In this document: positions 1-41,698 of the stretch, in pieces
Layout of the letters: each line of letters begins with the position of its first letter
How positions within the stretch are numbered: position 1 is the stretch's first letter
DNA from: Gammaproteobacteria bacterium
GTDB taxonomy: Bacteria; Pseudomonadota; Gammaproteobacteria; Ga0077536
DNA length: 41,698 bases
Direction: 5' to 3'
Assembly: GCA_009692265.1 (NCBI GenBank)
Contig: SHZM01000029.1
Location: 1-41,698, forward strand
Made by a program: the position numbers and the translations under genes
The notes under the pieces: generated by a model
Databases searched by the model: none
What the model saw: only the letters and a program-made list of their open reading frames with translations
Told to the model about the DNA's origin: nothing

Positions 1-19
1 CATTGGACAAGGCTATCGA

Positions 20-48
20 TTGACCGTCATGGAGGGCACCATTACCAT
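20..48 (+). promoter_or_regulatory. sigma-70-type promoter of tRNA-Asn
   Basis: TTGACC (20-25) and TACCAT (43-48) are separated by exactly 17 nt. They match the -35 and -10 consensus at 5/6 and 4/6 positions. The predicted transcript start is about 55, some 17 nt before the mature tRNA. The stretch after the -10 box is GC-rich (cgcggctccgcg), a discriminator type known from stringently controlled stable-RNA promoters. The call rests on motif and position only. Confidence 0.55.
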
Positions 49-71
49 ACGCGGCTCCGCGCTACTCCCAC

Positions 72-147
<76 letters not shown>

Positions 148-167
148 ATAAAAACAAATAGTTAGAC

Positions 168-193
168 CCCGATTTCTCTCAGCGGAAATTGGG
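168..193 (+). terminator. hairpin downstream of tRNA-Asn, possible terminator
   Basis: CCCGATTTC (168-176) pairs with GAAATTGGG (185-193): a 9-bp stem with one G-U pair and an 8-nt loop. No T-run follows, so it is not a classic intrinsic terminator. It may act in tRNA 3' processing or termination, or be leftover element DNA. Confidence 0.35.
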
Positions 194-194
194 C

Positions 195-215
195 AAGTCA
201 CCAATAAGTCACCAA
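195..215. repeat. direct repeat AAGTCACCAA x2, possible integrase arm sites
   Basis: AAGTCACCAA occurs at 195-204 and again at 206-215. A weaker third copy (GTCACGG) follows at 219. Short direct repeats of the GGTGACTT type beside a tRNA 3' end are often seen at the edges of tRNA-targeted integrative elements, where integrase binds. No tyrosine integrase gene remains here. The repeats are visible; their function is inferred. Confidence 0.4.
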
Positions 216-244
216 GACGTCACGGACTCAGTCGTTTGAGTGCG

Positions 245-787
245 TTAATGCCGTCGCTTGGTGCTGCTGGCGTTTTGCAGGGAAGCAATCGCAAGCGTCG
301 ACATTACAGGCGCGCCTGGCTCCCACGAGTTCCCCATCTCGATGACGATGGAACCATTCGGCGCTAGCATTTTTTTGAACAGTGGTCCGAAGGCGCACAG
401 CCATTGGATGTAGCTTTCACCCGTTTCATTGCCATAGCGCTTCTTTCGATTCAGCGGAAAAGGGGGCGAGGTGAAAATCAGGTTTATCCTTCCCGCGAAT
501 CGAGCCAGCGAGCCATCCGAAAGAACCGCATCCGACTTTCCAATAAGCGTCCGTCCCCATTGCGTGGCGTAGCGCACATTGGCGGGACGTCGGCCGAGAA
601 AGGGAGTATTCAAATCGTACGACGGGATAGCTGATCGCCGGGCTCGCTGCGGCACCGATCCGTGCTGATAGACGATGGCTTGGTTCCAAAGGTCCGTGGG
701 TTCTTTTTCAGAAACCCGTGATCCAAGGGGCGACGATTTTTGTGCCGCGTGTGATTCATACGCATTTGTGGAATGAAGACTCTTCAC
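245..787 (-). pseudogene. truncated site-specific DNA methyltransferase
   Basis: The reading frame contains the catalytic motif TSPPFPL (about residues 106-112) followed by RKKRYGN, typical of amino-methylating DNA methyltransferases (N4-cytosine or N6-adenine) in which motif IV precedes the AdoMet motif. Similarity continues through the region ending in MGNSWEPG (about 152-159), then breaks down near MSTLAI and the frame ends about 15 residues later. The AdoMet-binding motif I that should follow is absent, so the product cannot be a complete enzyme. No partner restriction gene is visible. It sits beside a recombinase remnant and an IS21 fragment, so it is probably cargo of a decayed integrated element. 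The family is fairly clear; subtype and target base are not. Confidence 0.6.
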
Positions 788-851
788 TGCCTAGTGGAGA
801 ACACTCCTCGAGTCATAGGATTCTTCCATATCGCGCACCGCAGGTCTACGA

Positions 852-1255
852 CTAAACCGCGCGATATAGACCGCACCGATACGTTTCCACGTATAGGGAG
901 GATAACCGCGCAGTTCGCCGAAATCGAGGCTCGCCGATTACGTTGCGGTAACCGAAAGGAGCATAGGACGGCCAGATGCCCTGCTCTGCCTTTTCGGTCA
1001 TCCCTTTTCGGGTTTCTTCCGACAAGTTGTCGATGTAATTCTTCGCCATCAGCACCTTGATGCCGTGCATGAATTTTTCAGATGATCTCGACTCGCTCGA
1101 TAACACTACCTTCTCCTTCGGGAAGTGAATTTCGACATCGAGTTCGTCTACCGTGACCCAGTCGCGAAGGTTACGGTAGAGGCGATCTGTCTTCTCGACG
1201 AGCATGACGCGCACGCTCGGATGGGCTTTCAGATAAGCGACCATCTCGCCGAATG
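852..1255 (-). pseudogene. large serine recombinase (resolvase/invertase family), internal fragment
   Basis: The translation contains LVEKTDRLYRN, then SSEKFMHGIKVLMAKNYIDN, then LSEETRKGMTEKAEQG and APFGYRNV. This is the signature of the end of the resolvase catalytic domain and the start of the recombinase domain of large serine recombinases. The N-terminal part with the nucleophilic serine is missing upstream of about 1255. After GYRNV (near 920) the sequence diverges and soon stops, so most of the DNA-binding domain is lost too. Both ends are broken, so it cannot be active. It would have mobilised an integrated element, perhaps the one that carried the neighbouring methyltransferase. Confidence 0.75.
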
Positions 1256-1256
1256 C

Positions 1257-1340
1257 ACCCCAGCCCTAACCAGTTCGGCTTCCAACCCTGGCTCATTATT
1301 GAGTCGGCGCGGTGGCTCAGTTTTAACTCGGCGCCAACAA
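1257..1340 (-). mobile_element. IS21-type terminal region (remnant)
   Basis: Read on the minus strand from 1340, the sequence begins TGTTGGCGCCGAGTTAAAAC and carries the motif TGAGCCA twice (plus-strand TGGCTCA at 1289-1295 and 1313-1319). Multiple short terminal repeats of this kind are characteristic of IS21-family ends. The terminus interrupts an IstA fragment on one side (1341) and is abruptly replaced by serine recombinase sequence on the other (about 1255). It is therefore a short relic nested in other relics. Confidence 0.5.
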
Positions 1341-1482
1341 GTCGGGATCAAACAAATAGTGCGCGCACATCGCGGCAAAGCGCTCATTGACGATCCGGCC
1401 CTTGCCCTTCTTGACCTTATCGACCGCCGTCTTCATATTGTCGTAGATGCCGCGACCGGTTTTCGCCTGATGCGAGAACTGT
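1341..1482 (-). pseudogene. istA: IS21-family transposase IstA, internal fragment
   Basis: About 47 codons translate as GRGIYDNMKTAVDK, then a lysine-rich linker, then RIVNERFAAMCAHYLFDPD. This block is highly characteristic of the IstA transposase core just before its conserved catalytic glutamate region. The similarity stops at 1341, where an IS21-like terminus begins, and the frame meets a stop at 1323-1325. At the other end it stops at about 1482, two bases before the next gene. Both ends of the transposase are lost, so it is inactive. Confidence 0.65.
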
Positions 1483-1483
1483 A

Positions 1484-1798
1484 ATGCGTACGCCCTCGGT
1501 GATTCGCGACCTTGCGCGGGCCTATGCTGACGGCAAAGTCGATCGGCGCAGTTATGTGCTGGAGCGTCGGCGCATCATCGACGAAATAGTCAGCAACACG
1601 CGCGTGCTCGAAGAGCCGCCGCTAAAGTCCCCCGAGGTTACGCCGATCGAGGAAAAGCCACCCGAGTCTAAGTTGGGCAATTTTGACAGTACGCTGGAAA
1701 TTCCGCGCCCCGATCTGCAGCGAGCCTGGGTTATTGTGATCGGTGCCGGGCTCTGCCTCTTTGGCGCGCTGGCATGGCTGTGGCGGCATCAGGGATGA
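1484..1798 (+). CDS. small membrane-anchored hypothetical protein
   Basis: A 104-residue protein not assigned to a named family. The N-terminal 35 residues form a charged helix of the type IRDLARAYADGKVDRRSY...RRRIIDEI, reminiscent of the short oligomerisation helices (SHOCT-like) found in many small bacterial proteins. A proline- and glutamate-rich linker follows (about 44-65), then one hydrophobic segment (about 80-98, VIVIGAGLCLFGALAWLW) that would anchor the C-terminus in the inner membrane. The start ATG lies directly beside the IS21 relic, and no clear ribosome-binding site precedes it, so its original upstream region may have been replaced. It stops a few bases before ubiG and could be co-transcribed with it. 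Confidence 0.6.
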   Translation: MRTPSVIRDLARAYADGKVDRRSYVLERRRIIDEIVSNTRVLEEPPLKSPEVTPIEEKPPESKLGNFDSTLEIPRPDLQRAWVIVIGAGLCLFGALAWLWRHQG

Positions 1799-1837
1799 AG
1801 CGTGCATTCCCGCGATGGCCACCGAGAATCGATCCGA

Positions 1838-2539
1838 ATGCTCGACGATAATCTAAACACCGACGAAGTCGCTAAATTTTCGGCGCTTGCCGCGACGTGG
1901 TGGGATCCGCACGGCGACAGTCGAACTTTGCACGACATCAATCCCTGTCGGCTCGAATTCATCGCGACTCGCAGCGAGATTGCCGGTGCGCGAATTTTGG
2001 ATGTCGGGTGTGGCGGTGGGCTGCTGACTGAGGCGCTCACCAGCCGCGGCGGCTTAGTGACGGGGATCGACGCGGCTGCGGCAGTCGTGGCGGTCGCGAG
2101 GGGCCATGCGGAAGCAGCCGGCCTCGCGATCGATTACGCCGAGACCACCGCAGAGGCCTACGCCGAACTTCACGGCGCGGCCTTCGATACCGTGGTGTGC
2201 ATGGAGTTGATCGAGCATGTGCCGCATCCGGAATCCCTGATTTCGGCCTGCGGGCGTTTGCTCAAACCAGGCGGTGCGCTTTTCGTGTCGACTTTGAATC
2301 GCACCCCGAGCGCCTACCTCGAAGCGATCCTGGGGGCGGAATACCTGCTAAATCTGCTCCCGATTGGCACTCACGACTACTCTCGTTTTATCACTCCGGC
2401 AGAGTTAGCAGAAATGTTTCGCGCCAACCGACTGCAAGTGCGCGACGTTCGCGGCATGCGCTACAACCCGTTAACCCGTCGCGCCTCGCTCGTGACGAAC
2501 CCACGAGTCAATTATCTTGCCTACGCGCGACGCGACTGA
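1838..2539 (+). CDS. ubiG: UbiG, ubiquinone biosynthesis O-methyltransferase
   Basis: UbiG performs both O-methylations of the ubiquinone ring, using S-adenosylmethionine. The translation follows the Escherichia coli protein closely: an N-terminal EVAKFSALAATWWDPHG, AdoMet motif I ILDVGCGGG, then CMELIEHVPHP, KPGG and STLNRT. The reading frame is open from a GTG at 1802, but similarity begins at the ATG at 1838 (233 residues), which I take as the start. The 3' end overlaps the next phosphatase gene by 23 nt, so translation is probably coupled. The ubiG-phosphatase pair is also found in pseudomonads. It implies aerobic, ubiquinone-based respiration, in line with the succinate dehydrogenase genes downstream. 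Confidence 0.95.
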   Translation: MLDDNLNTDEVAKFSALAATWWDPHGDSRTLHDINPCRLEFIATRSEIAGARILDVGCGGGLLTEALTSRGGLVTGIDAAAAVVAVARGHAEAAGLAIDYAETTAEAYAELHGAAFDTVVCMELIEHVPHPESLISACGRLLKPGGALFVSTLNRTPSAYLEAILGAEYLLNLLPIGTHDYSRFITPAELAEMFRANRLQVRDVRGMRYNPLTRRASLVTNPRVNYLAYARRD

Positions 2540-3227
2540 GTCCCACTGGCCGCCGCTCCGCGCAGTTCTCTTCGATCTTGATGGAACGCTCCTAGACACC
2601 GCCCCCGATCTCGCGGGCGCGCTCAATTATTTGCGCGAGCGGCATCATCTGTCCCCGCTCGATGCCCTCGATATTCGACCCGCTGCCTCCCACGGGAGCG
2701 TTGCCCTGATAAAACTGGGATTCGGGTTAAACGAAGGCGATCAGGATTTCGAACCGCTGCGGCAAGCGTTGCTCGCGCACTATCGCGACAGGATCGCTGA
2801 AGCGACACGACCGTTTATGGGAGTCATCGAAGTAATCGCGCACCTCAGGAACCGAGGTTTACTGTGGGGCATCGTGACGAATAAGCCGGGTTGGCTGACA
2901 ACCCCACTGCTTGCACAGGTCGATCTCGGCGCGCTGCCAGAATGTGTCGTTGCTGGTGACACACTCGCAACCACTAAGCCCGATCCCGCGCCACTGCTCC
3001 ACGCCGCGAAAATGCTCGGGGTCGCCGCCACCGAATGTGTCTACATTGGCGATGCTGAACGCGATATCACCGCGGGTAATCGCGCGGGCATGCGAACTTT
3101 GGTCGCGCTTTATGGTTACTTAGACGCTTCCGATGCTCCGCACACCTGGGGCTCCAGCGATACTCTCCAAGCACCGCTAGATTTAATTCAATGGTTGGAC
3201 CGGCAAAGTGCCCGCGGTGACACGTGA
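2517..3227 (+). CDS. mupP: HAD-family phosphatase, MupP or phosphoglycolate phosphatase (Gph)
   Basis: This HAD-superfamily phosphatase has the nucleophile motif FDLDGTLLDTAPD (about residues 19-31), motif II VTNKP, the lysine of TTKPDP, and the metal-binding IGDAERD. The sequence would usually be called phosphoglycolate phosphatase. However, direct linkage to ubiG and the C-terminal YGYLDASDAPHTWG resemble Pseudomonas MupP, which removes phosphate from N-acetylmuramic acid 6-phosphate in cell-wall recycling. I favour MupP, but sequence alone does not separate the two well. The start is a TTG at 2517 inside the end of ubiG; the conserved part begins at LRAVLFD, so a slightly later start is possible. 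The stop overlaps the next GTG start (GTGA). Confidence 0.8.
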   Translation: MPTRDATESHWPPLRAVLFDLDGTLLDTAPDLAGALNYLRERHHLSPLDALDIRPAASHGSVALIKLGFGLNEGDQDFEPLRQALLAHYRDRIAEATRPFMGVIEVIAHLRNRGLLWGIVTNKPGWLTTPLLAQVDLGALPECVVAGDTLATTKPDPAPLLHAAKMLGVAATECVYIGDAERDITAGNRAGMRTLVALYGYLDASDAPHTWGSSDTLQAPLDLIQWLDRQSARGDT

Positions 3228-4099
3228 TCGGGCAACCACCACCTGCCACCGACAAGCTGTTATTGCACGAAATCCTGCCGGCTCCGGGCTCGGATCTTTA
3301 TTACGCGATGGTATACGTCCCGGGTAAGACACGATCGGCGCTCACGGTCATCGAATCGTTTCGGGCGCTCGTATCCACCCTGCCCTGGCAATGCTCGACA
3401 AGCGAGATCGCGTTGGCAAAGCTCGCGTGGTGGCACGAAGAACTACACCGCCTAGGATCCGCGGAGGCGCGCCATCCGCTGACTCGCGCGCTGGCACCGT
3501 TTGCGGCGCGTTATTCGGGAATGGGAGAAGCTTTGTTTGCCGTCGTCAACGGCACCGCCAGGCTGCTCACTAGAGGTCGCTTTGACACCGTTGCCGAACG
3601 CCATGCGTATTTCGCCGCAATCCACGCGCCCTTATGGCAACTACACGCGATGATCTGCGGTGAAGAGAATCCTGCGACACTCCATGATGCCGCAGAACTC
3701 GGCGTGACCATCGAAATCGCGCATGCGGTGCGAAACCTCCGGCGACACATCAGCGCTGAGATGGCCTTCATTTGCGGAGATCTTTTGCCAGTCTCAGCCT
3801 CGCAATCCAATGATGCCGAGTGGTATGCCGCGCTTTCCGCACTGGAAATTCCACGGCTGGTGCAAGCGTTGGAAACGACGCGGCACGCGCTAGCTTCGCA
3901 CGCAACACGCGCGCGTGGATTACGCGCTCAATTCACCCTCACCGCCCTTGCGATCGCGACCCTGAACGAAGTGGCGGCCGACGGTTACCGCGTATGGGAG
4001 CGGCGACTCGAACTCACGCCGCTAAGGAAGTGGTGGTTGGCTTGGAAGAGCGGTGTCGTAATCCGATCCGCAGTCGTCGCAACAGATCGCGCGGGATGA
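3224..4099 (+). CDS. squalene/phytoene synthase-fold protein lacking the Asp-rich motifs
   Basis: The 291-residue product resembles the squalene/phytoene synthase family: GSDLYYAMVYVP (about 22-33), LAKLAWWHEEL (65-75), HPLTRAL (84-90) and an all-helical pattern of about the right length. Active members condense prenyl diphosphates through two Asp-rich Mg2+-binding motifs. Here the first position reads ALVSTLPWQCS (48-58) where a DDxxD-type motif is expected, and the second reads RNLRRHISAE (170-179) where an RDxxED motif is expected. Catalysis is therefore doubtful. The human relative NDUFAF6 is a non-catalytic complex I assembly factor, so an assembly role is conceivable. Its GTG start overlaps the stop of the phosphatase, and its end overlaps ygfX convergently by 86 nt. 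Confidence 0.65.
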   Translation: MIGQPPPATDKLLLHEILPAPGSDLYYAMVYVPGKTRSALTVIESFRALVSTLPWQCSTSEIALAKLAWWHEELHRLGSAEARHPLTRALAPFAARYSGMGEALFAVVNGTARLLTRGRFDTVAERHAYFAAIHAPLWQLHAMICGEENPATLHDAAELGVTIEIAHAVRNLRRHISAEMAFICGDLLPVSASQSNDAEWYAALSALEIPRLVQALETTRHALASHATRARGLRAQFTLTALAIATLNEVAADGYRVWERRLELTPLRKWWLAWKSGVVIRSAVVATDRAG

Positions 4100-4475
4100 C
4101 ATCGGCCGCGAGTACGACTGTGTAGCGACGCGTCTCGATCCTCAGCGGAACCACGACGATCCAGGGCGAACTCAGCGCCGGACCTGCGACAGCCCCAGCG
4201 GCTCTAACCCCTTCTTCGCGCGTCGCCCACCAACTGCCGTCGGCGTCATACAGCAACGCACTGAAATCCTTTGGTACCGCGCGAAGCTCCCACCAGGTCG
4301 TGAGCGCACTAAGAAGAATGCCCGCGATGCACACAACGTTAACCCAACTAAACGGACTTGCGCTGAGAACTAGGATGGCCAATAACGCGTGCGCGCCACC
4401 AAGTGCTTTCGCCACGGCACTCGAGAAGCGCGGCACGAATCGTAACGGTGCGGTGAACGGATTAACGGGGTGCAT
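4014..4475 (-). CDS. ygfX: YgfX/CptA-like membrane protein
   Basis: The 153-residue protein has two adjacent hydrophobic segments (about 27-45 and 48-62). A soluble part follows with LLYDADGSWWATREEG, a VVVPLRIETRRYTVVLAADVIPRD-like stretch and the terminal RRLRIGLRH. This layout is typical of YgfX (CptA), the small inner-membrane protein encoded with SdhE (CptB) in enterobacteria. In E. coli YgfX has been described as a toxin affecting cytoskeletal proteins, with the SdhE gene as partner; SdhE itself is now best known as a flavinylation factor. Here sdhE lies at 8359, at the far end of the sdh operon, and ygfX is divergent from sdhC. A good ribosome-binding site (GAGGAAA) precedes the ATG. 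Confidence 0.7.
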   Translation of the reverse strand: MHPVNPFTAPLRFVPRFSSAVAKALGGAHALLAILVLSASPFSWVNVVCIAGILLSALTTWWELRAVPKDFSALLYDADGSWWATREEGVRAAGAVAGPALSSPWIVVVPLRIETRRYTVVLAADVIPRDLLRRLRIGLRHRSSKPTTTSLAA

Positions 4476-4925
4476 AGTCGTTTTCCTCGGGGGATGGTTC
4501 GAATCTCCGCATCGCGCTTGAAATTGCCAGGTTGAGACAAGATACTACGCCGCACCTGAGGGTGGGAGTGCGCATCGCCCTCGGCGCACAAAATTGGACT
4601 GGAGCGCGACCGAACACAGTCACACATGCGGGATGCTGCAGCTAAATGCCTAATGCCGATAACAAGACCACCATACCCCGATCGGGCACGCCCATTGCAC
4701 CCACGAAATCGCCTCCCCCCGAACCACTCGCGCCACTGCCGCCCGAATTCGGTGGCCCAGCCGGCTTAGAACCCACCCGTTACGGGGATTGGGAGCGTAA
4801 AGGTCGATGCATTGATTTCTAGGGCGCCTGACGAAGGCGATATCGAACACCGCACCGATACCCAACCTTGAAACCCATGGCGACGCCATGGACTGCATAA
4901 TTGAATCAGACGAGATGGAACCGTG
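4476..4925. other. 450-bp divergent intergenic region between ygfX and sdhC
   Basis: I see no convincing gene here; reading frames crossing it have no recognisable product. It must hold promoters for ygfX (leftward) and the sdh operon (rightward). A possible rightward sigma-70 element is TTGAAA (4518-4523), 17 nt, GATACT (4541-4546), which would give a leader of about 370 nt. Closer to sdhC lie TTGAAA (4868-4873), a perfect palindrome (4875-4891) and CATAAT (4896-4901). No riboswitch is recognisable. Confidence 0.4.
4875..4891. promoter_or_regulatory. palindromic candidate operator upstream of sdhC
   Basis: CCATGGCG-A-CGCCATGG is a perfect 8+8 inverted repeat with a one-base centre, 35 bp before the sdhC ATG. 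It lies between a TTGAAA (4868-4873) and a CATAAT (4896-4901). If those are -35 and -10 boxes, the 22-nt spacing is longer than normal and the palindrome fills it, as expected for a regulator acting in the spacer. The palindrome is certain; the promoter boxes and operator role are inference. Confidence 0.4.
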
Positions 4926-5321
4926 ATGAGTCGAAGCAAACCACTTTCGCCGCATTTGCAAATCTACCGGCCGCAGCTAACCAGCGTGTTGTCGATTACT
5001 CACCGCGCGACCGGCGTTTTTCTGAGCGCGGGAACCGCGCTGCTGGTGTACTGGTTAGCAAGTATCGCCAGTGGACCGGAGTGCTATGCAGCGGCGCAGC
5101 GTATTTTGGAAACAACTCTCGCGCAAATTGTCCTGGTCGGTTGGACATGGGCGTTCTTCTATCACCTCTGCAATGGTCTGCGCCACCTTGCGTGGGATGC
5201 GGGTTACGGCTTCGAGCTTAAGACTGCCTATCGTTCGGGGTATATAGTCATCGCTTCTTCACTCTTTCTCACTGGCCTGATCTGGGGCTGCATCCTCGCC
5301 CAAACTGGAGGTGCGGCATGA
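4926..5321 (+). CDS. sdhC: SdhC, succinate dehydrogenase cytochrome b556 subunit
   Basis: One of the two membrane anchors of complex II, carrying part of the heme b and ubiquinone site. The N-terminus RPLSPHLQIYRP-like (SKPLSPHLQIYRPQ) and SITHRATG, with the Ser and Arg that line the quinone pocket, are characteristic. Three hydrophobic helices follow, and the heme-ligand histidine lies in HLCNGLRH. A GTG at 4923 precedes the ATG at 4926 in frame; the ATG fits the family start (131 residues). The stop overlaps the sdhD start (ATGA). It is the first gene of sdhCDAB-sdhE-ygfZ. Confidence 0.95.
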   Translation: MSRSKPLSPHLQIYRPQLTSVLSITHRATGVFLSAGTALLVYWLASIASGPECYAAAQRILETTLAQIVLVGWTWAFFYHLCNGLRHLAWDAGYGFELKTAYRSGYIVIASSLFLTGLIWGCILAQTGGAA

Positions 5322-5695
5322 GTCTGCGCACAGCGCTGGGCCGCGTAAAAGGGTTGGGATCCGCGAAAGCCGGTCTCGCGCATTGGCAAAGTCAGCGCTT
5401 GAGCGCGCTGTGCCTGATTCCGCTGAGCTTGTGGTTTGTGTATGCGTTAATGGGAATCGTTAACCAACCCTTTGCCGACGTTGTCACCTGGATCCGAACA
5501 CCTTATGTAACCGTGCTGCTGATCGCGTTGGTACTCGCGCTACTTCGACACCTCCAATTGGGCTTGCAAGTTGTCCTCGAAGATTACGTCCATTCACCGA
5601 TTCTACAGATCGCGAGCCAGGTGTTGTTACGAGGAGGCGCCGGCATCGGTGCGCTCATCGCGATTTTTTCAATTCTGAAAATTGCCCTCGCCTGA
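5318..5695 (+). CDS. sdhD: SdhD, succinate dehydrogenase membrane anchor
   Basis: The second membrane anchor of succinate dehydrogenase, 125 residues with three hydrophobic helices. [10 protein letters not shown] (about 22-31) and [17 protein letters not shown] (about 78-94) match the family. The latter contains the conserved histidine, Asp and Tyr near the heme and quinone. Its start overlaps the sdhC stop by 4 nt. The reading frame ends 23 nt before the sdhA ATG. Confidence 0.93.
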
Positions 5696-5717
5696 CACCG
5701 TCTCAAGGATTCTAACG

Positions 5718-7508
5718 ATGAGTTCTGCCTATTCTCCGATTGAACATAAGTACGATGTGGTGGTGGTCGGCGCGGGCGGCGCGGGATTGCGCGCCACGTT
5801 TGGCATGGCCGCGGAAGGGCTTAAAACTGCCTGCATCACCAAAGTCTTTCCAACGCGCAGCCATACAGTCGCGGCCCAGGGCGGCATGAGCGCGGCGCTC
5901 GGCAATATGGGGCCGGATGATTGGCGTTGGCACATGTACGACACGATCAAGGGTTCCGATTGGCTTGGCGATCAAGACGCGATTGAATACATGTGTCGCG
6001 AGGCGATCCCGGCGGTCATCGAGCTTGAACATTATGGCGTGCCGTTTTCGCGTACCGAGGACGGCCGCATTTATCAGCGCCCCTTCGGCGGCATGACCAC
6101 CAATTACGGTGAAGGCATCGCCCAACGCACGTGCGCCGCCGCGGACCGTACCGGTCACGCGATCCTGCACACCTTGTATCAGCAGTCGCTGAAGCACAAC
6201 GCGGAATTCATGATCGAATACTTCGCGATCGATTTGCTGATGGACGATGACGGCACCTGCCGCGGAGTACTGGCCTGGAACCTTGAAGACGGCAGCTTAC
6301 ATGTGTTTCGCGCGCACTCCGTGGTGCTCGCGACCGGTGGCTATGGACGCAGCTATTTCTCGTGTACTTCAGCGCATACCTGCACTGGCGATGGGAATGC
6401 GATGGCGCTACGCGCAGGGCTACCCTTGCAAGACATGGAATTCATTCAGTTTCATCCCACCGGGATCTATGGCGCCGGATGCTTGATCACTGAAGGCGTG
6501 CGCGGTGAAGGCGGCTATCTCACCAATTCCGCGGGCGAACGCTTCATGGAACGCTACGCACCGAATGCGAAAGACCTCGCCTCGCGCGATGTGGTCTCGC
6601 GCTCGATGACGATCGAGATTCGTGAAGGCCGTGGTGTGGGCGCGGATCGCGATCATATACATCTTCATCTTGAGCATCTCGGCCCCGAAGTGATAAATGA
6701 ACGTCTACCCGGGATCGCCGAGTCCGCGGCGATCTTCGCCGGTGTTGATGTCACCAAGCAGCCAATCCCCGTGTTACCAACCGTGCATTACAACATGGGC
6801 GGTGTACCGACTAACTATCACGGCCAGGTCGTCACACTACGCAACGGCGACTCGGATGCGGAAGTCCCCGGCCTGATGGCGATCGGTGAAGCAGCCTGCG
6901 TCTCGGTACATGGCGCCAATCGGCTGGGATCAAATTCATTGCTCGATCTAGTGGTATTCGGTCGCGCGGCGGCGAAGCGCTGTGCGGCGACCATTAGAAC
7001 TGGCATGCCACACTCGACCTTGCCCGCGCATACATTGCCGCGCATTCTTGACCGCTTTGATCGCATGCGGCATGCCAACGGCACCGAGCCAACGTCCAGA
7101 TTGCGGCTGCGCATGCAGCGAATCATGCAGGATAACGCTGCCGTATTTCGTACTGGGGATGTGCTGGCGGACGGGATCGAGAAATTACAGGAAGTGTGGG
7201 ACGCTTTTGAGCACGTAAAGGTTACTGATCGTTCGATGACGTGGAATACAGATCTGGTTGAGACCCTGGAACTCGAAAACCTGCTCGCGAACTCGATGGT
7301 GAGCATCCGCGCCGCGTTCAATCGACAGGAGAGCCGTGGTGCCCACGCCCGCGAAGACTTCCCCGACAGAAATGACGACGAGTGGATGAAGCACACGTTA
7401 ACGTGGCTGGACCCCAAAGGCGCGGTACGCTTCGATTACCGCCCAGTTCATCTCTATACTTTAAGTGACGATGTACAGGTGATCCCACCGAAGAAGCGCG
7501 TCTACTAG
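5718..7508 (+). CDS. sdhA: SdhA, succinate dehydrogenase flavoprotein subunit
   Basis: The catalytic subunit that oxidises succinate to fumarate with covalently bound FAD. The Rossmann motif [12 protein letters not shown] opens the protein, SHTVAAQGG contains the histidine that binds FAD (H49), and VRGEGG and [18 protein letters not shown] are family signatures. The frame is open 12 codons further upstream, but the ATG at 5718, preceded by AAGGA (5705-5709), gives the usual N-terminus and 596 residues. No substitution of a known active-site residue was noticed. Flavinylation would need the sdhE product encoded downstream. Confidence 0.97.
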
Positions 7509-7572
7509 ACCGTCCGCACGGCGCGTATTCGACGATAGACACCGATAGAAAATTTTTGAGAGGACTTTGCTC

Positions 7573-8355
7573 ATGGCGGAATTCAGCCTTCCGAAAAATT
7601 CACAAGTGCTCCCCGGCAAGCGGGTGGAAGCAGCCGCCGGCGCGAAACGGGCACGGAATATTCGGGTCTATCGCTACGATCCCGACAGCGGAGAGAATCC
7701 ACGCCTCGATACCTATGAGATCGATCTCGATAAATGCGGTCCGATGGTGCTTGACGCGATCATCTATATCAAGAATGAGATCGACCCGACGTTGACATTT
7801 CGCCGCTCGTGCCGTGAAGGTATTTGCGGATCTTGCGCGATGAATATCGACGGCACCAATACCTTGGCTTGTACCAAGGCGACCGAGTCAGTCAAGGGCG
7901 ATGTCAAAATCTACCCGCTTCCGCACATGCCTGTACATAAAGATCTTGTTCCCGATCTCACCCACTTCTACGCGCAGTACGCATCGATCAAGCCGTGGCT
8001 GCAAACCGATACCGCGCCACCGCCGGACCGCGAACGCCTGCAGTCGAAGGAAGATCGCGAAAAACTCGACGGACTGTACGAGTGCATCCTCTGCGCCTGC
8101 TGTTCGACCAGCTGCCCGAGTTATTGGTGGAACAGTGATCGCTATCTCGGACCGGCGATTCTGCTGCAAGCCTATCGTTGGTTGATTGATAGCCGCGACG
8201 AAGCTACCGGGGATCGCTTGGACAATCTTGAGGATCCGTTCAGATTGTACCGTTGTCATACGATCATGAATTGCGCGAAAACCTGTCCTAAAAATCTGAA
8301 CCCCGCCCAAGCGATCGCCGAAGTGAAGAAGATGATGCTGACAAGGACCCTGTAG
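7573..8355 (+). CDS. sdhB: SdhB, succinate dehydrogenase iron-sulfur subunit
   Basis: The electron-transfer subunit linking SdhA flavin to the quinone site. Cysteines for [2Fe-2S] are C80, C85, C88 and C100 (CREGICGSC...). The second cluster region is C171-I-L-C174-A-C-C177-STS-C181-P, and the third is C228...C234-AKT-C238-PK. The ATG at 7573 is preceded by GAGAGG; a TTG two codons earlier is less likely. It has 260 residues, normal or slightly long for the family, with an N-terminal extension rich in Lys and Ala. sdhE follows after 3 nt. Confidence 0.97.
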
Positions 8356-8358
8356 CCG

Positions 8359-8610
8359 TTGGCCGAACTGAAGCAGAACCGCTTACGCTGGCGATGCCGC
8401 CGTGGCATGCGGGAGCTCGACATCGTCCTCTCCTGCTTTCTGGATCGCGATTTCGAAACGCTTTCGTCCGCGCAGCGAGTACATTTCTCGTCGCTCCTGG
8501 AGACTCCCGATCCTGAGCTCTACGCGTGGTTGCTCCGGCGCGAAGTACCAGCACAACCGGAATTTCAGATCTTGATTGCGATGCTACAAAGTCAACTAGT
8601 CGTACCATGA
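8359..8610 (+). CDS. sdhE: SdhE, FAD assembly factor for succinate dehydrogenase
   Basis: SdhE (CptB, YgfY) helps attach FAD covalently to SdhA. The 83-residue product carries the hallmark RRGMRELD (about 14-21), followed by the family's FLDRDFETLS and LLETPDPELYAWLL segments. The start is a TTG three bases after the sdhB stop; no better start precedes the conserved region. The stop overlaps the ygfZ ATG (ATGA). Placement directly behind sdhB is functionally fitting. In E. coli it instead pairs with ygfX, which here lies on the other side of the sdh genes. Confidence 0.93.
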   Translation: MAELKQNRLRWRCRRGMRELDIVLSCFLDRDFETLSSAQRVHFSSLLETPDPELYAWLLRREVPAQPEFQILIAMLQSQLVVP

Positions 8611-9596
8611 TCTTGCTCGACGCCGTCCCTGTCAGCTACCGACGTGACCAAAACAATGAAATCGAGTTTGGCTCCGACGAATTTCAAGCGATAACAGAGT
8701 CGCCGTGTGCATGCCCGGTGACAGATCTCGCCGCAATTCGTATCACAGGCTCTGACGCACGTTCGTTCCTACACGGGCAATTCACTTCCGATGTCCGCGC
8801 ACTGGAAGCGGGACAAGGCCAACTCAGCGCATGGTGCACGCCACAAGGGCGAGTGTCGTTTTTGTTTCACCTGTGCGCGGAGGCGGAGGGCTTTCTGGTT
8901 CTTATCTCCACTTCTGAAGCAGCGCGCTTCGTCGCGCGCTTGAAAATGTTCGTACTGCGCGCCCAGGTTGTTATCGACGATTGTAGCGAGCGAATCGCGA
9001 TACTCGGGATCAGCGCGCCGCGCACGCATGTAGTGCCAGAGGCCTTGACGGACTTCCCGCCCACTCGCCTTGTGATTACCCACCCTACTCCAACCCTCAC
9101 TGCGCTGTGCATCGACCCGTCCGTGCGCTACTTAGTATGGGGCGAGGTATCGGCGGTGGGTGCTTGGTGGTCAGCTTGCGGGCTGAAAAACATTGGAACA
9201 GCGGCTTGGCGTGCCCTCGACATAGCCCAGGGTCTTCCGCGCCTCTCCGGATGCGCAATCAACGCGTTTCTGCCGCAGGAACTCAATCTCGATGTGATCA
9301 ACGCGGTATCGTTCGATAAGGGTTGCTATCCAGGCCAGGAGATCATCGCGCGCCTAAAATATCGCGGCGCGGTGAAGTCTCGGTTAGTGGCGGGTCGTAC
9401 CAGCGCGGCGGCGGTTGGTCACAAATTATGCCGCGCTCTCGGCGACTCACCGCTCAACGCAGGCGACATCATCACCTGTGTCACAACGCCAAGTGGCGAA
9501 TCGCGATTCCTGGCGGTGGTCGCGCTGAATGCGCTGGAGATCCCGCTGCATGTCGGAGATCCGCAGGGACCGCTTGTCCACTTGGTGAAGTTTTAG
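8607..9596 (+). CDS. ygfZ: YgfZ, folate-binding Fe-S cluster assembly/repair protein
   Basis: YgfZ is a tetrahydrofolate-binding protein of the GcvT-like fold that supports the activity of certain Fe-S enzymes. The signature KGCYPGQE is present (K238-E244/245) with its essential cysteine. The N-terminal half shows FLHGQFTSDVRAL and SAWCTPQGRV. The start ATG overlaps the sdhE stop (ATGA), giving 329 residues. In enterobacteria ygfZ is divergent from sdhE; here they are collinear, which places it in the operon of an Fe-S-rich enzyme. A small gap separates it from yheT. Confidence 0.92.
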   Translation: MILLDAVPVSYRRDQNNEIEFGSDEFQAITESPCACPVTDLAAIRITGSDARSFLHGQFTSDVRALEAGQGQLSAWCTPQGRVSFLFHLCAEAEGFLVLISTSEAARFVARLKMFVLRAQVVIDDCSERIAILGISAPRTHVVPEALTDFPPTRLVITHPTPTLTALCIDPSVRYLVWGEVSAVGAWWSACGLKNIGTAAWRALDIAQGLPRLSGCAINAFLPQELNLDVINAVSFDKGCYPGQEIIARLKYRGAVKSRLVAGRTSAAAVGHKLCRALGDSPLNAGDIITCVTTPSGESRFLAVVALNALEIPLHVGDPQGPLVHLVKF

Positions 9597-9618
9597 ATGC
9601 GCTTAGGTGCCCTCGCTT

Positions 9619-10623
9619 ATGCTCGATCATGCGAAGTACCATCCGGCTTGGTGGCTCCCCGGGCCTAATCTACAAACACTGTGGGCCGCTCGAGTCAGCC
9701 GCCCGCCCGTTGTCACCTACCGACCGGAACGACTTGAATTGCCCGATGGCGATTTCGTCGATCTCGCCTGGGCTGGTGATCCCGGAGCTCCGCTCATTGT
9801 CGTGTTGCATGGTCTTGAAGGCAGCGCGGAATCGCCTTACGTGCGGCGGCTAGTGCAGGCACTCATCACTCGTGGCTATGGGACATGCGTCATGCACTTT
9901 CGGGGATGTAGCGGAACCCCCAATCGACTGGCGCGGAGTTACCATTCGGGCGACACCGGTGATCTGAAATTTCTGCTGGACACACTTCAAGCTCGCTTGC
10001 CGAACCGTGCACTAGGTGCGGTTGGCTATTCGTTGGGCGGCAATGTAGTGTTGAAATTTCTCGGTGAACTTGGCTCGCGCACGTCGCTGGTAGCGGCGGC
10101 AGCGGTCTCGGTACCGTTTGATCTCGCGGCGGCGGCGAGTCGCCTCAACCAGGGTTTTTCGCGGATCTACCAGCGTCATCTGGTCTCAAGCATGCGCACG
10201 AAGTTGAAGCGGAAATTTTCTGACGTTGCAGCGCCTATTGATCTCACTCACCTGCATCGGTGGCGGACATTTTGGGAGTACGACGAACACGTCACTGCGC
10301 CTTTGCATGGATTCGCGAGCGCCGCTGACTACTATGCGCAATCTAGCTCGCGCAACTTTATTAAGAGGATCACGATCCCGACTTTAGTGGTGCATGCGCT
10401 CGATGATCCTTTCTTGCCAGCGAGTGCAGTACCCCTCGAACACGAAATAGTGGCGTCTATAACGTTCGAATTAGTCGCCAGGGGTGGCCACGTAGGATTC
10501 GTTATGCCCCACCTCAAGGCGGTCACTAACAGCTGGCTCGAACGTCGATTGCTGGCCCATTTCGAAGAAACTATTCCTCTCTCGCACGCGACCAGCGCTA
10601 GAATGCACGCTAACCCCATCTAG
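9619..10623 (+). CDS. yheT: YheT-family alpha/beta hydrolase
   Basis: An alpha/beta hydrolase of the YheT/ABHD1-3 group, probably an esterase of unknown substrate. The sequence shows PAWWLPGPNLQTLW near the N-terminus, LHGLEGS, the nucleophile elbow GYSLGGN, the acid in HALDDPF and the histidine in RGGHVGF. A GTG at 9607 is in frame four codons upstream; the ATG at 9619 fits the family better. A single hydrolase fold of about 335 residues with no signal peptide suggests a cytoplasmic protein. It lies between ygfZ and dsbB on the same strand with short gaps, so it may share their transcript. Confidence 0.85.
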   Translation: MLDHAKYHPAWWLPGPNLQTLWAARVSRPPVVTYRPERLELPDGDFVDLAWAGDPGAPLIVVLHGLEGSAESPYVRRLVQALITRGYGTCVMHFRGCSGTPNRLARSYHSGDTGDLKFLLDTLQARLPNRALGAVGYSLGGNVVLKFLGELGSRTSLVAAAAVSVPFDLAAAASRLNQGFSRIYQRHLVSSMRTKLKRKFSDVAAPIDLTHLHRWRTFWEYDEHVTAPLHGFASAADYYAQSSSRNFIKRITIPTLVVHALDDPFLPASAVPLEHEIVASITFELVARGGHVGFVMPHLKAVTNSWLERRLLAHFEETIPLSHATSARMHANPI

Positions 10624-10639
10624 GTACGGATTTAGCCTT

Positions 10640-11197
10640 ATGCGCTTCCTAGGTTCACTTCTAATTTCAAGACGGCGACCTTTCGCGCTTTTTGCGATGG
10701 TGTGTATTGGCCTCCTCACCTTCGGCTATTACCTGCAAGCGTATGCCGGACAGGAACCTTGTCCTTTATGCGTTTTTCAGCGAGTCGCCTACATCACAAT
10801 TGTGGCAATCGCACTAGGCGCGACCTTGCATGGCCCACGCCTGGTAGGCGCCAGTGTGTATTGCTCGCTAATCGCGATAACAGCGCTGATCGGTGCCGCG
10901 ATCGCCGGTCGCCAGACCTGGCTGCAGCACCTACCTGAAGATCTCGTCCCCGAATGCGGACCTGGACTGGATTTCATGATGGATGCTTTCCCGCTCGGTG
11001 AGACCGTTCGGAAAGTCTTTCAGGGCTCGGGAGAATGTGCAAAGGTCGACTGGACCCTGCTGGGGCTATCGATCGCGGAGTGGTCATTGCTATGGTTCCT
11101 CGCGATCGCGGCCAGCAGCGTCGCGCTGATGTTCGTGCGAGCCTCACAGCGCTCGACACGGGTCCGTTATCGCAAACCGCGCAACAACCTTAAATGA
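10640..11197 (+). CDS. dsbB: DsbB, disulfide bond formation protein
   Basis: An inner-membrane quinone reductase that re-oxidises DsbA in the periplasm and passes electrons to ubiquinone. Four hydrophobic helices are visible. The first periplasmic loop has CPLC (C41, C44) and the second has C106 (in ECGPGLDF) and C133 (in GSGECAKVDW), so all four redox cysteines are kept. It has 185 residues, close to the usual size. The stop overlaps the start of the next gene (ATGA). No dsbA is in the window. Confidence 0.93.
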   Translation: MRFLGSLLISRRRPFALFAMVCIGLLTFGYYLQAYAGQEPCPLCVFQRVAYITIVAIALGATLHGPRLVGASVYCSLIAITALIGAAIAGRQTWLQHLPEDLVPECGPGLDFMMDAFPLGETVRKVFQGSGECAKVDWTLLGLSIAEWSLLWFLAIAASSVALMFVRASQRSTRVRYRKPRNNLK

Positions 11198-11715
11198 AAA
11201 ATTTTCTCGCCAATTTTGCACTAGGCCTCGGGCTGTATGGACTAAGCCCTTGGCTCATCGCAGGAGCCCCGCCGTTTTCCTACATGACCTTGAACGGCAC
11301 CAGCCAAGTCGCGGTCGCGGTGGAGGACATCGACCGCGCGTTCGAAGTGTACGGACTGGATACCGCGAAGGTCTTAAATCAGGTAACGACTAAGCTCACG
11401 ACCGGCGGGCTCGGTGTCGTGTCTTATCCGGAGGCTGTATCAGGTCCTGGGGTTGGATTGCTACGCGTTCGCATTTTGACGAATCATGACGCGCATGGGT
11501 TCTATCATCTGTCCGTTAAACTCGAGCTGCGTCAGAAGATACCCCTTGGGAATACTGCCGGCGGCTTCGTCTCCGAGGCGGTTTGGACCGACGCCGGCAA
11601 CGCCGTGATGATGGCGAGTGAAATTGAAAAGGTCACCGCGCTGGTCGATGAACTAATTGCAAACTTTATCGCCGAGTATCACCGACAGAACGGCACCGAT
11701 AACGCCAACCCTTAA
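11194..11715 (+). CDS. exported hypothetical protein coupled to dsbB
   Basis: A 173-residue protein not assigned to a named family. The N-terminus (NFLANFALGLGLYGLSPWLIAGAPP) looks like a signal peptide, so the product is probably periplasmic. The mature part is a mix of strands and helices with VAVEDIDRAFEVYGLD, a long polar strand region, and a C-terminal helix LVDELIANFIAEYHRQN. It has no cysteine in the mature part, so it is not itself a disulfide substrate. Its ATG overlaps the dsbB stop by 4 nt, implying coupled translation. Its TAA overlaps the stop of maeB on the opposite strand. Confidence 0.7.
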   Translation: MKNFLANFALGLGLYGLSPWLIAGAPPFSYMTLNGTSQVAVAVEDIDRAFEVYGLDTAKVLNQVTTKLTTGGLGVVSYPEAVSGPGVGLLRVRILTNHDAHGFYHLSVKLELRQKIPLGNTAGGFVSEAVWTDAGNAVMMASEIEKVTALVDELIANFIAEYHRQNGTDNANP

Positions 11716-13889
11716 CGCGCTTGCGCGCCGACCACGGCAAGCGCGCTCATATTCACGATCCGTCGAACGGACGACGTTGTGGGCAAAATATGCGCCGGAT
11801 AATTCAGGCCGGTTAGTATCGGGCCGACGGTAACCCCTTCGCCAAGGACGGTTAGCAAGTGCATCGCGATGTTCGCGGCGTCGAGATTCGGCATGATCAA
11901 GACGTTTGCCGCTCCCTGCAAAGACGAATTGTCCACCGCCGCCTCACGCACCGCTGCAAGTAACGCAGCATCGGCTCGCATCTCGCCGTCGATTTCGAGT
12001 TCTGGCGCACCCTCACCGACGAGCGCCAACGCCGCGCGCATTTTCAGCGCTGACGGTGCCTAACTACTGCCAAAATTGGAATGCGAGAGGAGCGCTAACT
12101 TCGGCGTGATCCCGAATCGTCGCGCGCAATTCGCCGCCGCAAGCGCGATGTCCGCGGTGGTAGCCGCGTCGGGATCCTGGTGCACGTGGGTATCCCCGAT
12201 TAAGAAGGTTCCTTTACGCAATACCACCACACTGATCGCGGCGAGCGCCTGTGCGGGTGCCTGGCCTAATACCTCGACCAAGTGGTTGAGGTGCTCGTGA
12301 TATTCACCGGTCAAACCGCAGATCAGCGCATCCGCTTCTCCACGCAGCACAAACATCGCCGCGATCACGGTGCTGCTGGTGCGCAGCACGCGGCGCGCAT
12401 CACTGGGCGTGATGCCGCGACGTTTCGTCAATGCGTAGTAGCCTGTCCAATAGTCCCGAAAACGATGATCGGATTCCGGATTAACTACTTCGCAATCAAC
12501 ACCAAGGGTAATGCGCAAACCTAAATTGGCTATCCGCTGAGCGATCACTTTCGGACGCCCTACCAGGATCGGTCGAGCCAAGCCATCATCGATCACCGCT
12601 TGCGCCGCGCGTAGCACGGTCGCCTCTTCGCCCTCTGCGTAGACTAATCGTCGTTGATCCTGCTTTGCGCGCTCGAACACAGGTTTCATCAGTAAGACGG
12701 ATTGGAAGACGTACTGGCTAAGCCGCGCCTTATAGGCCGCTAGATCGTCGATTGGACGGGTGGCAACTCCACTCTCCATTGCAGCCCGCGCGACTGCCGG
12801 CGCCAAGGTCGTGATCAACCGTGGATCGAAAGGCTTCGGAATCAGGTACTCCGCACTAAACTTCAACGCCTCGCCGCCGTAGGCAGCAAGGACCACCTCG
12901 GACTCTTCCTGCATCGTGAGTTCCGCTAATGCCTCCACGCATGCGAGCTTCATCTGCTCGGTGATCGTCGTCGCACCGACATCTAACGCGCCGCGGAATA
13001 TGTACGGAAAACACAGCACGTTATTGACTTGGTTGGGGTAATCGGAGCGACCGGTCGCGACTATCGCGTCGGCGCGGGCAGCGAAGACTTCTTCCGGCAG
13101 GATCTCCGGCGTTGGATTTGCCAGCGCGAGCACGATCGGCTGGCGCGCCATCGTCGCGACCATCGCCCCACTCAAGACCCCCGGTCCGGATAGACCTAGA
13201 AAAATATCCGCATCGACGATCGCGTCACTCAAGGATCGCGCCGCGGTCTCGCGCGCATAGGCTGCCTTGTGCGGATCCAACTGAGCGACTCGTCCCGCGT
13301 GGATCACGCCGGCTTTATCCACGACAGTCATGTGCGCGCGCTCCAGCCCTAAGGCTTCGAGCAGCTTCAAGCAGGCAATCGCCGCGGCGCCGGCCCCGGA
13401 GCACACCAGCTTTACCGTTCCGATTTTTTTATCGACTAAGGTAAGCGCGTTACGAATGGCAGCGGCCGCGATTATCGCGGTGCCATGCTGGTCATCATGG
13501 AACACCGGCTCAAGGGCTGCGATGATGTCGACTAATTTGTCCGGATCCGATTCATTGATTTCGAGATCGAACACATCAATGCCCGCGAATTTTTTGAAAA
13601 GGACTGCTTTGCCTTCCATGACGGGTTTCGCGGCCAGTGGTCCAATGTTCCCCAGGCCCAGCACGGCAGTACCATTGGTGACCACCGCGACGAGATTTCC
13701 CCGGTTGGTGTAGCGCGCGGCGGTGGTCGGATCGTCCGCGATGACCAGACAGGGAGCGGCGACTCCAGGTGAATACGCGAGGGCGAGATCTGTTTGATTC
13801 GCGAGCGGCTTGGTGGCGGTGATCTCCGTCTTACCGGCGCGCGGGTACTCGTGATATTCCAACGCGGCCTTATTTATTAATTCGTCCAT
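11712..13889 (-). pseudogene. maeB: MaeB, NADP-dependent malic enzyme, interrupted by one in-frame amber codon
   Basis: Malic enzyme converts malate to pyruvate and CO2 with reduction of NADP+. The reading runs from the ATG at 13889 (MDELINKAALEYHEYP) through the malic enzyme domain (LALAYSPGVAAPC, VVTNGTAVLGLGNIG, HDDQHGTA, CSGAGAAA) and into the phosphotransacetylase-like C-terminal domain typical of MaeB. At codon 610 (12060-12062) a TAG follows SNFGSS. The same frame then continues with APSALKMRAALAL for about 115 more codons of recognisable C-terminal domain to 11712. One substitution (for example GAG to TAG) explains it. The truncated 609-residue product keeps the whole malic enzyme domain. 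It could be a fresh mutation, a sequencing error or suppressed. Confidence 0.85.
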
Positions 13890-13970
13890 TACTCCCCCAA
13901 TAACAGCGGTGTTTCCCGGGTTCCCCGCCGCCAAGCTCAGGCTTAAACGTCGTTGTCGATCGCTGCAATC

Positions 13971-15335
13971 TTATTGAAACGGCATCCCGGGGGGCATCCG
14001 CCCCTTAAGCCCGCGCATCAGGCTTTGCAGGCCACCCTTCTTCGAGACTTTTTTCATCATGCGCTGCATTTGCTCGAACTGCTTAAGCAGACGATTGACA
14101 TCCTGGATCTGAGTACCCGAACCGGCGGCGATCCGGCGCTTGCGCGAGGCCTTGATCACGGCCGGAAACAGCCGCTCTTGCCGCGTCATCGAATCGATCA
14201 TCGCGGCCGATCGCAGCATGTCTTTATCGTTGACCCGGTTCTTAACATGCTCGGGCAAATCCGCGGTACCGGGCAATTTGCCCATTAATGCGCTTAATCC
14301 ACCCATGTTGCGCATTTGCTCGATCTGTTCGCGAAAGTCCTGCAGATCAAAGCCCTTGCCCTTACTGAGTTTCGCGGCGACTTTAGCGGCCTGCTCGCGA
14401 TCGACTTTTTGCTCAACTTCTTCGATCAGCGACAGTACATCACCCATACCCAGGATTCGTGACGCAATCCGGTCGGGATGAAACGGCTCCAGCGCGTGGG
14501 TTTTTTCGCCGACACCGATGAATTTAATCGGTTTGCCGGTGACCTGCCGTACCGACAGCGCCGCGCCACCGCGTGCATCACCATCGGTTTTCGTCAACAC
14601 CACGCCGGTTAGCGGCAATGCCTCATTGAAAGCCTGTGCGGTACGCACCGCATCCTGGCCCATCATCGAATCGATCACGAACAAGGTCTCGTGCGGACTC
14701 ACCGCCGCATGCAGATTTTTTATCTCCGCCATCATCACCTCATCGATCGCAAGCCGACCGGCGGTGTCGATGATCAACACGTCTTTCAACTCACGCCGCG
14801 CCTGTGCGAGCGCGGACTGCGCGATTGAAACGGGATCGAGATCGGCGGTGCTGGGGTAGCAGGTAACCCCTATCTCGGTCGCCAAAACTCGTAACTGCTC
14901 GATCGCGGCTGGTCGGTAGACATCGCAGCTGACCAGCGCAACAGCTTTCTTGTCTTGTTCGGTGAGACGTTTCGCGAGCTTGGCCGCGCTCGTCGTTTTC
15001 CCCGAGCCTTGAAGACCCGCGAGTAGAATGACGATCGGCGGCTCAGCCGCGAAGTTAATGCCGACTCCGGCTTCGCCCATCAACGTGGTCAATTCGTCGC
15101 GAACGACTCGGATCAACGCCTGACCCGGGGTCAAGGTGCCGATGACTTCCTGACCTTGCGCACGCACGCGAACGCTTTCAACGAAATCCTTAACCACCGG
15201 CAGCGCGACGTCCGCTTCTAACAACGCCATCCGCACTTCACGCAGGGTGCTGTCAATGTTCTCGTCGGTCAAACGGCCTTGCCCGCGGAGTTGTTTTACG
15301 ACCTTACTGAATCGATCACTCAAATTTTGAAACAT
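13971..15335 (-). CDS. ffh: Ffh, signal recognition particle protein
   Basis: The SRP54-type GTPase binds 4.5S RNA and signal sequences and delivers ribosomes to FtsY. The 454-residue product has the N domain, then the GTPase motifs GLQGSGKTT (G1), DTAGR (G3) and TKTDGDARGGAA (G4 region). A methionine-rich M domain ends in MRGLKGRMPPGMPF. It is divergent from ypjD, as in E. coli. A TATACT on the minus strand (15377-15382) may be its -10 box. Confidence 0.97.
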   Translation of the reverse strand: MFQNLSDRFSKVVKQLRGQGRLTDENIDSTLREVRMALLEADVALPVVKDFVESVRVRAQGQEVIGTLTPGQALIRVVRDELTTLMGEAGVGINFAAEPPIVILLAGLQGSGKTTSAAKLAKRLTEQDKKAVALVSCDVYRPAAIEQLRVLATEIGVTCYPSTADLDPVSIAQSALAQARRELKDVLIIDTAGRLAIDEVMMAEIKNLHAAVSPHETLFVIDSMMGQDAVRTAQAFNEALPLTGVVLTKTDGDARGGAALSVRQVTGKPIKFIGVGEKTHALEPFHPDRIASRILGMGDVLSLIEEVEQKVDREQAAKVAAKLSKGKGFDLQDFREQIEQMRNMGGLSALMGKLPGTADLPEHVKNRVNDKDMLRSAAMIDSMTRQERLFPAVIKASRKRRIAAGSGTQIQDVNRLLKQFEQMQRMMKKVSKKGGLQSLMRGLKGRMPPGMPFQ

Positions 15336-15376
15336 ACGGCTTCCTCTACACGCCTAGGTGGTATCGCGGACATGGG

Positions 15377-15382
15377 AGTATA
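15377..15382 (-). promoter_or_regulatory. possible -10 box of ffh
   Basis: The minus strand reads TATACT, 42 bp before the ffh ATG, a 5/6 match to the sigma-70 -10 consensus. I see no convincing -35 hexamer at 17 or 18 nt. The 146-bp divergent gap also holds TACAAT on the plus strand near 15446, which could serve ypjD. Both are weak calls. Confidence 0.3.
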
Positions 15383-15481
15383 CTTTTCGATCTCACTAAA
15401 TGGCCTTGCGGTCCGTGCCCGGCGGGCTTCGCGCCGACATTCCTTATACAATGCCGAGGCCATAATCACGCTCGGGTTTTC

Positions 15482-16258
15482 ATGCACGCTTGGCTTAGCG
15501 GTCTAATCGGGGTCGTCGCGTATTTCGGCGCTGCCTATGCGTTCGCCCGCGAGCGGCGGATGGTCGCATTATGCCTTGCCGGCGCTGCCTTCCTGGTGCA
15601 CGGGACCTTCCTCTATCCACACACCTTAACCCAGCAGGGCGTCTCGATCGGTTTAGTGAATGCCGCGTCGATTGTTGCATGGTGTATCGGTGGTGTAGTG
15701 CTGCTGCTCAATGTCCGTCGGCCGCTCGCCAGCCTCGCCGTGGTGCTGCTGCCATTAGCGGCCCTCGCCTTGGTTCTCGATATCAGTTTGCCAGCTACGC
15801 GGGTTCTAACCGAGCAGCCCCCATTTGGGATGCAGGTTCACATCGCGCTGGCAATTATCGCCTACAGCCTCTTCGCGATTGCCGCGATTCAGGCGCTGCT
15901 GTTGGCGTTCGCCACTCGCCAGCTGCGCCATCATCATCCGGTGCTGAATTTTCTGCCGCCATTACCGACCATGGAGGCTGTGATGTTTCAGCTGACCGCG
16001 CTCGCCTTCGCGTTGCTCACCGCAAGCCTCGTGGTTGGCAGTGCCTATATCGAAAATGTGCGAAGCCAACATCTCGCGCACAAAATCGTATTTTCCGCGC
16101 TCGCGTGGCTGGTATTCGCAACTCTCGTGTTCGGGCGCTGGCGTTGGGATTGGCGCGGGCGGCGCGGCATTAAATTCGTCATCACCGGTTTCGCGCTCCT
16201 AGCGCTGGCTTTTTTCGGCACCAAGTTTGTACTCGAACTGGTCCTACATCGGGTTTAA
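15482..16258 (+). CDS. ypjD: YpjD, CcsA/CcmC-like inner-membrane protein
   Basis: A 258-residue polytopic protein of the cytochrome c assembly (CcsA/CcmC/YpjD) family. About eight hydrophobic helices are visible. A histidine in a FLVHGTFLYPH-like stretch, and another in QVHIALAIIAYSLF, are typical of heme-handling relatives. The conserved WAD-type (tryptophan-rich) motif of true CcsA proteins is not obvious, so a direct role in cytochrome c maturation is uncertain. The order ffh (divergent)-ypjD-CorC-like protein matches E. coli. The next gene starts 3 nt after the stop. Confidence 0.85.
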   Translation: MHAWLSGLIGVVAYFGAAYAFARERRMVALCLAGAAFLVHGTFLYPHTLTQQGVSIGLVNAASIVAWCIGGVVLLLNVRRPLASLAVVLLPLAALALVLDISLPATRVLTEQPPFGMQVHIALAIIAYSLFAIAAIQALLLAFATRQLRHHHPVLNFLPPLPTMEAVMFQLTALAFALLTASLVVGSAYIENVRSQHLAHKIVFSALAWLVFATLVFGRWRWDWRGRRGIKFVITGFALLALAFFGTKFVLELVLHRV

Positions 16259-16261
16259 TTC

Positions 16262-17545
16262 ATGGAAACTTCGTCAGTCATCTTCTTAACCCTGGGTGTC
16301 GTCGGCCTCATCGCCTGCAGCGCGTTTTTCTCGGCCGCCGAAACTTCGATGATGGCGCTCAATCGATACCGCCTGCGGCACCTGGCCGATCAAAAACATG
16401 CTGGCGCCCGCCGCGCGATCAAGCTGTTGCAAAAACCAGACGGCTTAATCGGTTTTATTTTGCTGGGGAACAATTTTCTAAACGTGGTGCTGACCCAGAT
16501 AACGACGTTGGTTACGCTCCAGGTGTTCGGCGAGTCCGGATTGTTGCTGGCCGGCGTCATCGTCACCGCGTTGATTTTAATTTTCGCCGAAGTGTTGCCG
16601 AAGACGATCGCCGCGCTGCATCCGGAACGCCTGGCGTTCCCGGCGACGTTGATCTTGATCCCGCTGATGACATTGTTCAGACCGGTCGTCGCGACGATTA
16701 ATGCCATTACTCGCGTGCTGCTGAGCGCATGCAATATTAGCGCGGATCGCTCACAGCTTGATCCGCTTGATCGCGAGGAGCTGCGCACAGTCGTGAAAGA
16801 GGCCGGCGCGATGATCCCTCAGAAGCATCGCGATATGTTGTTCGGCATCCTGGATCTTGAAAAGGTGACGGTGGAGGACATCATGATTCCGCGTGGGGAT
16901 GTCGTGGCCATCGACTTCAATCAGGACTGGGACGATATTCGCGAACAAATTATGACCTGCCGCCATACCCGCGTCCCCTGCTACCGCGGCAGTCTCGACA
17001 ACGTGATCGGAATTTTGCATATGCGCTCGCTCGCTCGCCTATGGCGACAGGGCGACGACTTCGACCGCGAACAACTTGAAGGTTTGCTGGTTGAACCGTA
17101 TTACGTGCCGTTAAAAGCCGACTTACACACGCAGTTGATCAATTTCCAGCTCGCGAAACAACGCGTCGCGTTGGTTGTCGATGAATATGGAGATATCACC
17201 GGGATCGTGACGATCGATGATGTACTTGAACAGGTTGTCGGTGAATTCACGACGGTGCCGCAATTCAACAGTCGCGAAGTTTTTCCGCAGCAGGACGGGA
17301 GCGTGCTGGTAGACGCCGCGGCGAACATTCGCGAGCTCAATCGTGCGTTTGGCTGGGATCTGCCCGAAGACGGACCTAAAACACTGAACGGGTTGATTCT
17401 CAAAGCTCTGGAAAATATTCCGGATACCGGAACCAGTTTCCGGATTGGCGAATACACGATCGAAATCGTTCAGAGTTCCGGCCACACGGTGCGTAACGCG
17501 CGGATTTTCCCACCCGCTAATGCGGCGCCACCCCTAGTTCAATAA
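16262..17545 (+). CDS. yfjD: CNNM/CorC-family protein with CBS domains (YfjD-like)
   Basis: The 427-residue product has an N-terminal CNNM/DUF21 membrane domain (about residues 1-190, with FFSAAETSMMALNR and a NNFLNVVLT stretch). A CBS pair follows (about 205-335, with IMIPRGDVVAID and VVDEYGDITGIVTIDDVLEQVVGE), then a C-terminal CorC/HlyC domain (about 345-420). Proteins of this family are linked to Mg2+/Co2+ export or sensing. The neighbourhood with ypjD and ffh matches yfjD of E. coli. Spacing of 3 nt to ypjD suggests one transcript. Confidence 0.9.
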   Translation: METSSVIFLTLGVVGLIACSAFFSAAETSMMALNRYRLRHLADQKHAGARRAIKLLQKPDGLIGFILLGNNFLNVVLTQITTLVTLQVFGESGLLLAGVIVTALILIFAEVLPKTIAALHPERLAFPATLILIPLMTLFRPVVATINAITRVLLSACNISADRSQLDPLDREELRTVVKEAGAMIPQKHRDMLFGILDLEKVTVEDIMIPRGDVVAIDFNQDWDDIREQIMTCRHTRVPCYRGSLDNVIGILHMRSLARLWRQGDDFDREQLEGLLVEPYYVPLKADLHTQLINFQLAKQRVALVVDEYGDITGIVTIDDVLEQVVGEFTTVPQFNSREVFPQQDGSVLVDAAANIRELNRAFGWDLPEDGPKTLNGLILKALENIPDTGTSFRIGEYTIEIVQSSGHTVRNARIFPPANAAPPLVQ

Positions 17546-17618
17546 TAAGTTGATTACGCGCCTCCGTTCATGCTGATGGATAGACGGGACGAGAATACCT
17601 ACCGCCTCTCTCCTCGAT

Positions 17619-18977
17619 TCAGATTTCCGCCAGCGCTTCCGCCAGGCGCGACACCCCGATCACCTGAATCCCCTCGGGCGAGGTCTTGGACACATTCGCC
17701 TTCGGCACGATGGCACGCTTGAAGCCGTGCTTAGCGGCTTCGCGCAGCCGCTCGAGCCCCCCTTGGACCGGTCGGATCTCCCCGGCCAAGCCGATTTCGC
17801 CGAACATCACGAGGTCCGACTTTAACGGTCGATCGCGCAAACTCGATACGACTGCCATGACGACGGCGAGATCACCTCCGGTCTCCGTGACCCGCACGCC
17901 TCCCACGATATTTGCAAAAACATCGCAGCCGGCAGTCGCGATCCCGCCGTGACGATGCAGCACCGCCAACAACATCGACAGGCGATTATTTTCGATACCG
18001 ACGGTGACGCGGCGCGGATTTCCTAACGCACTCTGATCGACCAGTGCCTGGACTTCGACTAACAATGGACGCGTCCCTTCGCGCGTCACCATCACCACGC
18101 TGCCGGCGACCGGTTCATCGTGACGCGAGAGCAGGATGGCCGACGGGTTACTGACTTCCTTTAATCCCGTATCGGTCATCGCGAAGACGCCGAGTTCATT
18201 GACCGCACCGAAACGATTCTTAAAGGCACGGATTAAACGATAGCGCCCTCCAAGTTCGCCTTCGAAATACAGCACGGTATCGACCATGTGTTCCAGCACG
18301 CGCGGCCCGGCGAGTGCCCCATCCTTGGTGACATGCCCGACCAGGTACACGGCGGTACGGCTGGCTTTAGCGAAGCGTACTAATTGGGCGGCGCACTCTC
18401 GTACCTGCGCGATGCTGCCCGGTGCGGAATGCAATGCATTGCTGTAGAGCGTTTGGATCGAATCGATGACCAAAATGCGCGGCCGCTCGACGCTCGCCAT
18501 CGCCAGCACCCGTTCGACTTCGGTTTCGGTGAGCAGTCGCAATTTGGTGGTCGGAAGCTTCAGACGTTCAGCGCGTAACGCGATCTGCGCCGCCGATTCT
18601 TCCCCACTGACATAGAGCGCGGCGATGCCGCCATTCGCCGCGCACAACGCCATGCTCTGCAACAGTAACGTGGACTTTCCGATCCCCGGATCGCCGCCGA
18701 TCAACACCACCGAACCTTCGACGAGGCCGCCCCCCAGAACGCGATCAAATTCGCTCAGTCCGCTTGAAAGGCGCGGCGATTCGACGGCCTTGATCGCGCC
18801 TAACTCAACGATCTGCGGCGGCTCCCCGGCATACGATCCCTGGCGAGGTGCAGGGGCCGCGGCGGTAACCGTTTCGATCAAGGTATTCCAGCTGCCGCAG
18901 TCCGGGCACTGTCCGGCCCATTTTGGTTGGCTCGCCCCGCAGTGCTCGCATTGATACACCCGCTTTGAACCTTTCAT
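17619..18977 (-). CDS. radA: RadA, DNA repair ATPase
   Basis: RadA promotes branch migration in recombinational repair. The protein opens with a zinc finger, CEHCG...CPDCG (about residues 9-29), then Walker A GGDPGIGKSTLL, the RadA-specific KNRFGAVNELG, and a Lon-protease-like C-terminal domain. The frame is open further upstream, but similarity begins at MKGSKRVYQCEHC (18977). That ATG overlaps the alr stop (ATGA), giving 452 residues. It is the last gene of the rpsF-to-radA run. Confidence 0.95.
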   Translation of the reverse strand: MKGSKRVYQCEHCGASQPKWAGQCPDCGSWNTLIETVTAAAPAPRQGSYAGEPPQIVELGAIKAVESPRLSSGLSEFDRVLGGGLVEGSVVLIGGDPGIGKSTLLLQSMALCAANGGIAALYVSGEESAAQIALRAERLKLPTTKLRLLTETEVERVLAMASVERPRILVIDSIQTLYSNALHSAPGSIAQVRECAAQLVRFAKASRTAVYLVGHVTKDGALAGPRVLEHMVDTVLYFEGELGGRYRLIRAFKNRFGAVNELGVFAMTDTGLKEVSNPSAILLSRHDEPVAGSVVMVTREGTRPLLVEVQALVDQSALGNPRRVTVGIENNRLSMLLAVLHRHGGIATAGCDVFANIVGGVRVTETGGDLAVVMAVVSSLRDRPLKSDLVMFGEIGLAGEIRPVQGGLERLREAAKHGFKRAIVPKANVSKTSPEGIQVIGVSRLAEALAEI

Positions 18978-20041
18978 GCGCGCCGTTCGACGAAGTGCGC
19001 GCGCATCCGCATGCGGCATAAAAGCTCGTAGGGAATCGTACCTGCCGCCTGCGCCACTTCTTCGACCGGTAGACCATCTCCCCAAAGTACGACTGGGTCA
19101 CCCACCCGTGCATCCCCTAGCGGACGTAGATCCACCGCCATCATGTCCATCGATGCATCCCCGATCACCTGCGTACGCACGCCGTTAACCAGGATCGGCG
19201 TGCCGGTGCCGGCGTGGCGCGGGTATCCATCGGCGTAACCAAAGGCGACTACCCCAACTTCCATCGCTTCCGGACAGACATAGGCTTTGCCGTAGCCGAC
19301 CGTCTCATATTGCGCGACTCGCTTAACGGCAATGAGCGCCGAGGCTAGGGTCATCGCGGGGCGCAAGCCGAACGACTCGCCACTGCGATCAGAAAACGGC
19401 GACACACCGTACAACATCAACCCTGGTCGTACCCAGTCGCCGTGCGATTCGGGCCAACCAAGAATAGCGCTCGAATTCGCACAGCAGCGTTCGCCCTCGG
19501 CACCGTCAATTGCTGAGAAAAATGCTTCGAGTTGGCGCGGCACGCTGAGATCCTGCCGCAGGTGCGCGCTCGCGAAATGGGTCATGAAACGCACCTGCCG
19601 GCCAGGGTTCGCCAGCACCGCGACAACGGCGGGAACTTCGCTAGGTGCAAAGCCAAGTCGGTGCATGCCCGTATCAAGCTTGATCCAGAGCGTGGTGTGG
19701 GGGCTGCCGGCAGCGAACATTCGCACCTGGTCGTGGTTGTGTACTACCGATTCAAGCTGATGCACGGCGATTTCCGACAACTCCTGCTCCTCGAATGGGC
19801 CTTCGAGGAGCACGATCGGCTGAGTGATATTCGCCTCGCGTAGACGTACCGCTTCTTCCACCGATGCCACCCCGAACGCATCCGCCTCGGGTAACGCGTT
19901 CGCGACACGGATCACGCCGTGACCATAACCGTCGGCTTTGACAATCGCCATCACTCGCCGCGACGGCGCATGGCGTTTCACTATTTGAAGATTGGAACGG
20001 ATTGCTTGCGGGTCAAATATTGCCCGTGCAGGTCGCGCCAT
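18974..20041 (-). CDS. alr: Alr, alanine racemase
   Basis: A PLP enzyme interconverting L- and D-alanine for peptidoglycan. The PLP lysine is K35 in VKADGYGHG and the catalytic tyrosine is probably Y250 in ETVGYGKAY. FGYADGYPR and GDASMDMMAVD are further signatures. It has 355 residues, as expected. It follows dnaB by 57 nt and overlaps radA by 4 nt. The dnaB-alr order is common in Gammaproteobacteria. Confidence 0.96.
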   Translation of the reverse strand: MARPARAIFDPQAIRSNLQIVKRHAPSRRVMAIVKADGYGHGVIRVANALPEADAFGVASVEEAVRLREANITQPIVLLEGPFEEQELSEIAVHQLESVVHNHDQVRMFAAGSPHTTLWIKLDTGMHRLGFAPSEVPAVVAVLANPGRQVRFMTHFASAHLRQDLSVPRQLEAFFSAIDGAEGERCCANSSAILGWPESHGDWVRPGLMLYGVSPFSDRSGESFGLRPAMTLASALIAVKRVAQYETVGYGKAYVCPEAMEVGVVAFGYADGYPRHAGTGTPILVNGVRTQVIGDASMDMMAVDLRPLGDARVGDPVVLWGDGLPVEEVAQAAGTIPYELLCRMRMRAHFVERRA

Positions 20042-20098
20042 TAGAGAGCTATGTCGCTAGCGCGCAGCGCAGGACGGAACCCGGATCGAGCGCGCACA

Positions 20099-21499
20099 CT
20101 AACGCTCACCATGGCCGTAAGTGTCATACGCGAGATTCTCAAAAGTGGTGTATTCGCCGAAAAAGCGCAATTTGCGCGTACCGATGGGTCCATTACGCTG
20201 CTTGCCGATAATGATTTCGGCGATGCCCTTATCGGACGAGTCTTCGTTGTAGACCTCATCGCGATAGATAAACAGGATCAGGTCCGCATCCTGCTCGATC
20301 GCGCCGGATTCGCGCAGATCCGACATCACCGGGCGTTTATCGCTGCGTGACTCAAGGCTTCGATTGAGCTGCGACAACGCGATGACGGGCACACTGAGTT
20401 CTTTGGCGAGTGCCTTCAGCGAACGTGAGATCTCGGAAATCTCGGTCGCGCGATTCTCGTTAGTGCCCGGCACGTGCATCAATTGAAGATAATCGATGAC
20501 GACCATCCCGAGCCCGTGCTCGCGCGCGAGCCGCCGACAGCGCGCGCGCAGATCACCCGGCGTAAGCGCGGGGGTGTCGTCGATATACAGTTCAATCTCG
20601 GACAGCACCCCGACCGCATGGGTTAGGCGCGGCCAGTCGTCGTCGGCGAGTTTGCCCGTGCGGACCTTGTGCTGATCGATCCGACCGATCGAGGCCAGCA
20701 TACGCATCGCGATCTGTTCGCTCGGCATTTCCATGCTGAAGATCGCGACGTGAGTTTTCTCCTTGGTCGCCGCATGCTGCGCGATATTGATCGCGAAAGC
20801 GGTCTTCCCCATCGAGGGTCGACCCGCGACGATCACGAGATCAGAAGGCTGCAAGCCGGAAGTCATGCTGTCGAGATCGTGGAACCCGGTCGCGACCCCG
20901 GTGATCGGATTATCACGTTGGAACAGTTGATCGATCCGATCGAGCGCGCTGACAAGGAGTTCCTTGATCGGGCGAAAGCCACGGCGGCCGCGCGACTCGC
21001 GTTCAGCGATCGCGAAGATGGTCCGTTCAGCGGTATCGATCAATTCGTTGGTCGAGCGACCTTCGGGCCTGAACCCTGTTTCAGCGATGTCGGTGCCCGC
21101 GCGAATCAGCCCGCGGAGCACCGAGCGATCCCGCACGATATCAGCGTAGGCGGCGATATTGGCGGCGGTGGGGGTGTTGTCAGCGAGTTGGGCGAGGTAC
21201 TGAATTCCACCGGAGGCTTCGAGCAGCTCGTGGCTTTCCAGCCATTCCGCCAAGGTGACAATGTCGTAAGGTTTGCCGTCGTTGGCGAGCGCTTCAATTC
21301 CACGGAAGATATTAGTGTGATCGCGCCGATAGAAGTCCGCATCACGCAGTCGCTCGGAAACTTCCAGCCAGGCTTCATTGTCGAGCATTAAGCCACCGAG
21401 CACTGATTGTTCAGCTTCGATTGAATTCGGCGGGACTCGTAACGGCTCGACGCTTCGATCAGCCGGACTGGTCCGCGTCAGGGTGCTCATCTCAATCAT
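20099..21499 (-). CDS. dnaB: DnaB, replicative DNA helicase
   Basis: A hexameric helicase of the replication fork. The N-terminal domain starts at VPPNSIEAEQSVLGGLMLD and the helicase domain has Walker A GRPSMGKTAF, DYLQLM and the C-terminal EIIIGKQRNGP with an arginine finger region. It has 466 residues with no intein in the helicase domain. Two in-frame ATG codons (21499, 21490) are possible starts. It is placed after rplI in the classical ribosomal-protein operon. Confidence 0.97.
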   Translation of the reverse strand: MIEMSTLTRTSPADRSVEPLRVPPNSIEAEQSVLGGLMLDNEAWLEVSERLRDADFYRRDHTNIFRGIEALANDGKPYDIVTLAEWLESHELLEASGGIQYLAQLADNTPTAANIAAYADIVRDRSVLRGLIRAGTDIAETGFRPEGRSTNELIDTAERTIFAIAERESRGRRGFRPIKELLVSALDRIDQLFQRDNPITGVATGFHDLDSMTSGLQPSDLVIVAGRPSMGKTAFAINIAQHAATKEKTHVAIFSMEMPSEQIAMRMLASIGRIDQHKVRTGKLADDDWPRLTHAVGVLSEIELYIDDTPALTPGDLRARCRRLAREHGLGMVVIDYLQLMHVPGTNENRATEISEISRSLKALAKELSVPVIALSQLNRSLESRSDKRPVMSDLRESGAIEQDADLILFIYRDEVYNEDSSDKGIAEIIIGKQRNGPIGTRKLRFFGEYTTFENLAYDTYGHGER

Positions 21500-21572
21500 T
21501 CTCGACGCGTGCGCCGCGCAGCGACTGGACCAAGGTCGAAACCGGCGTCATGTGGCCACCTCGGCCTCGGCG

Positions 21573-22031
21573 CTATTTTTCCGCTTCGTCGACGGCAATC
21601 ACGATCACGACCTGGGTGGTAATATCCGCATGCAACTGGAGATCCACGCTGTGGCGACCGAGGGTGCGCAGGGGGCCGAGTGGTAGGCGGACTTCGCGTT
21701 TTTCAACGGTATGCCCGGCCGCGGCAAGCGCCGTACAGATTTCGTTTGTACCGACCGAGCCGTAGAGTCGGCCTTCGGTCCCTGCTTTGGCTGTCACGGT
21801 TAATTCAAGACCCTTCAGTTTCTCGCCGCGCGCCGCCGCTGAATCATGGGCCGCCGCGTGGGCGCGCTCGAGTACAGCGCGCTGGGCTTCAAACTTCGTC
21901 ACATTGTCGGCAGTCGCTGGGACCGCCTTCTTGCGCGGGATCAGGTAATTTCGACCATAGCCAGCACGCACGCGCACTTTGTCACCCAGCGCGCCGAGAT
22001 TATGAACTTTTTCTAGCAGGATAATTTCCAT
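21573..22031 (-). CDS. rplI: 50S ribosomal protein L9
   Basis: The N-terminal half begins MEIILLEKVHNLGALGDKV and contains GYGRNYLIPRKKA, the rRNA-binding part. A long connecting helix follows (about 44-74), then the C-terminal domain with GRLYGSVG. It has 152 residues, normal for L9. It is separated from the upstream membrane-protein gene by 82 nt. Confidence 0.97.
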   Translation of the reverse strand: MEIILLEKVHNLGALGDKVRVRAGYGRNYLIPRKKAVPATADNVTKFEAQRAVLERAHAAAHDSAAARGEKLKGLELTVTAKAGTEGRLYGSVGTNEICTALAAAGHTVEKREVRLPLGPLRTLGRHSVDLQLHADITTQVVIVIAVDEAEK

Positions 22032-22113
22032 CTTCGCACCCTATATTCTGAGCGCCCGAGGCGCTCCTTATCAAAAACTTTGCGGCGACCACACCACCGT
22101 ACGGCGACAGCCC

Positions 22114-23022
22114 TCATTCCTCGCTCACTTTCAGACGCGCTCGAAATTTACGCGTCCCGTCGGCTATCCCAAGCACCGCTAGTAGTGGTACGACGAATTG
22201 CGGTACCACCCCGAGCATCACATACGCACCGACCAGCCAACCACGGGTAAGCGCCTTCGCCGCGCAACTCGCGTGGAGGATGGCGAGCCCCTGTAAGGAG
22301 AACACCAATACCAGTACCAGGACGAAATCACCCGCCGCGCCAGCACCACCACCCTGCGTCTTCAAAATCAGGCTCGCCAGAGCGGCGCCGACAGCCAACG
22401 GCGAGAGCCAGCGCGGCACCGCCAGCGCGTAGAACTCCTGACGAAAGCCGCCTGGGTTATACAGACCCGCCTGCCACCAACGTCCCAGCAATAACATCGA
22501 GATCAAGCCAGTACACAGCAGCGCGATAGACACTTGGTGCATCAGGTTGCCGACCAAGGTGATCTCATTCGTCGTCAAAAACTTGCCGCCCTGCGCTTCG
22601 ACTGCCGACCCAAGCGCGGTTAACCGCCCGCGCCAAAACGCATCGACATCGGGATTGGCTAAGCGCATCAGCCCTGCATAGCCTGCGGCACAGATCCCAA
22701 TGTTCGCCAGCGCCGCTCCTTGCTGACCGGTTCGCCGCAGGGTTTGGCTAGCGCTCCACACCGGTAACCACGCCGCAAATACCGACGCCGCAGCAGCGCC
22801 CAACCTACCATTGATCAGTAGCAGCACCCCAAGGGTTAGCGCACCCGCGATCAGTAACGTGCGCAAGCCTTCGAACGCGCCGTGTCGCAGAGTCACAAGC
22901 CCAAGCAGGCCGCCGCTCACGATCAGCGCCGGGACGAAAATCATCGCCAGCAGCGCAAAGGCCGCGATGACCAGGGGCGCGACGAGGGGCCCGCGCATCG
23001 CAAGTCGGGCGACTCCCCACAT
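22114..23022 (-). CDS. polytopic membrane protein (DUF2232/YybS-like)
   Basis: A 302-residue protein with about eight hydrophobic helices and almost no long soluble region. It lies between rpsR and rplI, where many Gammaproteobacteria (for example pseudomonads) carry a DUF2232/YybS-like membrane protein of unknown function. The placement, size and general pattern agree. I see no catalytic motif. Its C-terminus is basic (TRKFRARLK), suggesting a cytoplasmic end. It is presumably co-transcribed with the ribosomal proteins. Confidence 0.75.
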   Translation of the reverse strand: MWGVARLAMRGPLVAPLVIAAFALLAMIFVPALIVSGGLLGLVTLRHGAFEGLRTLLIAGALTLGVLLLINGRLGAAAASVFAAWLPVWSASQTLRRTGQQGAALANIGICAAGYAGLMRLANPDVDAFWRGRLTALGSAVEAQGGKFLTTNEITLVGNLMHQVSIALLCTGLISMLLLGRWWQAGLYNPGGFRQEFYALAVPRWLSPLAVGAALASLILKTQGGGAGAAGDFVLVLVLVFSLQGLAILHASCAAKALTRGWLVGAYVMLGVVPQFVVPLLAVLGIADGTRKFRARLKVSEE

Positions 23023-23058
23023 CGTTATTCAATCCGCCTGTTGAATTCGGCCCACTAA

Positions 23059-23316
23059 TTAATGCGAATCGCTGTACGGGATCAGGGCCAGAAAACGCGC
23101 ACGCTTGATCGCGACTGCGAGCTGTCGCTGGAATCGCGCCTTGGTTCCCGAAATCCGACTCGGCACAATTTTGCCGTTTTCCGCGACATTCGCCTTCAAG
23201 GTATTGAGATCTTTGTAATCGATCTCGACCACTCCTTCGGCGGTAAATTTGCAATAACGACGACGCCGGAAATGGCGAGAGGAACCACCGCGAGGTTTTG
23301 GCTTTGCATGTTTCAT
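23059..23316 (-). CDS. rpsR: 30S ribosomal protein S18
   Basis: The 85-residue product shows [20 protein letters not shown], then [29 protein letters not shown], the S18 signature. It forms a heterodimer with S6 in the 30S platform. Its ATG overlaps the rpsF stop by 4 nt, in keeping with their 1:1 production. Confidence 0.97.
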
Positions 23317-23756
23317 TCCACTTCCTCCGCTTCCGTTTCAGTTTCCGCTTCCGGGGCGGCCGGCTCATCATCAGGTTCGGCAGTGGCGGCCGCGTTGTGG
23401 CGGGTGCGCCGCTCACTTTCGCGCTCATCGTGTTCGTCTTTAGCCTTCGCCATCAAGGACGGTTCGGTGATCGCGGCATCGCGCTTAATAGTGAGGTGTC
23501 TCAACACCGCATCGTTAAAGCGAAACGCACTTGTCAGTTCGTTCAAGGTTGGCGCATCGCATTCGATATTCATCATCACGTAGTGCGCTTTGTGGATTTT
23601 GGCGAGGGGAAACGCCAATTGGCGGCGACCCCAATCTTCTAGACGGTGGATCGCGCCACCGGTCGCCTGGATCATCGTTCGGTAACGCTCAACCATGGCG
23701 TTAACCTGTTCACTCTGGTCAGGATGGACCAGAAACACTATCTCATAGTGTCGCAA
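23313..23756 (-). CDS. rpsF: 30S ribosomal protein S6
   Basis: The product begins [18 protein letters not shown] and contains [24 protein letters not shown], the S6 core. After residue 100 it carries a long acidic, Glu- and Ala-rich tail (147 residues in total), as in E. coli where such a tail is extended by RimK. The start codon is TTG (23754-23756); a good ribosome-binding site, GAGAGGAG, lies 8 nt upstream, and no ATG fits the N-terminus. Confidence 0.95.
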
Positions 23757-23780
23757 CTTGAAGGCTCCTCTCGGTTAGAA

Positions 23781-23803
23781 GCTTCCCGTCTGAGCGGTGA
23801 AGC
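23781..23803 (-). promoter_or_regulatory. rpsF leader hairpin, possible S6:S18 autoregulatory site
   Basis: On the minus strand GCTTC-A-CCG-CTCAGA-CGG-GAAGC folds into a bulged stem in the rpsF 5' untranslated region, between the predicted transcript start and the ribosome-binding site. Known rpsF leaders bound by the S6:S18 pair carry a hairpin with a CCG element near a bulge. The fold is visible; the match to the S6:S18 motif is my inference. Confidence 0.4.
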
Positions 23804-23832
23804 AAGGAGTGATAGGGGACAAAAGGACCGGT

Positions 23833-23862
23833 ATTCTAATGCGGCGCCTGAAAGACTGTAAA
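23833..23862 (-). promoter_or_regulatory. sigma-70-type promoter of the rpsF operon
   Basis: The minus strand reads TTTACA (23857-23862), 18 nt, then TAGAAT (23833-23838). Each hexamer matches consensus at 5/6. The predicted start near 23826 gives a leader of about 70 nt to the rpsF TTG. This would drive rpsF, rpsR, the membrane protein, rplI and possibly dnaB-alr-radA. Confidence 0.6.
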
Positions 23863-24069
23863 GGTAAAAAGCAGGTTGGAGGTAACCAGAGGGGCCTGTG
23901 GTTCAACCCTGAAGCCTCGGTGGCCACTTAGGCACGTGACAACGAGTCGATGCGCGGTGATTACCGCCCCCATGCTGAGACCCATTCGTCTGGGTCCTGC
24001 CTCTCCCCCGTTCGCCCTTGATGTATAGAAGGGTGGGGCCCCCTCCAAAATCGCGGTTGCACCCAAAAA
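23863..24069. other. gene-free DNA between rpsF promoter and IS3 element
   Basis: I see no supported gene, RNA or repeat in these 207 bases. It separates the rpsF promoter from the left inverted repeat of the IS3 copy. Confidence 0.4.
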
Positions 24070-24100
24070 TGGACTTGCCCTGAAAAAGTGGAGGGACTTT
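24070..24100 (+). repeat. left inverted repeat of IS3 element
   Basis: TGGACTTGCC is identical to the complement of the right end for 10 bases, then matches imperfectly (GTGGAGGGAC against GTAGAGAGAC) to about base 30. A further small palindrome, TTAGGT-taacg-ACCTAA (24103-24119), lies between this end and orfA. Confidence 0.75.
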
Positions 24101-24130
24101 TGTTAGGTTAACGACCTAAGGGAGGTCCTG

Positions 24131-24309
24131 ATGAGTAAGAAAAGCGAGAAGCGGGTATTCACTGAAGATTTCAACGTGAATCGGTGCGTTTAACCGAGTC
24201 GAGCGGTCGCACAATCGCGCAAGTCGCAGACGATTTAGGGATTGGATTGTCGACGTTGACGCGTTGGAAGCGCCGCTTGGATGAGGTATTCGTTTATCGA
24301 CGCGAATAA
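24131..24309 (+). pseudogene. IS3 OrfA, frameshifted and truncated
   Basis: The ATG at 24131, with GGGAGGTCC before it, opens a frame MSKKSEKRVFTEDF that stops at 24193. The rest of a helix-turn-helix OrfA follows in another frame from 24184: VRLTESSGRTIAQVADDLGI, then LSTLTRWKRRLDE. One missing base after the AA of codon 15 (near 24173) would restore one continuous frame. After RRLDE the usual leucine-zipper part and the frameshift window are absent; the sequence runs straight into orfB. OrfA is therefore doubly damaged. Confidence 0.75.
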
Positions 24310-25165
24310 GGCCCTGGTCCCGATTGAACGGCAGTGTGAACTCTTAGGCGTGAGTGCGAGCGGGTATTACGCGTGGAAGGGACGGCCCTGGAGTGGTCGG
24401 CGAGTGGCTGATGAGGGTTATTTGAATCAAATCCGCGTTCAATTTGCGTTATCCAACCGGACTTACGGTTCGCCGCGGATGACGGCGGAGTTGCGCGCGG
24501 GTGGGGCCTCGATTGGACGGGGTCGGGTCGCCCGTCTCATGCGAGAAAACGGGTTAAAAGCCGTTCAACGGCAGCGTTATCGACGCACCACCGACAGTCA
24601 TCACCTTCATCCAGTGGCAGAAAATCTGCTTGACCAGGACTTTAGCTGCGCGCGTCCCAATCAAAAATGGGGCGCTGATATCAGCTATTTACGGACTCGG
24701 GAGGGTTGGTTGTACTTGGCGATCGTGGTGGATTTTTATTCGCGCCGGATCGTCGGCTGGGCGGTGAGTGACCGGCTCAAACAGGAATTGGCGTTAGCGG
24801 CCTTACAGAAAGCCGTAACCCAGCGACGCCCGGTGACCACGCCCATCCATCATTCTGATCGGGGCAGCCAATACTGCGCCGGCGATTATCAAAAATACTT
24901 GCGCGACCATGGCCTTGAGCCCTCCATGAGCGGCAAAGGGAACTGCTATGACAACGCGATGGTAGAGACGGTATTCAAGTCCATTAAATCCGAACTCGTG
25001 TGGCAGATCTTATTTAACACGCGAATTGAAGCTACGCTCGCGCTCGAGAAATACATCGATAGATTCTACAAGCCACGACGGCGGCATTCGGCTTTGGGTT
25101 ATTGTTCACCCATCGAATTCGAAATGATTAATGCAACAACGACAGAACTAATGTCTCTCTACTAA
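24281..25165 (+). CDS. IS3 OrfB transposase (DDE integrase core)
   Basis: The 294-residue frame is intact: an N-terminal HTH_21-like region (CELLGVSASGYYAW, YGSPRMTAELR), then an rve integrase core. Catalytic residues are the Asp in WGADISYL, the Asp in HSDRGSQY and the Glu in AMVETVFKS, with 35 residues between the last two. The C-terminus RRRHSALGYCSPIEFE is the family ending. IS3 elements normally make OrfAB by frameshifting from orfA; with orfA broken, only OrfB alone can be made, so transposition is unlikely. Confidence 0.9.
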   Translation: MRYSFIDANKALVPIERQCELLGVSASGYYAWKGRPWSGRRVADEGYLNQIRVQFALSNRTYGSPRMTAELRAGGASIGRGRVARLMRENGLKAVQRQRYRRTTDSHHLHPVAENLLDQDFSCARPNQKWGADISYLRTREGWLYLAIVVDFYSRRIVGWAVSDRLKQELALAALQKAVTQRRPVTTPIHHSDRGSQYCAGDYQKYLRDHGLEPSMSGKGNCYDNAMVETVFKSIKSELVWQILFNTRIEATLALEKYIDRFYKPRRRHSALGYCSPIEFEMINATTTELMSLY

Positions 25166-25180
25166 ATCGAGGCAAGTCCA
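25150..25180 (-). repeat. right inverted repeat of IS3 element
   Basis: It ends GGCAAGTCCA (25171-25180) and is the imperfect complement of the left end. The orfB stop codon (25163-25165) lies inside the repeat, normal for compact IS3 elements. Confidence 0.75.
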
Positions 25181-25269
25181 CATCGACGCCGTTAGTGTAA
25201 GGAGGCGTCCATCCCATCAGGCATGGATTGCCGATGCATAAAAGGGTCGACGGGCCTCGGCGGCATCCC

Positions 25270-28005
25270 CTACACGACAAAGAAATCCGCAGCCGCCAGC
25301 CCATCGACCGCCGCAGCAATCACCGCGAACTGCACTGCGGCGCCCCCACCACTCCCATCGGCGTCGTAGTACAAGCCGCCCGCAACAGTGTCGTAAACAA
25401 TCCGGCCGTCACTGGTCCCAGCGGCGCTTAACCCCGCACCAGATTCAAACATGGATTCCGCCAAAGCACCTTCCGTGAGGAGCGCGGTGAAGACGGCATT
25501 ATCCAGGTGGACCACATCCATCACCGTGGCCCCGGCCCCACCGAAGTCCATTATCCGATCGATGTTGCTTGCACCTAGCGGATCATTGAACAGGAACACA
25601 TCGTGGTCCGCGCCACCGATGAGCACGTCATTGCCTGAGCCGCCGTCTAAGCTATCGGCACCATTGTCGCCTTCGAGGTGATCGGCGTCGGCACCGCCGT
25701 CGAGACTATCCGCACCGCTACCACCTTCCAGGTGATCAGCACTTAGGTCGCCGTGGAGGACATCATTGCCCGCGCCGCCGTTGAGCACATCGGCACCGTC
25801 ACCGCCATTCAAGGTGTCGCCGCCCAGACCGCCGACGATGATTTCAGCGCTACCGCCGCCGGTGAAGGTGTTGTCATTGGCGTCTCCGAGAAAAGTCACC
25901 TCGCCTCGGAAGTCGCCACCGAATACGACAAAACTTGCACCGTATAGAGAACCGTTCGGCACGGGGTAACTGTCACCGATTAGCAAGTCATCGAACCCAT
26001 CGCCGTTCACATCCCCGGCACCGCTGACGACGCTGGCGGGTGAATAACCCATTGTTTCGCCACGCACCCGAAAGCCCTTGGTGCCGTTCAAGTTCGCGAG
26101 ATCGAGGTTCGCGCTAAAGCCCATGGCCGCACCAAATACCACATAACTTACCGAGTAAGCGCCAAGGCCGTCTGGTCGGTCGCTGCGCTCAACACTTATG
26201 AGCAGATCGTCGAAGCCATCTCCATTCACATCTCCCGCACCGCAGACGGAGTAGCCGGACCGGTCGAACGGCACCACGACATTCACCTGAAAGCCGTTAG
26301 TGCCATTGAGGGTCGCGAGATCGAGGTTGGCGGAGAAGCCCGAGGCCGCGCCAAACACCACATAACTCGCGCCCGAACTAGCGCCGTTCGGGGCGGCTCG
26401 AGCGGCTCCGATGACCAAATCGTCAAAGCCATCCCCGTTTACATCTCCGGCGCTGCTGACGGCGTCACCGATACGGCCATCGGTTACCGCGCCACTGAGC
26501 TGGAAACCGTCGGTGCCGTCCAAGGCTGCGAGATCGAGGGTGGACGCAAAGCTTGCAGCCGCGCCGAATACCACATAACTCGCTCCGGAACTGGCATCAA
26601 ACAGATTAGCGCCATAGGCTTCAAGGATAAGGAGATCGTCGAATCCATCGCCATTCAGATCCCCCGCATTACTGACGGAGATCGCAGCTCCTTCATACGG
26701 TGCTTCGCGCAGCAGGTGGAAGCCGTTGCTGCCCTCTAGGGTGGCGGGATCGAAACTTGACTCAAAGCCCGAGGCCGCGCCAAACACCACATAAATCTCG
26801 CCAGGATCCGCTAGTCCATCAAAAATGCCGCCACCACCGACCCCGATGAGCAGATCATCGAACCCGTCCCCATTCACATCCCCGGCCCCGCTGACTGAAA
26901 GGCCCCAGTAGCCACCGACTGCTTCACCATTCAGTTGAAAGCCGTTCGTGCCATTTAACGCCGATAGATTAAGGTCGGCGGGAAAGCCCGAGGCCGCGCC
27001 GAACACCACGTAACTCGACCCGGAATCAGGCCCGATCGGTTCGGCGAAATACAGCCCAATGAGGAGATCCTCAAAGCCATCTCCATTCACATCTCCGGCA
27101 CTGCTGACCGAGTAGCCAGAGCGGTCGTCCGCCGCCTCGCCACTGATCCGAAAGCCGTTGGTCCCAGCGAGCGCCACGAGTTCGAGTGCGACGGTGATTC
27201 CTGCCGTATCGACGCCGACCTGCACCTGAAGCTTGGCCGCCCCGCGCTGAAACTGGTGATACGTCACCGACTCAAGGGTAATGTCGGGTAAGGTGCTCCA
27301 AAATCCCTGGGTCTCGACGGTGTCTGCCGCGGTTCCCTTAATCCGTAGCGTGTTCGTGGTCGCGGACAGACCCTCCACCGTGGCTTGATCCAACGTCACC
27401 GTCTGCCCGCCAGCTCCACGTAGATCGAGCACCTCGATGTTGCTGAACCTGGACCCGGTCGAATCCAGGCTTACGAAGTCGACCGGGGTGGTGCCGGTAA
27501 TCCGCAACGTGTCGATACCGCGCCCGCCATCCACCCCGCTGGTGTCCAGGGCATCGAAGAGCAAGACGTCGTTCCCGGCACCCCCCAAAATACGGTCATC
27601 GCCAGCCCCACCACTTAAGGTGTCGTTACCCGCGCCGCCAGACAGCGTATTGTTCGCGGCGTTACCGGTGAGGATGTTGGCGTTGGTATTGCCCGCGCCG
27701 TTCAAGGCCGCAGTACCCAGCAACAACAGATTCTCTTGTTCAATGCCGAGGGTGTAAGTGACCGTGGAGCTCACGGTATCGATGCCACGGTCCGAGGTGC
27801 GCTTATTGATTTCGCGCGCATCGTCGATGACGTAGGTGTCGTTGCCGGTTCCGCCGAGCAACAGGTCTAATCCAATGCCGCCGATTAGGACATCGTTGCC
27901 ACCGCGACCTTCTAGCCGATCGTCACCAGCAAAGCCTTCGAGGACATCGTCGTCCGCCGTGCCGCGTAAGAGGTCTGCGCCGAACGACCCTAGGAGCTTG
28001 GCCAT
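25270..28005 (-). CDS. RTX/FG-GAP repeat protein, probable type I secretion substrate
   Basis: The 911-residue product has three parts. Residues about 1-160 hold RTX-type Ca2+-binding nonapeptides (GGAGNDTLS and similar). Residues about 290-730 hold six FG-GAP repeats, each with a core like AGDVNGDGFDDLLIG and spaced 71-73 residues apart, which should form a beta-propeller. Residues about 735-850 hold a second RTX block (GGDGADVLNGG and similar). The last 60 residues are glycine/alanine-rich and end in DFFVV, as in type I secretion signals. There is no N-terminal signal peptide, consistent with ABC-type export. No ABC transporter, membrane-fusion or TolC gene is present. A good ribosome-binding site (CGGAG) precedes the ATG. 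Adhesion or a surface role is plausible, but no enzymatic domain is visible. Confidence 0.85.
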   Translation of the reverse strand: MAKLLGSFGADLLRGTADDDVLEGFAGDDRLEGRGGNDVLIGGIGLDLLLGGTGNDTYVIDDAREINKRTSDRGIDTVSSTVTYTLGIEQENLLLLGTAALNGAGNTNANILTGNAANNTLSGGAGNDTLSGGAGDDRILGGAGNDVLLFDALDTSGVDGGRGIDTLRITGTTPVDFVSLDSTGSRFSNIEVLDLRGAGGQTVTLDQATVEGLSATTNTLRIKGTAADTVETQGFWSTLPDITLESVTYHQFQRGAAKLQVQVGVDTAGITVALELVALAGTNGFRISGEAADDRSGYSVSSAGDVNGDGFEDLLIGLYFAEPIGPDSGSSYVVFGAASGFPADLNLSALNGTNGFQLNGEAVGGYWGLSVSGAGDVNGDGFDDLLIGVGGGGIFDGLADPGEIYVVFGAASGFESSFDPATLEGSNGFHLLREAPYEGAAISVSNAGDLNGDGFDDLLILEAYGANLFDASSGASYVVFGAAASFASTLDLAALDGTDGFQLSGAVTDGRIGDAVSSAGDVNGDGFDDLVIGAARAAPNGASSGASYVVFGAASGFSANLDLATLNGTNGFQVNVVVPFDRSGYSVCGAGDVNGDGFDDLLISVERSDRPDGLGAYSVSYVVFGAAMGFSANLDLANLNGTKGFRVRGETMGYSPASVVSGAGDVNGDGFDDLLIGDSYPVPNGSLYGASFVVFGGDFRGEVTFLGDANDNTFTGGGSAEIIVGGLGGDTLNGGDGADVLNGGAGNDVLHGDLSADHLEGGSGADSLDGGADADHLEGDNGADSLDGGSGNDVLIGGADHDVFLFNDPLGASNIDRIMDFGGAGATVMDVVHLDNAVFTALLTEGALAESMFESGAGLSAAGTSDGRIVYDTVAGGLYYDADGSGGGAAVQFAVIAAAVDGLAAADFFVV

Positions 28006-28220
28006 GACAATCTCCGGTTAAGTGCTCGGGACACGAACGTGTGACTTCGAGTGATAACGGCAATGCAACTAAACTATAGCCATGTTTCGTTTCGTGCTGA
28101 AGTAGCGAAGTGTGTAATTGTGCTGCCGGCTAGGTTACGACTCTTGCGTAGTTGGGTAACGGACAAGGTGATGATTGTTTGGGATATTGGGACGGTGTTC
28201 CAGGTTCGTCCTTCTATACA
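28006..28220. other. intergenic region upstream of the RTX/FG-GAP gene
   Basis: These 215 bases lie between the end of rlmB and the start of the RTX/FG-GAP gene, both leftward. They are more AT-rich than the flanks. On the minus strand a TATAGT (plus-strand ACTATA at 28074-28079), about 70 bp before the start codon, could be a -10 box. I see no good -35 at 17 nt (TTCAGC). No gene or clear terminator is seen. Confidence 0.3.
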
Positions 28221-28991
28221 TCAGGGCGATCGGGGGAAATGTTCCGCCGCGCGTTGCCGACCCGTTTCAAACAGACACACCGCCGCCGCCGTCCCTAAAT
28301 TGAGACTGCCCACTGTCCCTTGCATCGGGATCCGCGCGAGGTAATCACAGGTGTCTCGGGTGAGGCGGCGTAAGCCCGTGCCTTCGCCACCGAGGACCCA
28401 GACCAGCGGGCGTTGGAGATCCAGCTCATAGACGCTCATCGTCGCCTCATGGCTCGCGCCGACGGCCCATACGCCGGCGGCCTTCATGTCAGCGAGGGCG
28501 CGTGCCAGGTTGGTCACGCCAACCAAGGGCACTGTGTCGAGTGCGCCGCTCGCCACTTTGGCTACCGCCGAGGTGATGCCGACACTGCGATCCTTAGTCA
28601 CGATCACGGCGTCGACTCCCGTCGCGTCGGCGACGCGCAACGCCGCGCCGAGATTGTGGGGATCTTGTAACTGGTCGATGGCGAGCAACAGCGCCGGGCG
28701 CGCTGGGTTCGGCTGGATGTCGAGAAAGTCCGCCAGCTCCCTGAGCTTTGGCGTGCGGCGCCGCACCACGATCCCTTGGTGCTGTGGACTGCCCGCGAGT
28801 TTATCCAGCGCCCCTCCCCCTACCGACTGCATGCGCACACCCACAGTCCGCGCAAGTGCGGTGAGTTCAACAAGTTCGGGATGAGAAGCGTCCTGCTTGA
28901 TCCAGGCTTCTAAAACATCGGTACTGGCGTGGGTGAACGTCGCGCGCACGGTGTGCAGGCCGTAGACGACAAGCGTCTTGTCACTACTCAC
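28221..28991 (-). CDS. rlmB: RlmB, 23S rRNA 2'-O-methyltransferase (G2251)
   Basis: A SpoU-family enzyme methylating the ribose of G2251 in 23S rRNA. The N-terminal substrate-binding domain starts VVYGLHTVRA. The knotted catalytic domain shows LLLAIDQLQDPHNLGAALR, VLGGEGTGLRRLT and IPMQGTVGSLNLGTAAAVCLFE. The usual SLNVS reads SLNLG here, a mild variation. The start is a GTG that overlaps the rnr stop (GTGA). An rnr-rlmB pair is common in Gammaproteobacteria. Confidence 0.94.
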   Translation of the reverse strand: MSSDKTLVVYGLHTVRATFTHASTDVLEAWIKQDASHPELVELTALARTVGVRMQSVGGGALDKLAGSPQHQGIVVRRRTPKLRELADFLDIQPNPARPALLLAIDQLQDPHNLGAALRVADATGVDAVIVTKDRSVGITSAVAKVASGALDTVPLVGVTNLARALADMKAAGVWAVGASHEATMSVYELDLQRPLVWVLGGEGTGLRRLTRDTCDYLARIPMQGTVGSLNLGTAAAVCLFETGRQRAAEHFPRSP

Positions 28992-31180
28992 CGCCGCCGC
29001 TTCCGGCCCGTGGTTTTTTTTAAGGGAGGCGCTACTGGCAAACTAAAATCGATTTTCCGTTCATCCAGGTTGACCCGCGCGACGATCACTTCCAGCCGCT
29101 GACCTAACCGAAACTCCTTCCCTGAGCTACGTCCGACCATTCGATGCCCGGCGGGATCGAAGTGATAGTAATCTTCAGGCAGACCCGTCACGTGCACCAG
29201 GCCCTCGACGAAGGAGCCATCGAGCTGCACAAACAACCCGAACGCGGTGACTCCACTCACGATGCCGGCGAATTGTTCGCCGACTTTGTCCAGCATGTAC
29301 TCGCATTTAAGCCAGGCGATGGCGTCACGGGTGGCGTCGTCGGCGCGTCGCTCCGTCATCGAGCAATGCTCGCCCAATACGTGCATGTCTTCGTCGCCTG
29401 CGGGAATACGGGCGATTTGATCTTTTAAGGCGCGGTGGATGATTAAATCCGGATAACGCCGAATGGGTGACGTGAAATGGACATAGGATTCCAGCGCTAA
29501 TCCAAAGTGACCGACATTGTCCGGGCTATACACCGCTAACTTGAGACTGCGCAGTAATACGGTTTCGATTAAATGTCGATCCGGCCTCCCCGCAGCCTGT
29601 TTTAGCACCTTGGAAAAATCCAGCGCGTGCGGTCGCTCGCCGCCGCCCAAACTCATGCCTAAACCGTTTAAGAACAGCCGTAAGGGTTCGATCCGGTCAA
29701 GTTCTGGTGGTGCATGGATTCGGAACAGCGCAGGGCGTTTGTTGCGTTGAAGAAATTCAGCGGCGGCAACGTTCGCCGCAATCATGAATTCCTCGATCAA
29801 GCGATGCGCGTCGGTACGTTGCCGCGACTCAATGCGTTCAATTTTGCGGGCGGCGTCGAACACGAATTTCGGTTCGACCGTTTCGATGTCCAGCGCACCA
29901 CGAATTTCGCGACGTGCGCGCAGGATCAGGTAAAGCTCGTTCGCATTCAGGATCTGCTGCTCGATCGACTCCTTTTCCCAGTTGGGGTTGGGGTTCGCGA
30001 GCCACTCGGCGACATCTTCGTAAATCAAGCGCGCTCGCGAGTGAATCACCGCGTTCGCGAAGCGGGTCTTGGTGCAGTGCCCTTCGACGTCGTAGCGCAT
30101 CTCGCAGACCACTACGAGACGATCGACCGCGGGATTCAGCGAACAGATGCCATTCGACAATTGTTCCGGCAGCATCGGGATGACCCACGCCGGGAAATAG
30201 ACTGATGTTCCGCGTTCGCGCGCCGCCCGATCCAGCACGGTTTTCGCGCGCACGTAATGCGCGACATCCGCGATCGCGACATACAGCACATAACCGCCAC
30301 GCACTTTGCGACAGTACACCGCATCATCGAAATCGCGCGCGTCGCTGCCATCGATCGTCACAAACGGGAGATCGCGAAAATCCTCGCGATCCGCGCATTC
30401 CGTGATGGGGACTTCGTTGGGCACCGCCTTGAGTTCGCGGGCGAGACCGTCCGGCCAGGAAGTCGGTAGCTCGTAACTACGAATCGCAATATCGATTTCC
30501 ATACCGGGTGCCATATGATCGCCAAGCACGGTACTAATATGGCCCAGTGGCTGGTACCGCGCATCCGGCTGTTGATCAATGGTCGCGATCACTATCTGCC
30601 CGTGAACCGCGGTCGATTCTTTTCCCGGTGGGATCAAAATATCCTGATTCAAGTGGCGATTGTCCGGGCTCACAAAGCCCACCCCGCCATCACGAAAATA
30701 ACGACCAACAACTTCGTGATTAGCGCGGTCGAGCACTTCCACCACGGTGCCATAGGGTCTATCGCGCTCATCCTGACCGGCCACTCGAACTAACAGGCGA
30801 TCGCCGTGCAACACTCGGCGCGCTTCGCGCGGCGCAAGATAAATATCGCTGGCCCCCGAATCGGGGCGCACGAACGCGTATCCATCGGGATGACCGATTA
30901 CGCGTCCAGGTAACAACTCCATCTGGCAGGCGATCCCAAAACGACGATCGCGCGTTTCGAGCAATTGCCCATCGCGCACCATCGCACCCAAGCGGCGTTG
31001 AAACGCATACTTTTCGGGTTTCGACTCCACCTTCATCGTCGTCGCCAATGCTTTGAAGGTGCACGGTGCGCCCGCTTTATCCAACACCGCGAGAATATCC
31101 TGGCGACTCGGAATGACAACCGGCTCCGCCGCAGTTTCCGGGTCCCGCGCTGGCGGTGTTTCGCGTGGTCGTTGTCTCAT
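28988..31180 (-). CDS. rnr: RNase R, 3'-5' exoribonuclease
   Basis: A processive exoribonuclease that degrades structured RNA. Its 730 residues contain an N-terminal winged-helix/cold-shock region (about 20-230) and the RNB domain with catalytic acids in VTIDGSDARDFDDAVYC. A C-terminal S1 domain (GIVSGVTAFGLFVQLDG) and a basic tail KKTTGRKRRR follow. Its ATG lies against the promoter of the divergent tRNA-Leu gene. It overlaps rlmB by 4 nt. Confidence 0.96.
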   Translation of the reverse strand: MRQRPRETPPARDPETAAEPVVIPSRQDILAVLDKAGAPCTFKALATTMKVESKPEKYAFQRRLGAMVRDGQLLETRDRRFGIACQMELLPGRVIGHPDGYAFVRPDSGASDIYLAPREARRVLHGDRLLVRVAGQDERDRPYGTVVEVLDRANHEVVGRYFRDGGVGFVSPDNRHLNQDILIPPGKESTAVHGQIVIATIDQQPDARYQPLGHISTVLGDHMAPGMEIDIAIRSYELPTSWPDGLARELKAVPNEVPITECADREDFRDLPFVTIDGSDARDFDDAVYCRKVRGGYVLYVAIADVAHYVRAKTVLDRAARERGTSVYFPAWVIPMLPEQLSNGICSLNPAVDRLVVVCEMRYDVEGHCTKTRFANAVIHSRARLIYEDVAEWLANPNPNWEKESIEQQILNANELYLILRARREIRGALDIETVEPKFVFDAARKIERIESRQRTDAHRLIEEFMIAANVAAAEFLQRNKRPALFRIHAPPELDRIEPLRLFLNGLGMSLGGGERPHALDFSKVLKQAAGRPDRHLIETVLLRSLKLAVYSPDNVGHFGLALESYVHFTSPIRRYPDLIIHRALKDQIARIPAGDEDMHVLGEHCSMTERRADDATRDAIAWLKCEYMLDKVGEQFAGIVSGVTAFGLFVQLDGSFVEGLVHVTGLPEDYYHFDPAGHRMVGRSSGKEFRLGQRLEVIVARVNLDERKIDFSLPVAPPLKKTTGRKRRR

Positions 31181-31208
31181 TGACTCACCTACCCCTGTTC
31201 TGTAGATT
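31180..31208 (+). promoter_or_regulatory. sigma-70-type promoter of tRNA-Leu
   Basis: TTGACT (31180-31185), 17 nt, then TAGATT (31203-31208), matching consensus at 5/6 and 4/6. The next bases (GCCCGCGCTC) form a GC-rich discriminator, and the tRNA starts 12 nt after the -10 box. The -35 box overlaps the first base of the rnr start codon on the opposite strand. Confidence 0.65.
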
Positions 31209-31219
31209 GCCCGCGCTCG

Positions 31220-31304
31220 GCCGAGGTGGCGGAATTGGTAGACGCGCAGGTTTCAGGTACCTGTGGAGAAATCCGTGGAGGTTCGAGTCCTCTTCTCGGC
31301 ACCA
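31220..31304 (+). tRNA. tRNA-Leu (anticodon CAG)
   Basis: An 85-nt class II tRNA. The acceptor GCCGAGG (31220-31226) pairs with TCTCGGC (31294-31300). The anticodon stem CAGGT/ACCTG encloses TTCAGGT with CAG at 31254-31256. It has a long variable arm, the T arm GGTTCGAGTCC, and an encoded CCA (31302-31304). It reads CUG leucine codons. No strong terminator hairpin follows before the convergent antiporter gene. Confidence 0.97.
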
Positions 31305-31369
31305 CGTTTTAAATCGCGATGGTCCACCCTTCAGTTCTACCATTTCGACCCTCGCGGTCGTGCTGAGGT

Positions 31370-32377
31370 TCACCGCGTTAACATCGCTGTAACGTACGCG
31401 ACGTAGAGCGCGCCGTTCACGCCTAAGTGCCAGACCCGCAACCCGCCTCTTCGCGCCAGTAGGTATAACCAAAAGCCTGCAAGGTAGGCGACGATCACCC
31501 CGATCAAAACTTCCACGCTGGGCGCCCACGGGGTCACCAATAAGCCGATCGCCGGTAGCAGGCTACCTTGGAACACCATCGCCCCGGTGATGTTTCCAAA
31601 CGCCAACGTATCTTTACCCCGACGTATCCACAGAATGCTGTTCACCGTCTCTGGCAGCTCAGTCGCTATCGGCACAATCAGCAGCGCTAACAACAACGGC
31701 GAAATTCCAAGCAGTTGCGAAGCGTGCTCGATGCTATGCACAAAGCCCTTCGCCCCGAGCACCAGTAGCAGCAGCCCTAGACTCATTTGGAGAACAATCA
31801 CTGCGCTGTGATTAGGCAGGCCCAAGCGACACAGCAGCATCATCCCATGGGCTTCGGTCCCGTGTCCGTCTTCGACGAGTTGCGCCGATACTTTCAACGT
31901 CAGTAGCACATACACAAAATAAGTTGTGACTAACGCCGCCGCGGTCAGTACCCGCACCACGGTCGCGTCGGGCGGAATAAACAGCCCTACCAACGAAATT
32001 CCGAAAGCGATCAGAAAAAAGCGGATATCGCGCTCCAACCCCCCGCGTTCCGGACGCAGGTGTCCAGTCAGCCCACGGCTGCCGAGGACGGCGGCGCTCA
32101 TCAAACAAATGCTCAGGGTTGATAGCATCAGCGGCGCACCCAGAATCGCGCCAACACCGATGTCGGCATTCACCTGCGTGTTGGCGGTCCCAGCGAATAC
32201 CGCTACCAACGGCACGATACTTTCCGGCATCGCGGTGCCGACGGCCGCGAACAAAGAGCCCGTCACGCCTTCCGAAATTCCGAGCCGCTCCCCAAAATGT
32301 TCCAGCGCGTTGGTAAAGACTTCGGCCGCGACCAGAATCACCACTAGATATAAAAGCAGTTCCGCCCCAATAGTCAT
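31370..32377 (-). CDS. CaCA-family sodium/calcium exchanger-like protein
   Basis: An inner-membrane cation antiporter with two inverted halves of about five helices each. The alpha-1 motif is FAAVGTAMPESIVPLVAVF (about 51-69). The alpha-2 motif is LLIVPIATELPETVNSILW, each with the conserved Pro-Glu pair that binds cation. The frame is open to 32467, but the ATG at 32377 is preceded by GGAAAGG and gives a normal N-terminus (335 residues). Substrate could be Ca2+ or another cation. It is divergent from uppP. Confidence 0.85.
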   Translation of the reverse strand: MTIGAELLLYLVVILVAAEVFTNALEHFGERLGISEGVTGSLFAAVGTAMPESIVPLVAVFAGTANTQVNADIGVGAILGAPLMLSTLSICLMSAAVLGSRGLTGHLRPERGGLERDIRFFLIAFGISLVGLFIPPDATVVRVLTAAALVTTYFVYVLLTLKVSAQLVEDGHGTEAHGMMLLCRLGLPNHSAVIVLQMSLGLLLLVLGAKGFVHSIEHASQLLGISPLLLALLIVPIATELPETVNSILWIRRGKDTLAFGNITGAMVFQGSLLPAIGLLVTPWAPSVEVLIGVIVAYLAGFWLYLLARRGGLRVWHLGVNGALYVAYVTAMLTR

Positions 32378-32487
32378 GCTAACCTTTCCGGCGGAAATGC
32401 CATTTTTCCGCGTGCGACCGACACACTGAGGTAGCGCGCTAGCTAGCGCACCAATCAATCGAATCATTACTTAAGCTCGGGTTAGAC

Positions 32488-33285
32488 GTGGATACAACGC
32501 TTTACGCCAAGGCGATCTTGCTCGGAATCGTCGAAGGCCTGACCGAATTTCTCCCAATCTCCAGCACTGGCCATTTGATCTTGGCAAGCGAGTGGCTGAA
32601 GTTTAACAGAGGTGGCCCCCAATCCTTTGAAGTTTTCATTCAACTCGGCGCGATTCTGTCCGTGTGCTGGTTCTACCGAGTGCGCTTACGGGCAGTGGCC
32701 CATAACCTCGGCACCGAGCCGTCCGCGAATCGATTCGTTTGGAACCTGATAATTGCGTTCATCCCGGCGGCATTAGTGGGATTCTTTGCGCACGACTACA
32801 TTAAAGCCGCGCTATTTTCGCCGCGAGTAGTGGCAATAGCATTGATTGCGGGCGGATTTGCGATTCTGGCGGTCGAACGCTGGTTTACTCGACCGACCTT
32901 GCACGAAACAGACGAAATTACGCCGCGGTTTGCGCTCCAGATCGGGCTCGCGCAGGTTTTGGCCCTCATTCCTGGGGTCTCGCGCTCGGGCGCGACCATC
33001 ATGGGTGGCATGGTCTGCGGCCTTAATCGGCGCGCCGCCACCGAGTTTTCGGTTTTCCTGGCGATTCCGATGATGTTCGCGGCTACCCTTTACGATCTGG
33101 CCAAAAACTGGAACGCGCTAGGGGTGGCCGACATAGGCGTCTTTGCGACTGGTTTCGTGACCGCCTTTATCAGCGCGTTGCTGGCGATTCGTTTCCTGAT
33201 TCAATTTGTCTCGCAACATAGCTTTGTGGTATTCGCGCATTACCGAATTATCTTCGGCGTCTTTCTACTGTGGATGTATCGCTAA
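32488..33285 (+). CDS. uppP: UppP, undecaprenyl-diphosphatase
   Basis: A membrane phosphatase that recycles undecaprenyl diphosphate to the monophosphate carrier in cell-wall synthesis; overexpression gives bacitracin resistance (BacA). The active-site motif GIVEGLTEFLPISSTGH (about 13-29) and the second motif PGVSRSGATI (about 161-170) are intact. It has 265 residues and about eight helices. The start is GTG, with no obvious strong ribosome-binding site. Confidence 0.95.
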   Translation: MDTTLYAKAILLGIVEGLTEFLPISSTGHLILASEWLKFNRGGPQSFEVFIQLGAILSVCWFYRVRLRAVAHNLGTEPSANRFVWNLIIAFIPAALVGFFAHDYIKAALFSPRVVAIALIAGGFAILAVERWFTRPTLHETDEITPRFALQIGLAQVLALIPGVSRSGATIMGGMVCGLNRRAATEFSVFLAIPMMFAATLYDLAKNWNALGVADIGVFATGFVTAFISALLAIRFLIQFVSQHSFVVFAHYRIIFGVFLLWMYR

Positions 33286-33414
33286 ACGGATCCCGGGCCA
33301 CCCGCGATATGCCGCAGGGCGAGGTTCATATAGCAAGAACTTTGTTCCCGCACCCCGGTCGCACCGCCTAGACTGCCCCTCCGATTCACCGCCCTAGGGC
33401 GAAGGACCTGGTCT

Positions 33415-35232
33415 GTGTCGTCCAGCGCGATTAATCAAATTCAGCTCGTCCTGACCCGCGACCAGCTGTCGCGCTTATATCACGTGGTCGCCGACTTCAC
33501 GCCGACCGAGCTGACATGGGCGAGCGGTTATTTAGCGGGTCTCGGCGCGAATCCAAAACCACAAGTCGCCGCAGCGCCGCTGCCAAACCTCGCTGACGCG
33601 TCGAAGCCCGGGCGCGCACTGGCAATTTTCTACGGTTCACAGATCGGCAACAGTAAGCGCTTGGCGGAAGCTTTGCAGCAACAGGCACTCGCCGCGCAGC
33701 TACCGACTAAATTAATCAACCTCGCCGACTTCATCCCCCGCCAACTCAAGCAGGAAGTCGCGGCGCTGTTCGTGATCAGCACCCAGGGTGACGGCGATCC
33801 ACCTGAAGATGCCGTCGCGTTATTTGGCTACCTACACTCCGCCGCGGCCTCACGCCTCGAAAAATTGAAGTTCGGCGTGTTGGCGCTCGGGGACTCAAGC
33901 TATCCCTATTTCTGTCAAGCCGGGTGCAAGCTCGACGAGCGTTTGGTGGAACTGGGTGCGGGCCGCGCCCTCACGCGGGTTGATTGCGATTTGGAATTCA
34001 GTGCTGCGGCCATGCACTGGAGCAACGAAGCCCTGAAGCAGATTGCCGACGCGGTCCGCCCGAGCGGACTGCCACGGATCACAATCGTTGAATCAGCGCC
34101 AAAGGCGAGCGCCCCGATCGACGCGCCCGTCCAGCCTCAGGCACGCGGTGAAGTCTTGCTGAATCAACGCCTCAGTGGCCGCTATTCAAGCAAGGATGTG
34201 CGGCACCTTGAATTTGCGATCGATCTCGCTGCGCTCCCGTACCAGCCCGGTGACGGCTTGGCTCTGCTGCCGCGCAATCCGGCACCAATAGTCGAGTCAG
34301 TGCTTAACGCACTCGGCGCGGCCGGTGAGGAGCTGGTAACGCGACCCGATGGTCGCCGACCTTTGGCGGAAATTCTGACCCAGGAAGTCGAACTCACTCT
34401 GCTGAGTCGACAATTCTTAAGCGCTTATCAAGCCCGTGTCGAACACCCCAAGCTTGCGGCGATCCTTGATCCGGCCACCCCGGAAGTCTTTGCCAACTAC
34501 CTCGCGAGCCATCAGGTCATCGATGTACTGCAGCTGGCACCGAGGAGCTGGTCCCCGGAGGAGTTTCTCCAGCTCCTACGCCCGTTGGCGCGTCGCACAT
34601 ATTCAATCGCCTCCTCCGCTGCCGCGAGCCCCGACGAAGCGCATTTACTGGTCGCCGTGGTACAGGACCGAATAGCTGAGCAAACCCGTTATGGAGCGGC
34701 GTCGAACACCTTGGCTGATTTGACACCAGGCGCTGAAATCGCGCTGCATCTGGAACCGAACCAGAATTTTCATCTGCCCTCCGATGACGTGCCGCTGATT
34801 ATGATCGGGCCCGGTACCGGGGTGGCCCCGTTTCGCGCGTTTGTCGCTGAACGCGCCGCGCGCGGAGCACGGGGTCGCAATTGGCTATTCTTTGGCGAAC
34901 GGACCCACCGCGAAGACTTTCTCTATGAAGTGGAATGGCAGAAGGCGCTCGCCAATAACACGTTGCAGCGCCTGGACGTGGCGTTCTCGCGCGACCAGGC
35001 TAGGAAAGTTTATGTGCAAGACCGGATCCGCGAACACGCGAAAGAGGTCTACAACTGGCTTGAAAACGGTGCGCATATCTATGTCTGCGGGGACGCCAAG
35101 CACATGGCGAAAGATGTCCATGCCGCCTTGCATACCGCCATTGAGGCGGCTGCCGGTGTGGATGCCGATGCTGCCCGCGAGTATATGCAGACCCTGCAGC
35201 GCGCCGGGCGCTATCACCGCGACGTGTATTAA
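33415..35232 (+). CDS. cysJ: CysJ, sulfite reductase flavoprotein subunit
   Basis: Transfers electrons from NADPH via FAD and FMN to the CysI hemoprotein for assimilatory sulfite reduction. The flavodoxin domain shows YGSQIGNSKRLAEAL, STQGDGDPPEDA and LALGDSSYPYFC. The FAD domain has RTYSIASS and the NADPH domain GPGTGVAPFRAF. The C-terminus RYHRDVY is the normal ending. It has 605 residues. The start is GTG at 33415. cysI follows after 2 nt. cysH, cysG and cysB are not in the window. Confidence 0.95.
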   Translation: MSSSAINQIQLVLTRDQLSRLYHVVADFTPTELTWASGYLAGLGANPKPQVAAAPLPNLADASKPGRALAIFYGSQIGNSKRLAEALQQQALAAQLPTKLINLADFIPRQLKQEVAALFVISTQGDGDPPEDAVALFGYLHSAAASRLEKLKFGVLALGDSSYPYFCQAGCKLDERLVELGAGRALTRVDCDLEFSAAAMHWSNEALKQIADAVRPSGLPRITIVESAPKASAPIDAPVQPQARGEVLLNQRLSGRYSSKDVRHLEFAIDLAALPYQPGDGLALLPRNPAPIVESVLNALGAAGEELVTRPDGRRPLAEILTQEVELTLLSRQFLSAYQARVEHPKLAAILDPATPEVFANYLASHQVIDVLQLAPRSWSPEEFLQLLRPLARRTYSIASSAAASPDEAHLLVAVVQDRIAEQTRYGAASNTLADLTPGAEIALHLEPNQNFHLPSDDVPLIMIGPGTGVAPFRAFVAERAARGARGRNWLFFGERTHREDFLYEVEWQKALANNTLQRLDVAFSRDQARKVYVQDRIREHAKEVYNWLENGAHIYVCGDAKHMAKDVHAALHTAIEAAAGVDADAAREYMQTLQRAGRYHRDVY

Positions 35233-35234
35233 CG

Positions 35235-36953
35235 ATGGATACCCCCCTTTCGCCGGTCGAAGACATTAAAACGGCGAGCCGCCTACTCCGAGGCAGCATT
35301 GAGGCGAGCTTGGCGGAACCCTTGACCGGGGCGATGCACGAAGACGATACCCATCTCATCAAGTTTCACGGAATTTACCAGCAGGATGATCGCGGCCTGC
35401 GAAATGAACGGCGCCAACAACGCTTGGAGCCCGCGTATCAGTTCATGATCCGGGCCCGAATTCCCGGCGGTCTGTGCACGCCGGCGCGGTGGCTGGCGAT
35501 GGATGCAATAGCACGGACGTACGCCAACCACACGTTGCGTTTGACCACTCGCCAGACTTTTCAATTTCACGGCATTTTGAAGCGCGCTTTAAAACCGGCG
35601 ATCGCGGCGATCAACGCCGCCCTGTCCGACACCTTGGCCGCGTGTGGCGACGTGAACCGCAACGTGATGTGCACGACGTTGGCGCGACCGCGCGCGATCC
35701 GCGCCGAAGTTGAAGAACTCGCCCGCGAACTCAGCGAACGACTCCTGCCGAAGACCGGGGCCTATCACGAGATCTGGCTGGATCGCAAAAAAATCCTTAG
35801 CACCGAACAAGAGACCGAGCCGATGTACGGCGCAACGTACCTGCCGCGCAAGTTCAAGATCGCGGTCGCGGTCCCGCCGGATAACGATGTCGATGTTTTC
35901 TCGCAGGATCTCGGCTTCGTCGCTATCCTCGAAAACGCGCGGATTGTCGGCTTCAATGTCACCGTAGGCGGCGGACTCGGCATGTCACACGGCGAATTCG
36001 CAACCTTTCCCCGGGTCGCCGATGTCCTCGGATTTTGCACCCCCACCGAAGTACTCAAAGTAGCCACGGCGGTGCTAATCACGCAACGCGACTTTGGCGA
36101 TCGCACGAATCGCAAACACGCGCGGCTAAAATACACCATCGAAACATTAGGGCTCGATCGATTCACAGAGGAAGTGACCGCGCGTGCGGGCTTTTCGTTA
36201 GCCCCTGCACGGGGGTTCCAATTCACCCACACCGGTGACCGCAGCGGCTGGCAGGAGGACGGTAACGGCCTCGCGCATTACACGTTGTTCGTTGATAGCG
36301 GTCGCATCGACGACCAACCGGAGCGCCGTGCACTCACTGCCTTGCGCGAAATCGCCACCCGCGAACTCGCCCAGTTCCACTTAACCGCCAACCAAAACGT
36401 CGTGCTCGCGAACGTGCCCGCGGCCGCACGTTCCGAAGTAACTGAAATCCTTACCAGGCACGGCGTGGCGGAAGGCACGGTGACCCCACTGCGCCAACTC
36501 GCCCTCGCCTGTGTGGGCTTTCCAACCTGCGGCCTCGCCATGGCCGAGAGCGAGCGCTATCTCAGCGATTTCGTCACTAAAATCCAAGTCTTATTGGCAA
36601 ACCATGGTCTCCAGGATGAACCGATCGTGGTGCGAATTACTGGCTACCCGAATGGCTGCGCGCGCCCCTACCTCGCGGAGATCGGGTTAGTCGGCAAAGC
36701 GCCCGGGCGTTACAACCTTTATCTCGGTGCCGCGTTCGATGGATCGCGTCTAAACGCACCCTACCGTGAAAGCCTGAACGAGGGGAAAATTCTCGCGGTG
36801 CTCGCGCCCTTGTTCAGCCGCTATGCGCAGGAGCGCACGGCAGAAGAACGTTTCGGCAACTTCTTGGTCCGCAGCGGGATTGTTCCGGCAATCCAGACAG
36901 GGCCGGCCTTTGCCGCAGCCGCGCAAAGTCTCGGTGCAATGCGCGGGGGATAG
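35235..36953 (+). CDS. cysI: CysI, sulfite reductase hemoprotein subunit, with a Cys ligand replaced by Tyr
   Basis: Reduces sulfite to sulfide with a siroheme coupled to a [4Fe-4S] cluster. Siroheme-contact regions are intact: TTRQTFQFH, DVNRNVMCT and LPRKFKIAV. The cluster ligands should be four cysteines. Here C426 and C432 lie in CVGFPTC and C475 in PNGC, but the residue expected to be the third cysteine is Y471 (TGYPNGC, codon TAC at 36645-36647). The constant offset of 8 from E. coli C434/C440/C479/C483 identifies the missing one as C479. The rest of the 572-residue protein looks normal. The change TGC to TAC is one base. It would be expected to abolish or cripple activity, unless it is a sequencing error. 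Confidence 0.93.
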   Translation: MDTPLSPVEDIKTASRLLRGSIEASLAEPLTGAMHEDDTHLIKFHGIYQQDDRGLRNERRQQRLEPAYQFMIRARIPGGLCTPARWLAMDAIARTYANHTLRLTTRQTFQFHGILKRALKPAIAAINAALSDTLAACGDVNRNVMCTTLARPRAIRAEVEELARELSERLLPKTGAYHEIWLDRKKILSTEQETEPMYGATYLPRKFKIAVAVPPDNDVDVFSQDLGFVAILENARIVGFNVTVGGGLGMSHGEFATFPRVADVLGFCTPTEVLKVATAVLITQRDFGDRTNRKHARLKYTIETLGLDRFTEEVTARAGFSLAPARGFQFTHTGDRSGWQEDGNGLAHYTLFVDSGRIDDQPERRALTALREIATRELAQFHLTANQNVVLANVPAAARSEVTEILTRHGVAEGTVTPLRQLALACVGFPTCGLAMAESERYLSDFVTKIQVLLANHGLQDEPIVVRITGYPNGCARPYLAEIGLVGKAPGRYNLYLGAAFDGSRLNAPYRESLNEGKILAVLAPLFSRYAQERTAEERFGNFLVRSGIVPAIQTGPAFAAAAQSLGAMRGG

Positions 36954-37014
36954 TTTCGTCCACTGTCCGCACTTGAACCCGAGCCACGGCTGAGTCTACT
37001 TACGATGACCTCGG

Positions 37015-37040
37015 TGATCCAAAATGCGTGATAAACCGTA
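37015..37040 (+). promoter_or_regulatory. ECF-sigma (RpoE/ChrR-type) promoter of the sigma gene
   Basis: TGATCC (37015-37020), 16 nt, CGTA (37037-37040), preceded by GG. The same pattern stands upstream of the DUF4331 gene (38363-38388). Promoters reported for Rhodobacter sphaeroides RpoE carry TGATCC about 18 nt before a TA-rich -10, which fits. The predicted transcript start is about 37048. This suggests autoregulation of the sigma gene. Confidence 0.7.
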
Positions 37041-37124
37041 TCCGCGCACATGGAATCACTTGCCTATAAGTTGCCGTATCGACTACAACGCCCACTACTG
37101 AGGGCGGGTGGAACGCTTAGAACT

Positions 37125-37703
37125 GTGCAAGTTTTTGCTAAGAACGTTGATAACCTTGCCGTCGAGACCGAGCTACTCATGCGCGTCAGAGACGCACAGG
37201 ATGCGAACGCATTCGATCGCTTATTCAATGCGTTAGGATCGAAAGTGCTCGGCTACCTAACGCGTTCGGGCGGTTGTTCACCCGACGATGGCGAGAATGT
37301 ACTCCAGGAAGTGTGGCTAACGGTTTGGACCAGGGCACAGTCATTTGATCCGAGCCGCGCGAGCGCCCACACCTGGATCTTCGCGCTCGCGCGCAATGCC
37401 ATGATCGATTTGAAACGCAGCCAATCGCGCGAATATCGGGTATTTGTACGCACTAGCGAGGACCATGAGGATCCGGTCGATAATGAGCTGAATCACTCAG
37501 GTTTCATCGATAGCGAGAAAACAGCAGCGTTACTGGACCAGATCCCGCCGGAGCAGGCGCAGGTATTATTGATGGCCTATGTCGAAGGTAAATCACACCG
37601 CGAGATAGCGCGAGAACTAGGCCTACCCTCCGGCACCGTCAAATCCCGGCTGCGACTAGGCTTTTCGCGGTTGCGCGGGATGCTAGAGGGTACAACGGCG
37701 TGA
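37125..37703 (+). CDS. rpoE: ECF sigma factor, RpoE/ChrR-controlled group
   Basis: An extracytoplasmic-function sigma-70 factor. Region 2 reads AFDRLFNALGSKVLGYLTR to LQEVWLTVWTRAQSFDPSRA, then SAHTWIFALARNAMIDLKR. Region 4 reads QVLLMAYVEGKSHREIARELG and LPSGTVKSRLRLGFSRLR. The pairing with a ChrR protein identifies the group. The frame is open from an ATG at 37050, but that ATG lies only about 2 nt after the predicted transcript start, so it would be leaderless. I prefer the GTG at 37125; the ATG at 37179 is also possible. The stop overlaps the chrR GTG (GTGA). It is not the RseA-controlled RpoE of E. coli. Confidence 0.85.
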   Translation: MQVFAKNVDNLAVETELLMRVRDAQDANAFDRLFNALGSKVLGYLTRSGGCSPDDGENVLQEVWLTVWTRAQSFDPSRASAHTWIFALARNAMIDLKRSQSREYRVFVRTSEDHEDPVDNELNHSGFIDSEKTAALLDQIPPEQAQVLLMAYVEGKSHREIARELGLPSGTVKSRLRLGFSRLRGMLEGTTA

Positions 37704-38329
37704 ACGTTCAACAACATCCTGAACTTGCGTGGCTGATCGATTACTCCGCCGGGAAACTCAGCGCCGGCTTTCACACCGTGATCGCGGGTCACCTCGGCGT
37801 GTGCGACGACTGCCGTGAACAATTGCGAGCGGCCGAACGTCTTGGCGCTCATCTCACCGCCGAGCGCCCACAACTAAAACCGCGTGTCAGCGCGGCAGCG
37901 ATCCGTGCGCGCGCTCGGCAAGAGGCGACACTCACGACCGAAGCGGCAGTCCCCGGACTACGTGAATTTGTGGCTTCTTCACTCGGATTCAGGTGGGACG
38001 CGCTCACCTGGCGCGCGGGCGTCGCCGGCTTAAGGATTGCGCGCTTGAAAGACCAGGACGAAGAACGAATTTGGTTGCTCCGTGCGGAGCCGGGCGTGGC
38101 GTTACCCGAGCACACTCATGAGGGTGCCGAGCTGACATTGATTCTGCATGGCGCCTACCGTACCGATGATCAACTTTTTCGTGCTGGTGACATCGACGAA
38201 AACGATGAAGAGATCACGCACCGTCCAATCGTCACCGCCGACAGCGATTGCATTTCGTTGCTGGTGTTTGAAGGTCGACTCCACTACACCAGTGCAATGG
38301 GGCTCGCGCAGCGGGTGCTTAAGTTCTGA
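37700..38329 (+). CDS. chrR: ChrR-type zinc anti-sigma factor with cupin domain
   Basis: Holds the ECF sigma inactive and releases it on an oxidative signal, in Rhodobacter singlet oxygen. The N-terminal zinc anti-sigma domain has H6, H31, C35 and C38, the same numbers as Rhodobacter ChrR. The C-terminal cupin has H138, H140, E144 and H174 (EHTHEGAELTLILHG...EITHRP), each three less than the four known zinc ligands there. All eight ligands are therefore kept. These positions also support the GTG start at 37700. It has 209 residues. Confidence 0.93.
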   Translation: MNVQQHPELAWLIDYSAGKLSAGFHTVIAGHLGVCDDCREQLRAAERLGAHLTAERPQLKPRVSAAAIRARARQEATLTTEAAVPGLREFVASSLGFRWDALTWRAGVAGLRIARLKDQDEERIWLLRAEPGVALPEHTHEGAELTLILHGAYRTDDQLFRAGDIDENDEEITHRPIVTADSDCISLLVFEGRLHYTSAMGLAQRVLKF

Positions 38330-38344
38330 ATATAGTAGCGTGAG

Positions 38345-38364
38345 CACCGCTTAGTTGCGCGGTG
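38345..38364. repeat. inverted repeat overlapping the DUF4331 promoter
   Basis: CACCGC (38345-38350) is complementary to GCGGTG (38359-38364), with an 8-nt loop. The right arm runs into the TGATCC box of the promoter. It could be the end of the chrR transcript (weak terminator) or an operator. No T-run follows. Confidence 0.35.
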
Positions 38365-38388
38365 ATCCAGATCGACCGCGCGTTCGTA
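38363..38388 (+). promoter_or_regulatory. ECF-sigma (RpoE/ChrR-type) promoter of the DUF4331 gene
   Basis: TGATCC (38363-38368), 16 nt, CGTA (38385-38388), preceded by CGG. It is identical in boxes and spacing to the promoter before the sigma gene. The predicted transcript start near 38396 gives a 43-nt leader with a strong ribosome-binding site (GAGGAGAAA) before the ATG. Confidence 0.72.
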
Positions 38389-38438
38389 CACATCCTCGTT
38401 AGCCATTTCACGGCAATCATCAACGAGGAGAAACCATA

Positions 38439-39980
38439 ATGACCATCCGTACTACTCGGCTCACGTGCGCGCTGTTCGGCGCGTTTGTGGCCGGCAATTG
38501 CTGGGCGGCGAGCCACAGCGACGCACCACTGATCAAACAGGATCCGCAGGCGAACATCACCGACGTGTATGCCTTTATCGGCGAAAAATACGATGCCCCC
38601 GCGATCAAGGTGCTGAATGTCGTCGTCCAGGTGCGACCGTTCTCGGAACCAGGCGACGGCGTGATCTACGATCGTTTCGCCGACGATGCGCGCTACAGCA
38701 TCCACATCACCAACCCGACCTCGGGCGCGCTGACGGCGCGCTATGACTTCAATTTCTCGCGCGTGAACCCGACTACCGCACCGGGCCTGAAAAACCCCAA
38801 CACGGTTCTGTCCTATGGACTTGGCACCGCCGCCGGCCCGATCCTCCAAATCGGCGATGCTCAACAGAACTTCACGCAGTTTTATACAGTCACGAAGACG
38901 AAAATCGGCGCACGCCGAAATACCATCACGAAGATCGCGACGAACGTTCCGGTCGCACCGCCGAATGTCGGGAAAAATACTACTCCGGCGTACAACGATG
39001 TTAACGGGGTAGCTGTCTCGAGCGCGACGACCTTCGCCGGTCTTGATTCATACACTCAAGACGCAGTCACCAGCCTCGCCACGGGTGAAGCCGTCTTCGC
39101 GGGACCTCGCGATGACGGTTTTTACAGCGATATTCCGGGCATCTTTGATTTGCTCAACGCGCGGATCCTCAATAACGACGGGGATGCGGATGACGGGCTC
39201 GGCCAGGACGGCGGTGGGGTCGATGGCTTCAAAGGCTTCAACGTGCTGTCGTTCGCGATTCAGATCCCAGTCTCGGACTTGAAAACCTTCGACTACACCG
39301 CGCCCTTCGCCGATCTCGCGGACCCGTTACCAGCGCTCGGGCAAGCCACCGGCGTCGGGGTCTTCGCCTCGGTAAGTCGACCCGAGACGACCGAGCGTTC
39401 GAGCCTGAAAGGCCCGGTCGGGAAAGGGCCCTGGATTCAGGTCGCGCGAATGGGCAATCCCTTGTTCAACGAAGGCTTAGTTGCACTCAAGGACAAGGAT
39501 AAATTTAACCGCACTAAACCAACCGGTGATGCGGCCTCGTTTGGTACTTACGCGACGAACCCGGAACTTGCGTTTCTTATCAACTTTGTCGTTTTCCACA
39601 TGCCCGACGGGCTAACGCCGATCCCCACGACCGGGCGGAGCGATTTAGCGGCGGTGTTTATTCCGGATGTGCTCCGGGTCGATACCACGACGACTCCAGT
39701 AAGACTCGCGGGTCAGGGAGGCTTTAGTCGATTCAGCTTCGCTGGCGGCGACACCGTGACCGATGCTGACGGGCTCGTGAAACCTTCGGGTTGGCCAAAT
39801 GGTCGGCGGCTCGGCGATGACGTTGTCGATATCGCTCTGACCGCGGTCGCGAGCGGCCCGACCTACGATCCCATCACCGTGGTGGGCGATAACGTCGACA
39901 GTAACGATGCGACCTATCACCAGGTTTTCCCTTACTCCGCGACACCACACTCCGGCACGTTTAGCCGCAAAGATCCGTAG
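38439..39980 (+). CDS. exported DUF4331 protein, predicted target of the ECF sigma factor
   Basis: A 513-residue protein with a clear signal peptide (TTRLTCALFGAFVAGNCWA, cleavage near residue 23-24), so periplasmic or outer. The mature N-terminus SHSDAPLIKQDPQANITDVYAF is the DUF4331 signature. Further in come DGVIYDRFADDARYSIHITN and GDDVVDIALTAVASG. The function of the family is not known to me. A single visible cysteine lies in the signal peptide, so disulfides are not expected. It is the first gene after chrR and has its own ECF-type promoter, so it is probably made when the sigma factor is released. A long perfect hairpin follows the stop. Confidence 0.85.
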   Translation: MTIRTTRLTCALFGAFVAGNCWAASHSDAPLIKQDPQANITDVYAFIGEKYDAPAIKVLNVVVQVRPFSEPGDGVIYDRFADDARYSIHITNPTSGALTARYDFNFSRVNPTTAPGLKNPNTVLSYGLGTAAGPILQIGDAQQNFTQFYTVTKTKIGARRNTITKIATNVPVAPPNVGKNTTPAYNDVNGVAVSSATTFAGLDSYTQDAVTSLATGEAVFAGPRDDGFYSDIPGIFDLLNARILNNDGDADDGLGQDGGGVDGFKGFNVLSFAIQIPVSDLKTFDYTAPFADLADPLPALGQATGVGVFASVSRPETTERSSLKGPVGKGPWIQVARMGNPLFNEGLVALKDKDKFNRTKPTGDAASFGTYATNPELAFLINFVVFHMPDGLTPIPTTGRSDLAAVFIPDVLRVDTTTTPVRLAGQGGFSRFSFAGGDTVTDADGLVKPSGWPNGRRLGDDVVDIALTAVASGPTYDPITVVGDNVDSNDATYHQVFPYSATPHSGTFSRKDP

Positions 39981-39987
39981 GGGTACG

Positions 39988-40019
39988 ACGGGAGGCAGAT
40001 TCGATTCTGCCTCCCGTCC
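39988..40019 (+). terminator. perfect 13-bp hairpin after the DUF4331 gene
   Basis: GACGGGAGGCAGA (39988-40000) is fully complementary to TCTGCCTCCCGTC (40007-40019), with loop TTCGAT. It starts 8 bp after the stop codon. No T-run follows, so termination may be incomplete, or it may protect the mRNA 3' end. Confidence 0.65.
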
Positions 40020-40085
40020 CGCGGGAATTACGCTGCTGCGGTTTGTGCGGTAATCTGTCGCCTCTTTCAGCTAAGAGGCCGTCGC

Positions 40086-40553
40086 ATGCTCGAAACCTTG
40101 TTCCCGAACGGGATAATCCATTACCTGGCTGGCGGAATCTTGATCGGCCTTGCAGTCAGCCTCGCCTACCTCACCACCGGCCTCGTCACTGGCATGAGCA
40201 CAGTCTTTAGCTCGACGTGGTCGTACCTTTCAACGCTGTCGTTCTTCCAAGAACCACGCTTCGTTGCCAGTAGGCAATGGCGCCTTGTGCTCGCACTGGG
40301 TTTAGTCATCGGCGCTAGCCTGTGGGCAATAACCTCAGGTGCCGGGCAAGCCCACACCACTGTCCATTGGTGGCAGCTGCTGATTGGCGGCTTCATCGGG
40401 GGTTTTGGCGCGCGGATGAGTAACGGGTGTACCTCGGGCCACGGGATTTGTGGGCTGGCCTCGCTCCAGGTGCCGTCCCTGGCCATGGTAGTCGTCTTTC
40501 TGACGACGGCGATTGTCGCCGCCAATGTCGTGTTGCAGTTAGGAGGCGTGTAA
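40086..40553 (+). CDS. YeeE/YedE family transporter, first half
   Basis: A 155-residue membrane protein with about four helices. The signature GARMSNGCTSGHGICGLA (about 110-127) carries the conserved cysteines used in YeeE-type uptake of thiosulfate or related sulfur compounds. It is encoded with a second half (40553-40990), as in the split YeeE/YedE pairs found in many proteobacteria, in contrast to the single fused YeeE of E. coli. A ribosome-binding site (AAGAGG) precedes the ATG. It follows the DUF4331 gene after 105 bp, so it might be reached by read-through from that promoter. Confidence 0.88.
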   Translation: MLETLFPNGIIHYLAGGILIGLAVSLAYLTTGLVTGMSTVFSSTWSYLSTLSFFQEPRFVASRQWRLVLALGLVIGASLWAITSGAGQAHTTVHWWQLLIGGFIGGFGARMSNGCTSGHGICGLASLQVPSLAMVVVFLTTAIVAANVVLQLGGV

Positions 40554-40990
40554 TGAAGCAGACTTCGCTTTTTGCAGTATTAGTTTCCGGAGTGCTATTT
40601 GGCTTCGGTTTAGCCCTCGCGACGATGATTCGACCGGAAGTAGTGTTGAGCTTTTTACGCTTCCAGGACTTTGGCCTGCTGGCCGTCTTAGGCGGTGCGG
40701 CAAGCGTGACCGCGGTTGCCTACCAACTCGGGCCGAAGCTGCTGCGCAAGCCGCTGTTCGAGGCGAGCTTCGGCAAACATGCCGCGGCAATGAACTCACA
40801 AACCCTTGGTGGTGCCGCCCTGTTTGGGATCGGTTGGGGCATTTCAGGGGTGTGCCCAGGTCCGGCCATTGCAGGCTTAGGCACCGGTAACTGGCCGCTA
40901 CTCTTCGCGTTATTCGGTTTATTCTGCGGCGCGTATGTTCAGGGTTGGTGGGCAAGCCGCCCAGCGGCTGGCGTGCCGGCGCCTCTCTGA
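40553..40990 (+). CDS. YeeE/YedE family transporter, second half
   Basis: A 145-residue membrane protein with about four helices. GWGISGVCPGPAIAGLG (about 101-117) has the conserved cysteine of the second repeat of YeeE/YedE. The frame is open upstream of 40553, but the ATG there overlaps the preceding TAA (TAATG), has GGAGG 9 nt before it and gives the normal start. The two halves together would make one transport unit for a sulfur compound. It is convergent with hupE. Confidence 0.88.
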   Translation: MKQTSLFAVLVSGVLFGFGLALATMIRPEVVLSFLRFQDFGLLAVLGGAASVTAVAYQLGPKLLRKPLFEASFGKHAAAMNSQTLGGAALFGIGWGISGVCPGPAIAGLGTGNWPLLFALFGLFCGAYVQGWWASRPAAGVPAPL

Positions 40991-41005
40991 GCCGGTTTCA
41001 TTGGA

Positions 41006-41552
41006 TCACCATACCGGCAAATCGACGGCGACGGCGCGCTCGATGAACCACCCGAGCGCAATGACGGCGATTGCGGCCGACCCCGTTTGATAGACCACGT
41101 GCCGATAGAAGCGGCTTTTTCGCACGTAATAGACCGGCAGAAATAGCCCAACGAGCGCGAGCTGACCGAGTTCAACCCCGACGTTAAAGCTGCACAACGC
41201 CACACTTAAGGCTTGTGCCGGCAGGCCGAGATCACGGAGCACGCTGGCGAACCCGAAGCCGTGGACTAGACCAAAACCGAACACGATTTGCCAGCGCCAT
41301 TGCAGGCGGGTGCTGCACAGATTGGCGATCGCGGCAAACACCACCGACCCGGCAATCACCGATTCGACGGCGCGCGAGGGCAGGCTGAGAATCCCCAGCG
41401 CGGCAAGCGCTAGGGTGATCGAATGCGCGAAGGTAAAGGCTGTCACCGTTTTGAGGATATCGACACACACGATCCGGCGGCTCGCTGCTGCGTGCCAGCC
41501 TTCGCGGCTACGCCAAGCCATCGTCGGTAAGAGCAGACTCACTAAAAATAAA
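41006..41552 (-). pseudogene. HupE/UreJ-family membrane protein, N-terminus removed by an IS
   Basis: The remaining frame (from LFLVSLLLPTMAW to AVAVDLPVW) shows VTAFTFAHSITLALAALG, FGFGLVHGFGFASVL and ALCSFNVGVELGQLALVG, the C-terminal half of HupE/UreJ-type nickel or cobalt permease-like proteins. At 41553 the coding sequence meets the end of an ISL3-like element, exactly where an upstream segment with a conserved histidine should begin. A GTG at 41542 could start a 178-residue product that keeps about five helices. The original gene would extend to the right beyond the IS, outside this window. Confidence 0.75.
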
Positions 41553-41698
41553 GGGTCTTCCGGACTTAGTGTGGGTAAAACTTGATCATTTTTCGGTCAA
41601 AGCTTAGGCAACATGCAGGTGAGGGTCTTCAATCGAAGGTATTCTTCGTCACGCAGTCCGTAGGCGCGACGCTGCAACACACGGATTTTATTGTTCAA
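41553..41698 (-). mobile_element. ISL3-like insertion sequence, one end, runs off the window
   Basis: The end reads GGGTCTTCCGGACTTAGTG on the plus strand from 41553, resembling ISL3-family terminal repeats (GG-TCTTCC type). Inside it a transposase C-terminus is encoded on the minus strand. The flanking AAAATAAA (41545-41552) is a candidate 8-bp target duplication, the length usual for ISL3. The other end is not in the window. Confidence 0.7.
41597..41698 (-). CDS. transposase C-terminal fragment (ISL3-like), partial
   Basis: The last 33 codons read NNKIRVLQRRAYGLRDEEY, then LRLKTLTCMLPKL and a TGA at 41597-41599. The RRAYGLRDEEYLRLK pattern is typical of the C-terminal end of ISL3/IS204-type DDE transposases. 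The rest lies beyond the right edge, so I cannot judge whether the gene is intact. Confidence 0.65.
   Translation of the reverse strand: MNNKIRVLQRRAYGLRDEEYLRLKTLTCMLPKL

Follow-up and report, generated by a model that had tools for sequence, protein, structure and literature searches.

Matching ECF11-type promoter motifs before a sigma factor/ChrR operon and the neighbouring DUF4331 gene in a gammaproteobacterium

Sigma factor/ChrR pairs of the kind described here have been studied in other bacteria, and promoters have been published for two of them. The consensus TGATCC-N16-CGTA was derived from ChIP-seq for PSPTO_1043 of P. syringae (PMC5507510). In the RpoE2-ChrR system of S. oneidensis, the same motif precedes rpoE2 and pgpD, and transcription starts have been mapped (PMC4336711). 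The sections of these two papers used here liken the box to that of R. sphaeroides (PMC5507510, PMC4336711), in agreement with the claim of an earlier note that TGATCC is the -35 element of the Rhodobacter RpoE-ChrR group.

We analyzed a stretch of 41,698 nucleotides from a gammaproteobacterium (the window; contig SHZM01000029.1). Judging from its sequence, the window very likely encodes an ECF11 sigma/ChrR pair under its own control, whose sigma factor is also directly responsible for transcription of the adjacent DUF4331 gene. In the mechanism we propose, ChrR would hold the sigma factor through its zinc anti-sigma domain until a signal, by analogy singlet oxygen or an organic peroxide, is sensed by the cupin domain and ChrR is lost. 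The free sigma factor would then recognize TGATCC-N16-CGTA at both its own operon and DUF4331, leading to production of the exported DUF4331 protein, which would act in the cell envelope. A search of the window's own genome (95% complete) for the photosynthetic reaction centre family gave zero matches, and therefore singlet oxygen, if it is the signal, would come from another source.

The sigma/ChrR pair and the two promoter motifs

The pair is of the sigma-E/ChrR kind (ECF11). The best solved relative of the sigma factor is R. sphaeroides RpoE (PDB 2q1z, 99.3 bits). In a 75-row tree it clusters with that protein and seven further ECF11 sigmas from related genomes (support 97/80); its neighbour there is L224 from G005, a genome of the same genus, to which it is 64% identical. 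The ChrR gene, which overlaps the sigma gene by 4 nt, encodes a protein that passes the cut-off of TIGR02451 (129.2 bits; cut-off 124.5) and is the single match to that model in its own genome. It scores 107.1 bits, below the curated 300, against NF051881, a narrower ChrR equivalog (cadmium/peroxide/UV responsive). The sigma factor model for SigK (NF007228), although the top NCBIfam row, gives 107.1 bits, below its curated 226. The earlier note had all eight zinc ligands of ChrR at matching positions, and alignment with R. sphaeroides ChrR (2z2s) bears this out: H6, H31, C35 and C38 align with H6, H31, C35 and C38, and H138, H140, E144 and H174 with H141, H143, E147 and H177 (residue numbers counted by hand from the alignment). 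We take those eight residues of 2z2s to be its zinc ligands.

Table 1. Coordinates and parts of the features of the window
Feature	Coordinates	Strand	Basis
P1, promoter of the sigma/ChrR operon	37013..37040	+	pattern match; published consensus
P1 parts: GG; -35 TGATCC; N16; -10 CGTA	-35 37015-37020; -10 37037-37040	+	
ECF sigma factor, ECF11 (RpoE-ChrR) clade	37050..37703	+	Pfam; PDB 2q1z; tree
ChrR anti-sigma factor, both zinc sites	37700..38329	+	TIGR02451 above cut-off; 2z2s alignment
P2, candidate promoter of DUF4331	38361..38388	+	pattern match; co-variation in other loci
P2 parts: GG; -35 TGATCC; N16; -10 CGTA	-35 38363-38368; -10 38385-38388	+	
Shine-Dalgarno-like GAGGAG of DUF4331	38425..38430	+	sequence
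DUF4331 protein, 513 aa, signal-like N-terminus	38439..39980	+	PF14224 9e-81; model pLDDT 85.9
Perfect 10-bp inverted repeat, just 3' of DUF4331	39990..40015	+	read by eye

One copy of TGATCC-N16-CGTA precedes the sigma gene (37015-37040) and a second precedes the DUF4331 gene (38363-38388), as the earlier note had proposed. The sites it quoted are real, although its coordinates begin at TGATCC and not at GGTGATCC. Both have GG directly 5'. P1, recognized as an ECF11-type promoter by sequence only, ends 9 nt before the ATG (37050) of the longest sigma frame, whose start codon is provisional, and the -10 of P2 ends 50 nt before the DUF4331 ATG (38439). With spacers of N15 to N18, the pattern has only these two matches in the window, compared with a mean of 0.23 in shuffled windows; at least two matches occurred in 2 of 100 shuffles. 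An ATG lies about 8-9 nt after the -10 CGTA in all eight ECF11 sigma genes inspected by eye (window 37037-37052; L211-L216 and L224), and therefore the ECF11 sigma transcript may be leaderless, whereas the DUF4331 transcript would have a Shine-Dalgarno leader.

Could DUF4331 be expressed mainly by read-through from the sigma/ChrR operon, with P2 idle and sigma control indirect? Only 109 bp separate ChrR from DUF4331, on the same strand, and two loci elsewhere (L013 and L025) have DUF4331 and a sigma gene in one operon. However, P2 matches the promoter consensus exactly and lies at a distance from the ATG that suits a promoter, and read-through is impossible in divergent loci (L178, L204-L207), which nevertheless have matched promoters. 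We consider this explanation very unlikely.

The own genome contains 32 matches to TGATCC-N15-18-CGTA, nine of them with N16, against about 19 expected (the window shuffle mean, scaled up). Beyond P1 and P2, 29 of 30 matches fall inside frames of at least 120 codons on either strand, a rule that is only a rough sorter since a 182-codon antisense frame overlaps P2 too. The remaining match (C43:12963) lies between genes, about 300 bp ahead of one that presumably encodes a TAT-like exported, DUF1329-like protein. A regulon defined by the exact motif was set aside: in the whole-genome scan suggested by the earlier note, only P1 and P2 of the 32 sites had convincing promoter placement, and no further convincing target appeared. 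Allowing one mismatch at N16 gave 217 sites, with about 194 expected (window shuffle mean 2.37, scaled) and 75 for a reversed-pattern control. Because 217 is close to the expected number, weaker targets are indistinguishable from chance by motif alone.

The gene downstream of ChrR was correctly named in the earlier note: its product matches PF14224 (DUF4331) with E 9e-81 and 272.7 bits (curated 27), and it is the genome's sole hit to that family. Its first 25 residues are signal-like, which makes export probable. Its structure model is confident (pLDDT 85.9, pTM 0.89), yet a function could not be read from the fold, as no recognisable PDB relative was found: a Foldseek search of the PDB gave nothing at E 0.001 or below (TM was 0.06 for the first row), and a sequence search found no solved relative up to E 1. 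The inverted repeat that follows the gene is a possible terminator without a T run.

The genes around the pair and DUF4331 form a sulphur-metabolism setting. A CysI-type sulphite reductase gene lies upstream of the sigma gene, and two half-size sulphur transport genes (Sulf_transp and DUF6691; 40086-40990) lie between DUF4331 and a HupE/UreJ_2 gene on the opposite strand (41006-41542). The HupE/UreJ_2 protein has only 178 aa, compared with 382 in L198 and 395 in L041, and may be a vestige of DUF4331's customary neighbour. An EF-hand-like stretch was seen by eye in the N-terminal part of the longer proteins (L041 4599-5786, L198 6583-7731), which suggests that they bind calcium.

Promoters and sigma factors at DUF4331 loci in other genomes

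We compared 116 DUF4331 loci, comprising 80 named loci, 35 stretches from class and family relatives, and the window. The named loci are the best 80 of 316 found, ranked by match to the window protein, and the sample is biased to near relatives. Eight of the 116 were left out of the upstream counts for want of a usable DUF4331 N-terminus, leaving 108 upstream regions. When all pairs of 4-mers separated by N14-19 were counted in the 99 non-redundant regions, with no motif preset, ATCC-N16-CGTA was the top pair, present in 26 of 99 compared with 0-1 in each of 20 simulated sets. It was also present on the opposite strand of 12 regions, which we read as divergent sigma promoters. The spacing is specific: between 12 and 21, sites before DUF4331 number 27 at N16, 7 at N17 and 0-1 at each other spacing, and sigma genes are preceded by 14 sites at N16 but 0-2 at any other spacing. 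Most of the sites before DUF4331 lie 30-90 nt upstream of an ATG. In the rest of the loci there are 48 at N16 and 16-31 at other spacings, part of them before other genes of the same loci and part within coding frames. For example, L176 has GCATCC-N16-CGTATA (8425-8452) 64 bp upstream of a further gene for a signal-bearing protein, which that locus's sigma may also control.

A common core, ATCC-N16-CG, was recognized only after looking at how the site varies between clades: Streptomyces has CAATCC and CGAA, Verrucomicrobia GCATCC and CGTT, Planctomycetes AATCC and CGTA, and class relatives GCATCC and CGTA. The pattern ATCC-N16/17-CG(TA/TT/AA) is found in 59 of 108 upstream regions, compared with 3-5 at other spacing pairs. 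Among the non-redundant regions the count is 52 of 99 (32/70 named; 20/29 class relatives and window), whereas simulation gave a mean of 2.5 and at most 6 per 99.

The motif is not universal. No site by this pattern was found in 49 of 108 upstream regions, and strict TGATCC, absent in most DUF4331 loci, was rejected as a general DUF4331 motif. The earlier note's expectation that the motif would be conserved in orthologous loci was largely borne out, in G005 and in other lineages, where matching promoters precede the linked sigma and DUF4331 genes. The promoter pattern appears to be general to DUF4331, changing with the sigma clade, a point absent from the earlier note.

The two promoters of a locus vary together. 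Among 64 loci with a linked sigma gene, 38 of the sigma genes had no site by the pattern used, and both sites were recognized in 23 loci. In these 23, the two promoters share their -10 tail in 22 cases and their -35 class in 18, compared with averages of 10.8 and 10.3 for shuffled partners; tails and classes were picked after seeing the data, and the statistics ignore ancestry (8 of the 23 pairs are Streptomycetaceae). The -35 classes were TG/TG in 3 loci, xC/xC in 12, xA/xA in 3 and xA/xC in 5. The mismatching pairs are five Streptomyces in -35 class (CA and CC) and L067 in the -10. The TG/TG loci are the window, L034 (Phycisphaerae) and L178, whose sigmas lie in three parts of the tree, with weak placement of L034.

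The second -35 base also tracks one recognition-helix residue of the linked sigma in 42 of 47 loci (Fisher p 3.7e-8, uncorrected for ancestry, for a position and classes chosen after seeing the alignment): R or K goes with C in 21 of 23, and other residues with a base other than C in 21 of 24, 11 of those 21 being Streptomycetaceae. Two dubious sites, L179 (second) and L042, were kept in this test and count against the pattern.

These results bear on the possibility that P2 fits the motif by chance, or serves some other regulator or sigma, with DUF4331 no target of the window's sigma. The number of exact matches expected in the genome and the many DUF4331 loci without a site speak for it. The single TIGR02451 match of the own genome argues against it, and chance would not readily give the spacing specificity, co-variation and helix correlation seen over the whole set; we judge this possibility highly improbable. 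Instead, the DUF4331 gene of the window is very probably a target of its neighbouring ECF sigma, to judge from these patterns, and the sigma/ChrR-DUF4331 regulon put forward in the earlier note gains support from motif conservation and co-variation across genomes.

Among the 116 loci, neighbours include an ECF sigma gene (67, as a raw count), a TPR protein (57), a ChrR-like cupin protein (49), HupE/UreJ_2 (29), DUF4198 (16), a PEP-CTERM-like protein (15) and NicO (12). Neighbours were found with single-sequence or HMM seeds and ten representatives were checked against Pfam; the two PEP-CTERM-like ones among them had no Pfam match. In L123 (115-1289), a gene that by eye is thiolase-like is in two pieces, 115-732 and 846-1289, perhaps by a frameshift or assembly error. 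The linked sigmas are spread over several separate clades of the 75-row tree. Together the neighbours suggest an envelope module, and HupE, NicO and DUF4198 give only a lead to a metal role.

The linkage of DUF4331 to ECF genes might have another cause, such as a role of DUF4331 in sensing or as co-transferred cargo, the motifs reflecting shared intergenic ancestry. The ECF genes in 67 of 116 loci and statistics uncorrected for ancestry would be in keeping with this. Against it, a motif also precedes DUF4331 or its operon where the stretch has no ECF gene (L198, L009, L057, L058), and the sigmas belong to several clades; we regard this explanation as unlikely. We see about an even chance that DUF4331 marks a widespread ECF-controlled envelope module, made up either of DUF4331, a TPR protein and a membrane protein of HupE/UreJ or NicO type, or of DUF4331 and DUF4198. 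In such a module the governing sigma would change between lineages and the -35 and -10 would follow the recognition helix, so that DUF4331 loci would offer a natural series of promoter/sigma co-evolution across phyla.

DUF4331 and its promoters in close relatives

Outside the window we found seven ECF11 pairs, each with TGATCC-N16-CGTA in front. Four same-family genomes (G010, G018, G024, G030) have an ECF11 pair with this motif as well as a second pair, linked to DUF4331 and preceded by GCATCC or TCATCC. The DUF4331 genes of these genomes have GCATCC, matching the linked pair, with N17 in three of the four. Among five same-genus genomes besides the window's, only G005 has DUF4331. There, TGATCC-N16-CGTA lies 68 nt before the first gene of a PEP-CTERM-DUF4331-HupE-TPR operon, and the only two TIGR02451 matches are in ECF11 pairs elsewhere in the genome with the same motif. 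The G005 DUF4331 protein groups in the tree with those of the four family relatives, and therefore the promoter differs with the available sigma inside one protein lineage. Two further relatives agree with this picture only partially. In L013, an ECF11-clade sigma and DUF4331 share an operon whose first gene is preceded by TGATCT-N16-CGTATA, a site chosen among the many hits of a permissive search. In L025, which also has an ECF11-clade sigma in its DUF4331 operon, no site was found before the first gene.

By identity and tree, the window DUF4331 and the DUF4331 proteins of its family relatives belong to different subfamilies. The window protein is 33-34% identical to them (L198, L205, L207; 31-35% in another comparison), and 56-71% identical to proteins from loci of Betaproteobacteria, Chromatiales, Planctomycetota, Verrucomicrobiota and others. 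This suggests that the window DUF4331 arrived horizontally or by replacement and that its TGATCC promoter was gained or brought along.

Comparison with known systems

If our interpretation is correct, an exported protein family without known function gains a definite regulator, along with a stress context that can be tested in many lineages. The paired promoters are also a natural data set for the joint change of ECF recognition helices and -35 elements, in which a single helix position is enough to sort 42 of 47 cases. In the open literature searched, chiefly the main texts of freely available papers, there were zero hits for DUF4331 or PF14224, for UreJ with ECF sigma and DUF, or for SigK with RskA and CCATCC, and a wider DUF4331 module with interchangeable governing ECF sigmas did not turn up there either.

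Streptomyces DUF4331 loci resemble the window in having an ECF gene, SigK-like, beside DUF4331 and matching -10 tails. However, the linked sigma is of another clade, grouping with SigK 4nqw (100/94), and the promoters have CAATCC or CCATCC with CGAA. We take the -35 of SigK to be CCATCC.

The sigma-E/ChrR pair of R. sphaeroides (ECF11, singlet-oxygen response) shares with the window its sigma clade and the eight ChrR ligands. Both ChrR proteins combine a zinc anti-sigma domain with a cupin domain, and DUF4331 is not named in the portion of the R. sphaeroides account consulted (PMC6852236). The P. syringae PSPTO_1043/1042 system has exactly the consensus of the window, also before its own sigma gene, whereas the targets given in the part of that study used here are genes other than DUF4331 (PMC5507510). 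The S. oneidensis RpoE2-ChrR system has an exported target, PgpD, as we propose for the window, although PgpD is a glutathione peroxidase, unlike DUF4331 (PMC4336711).
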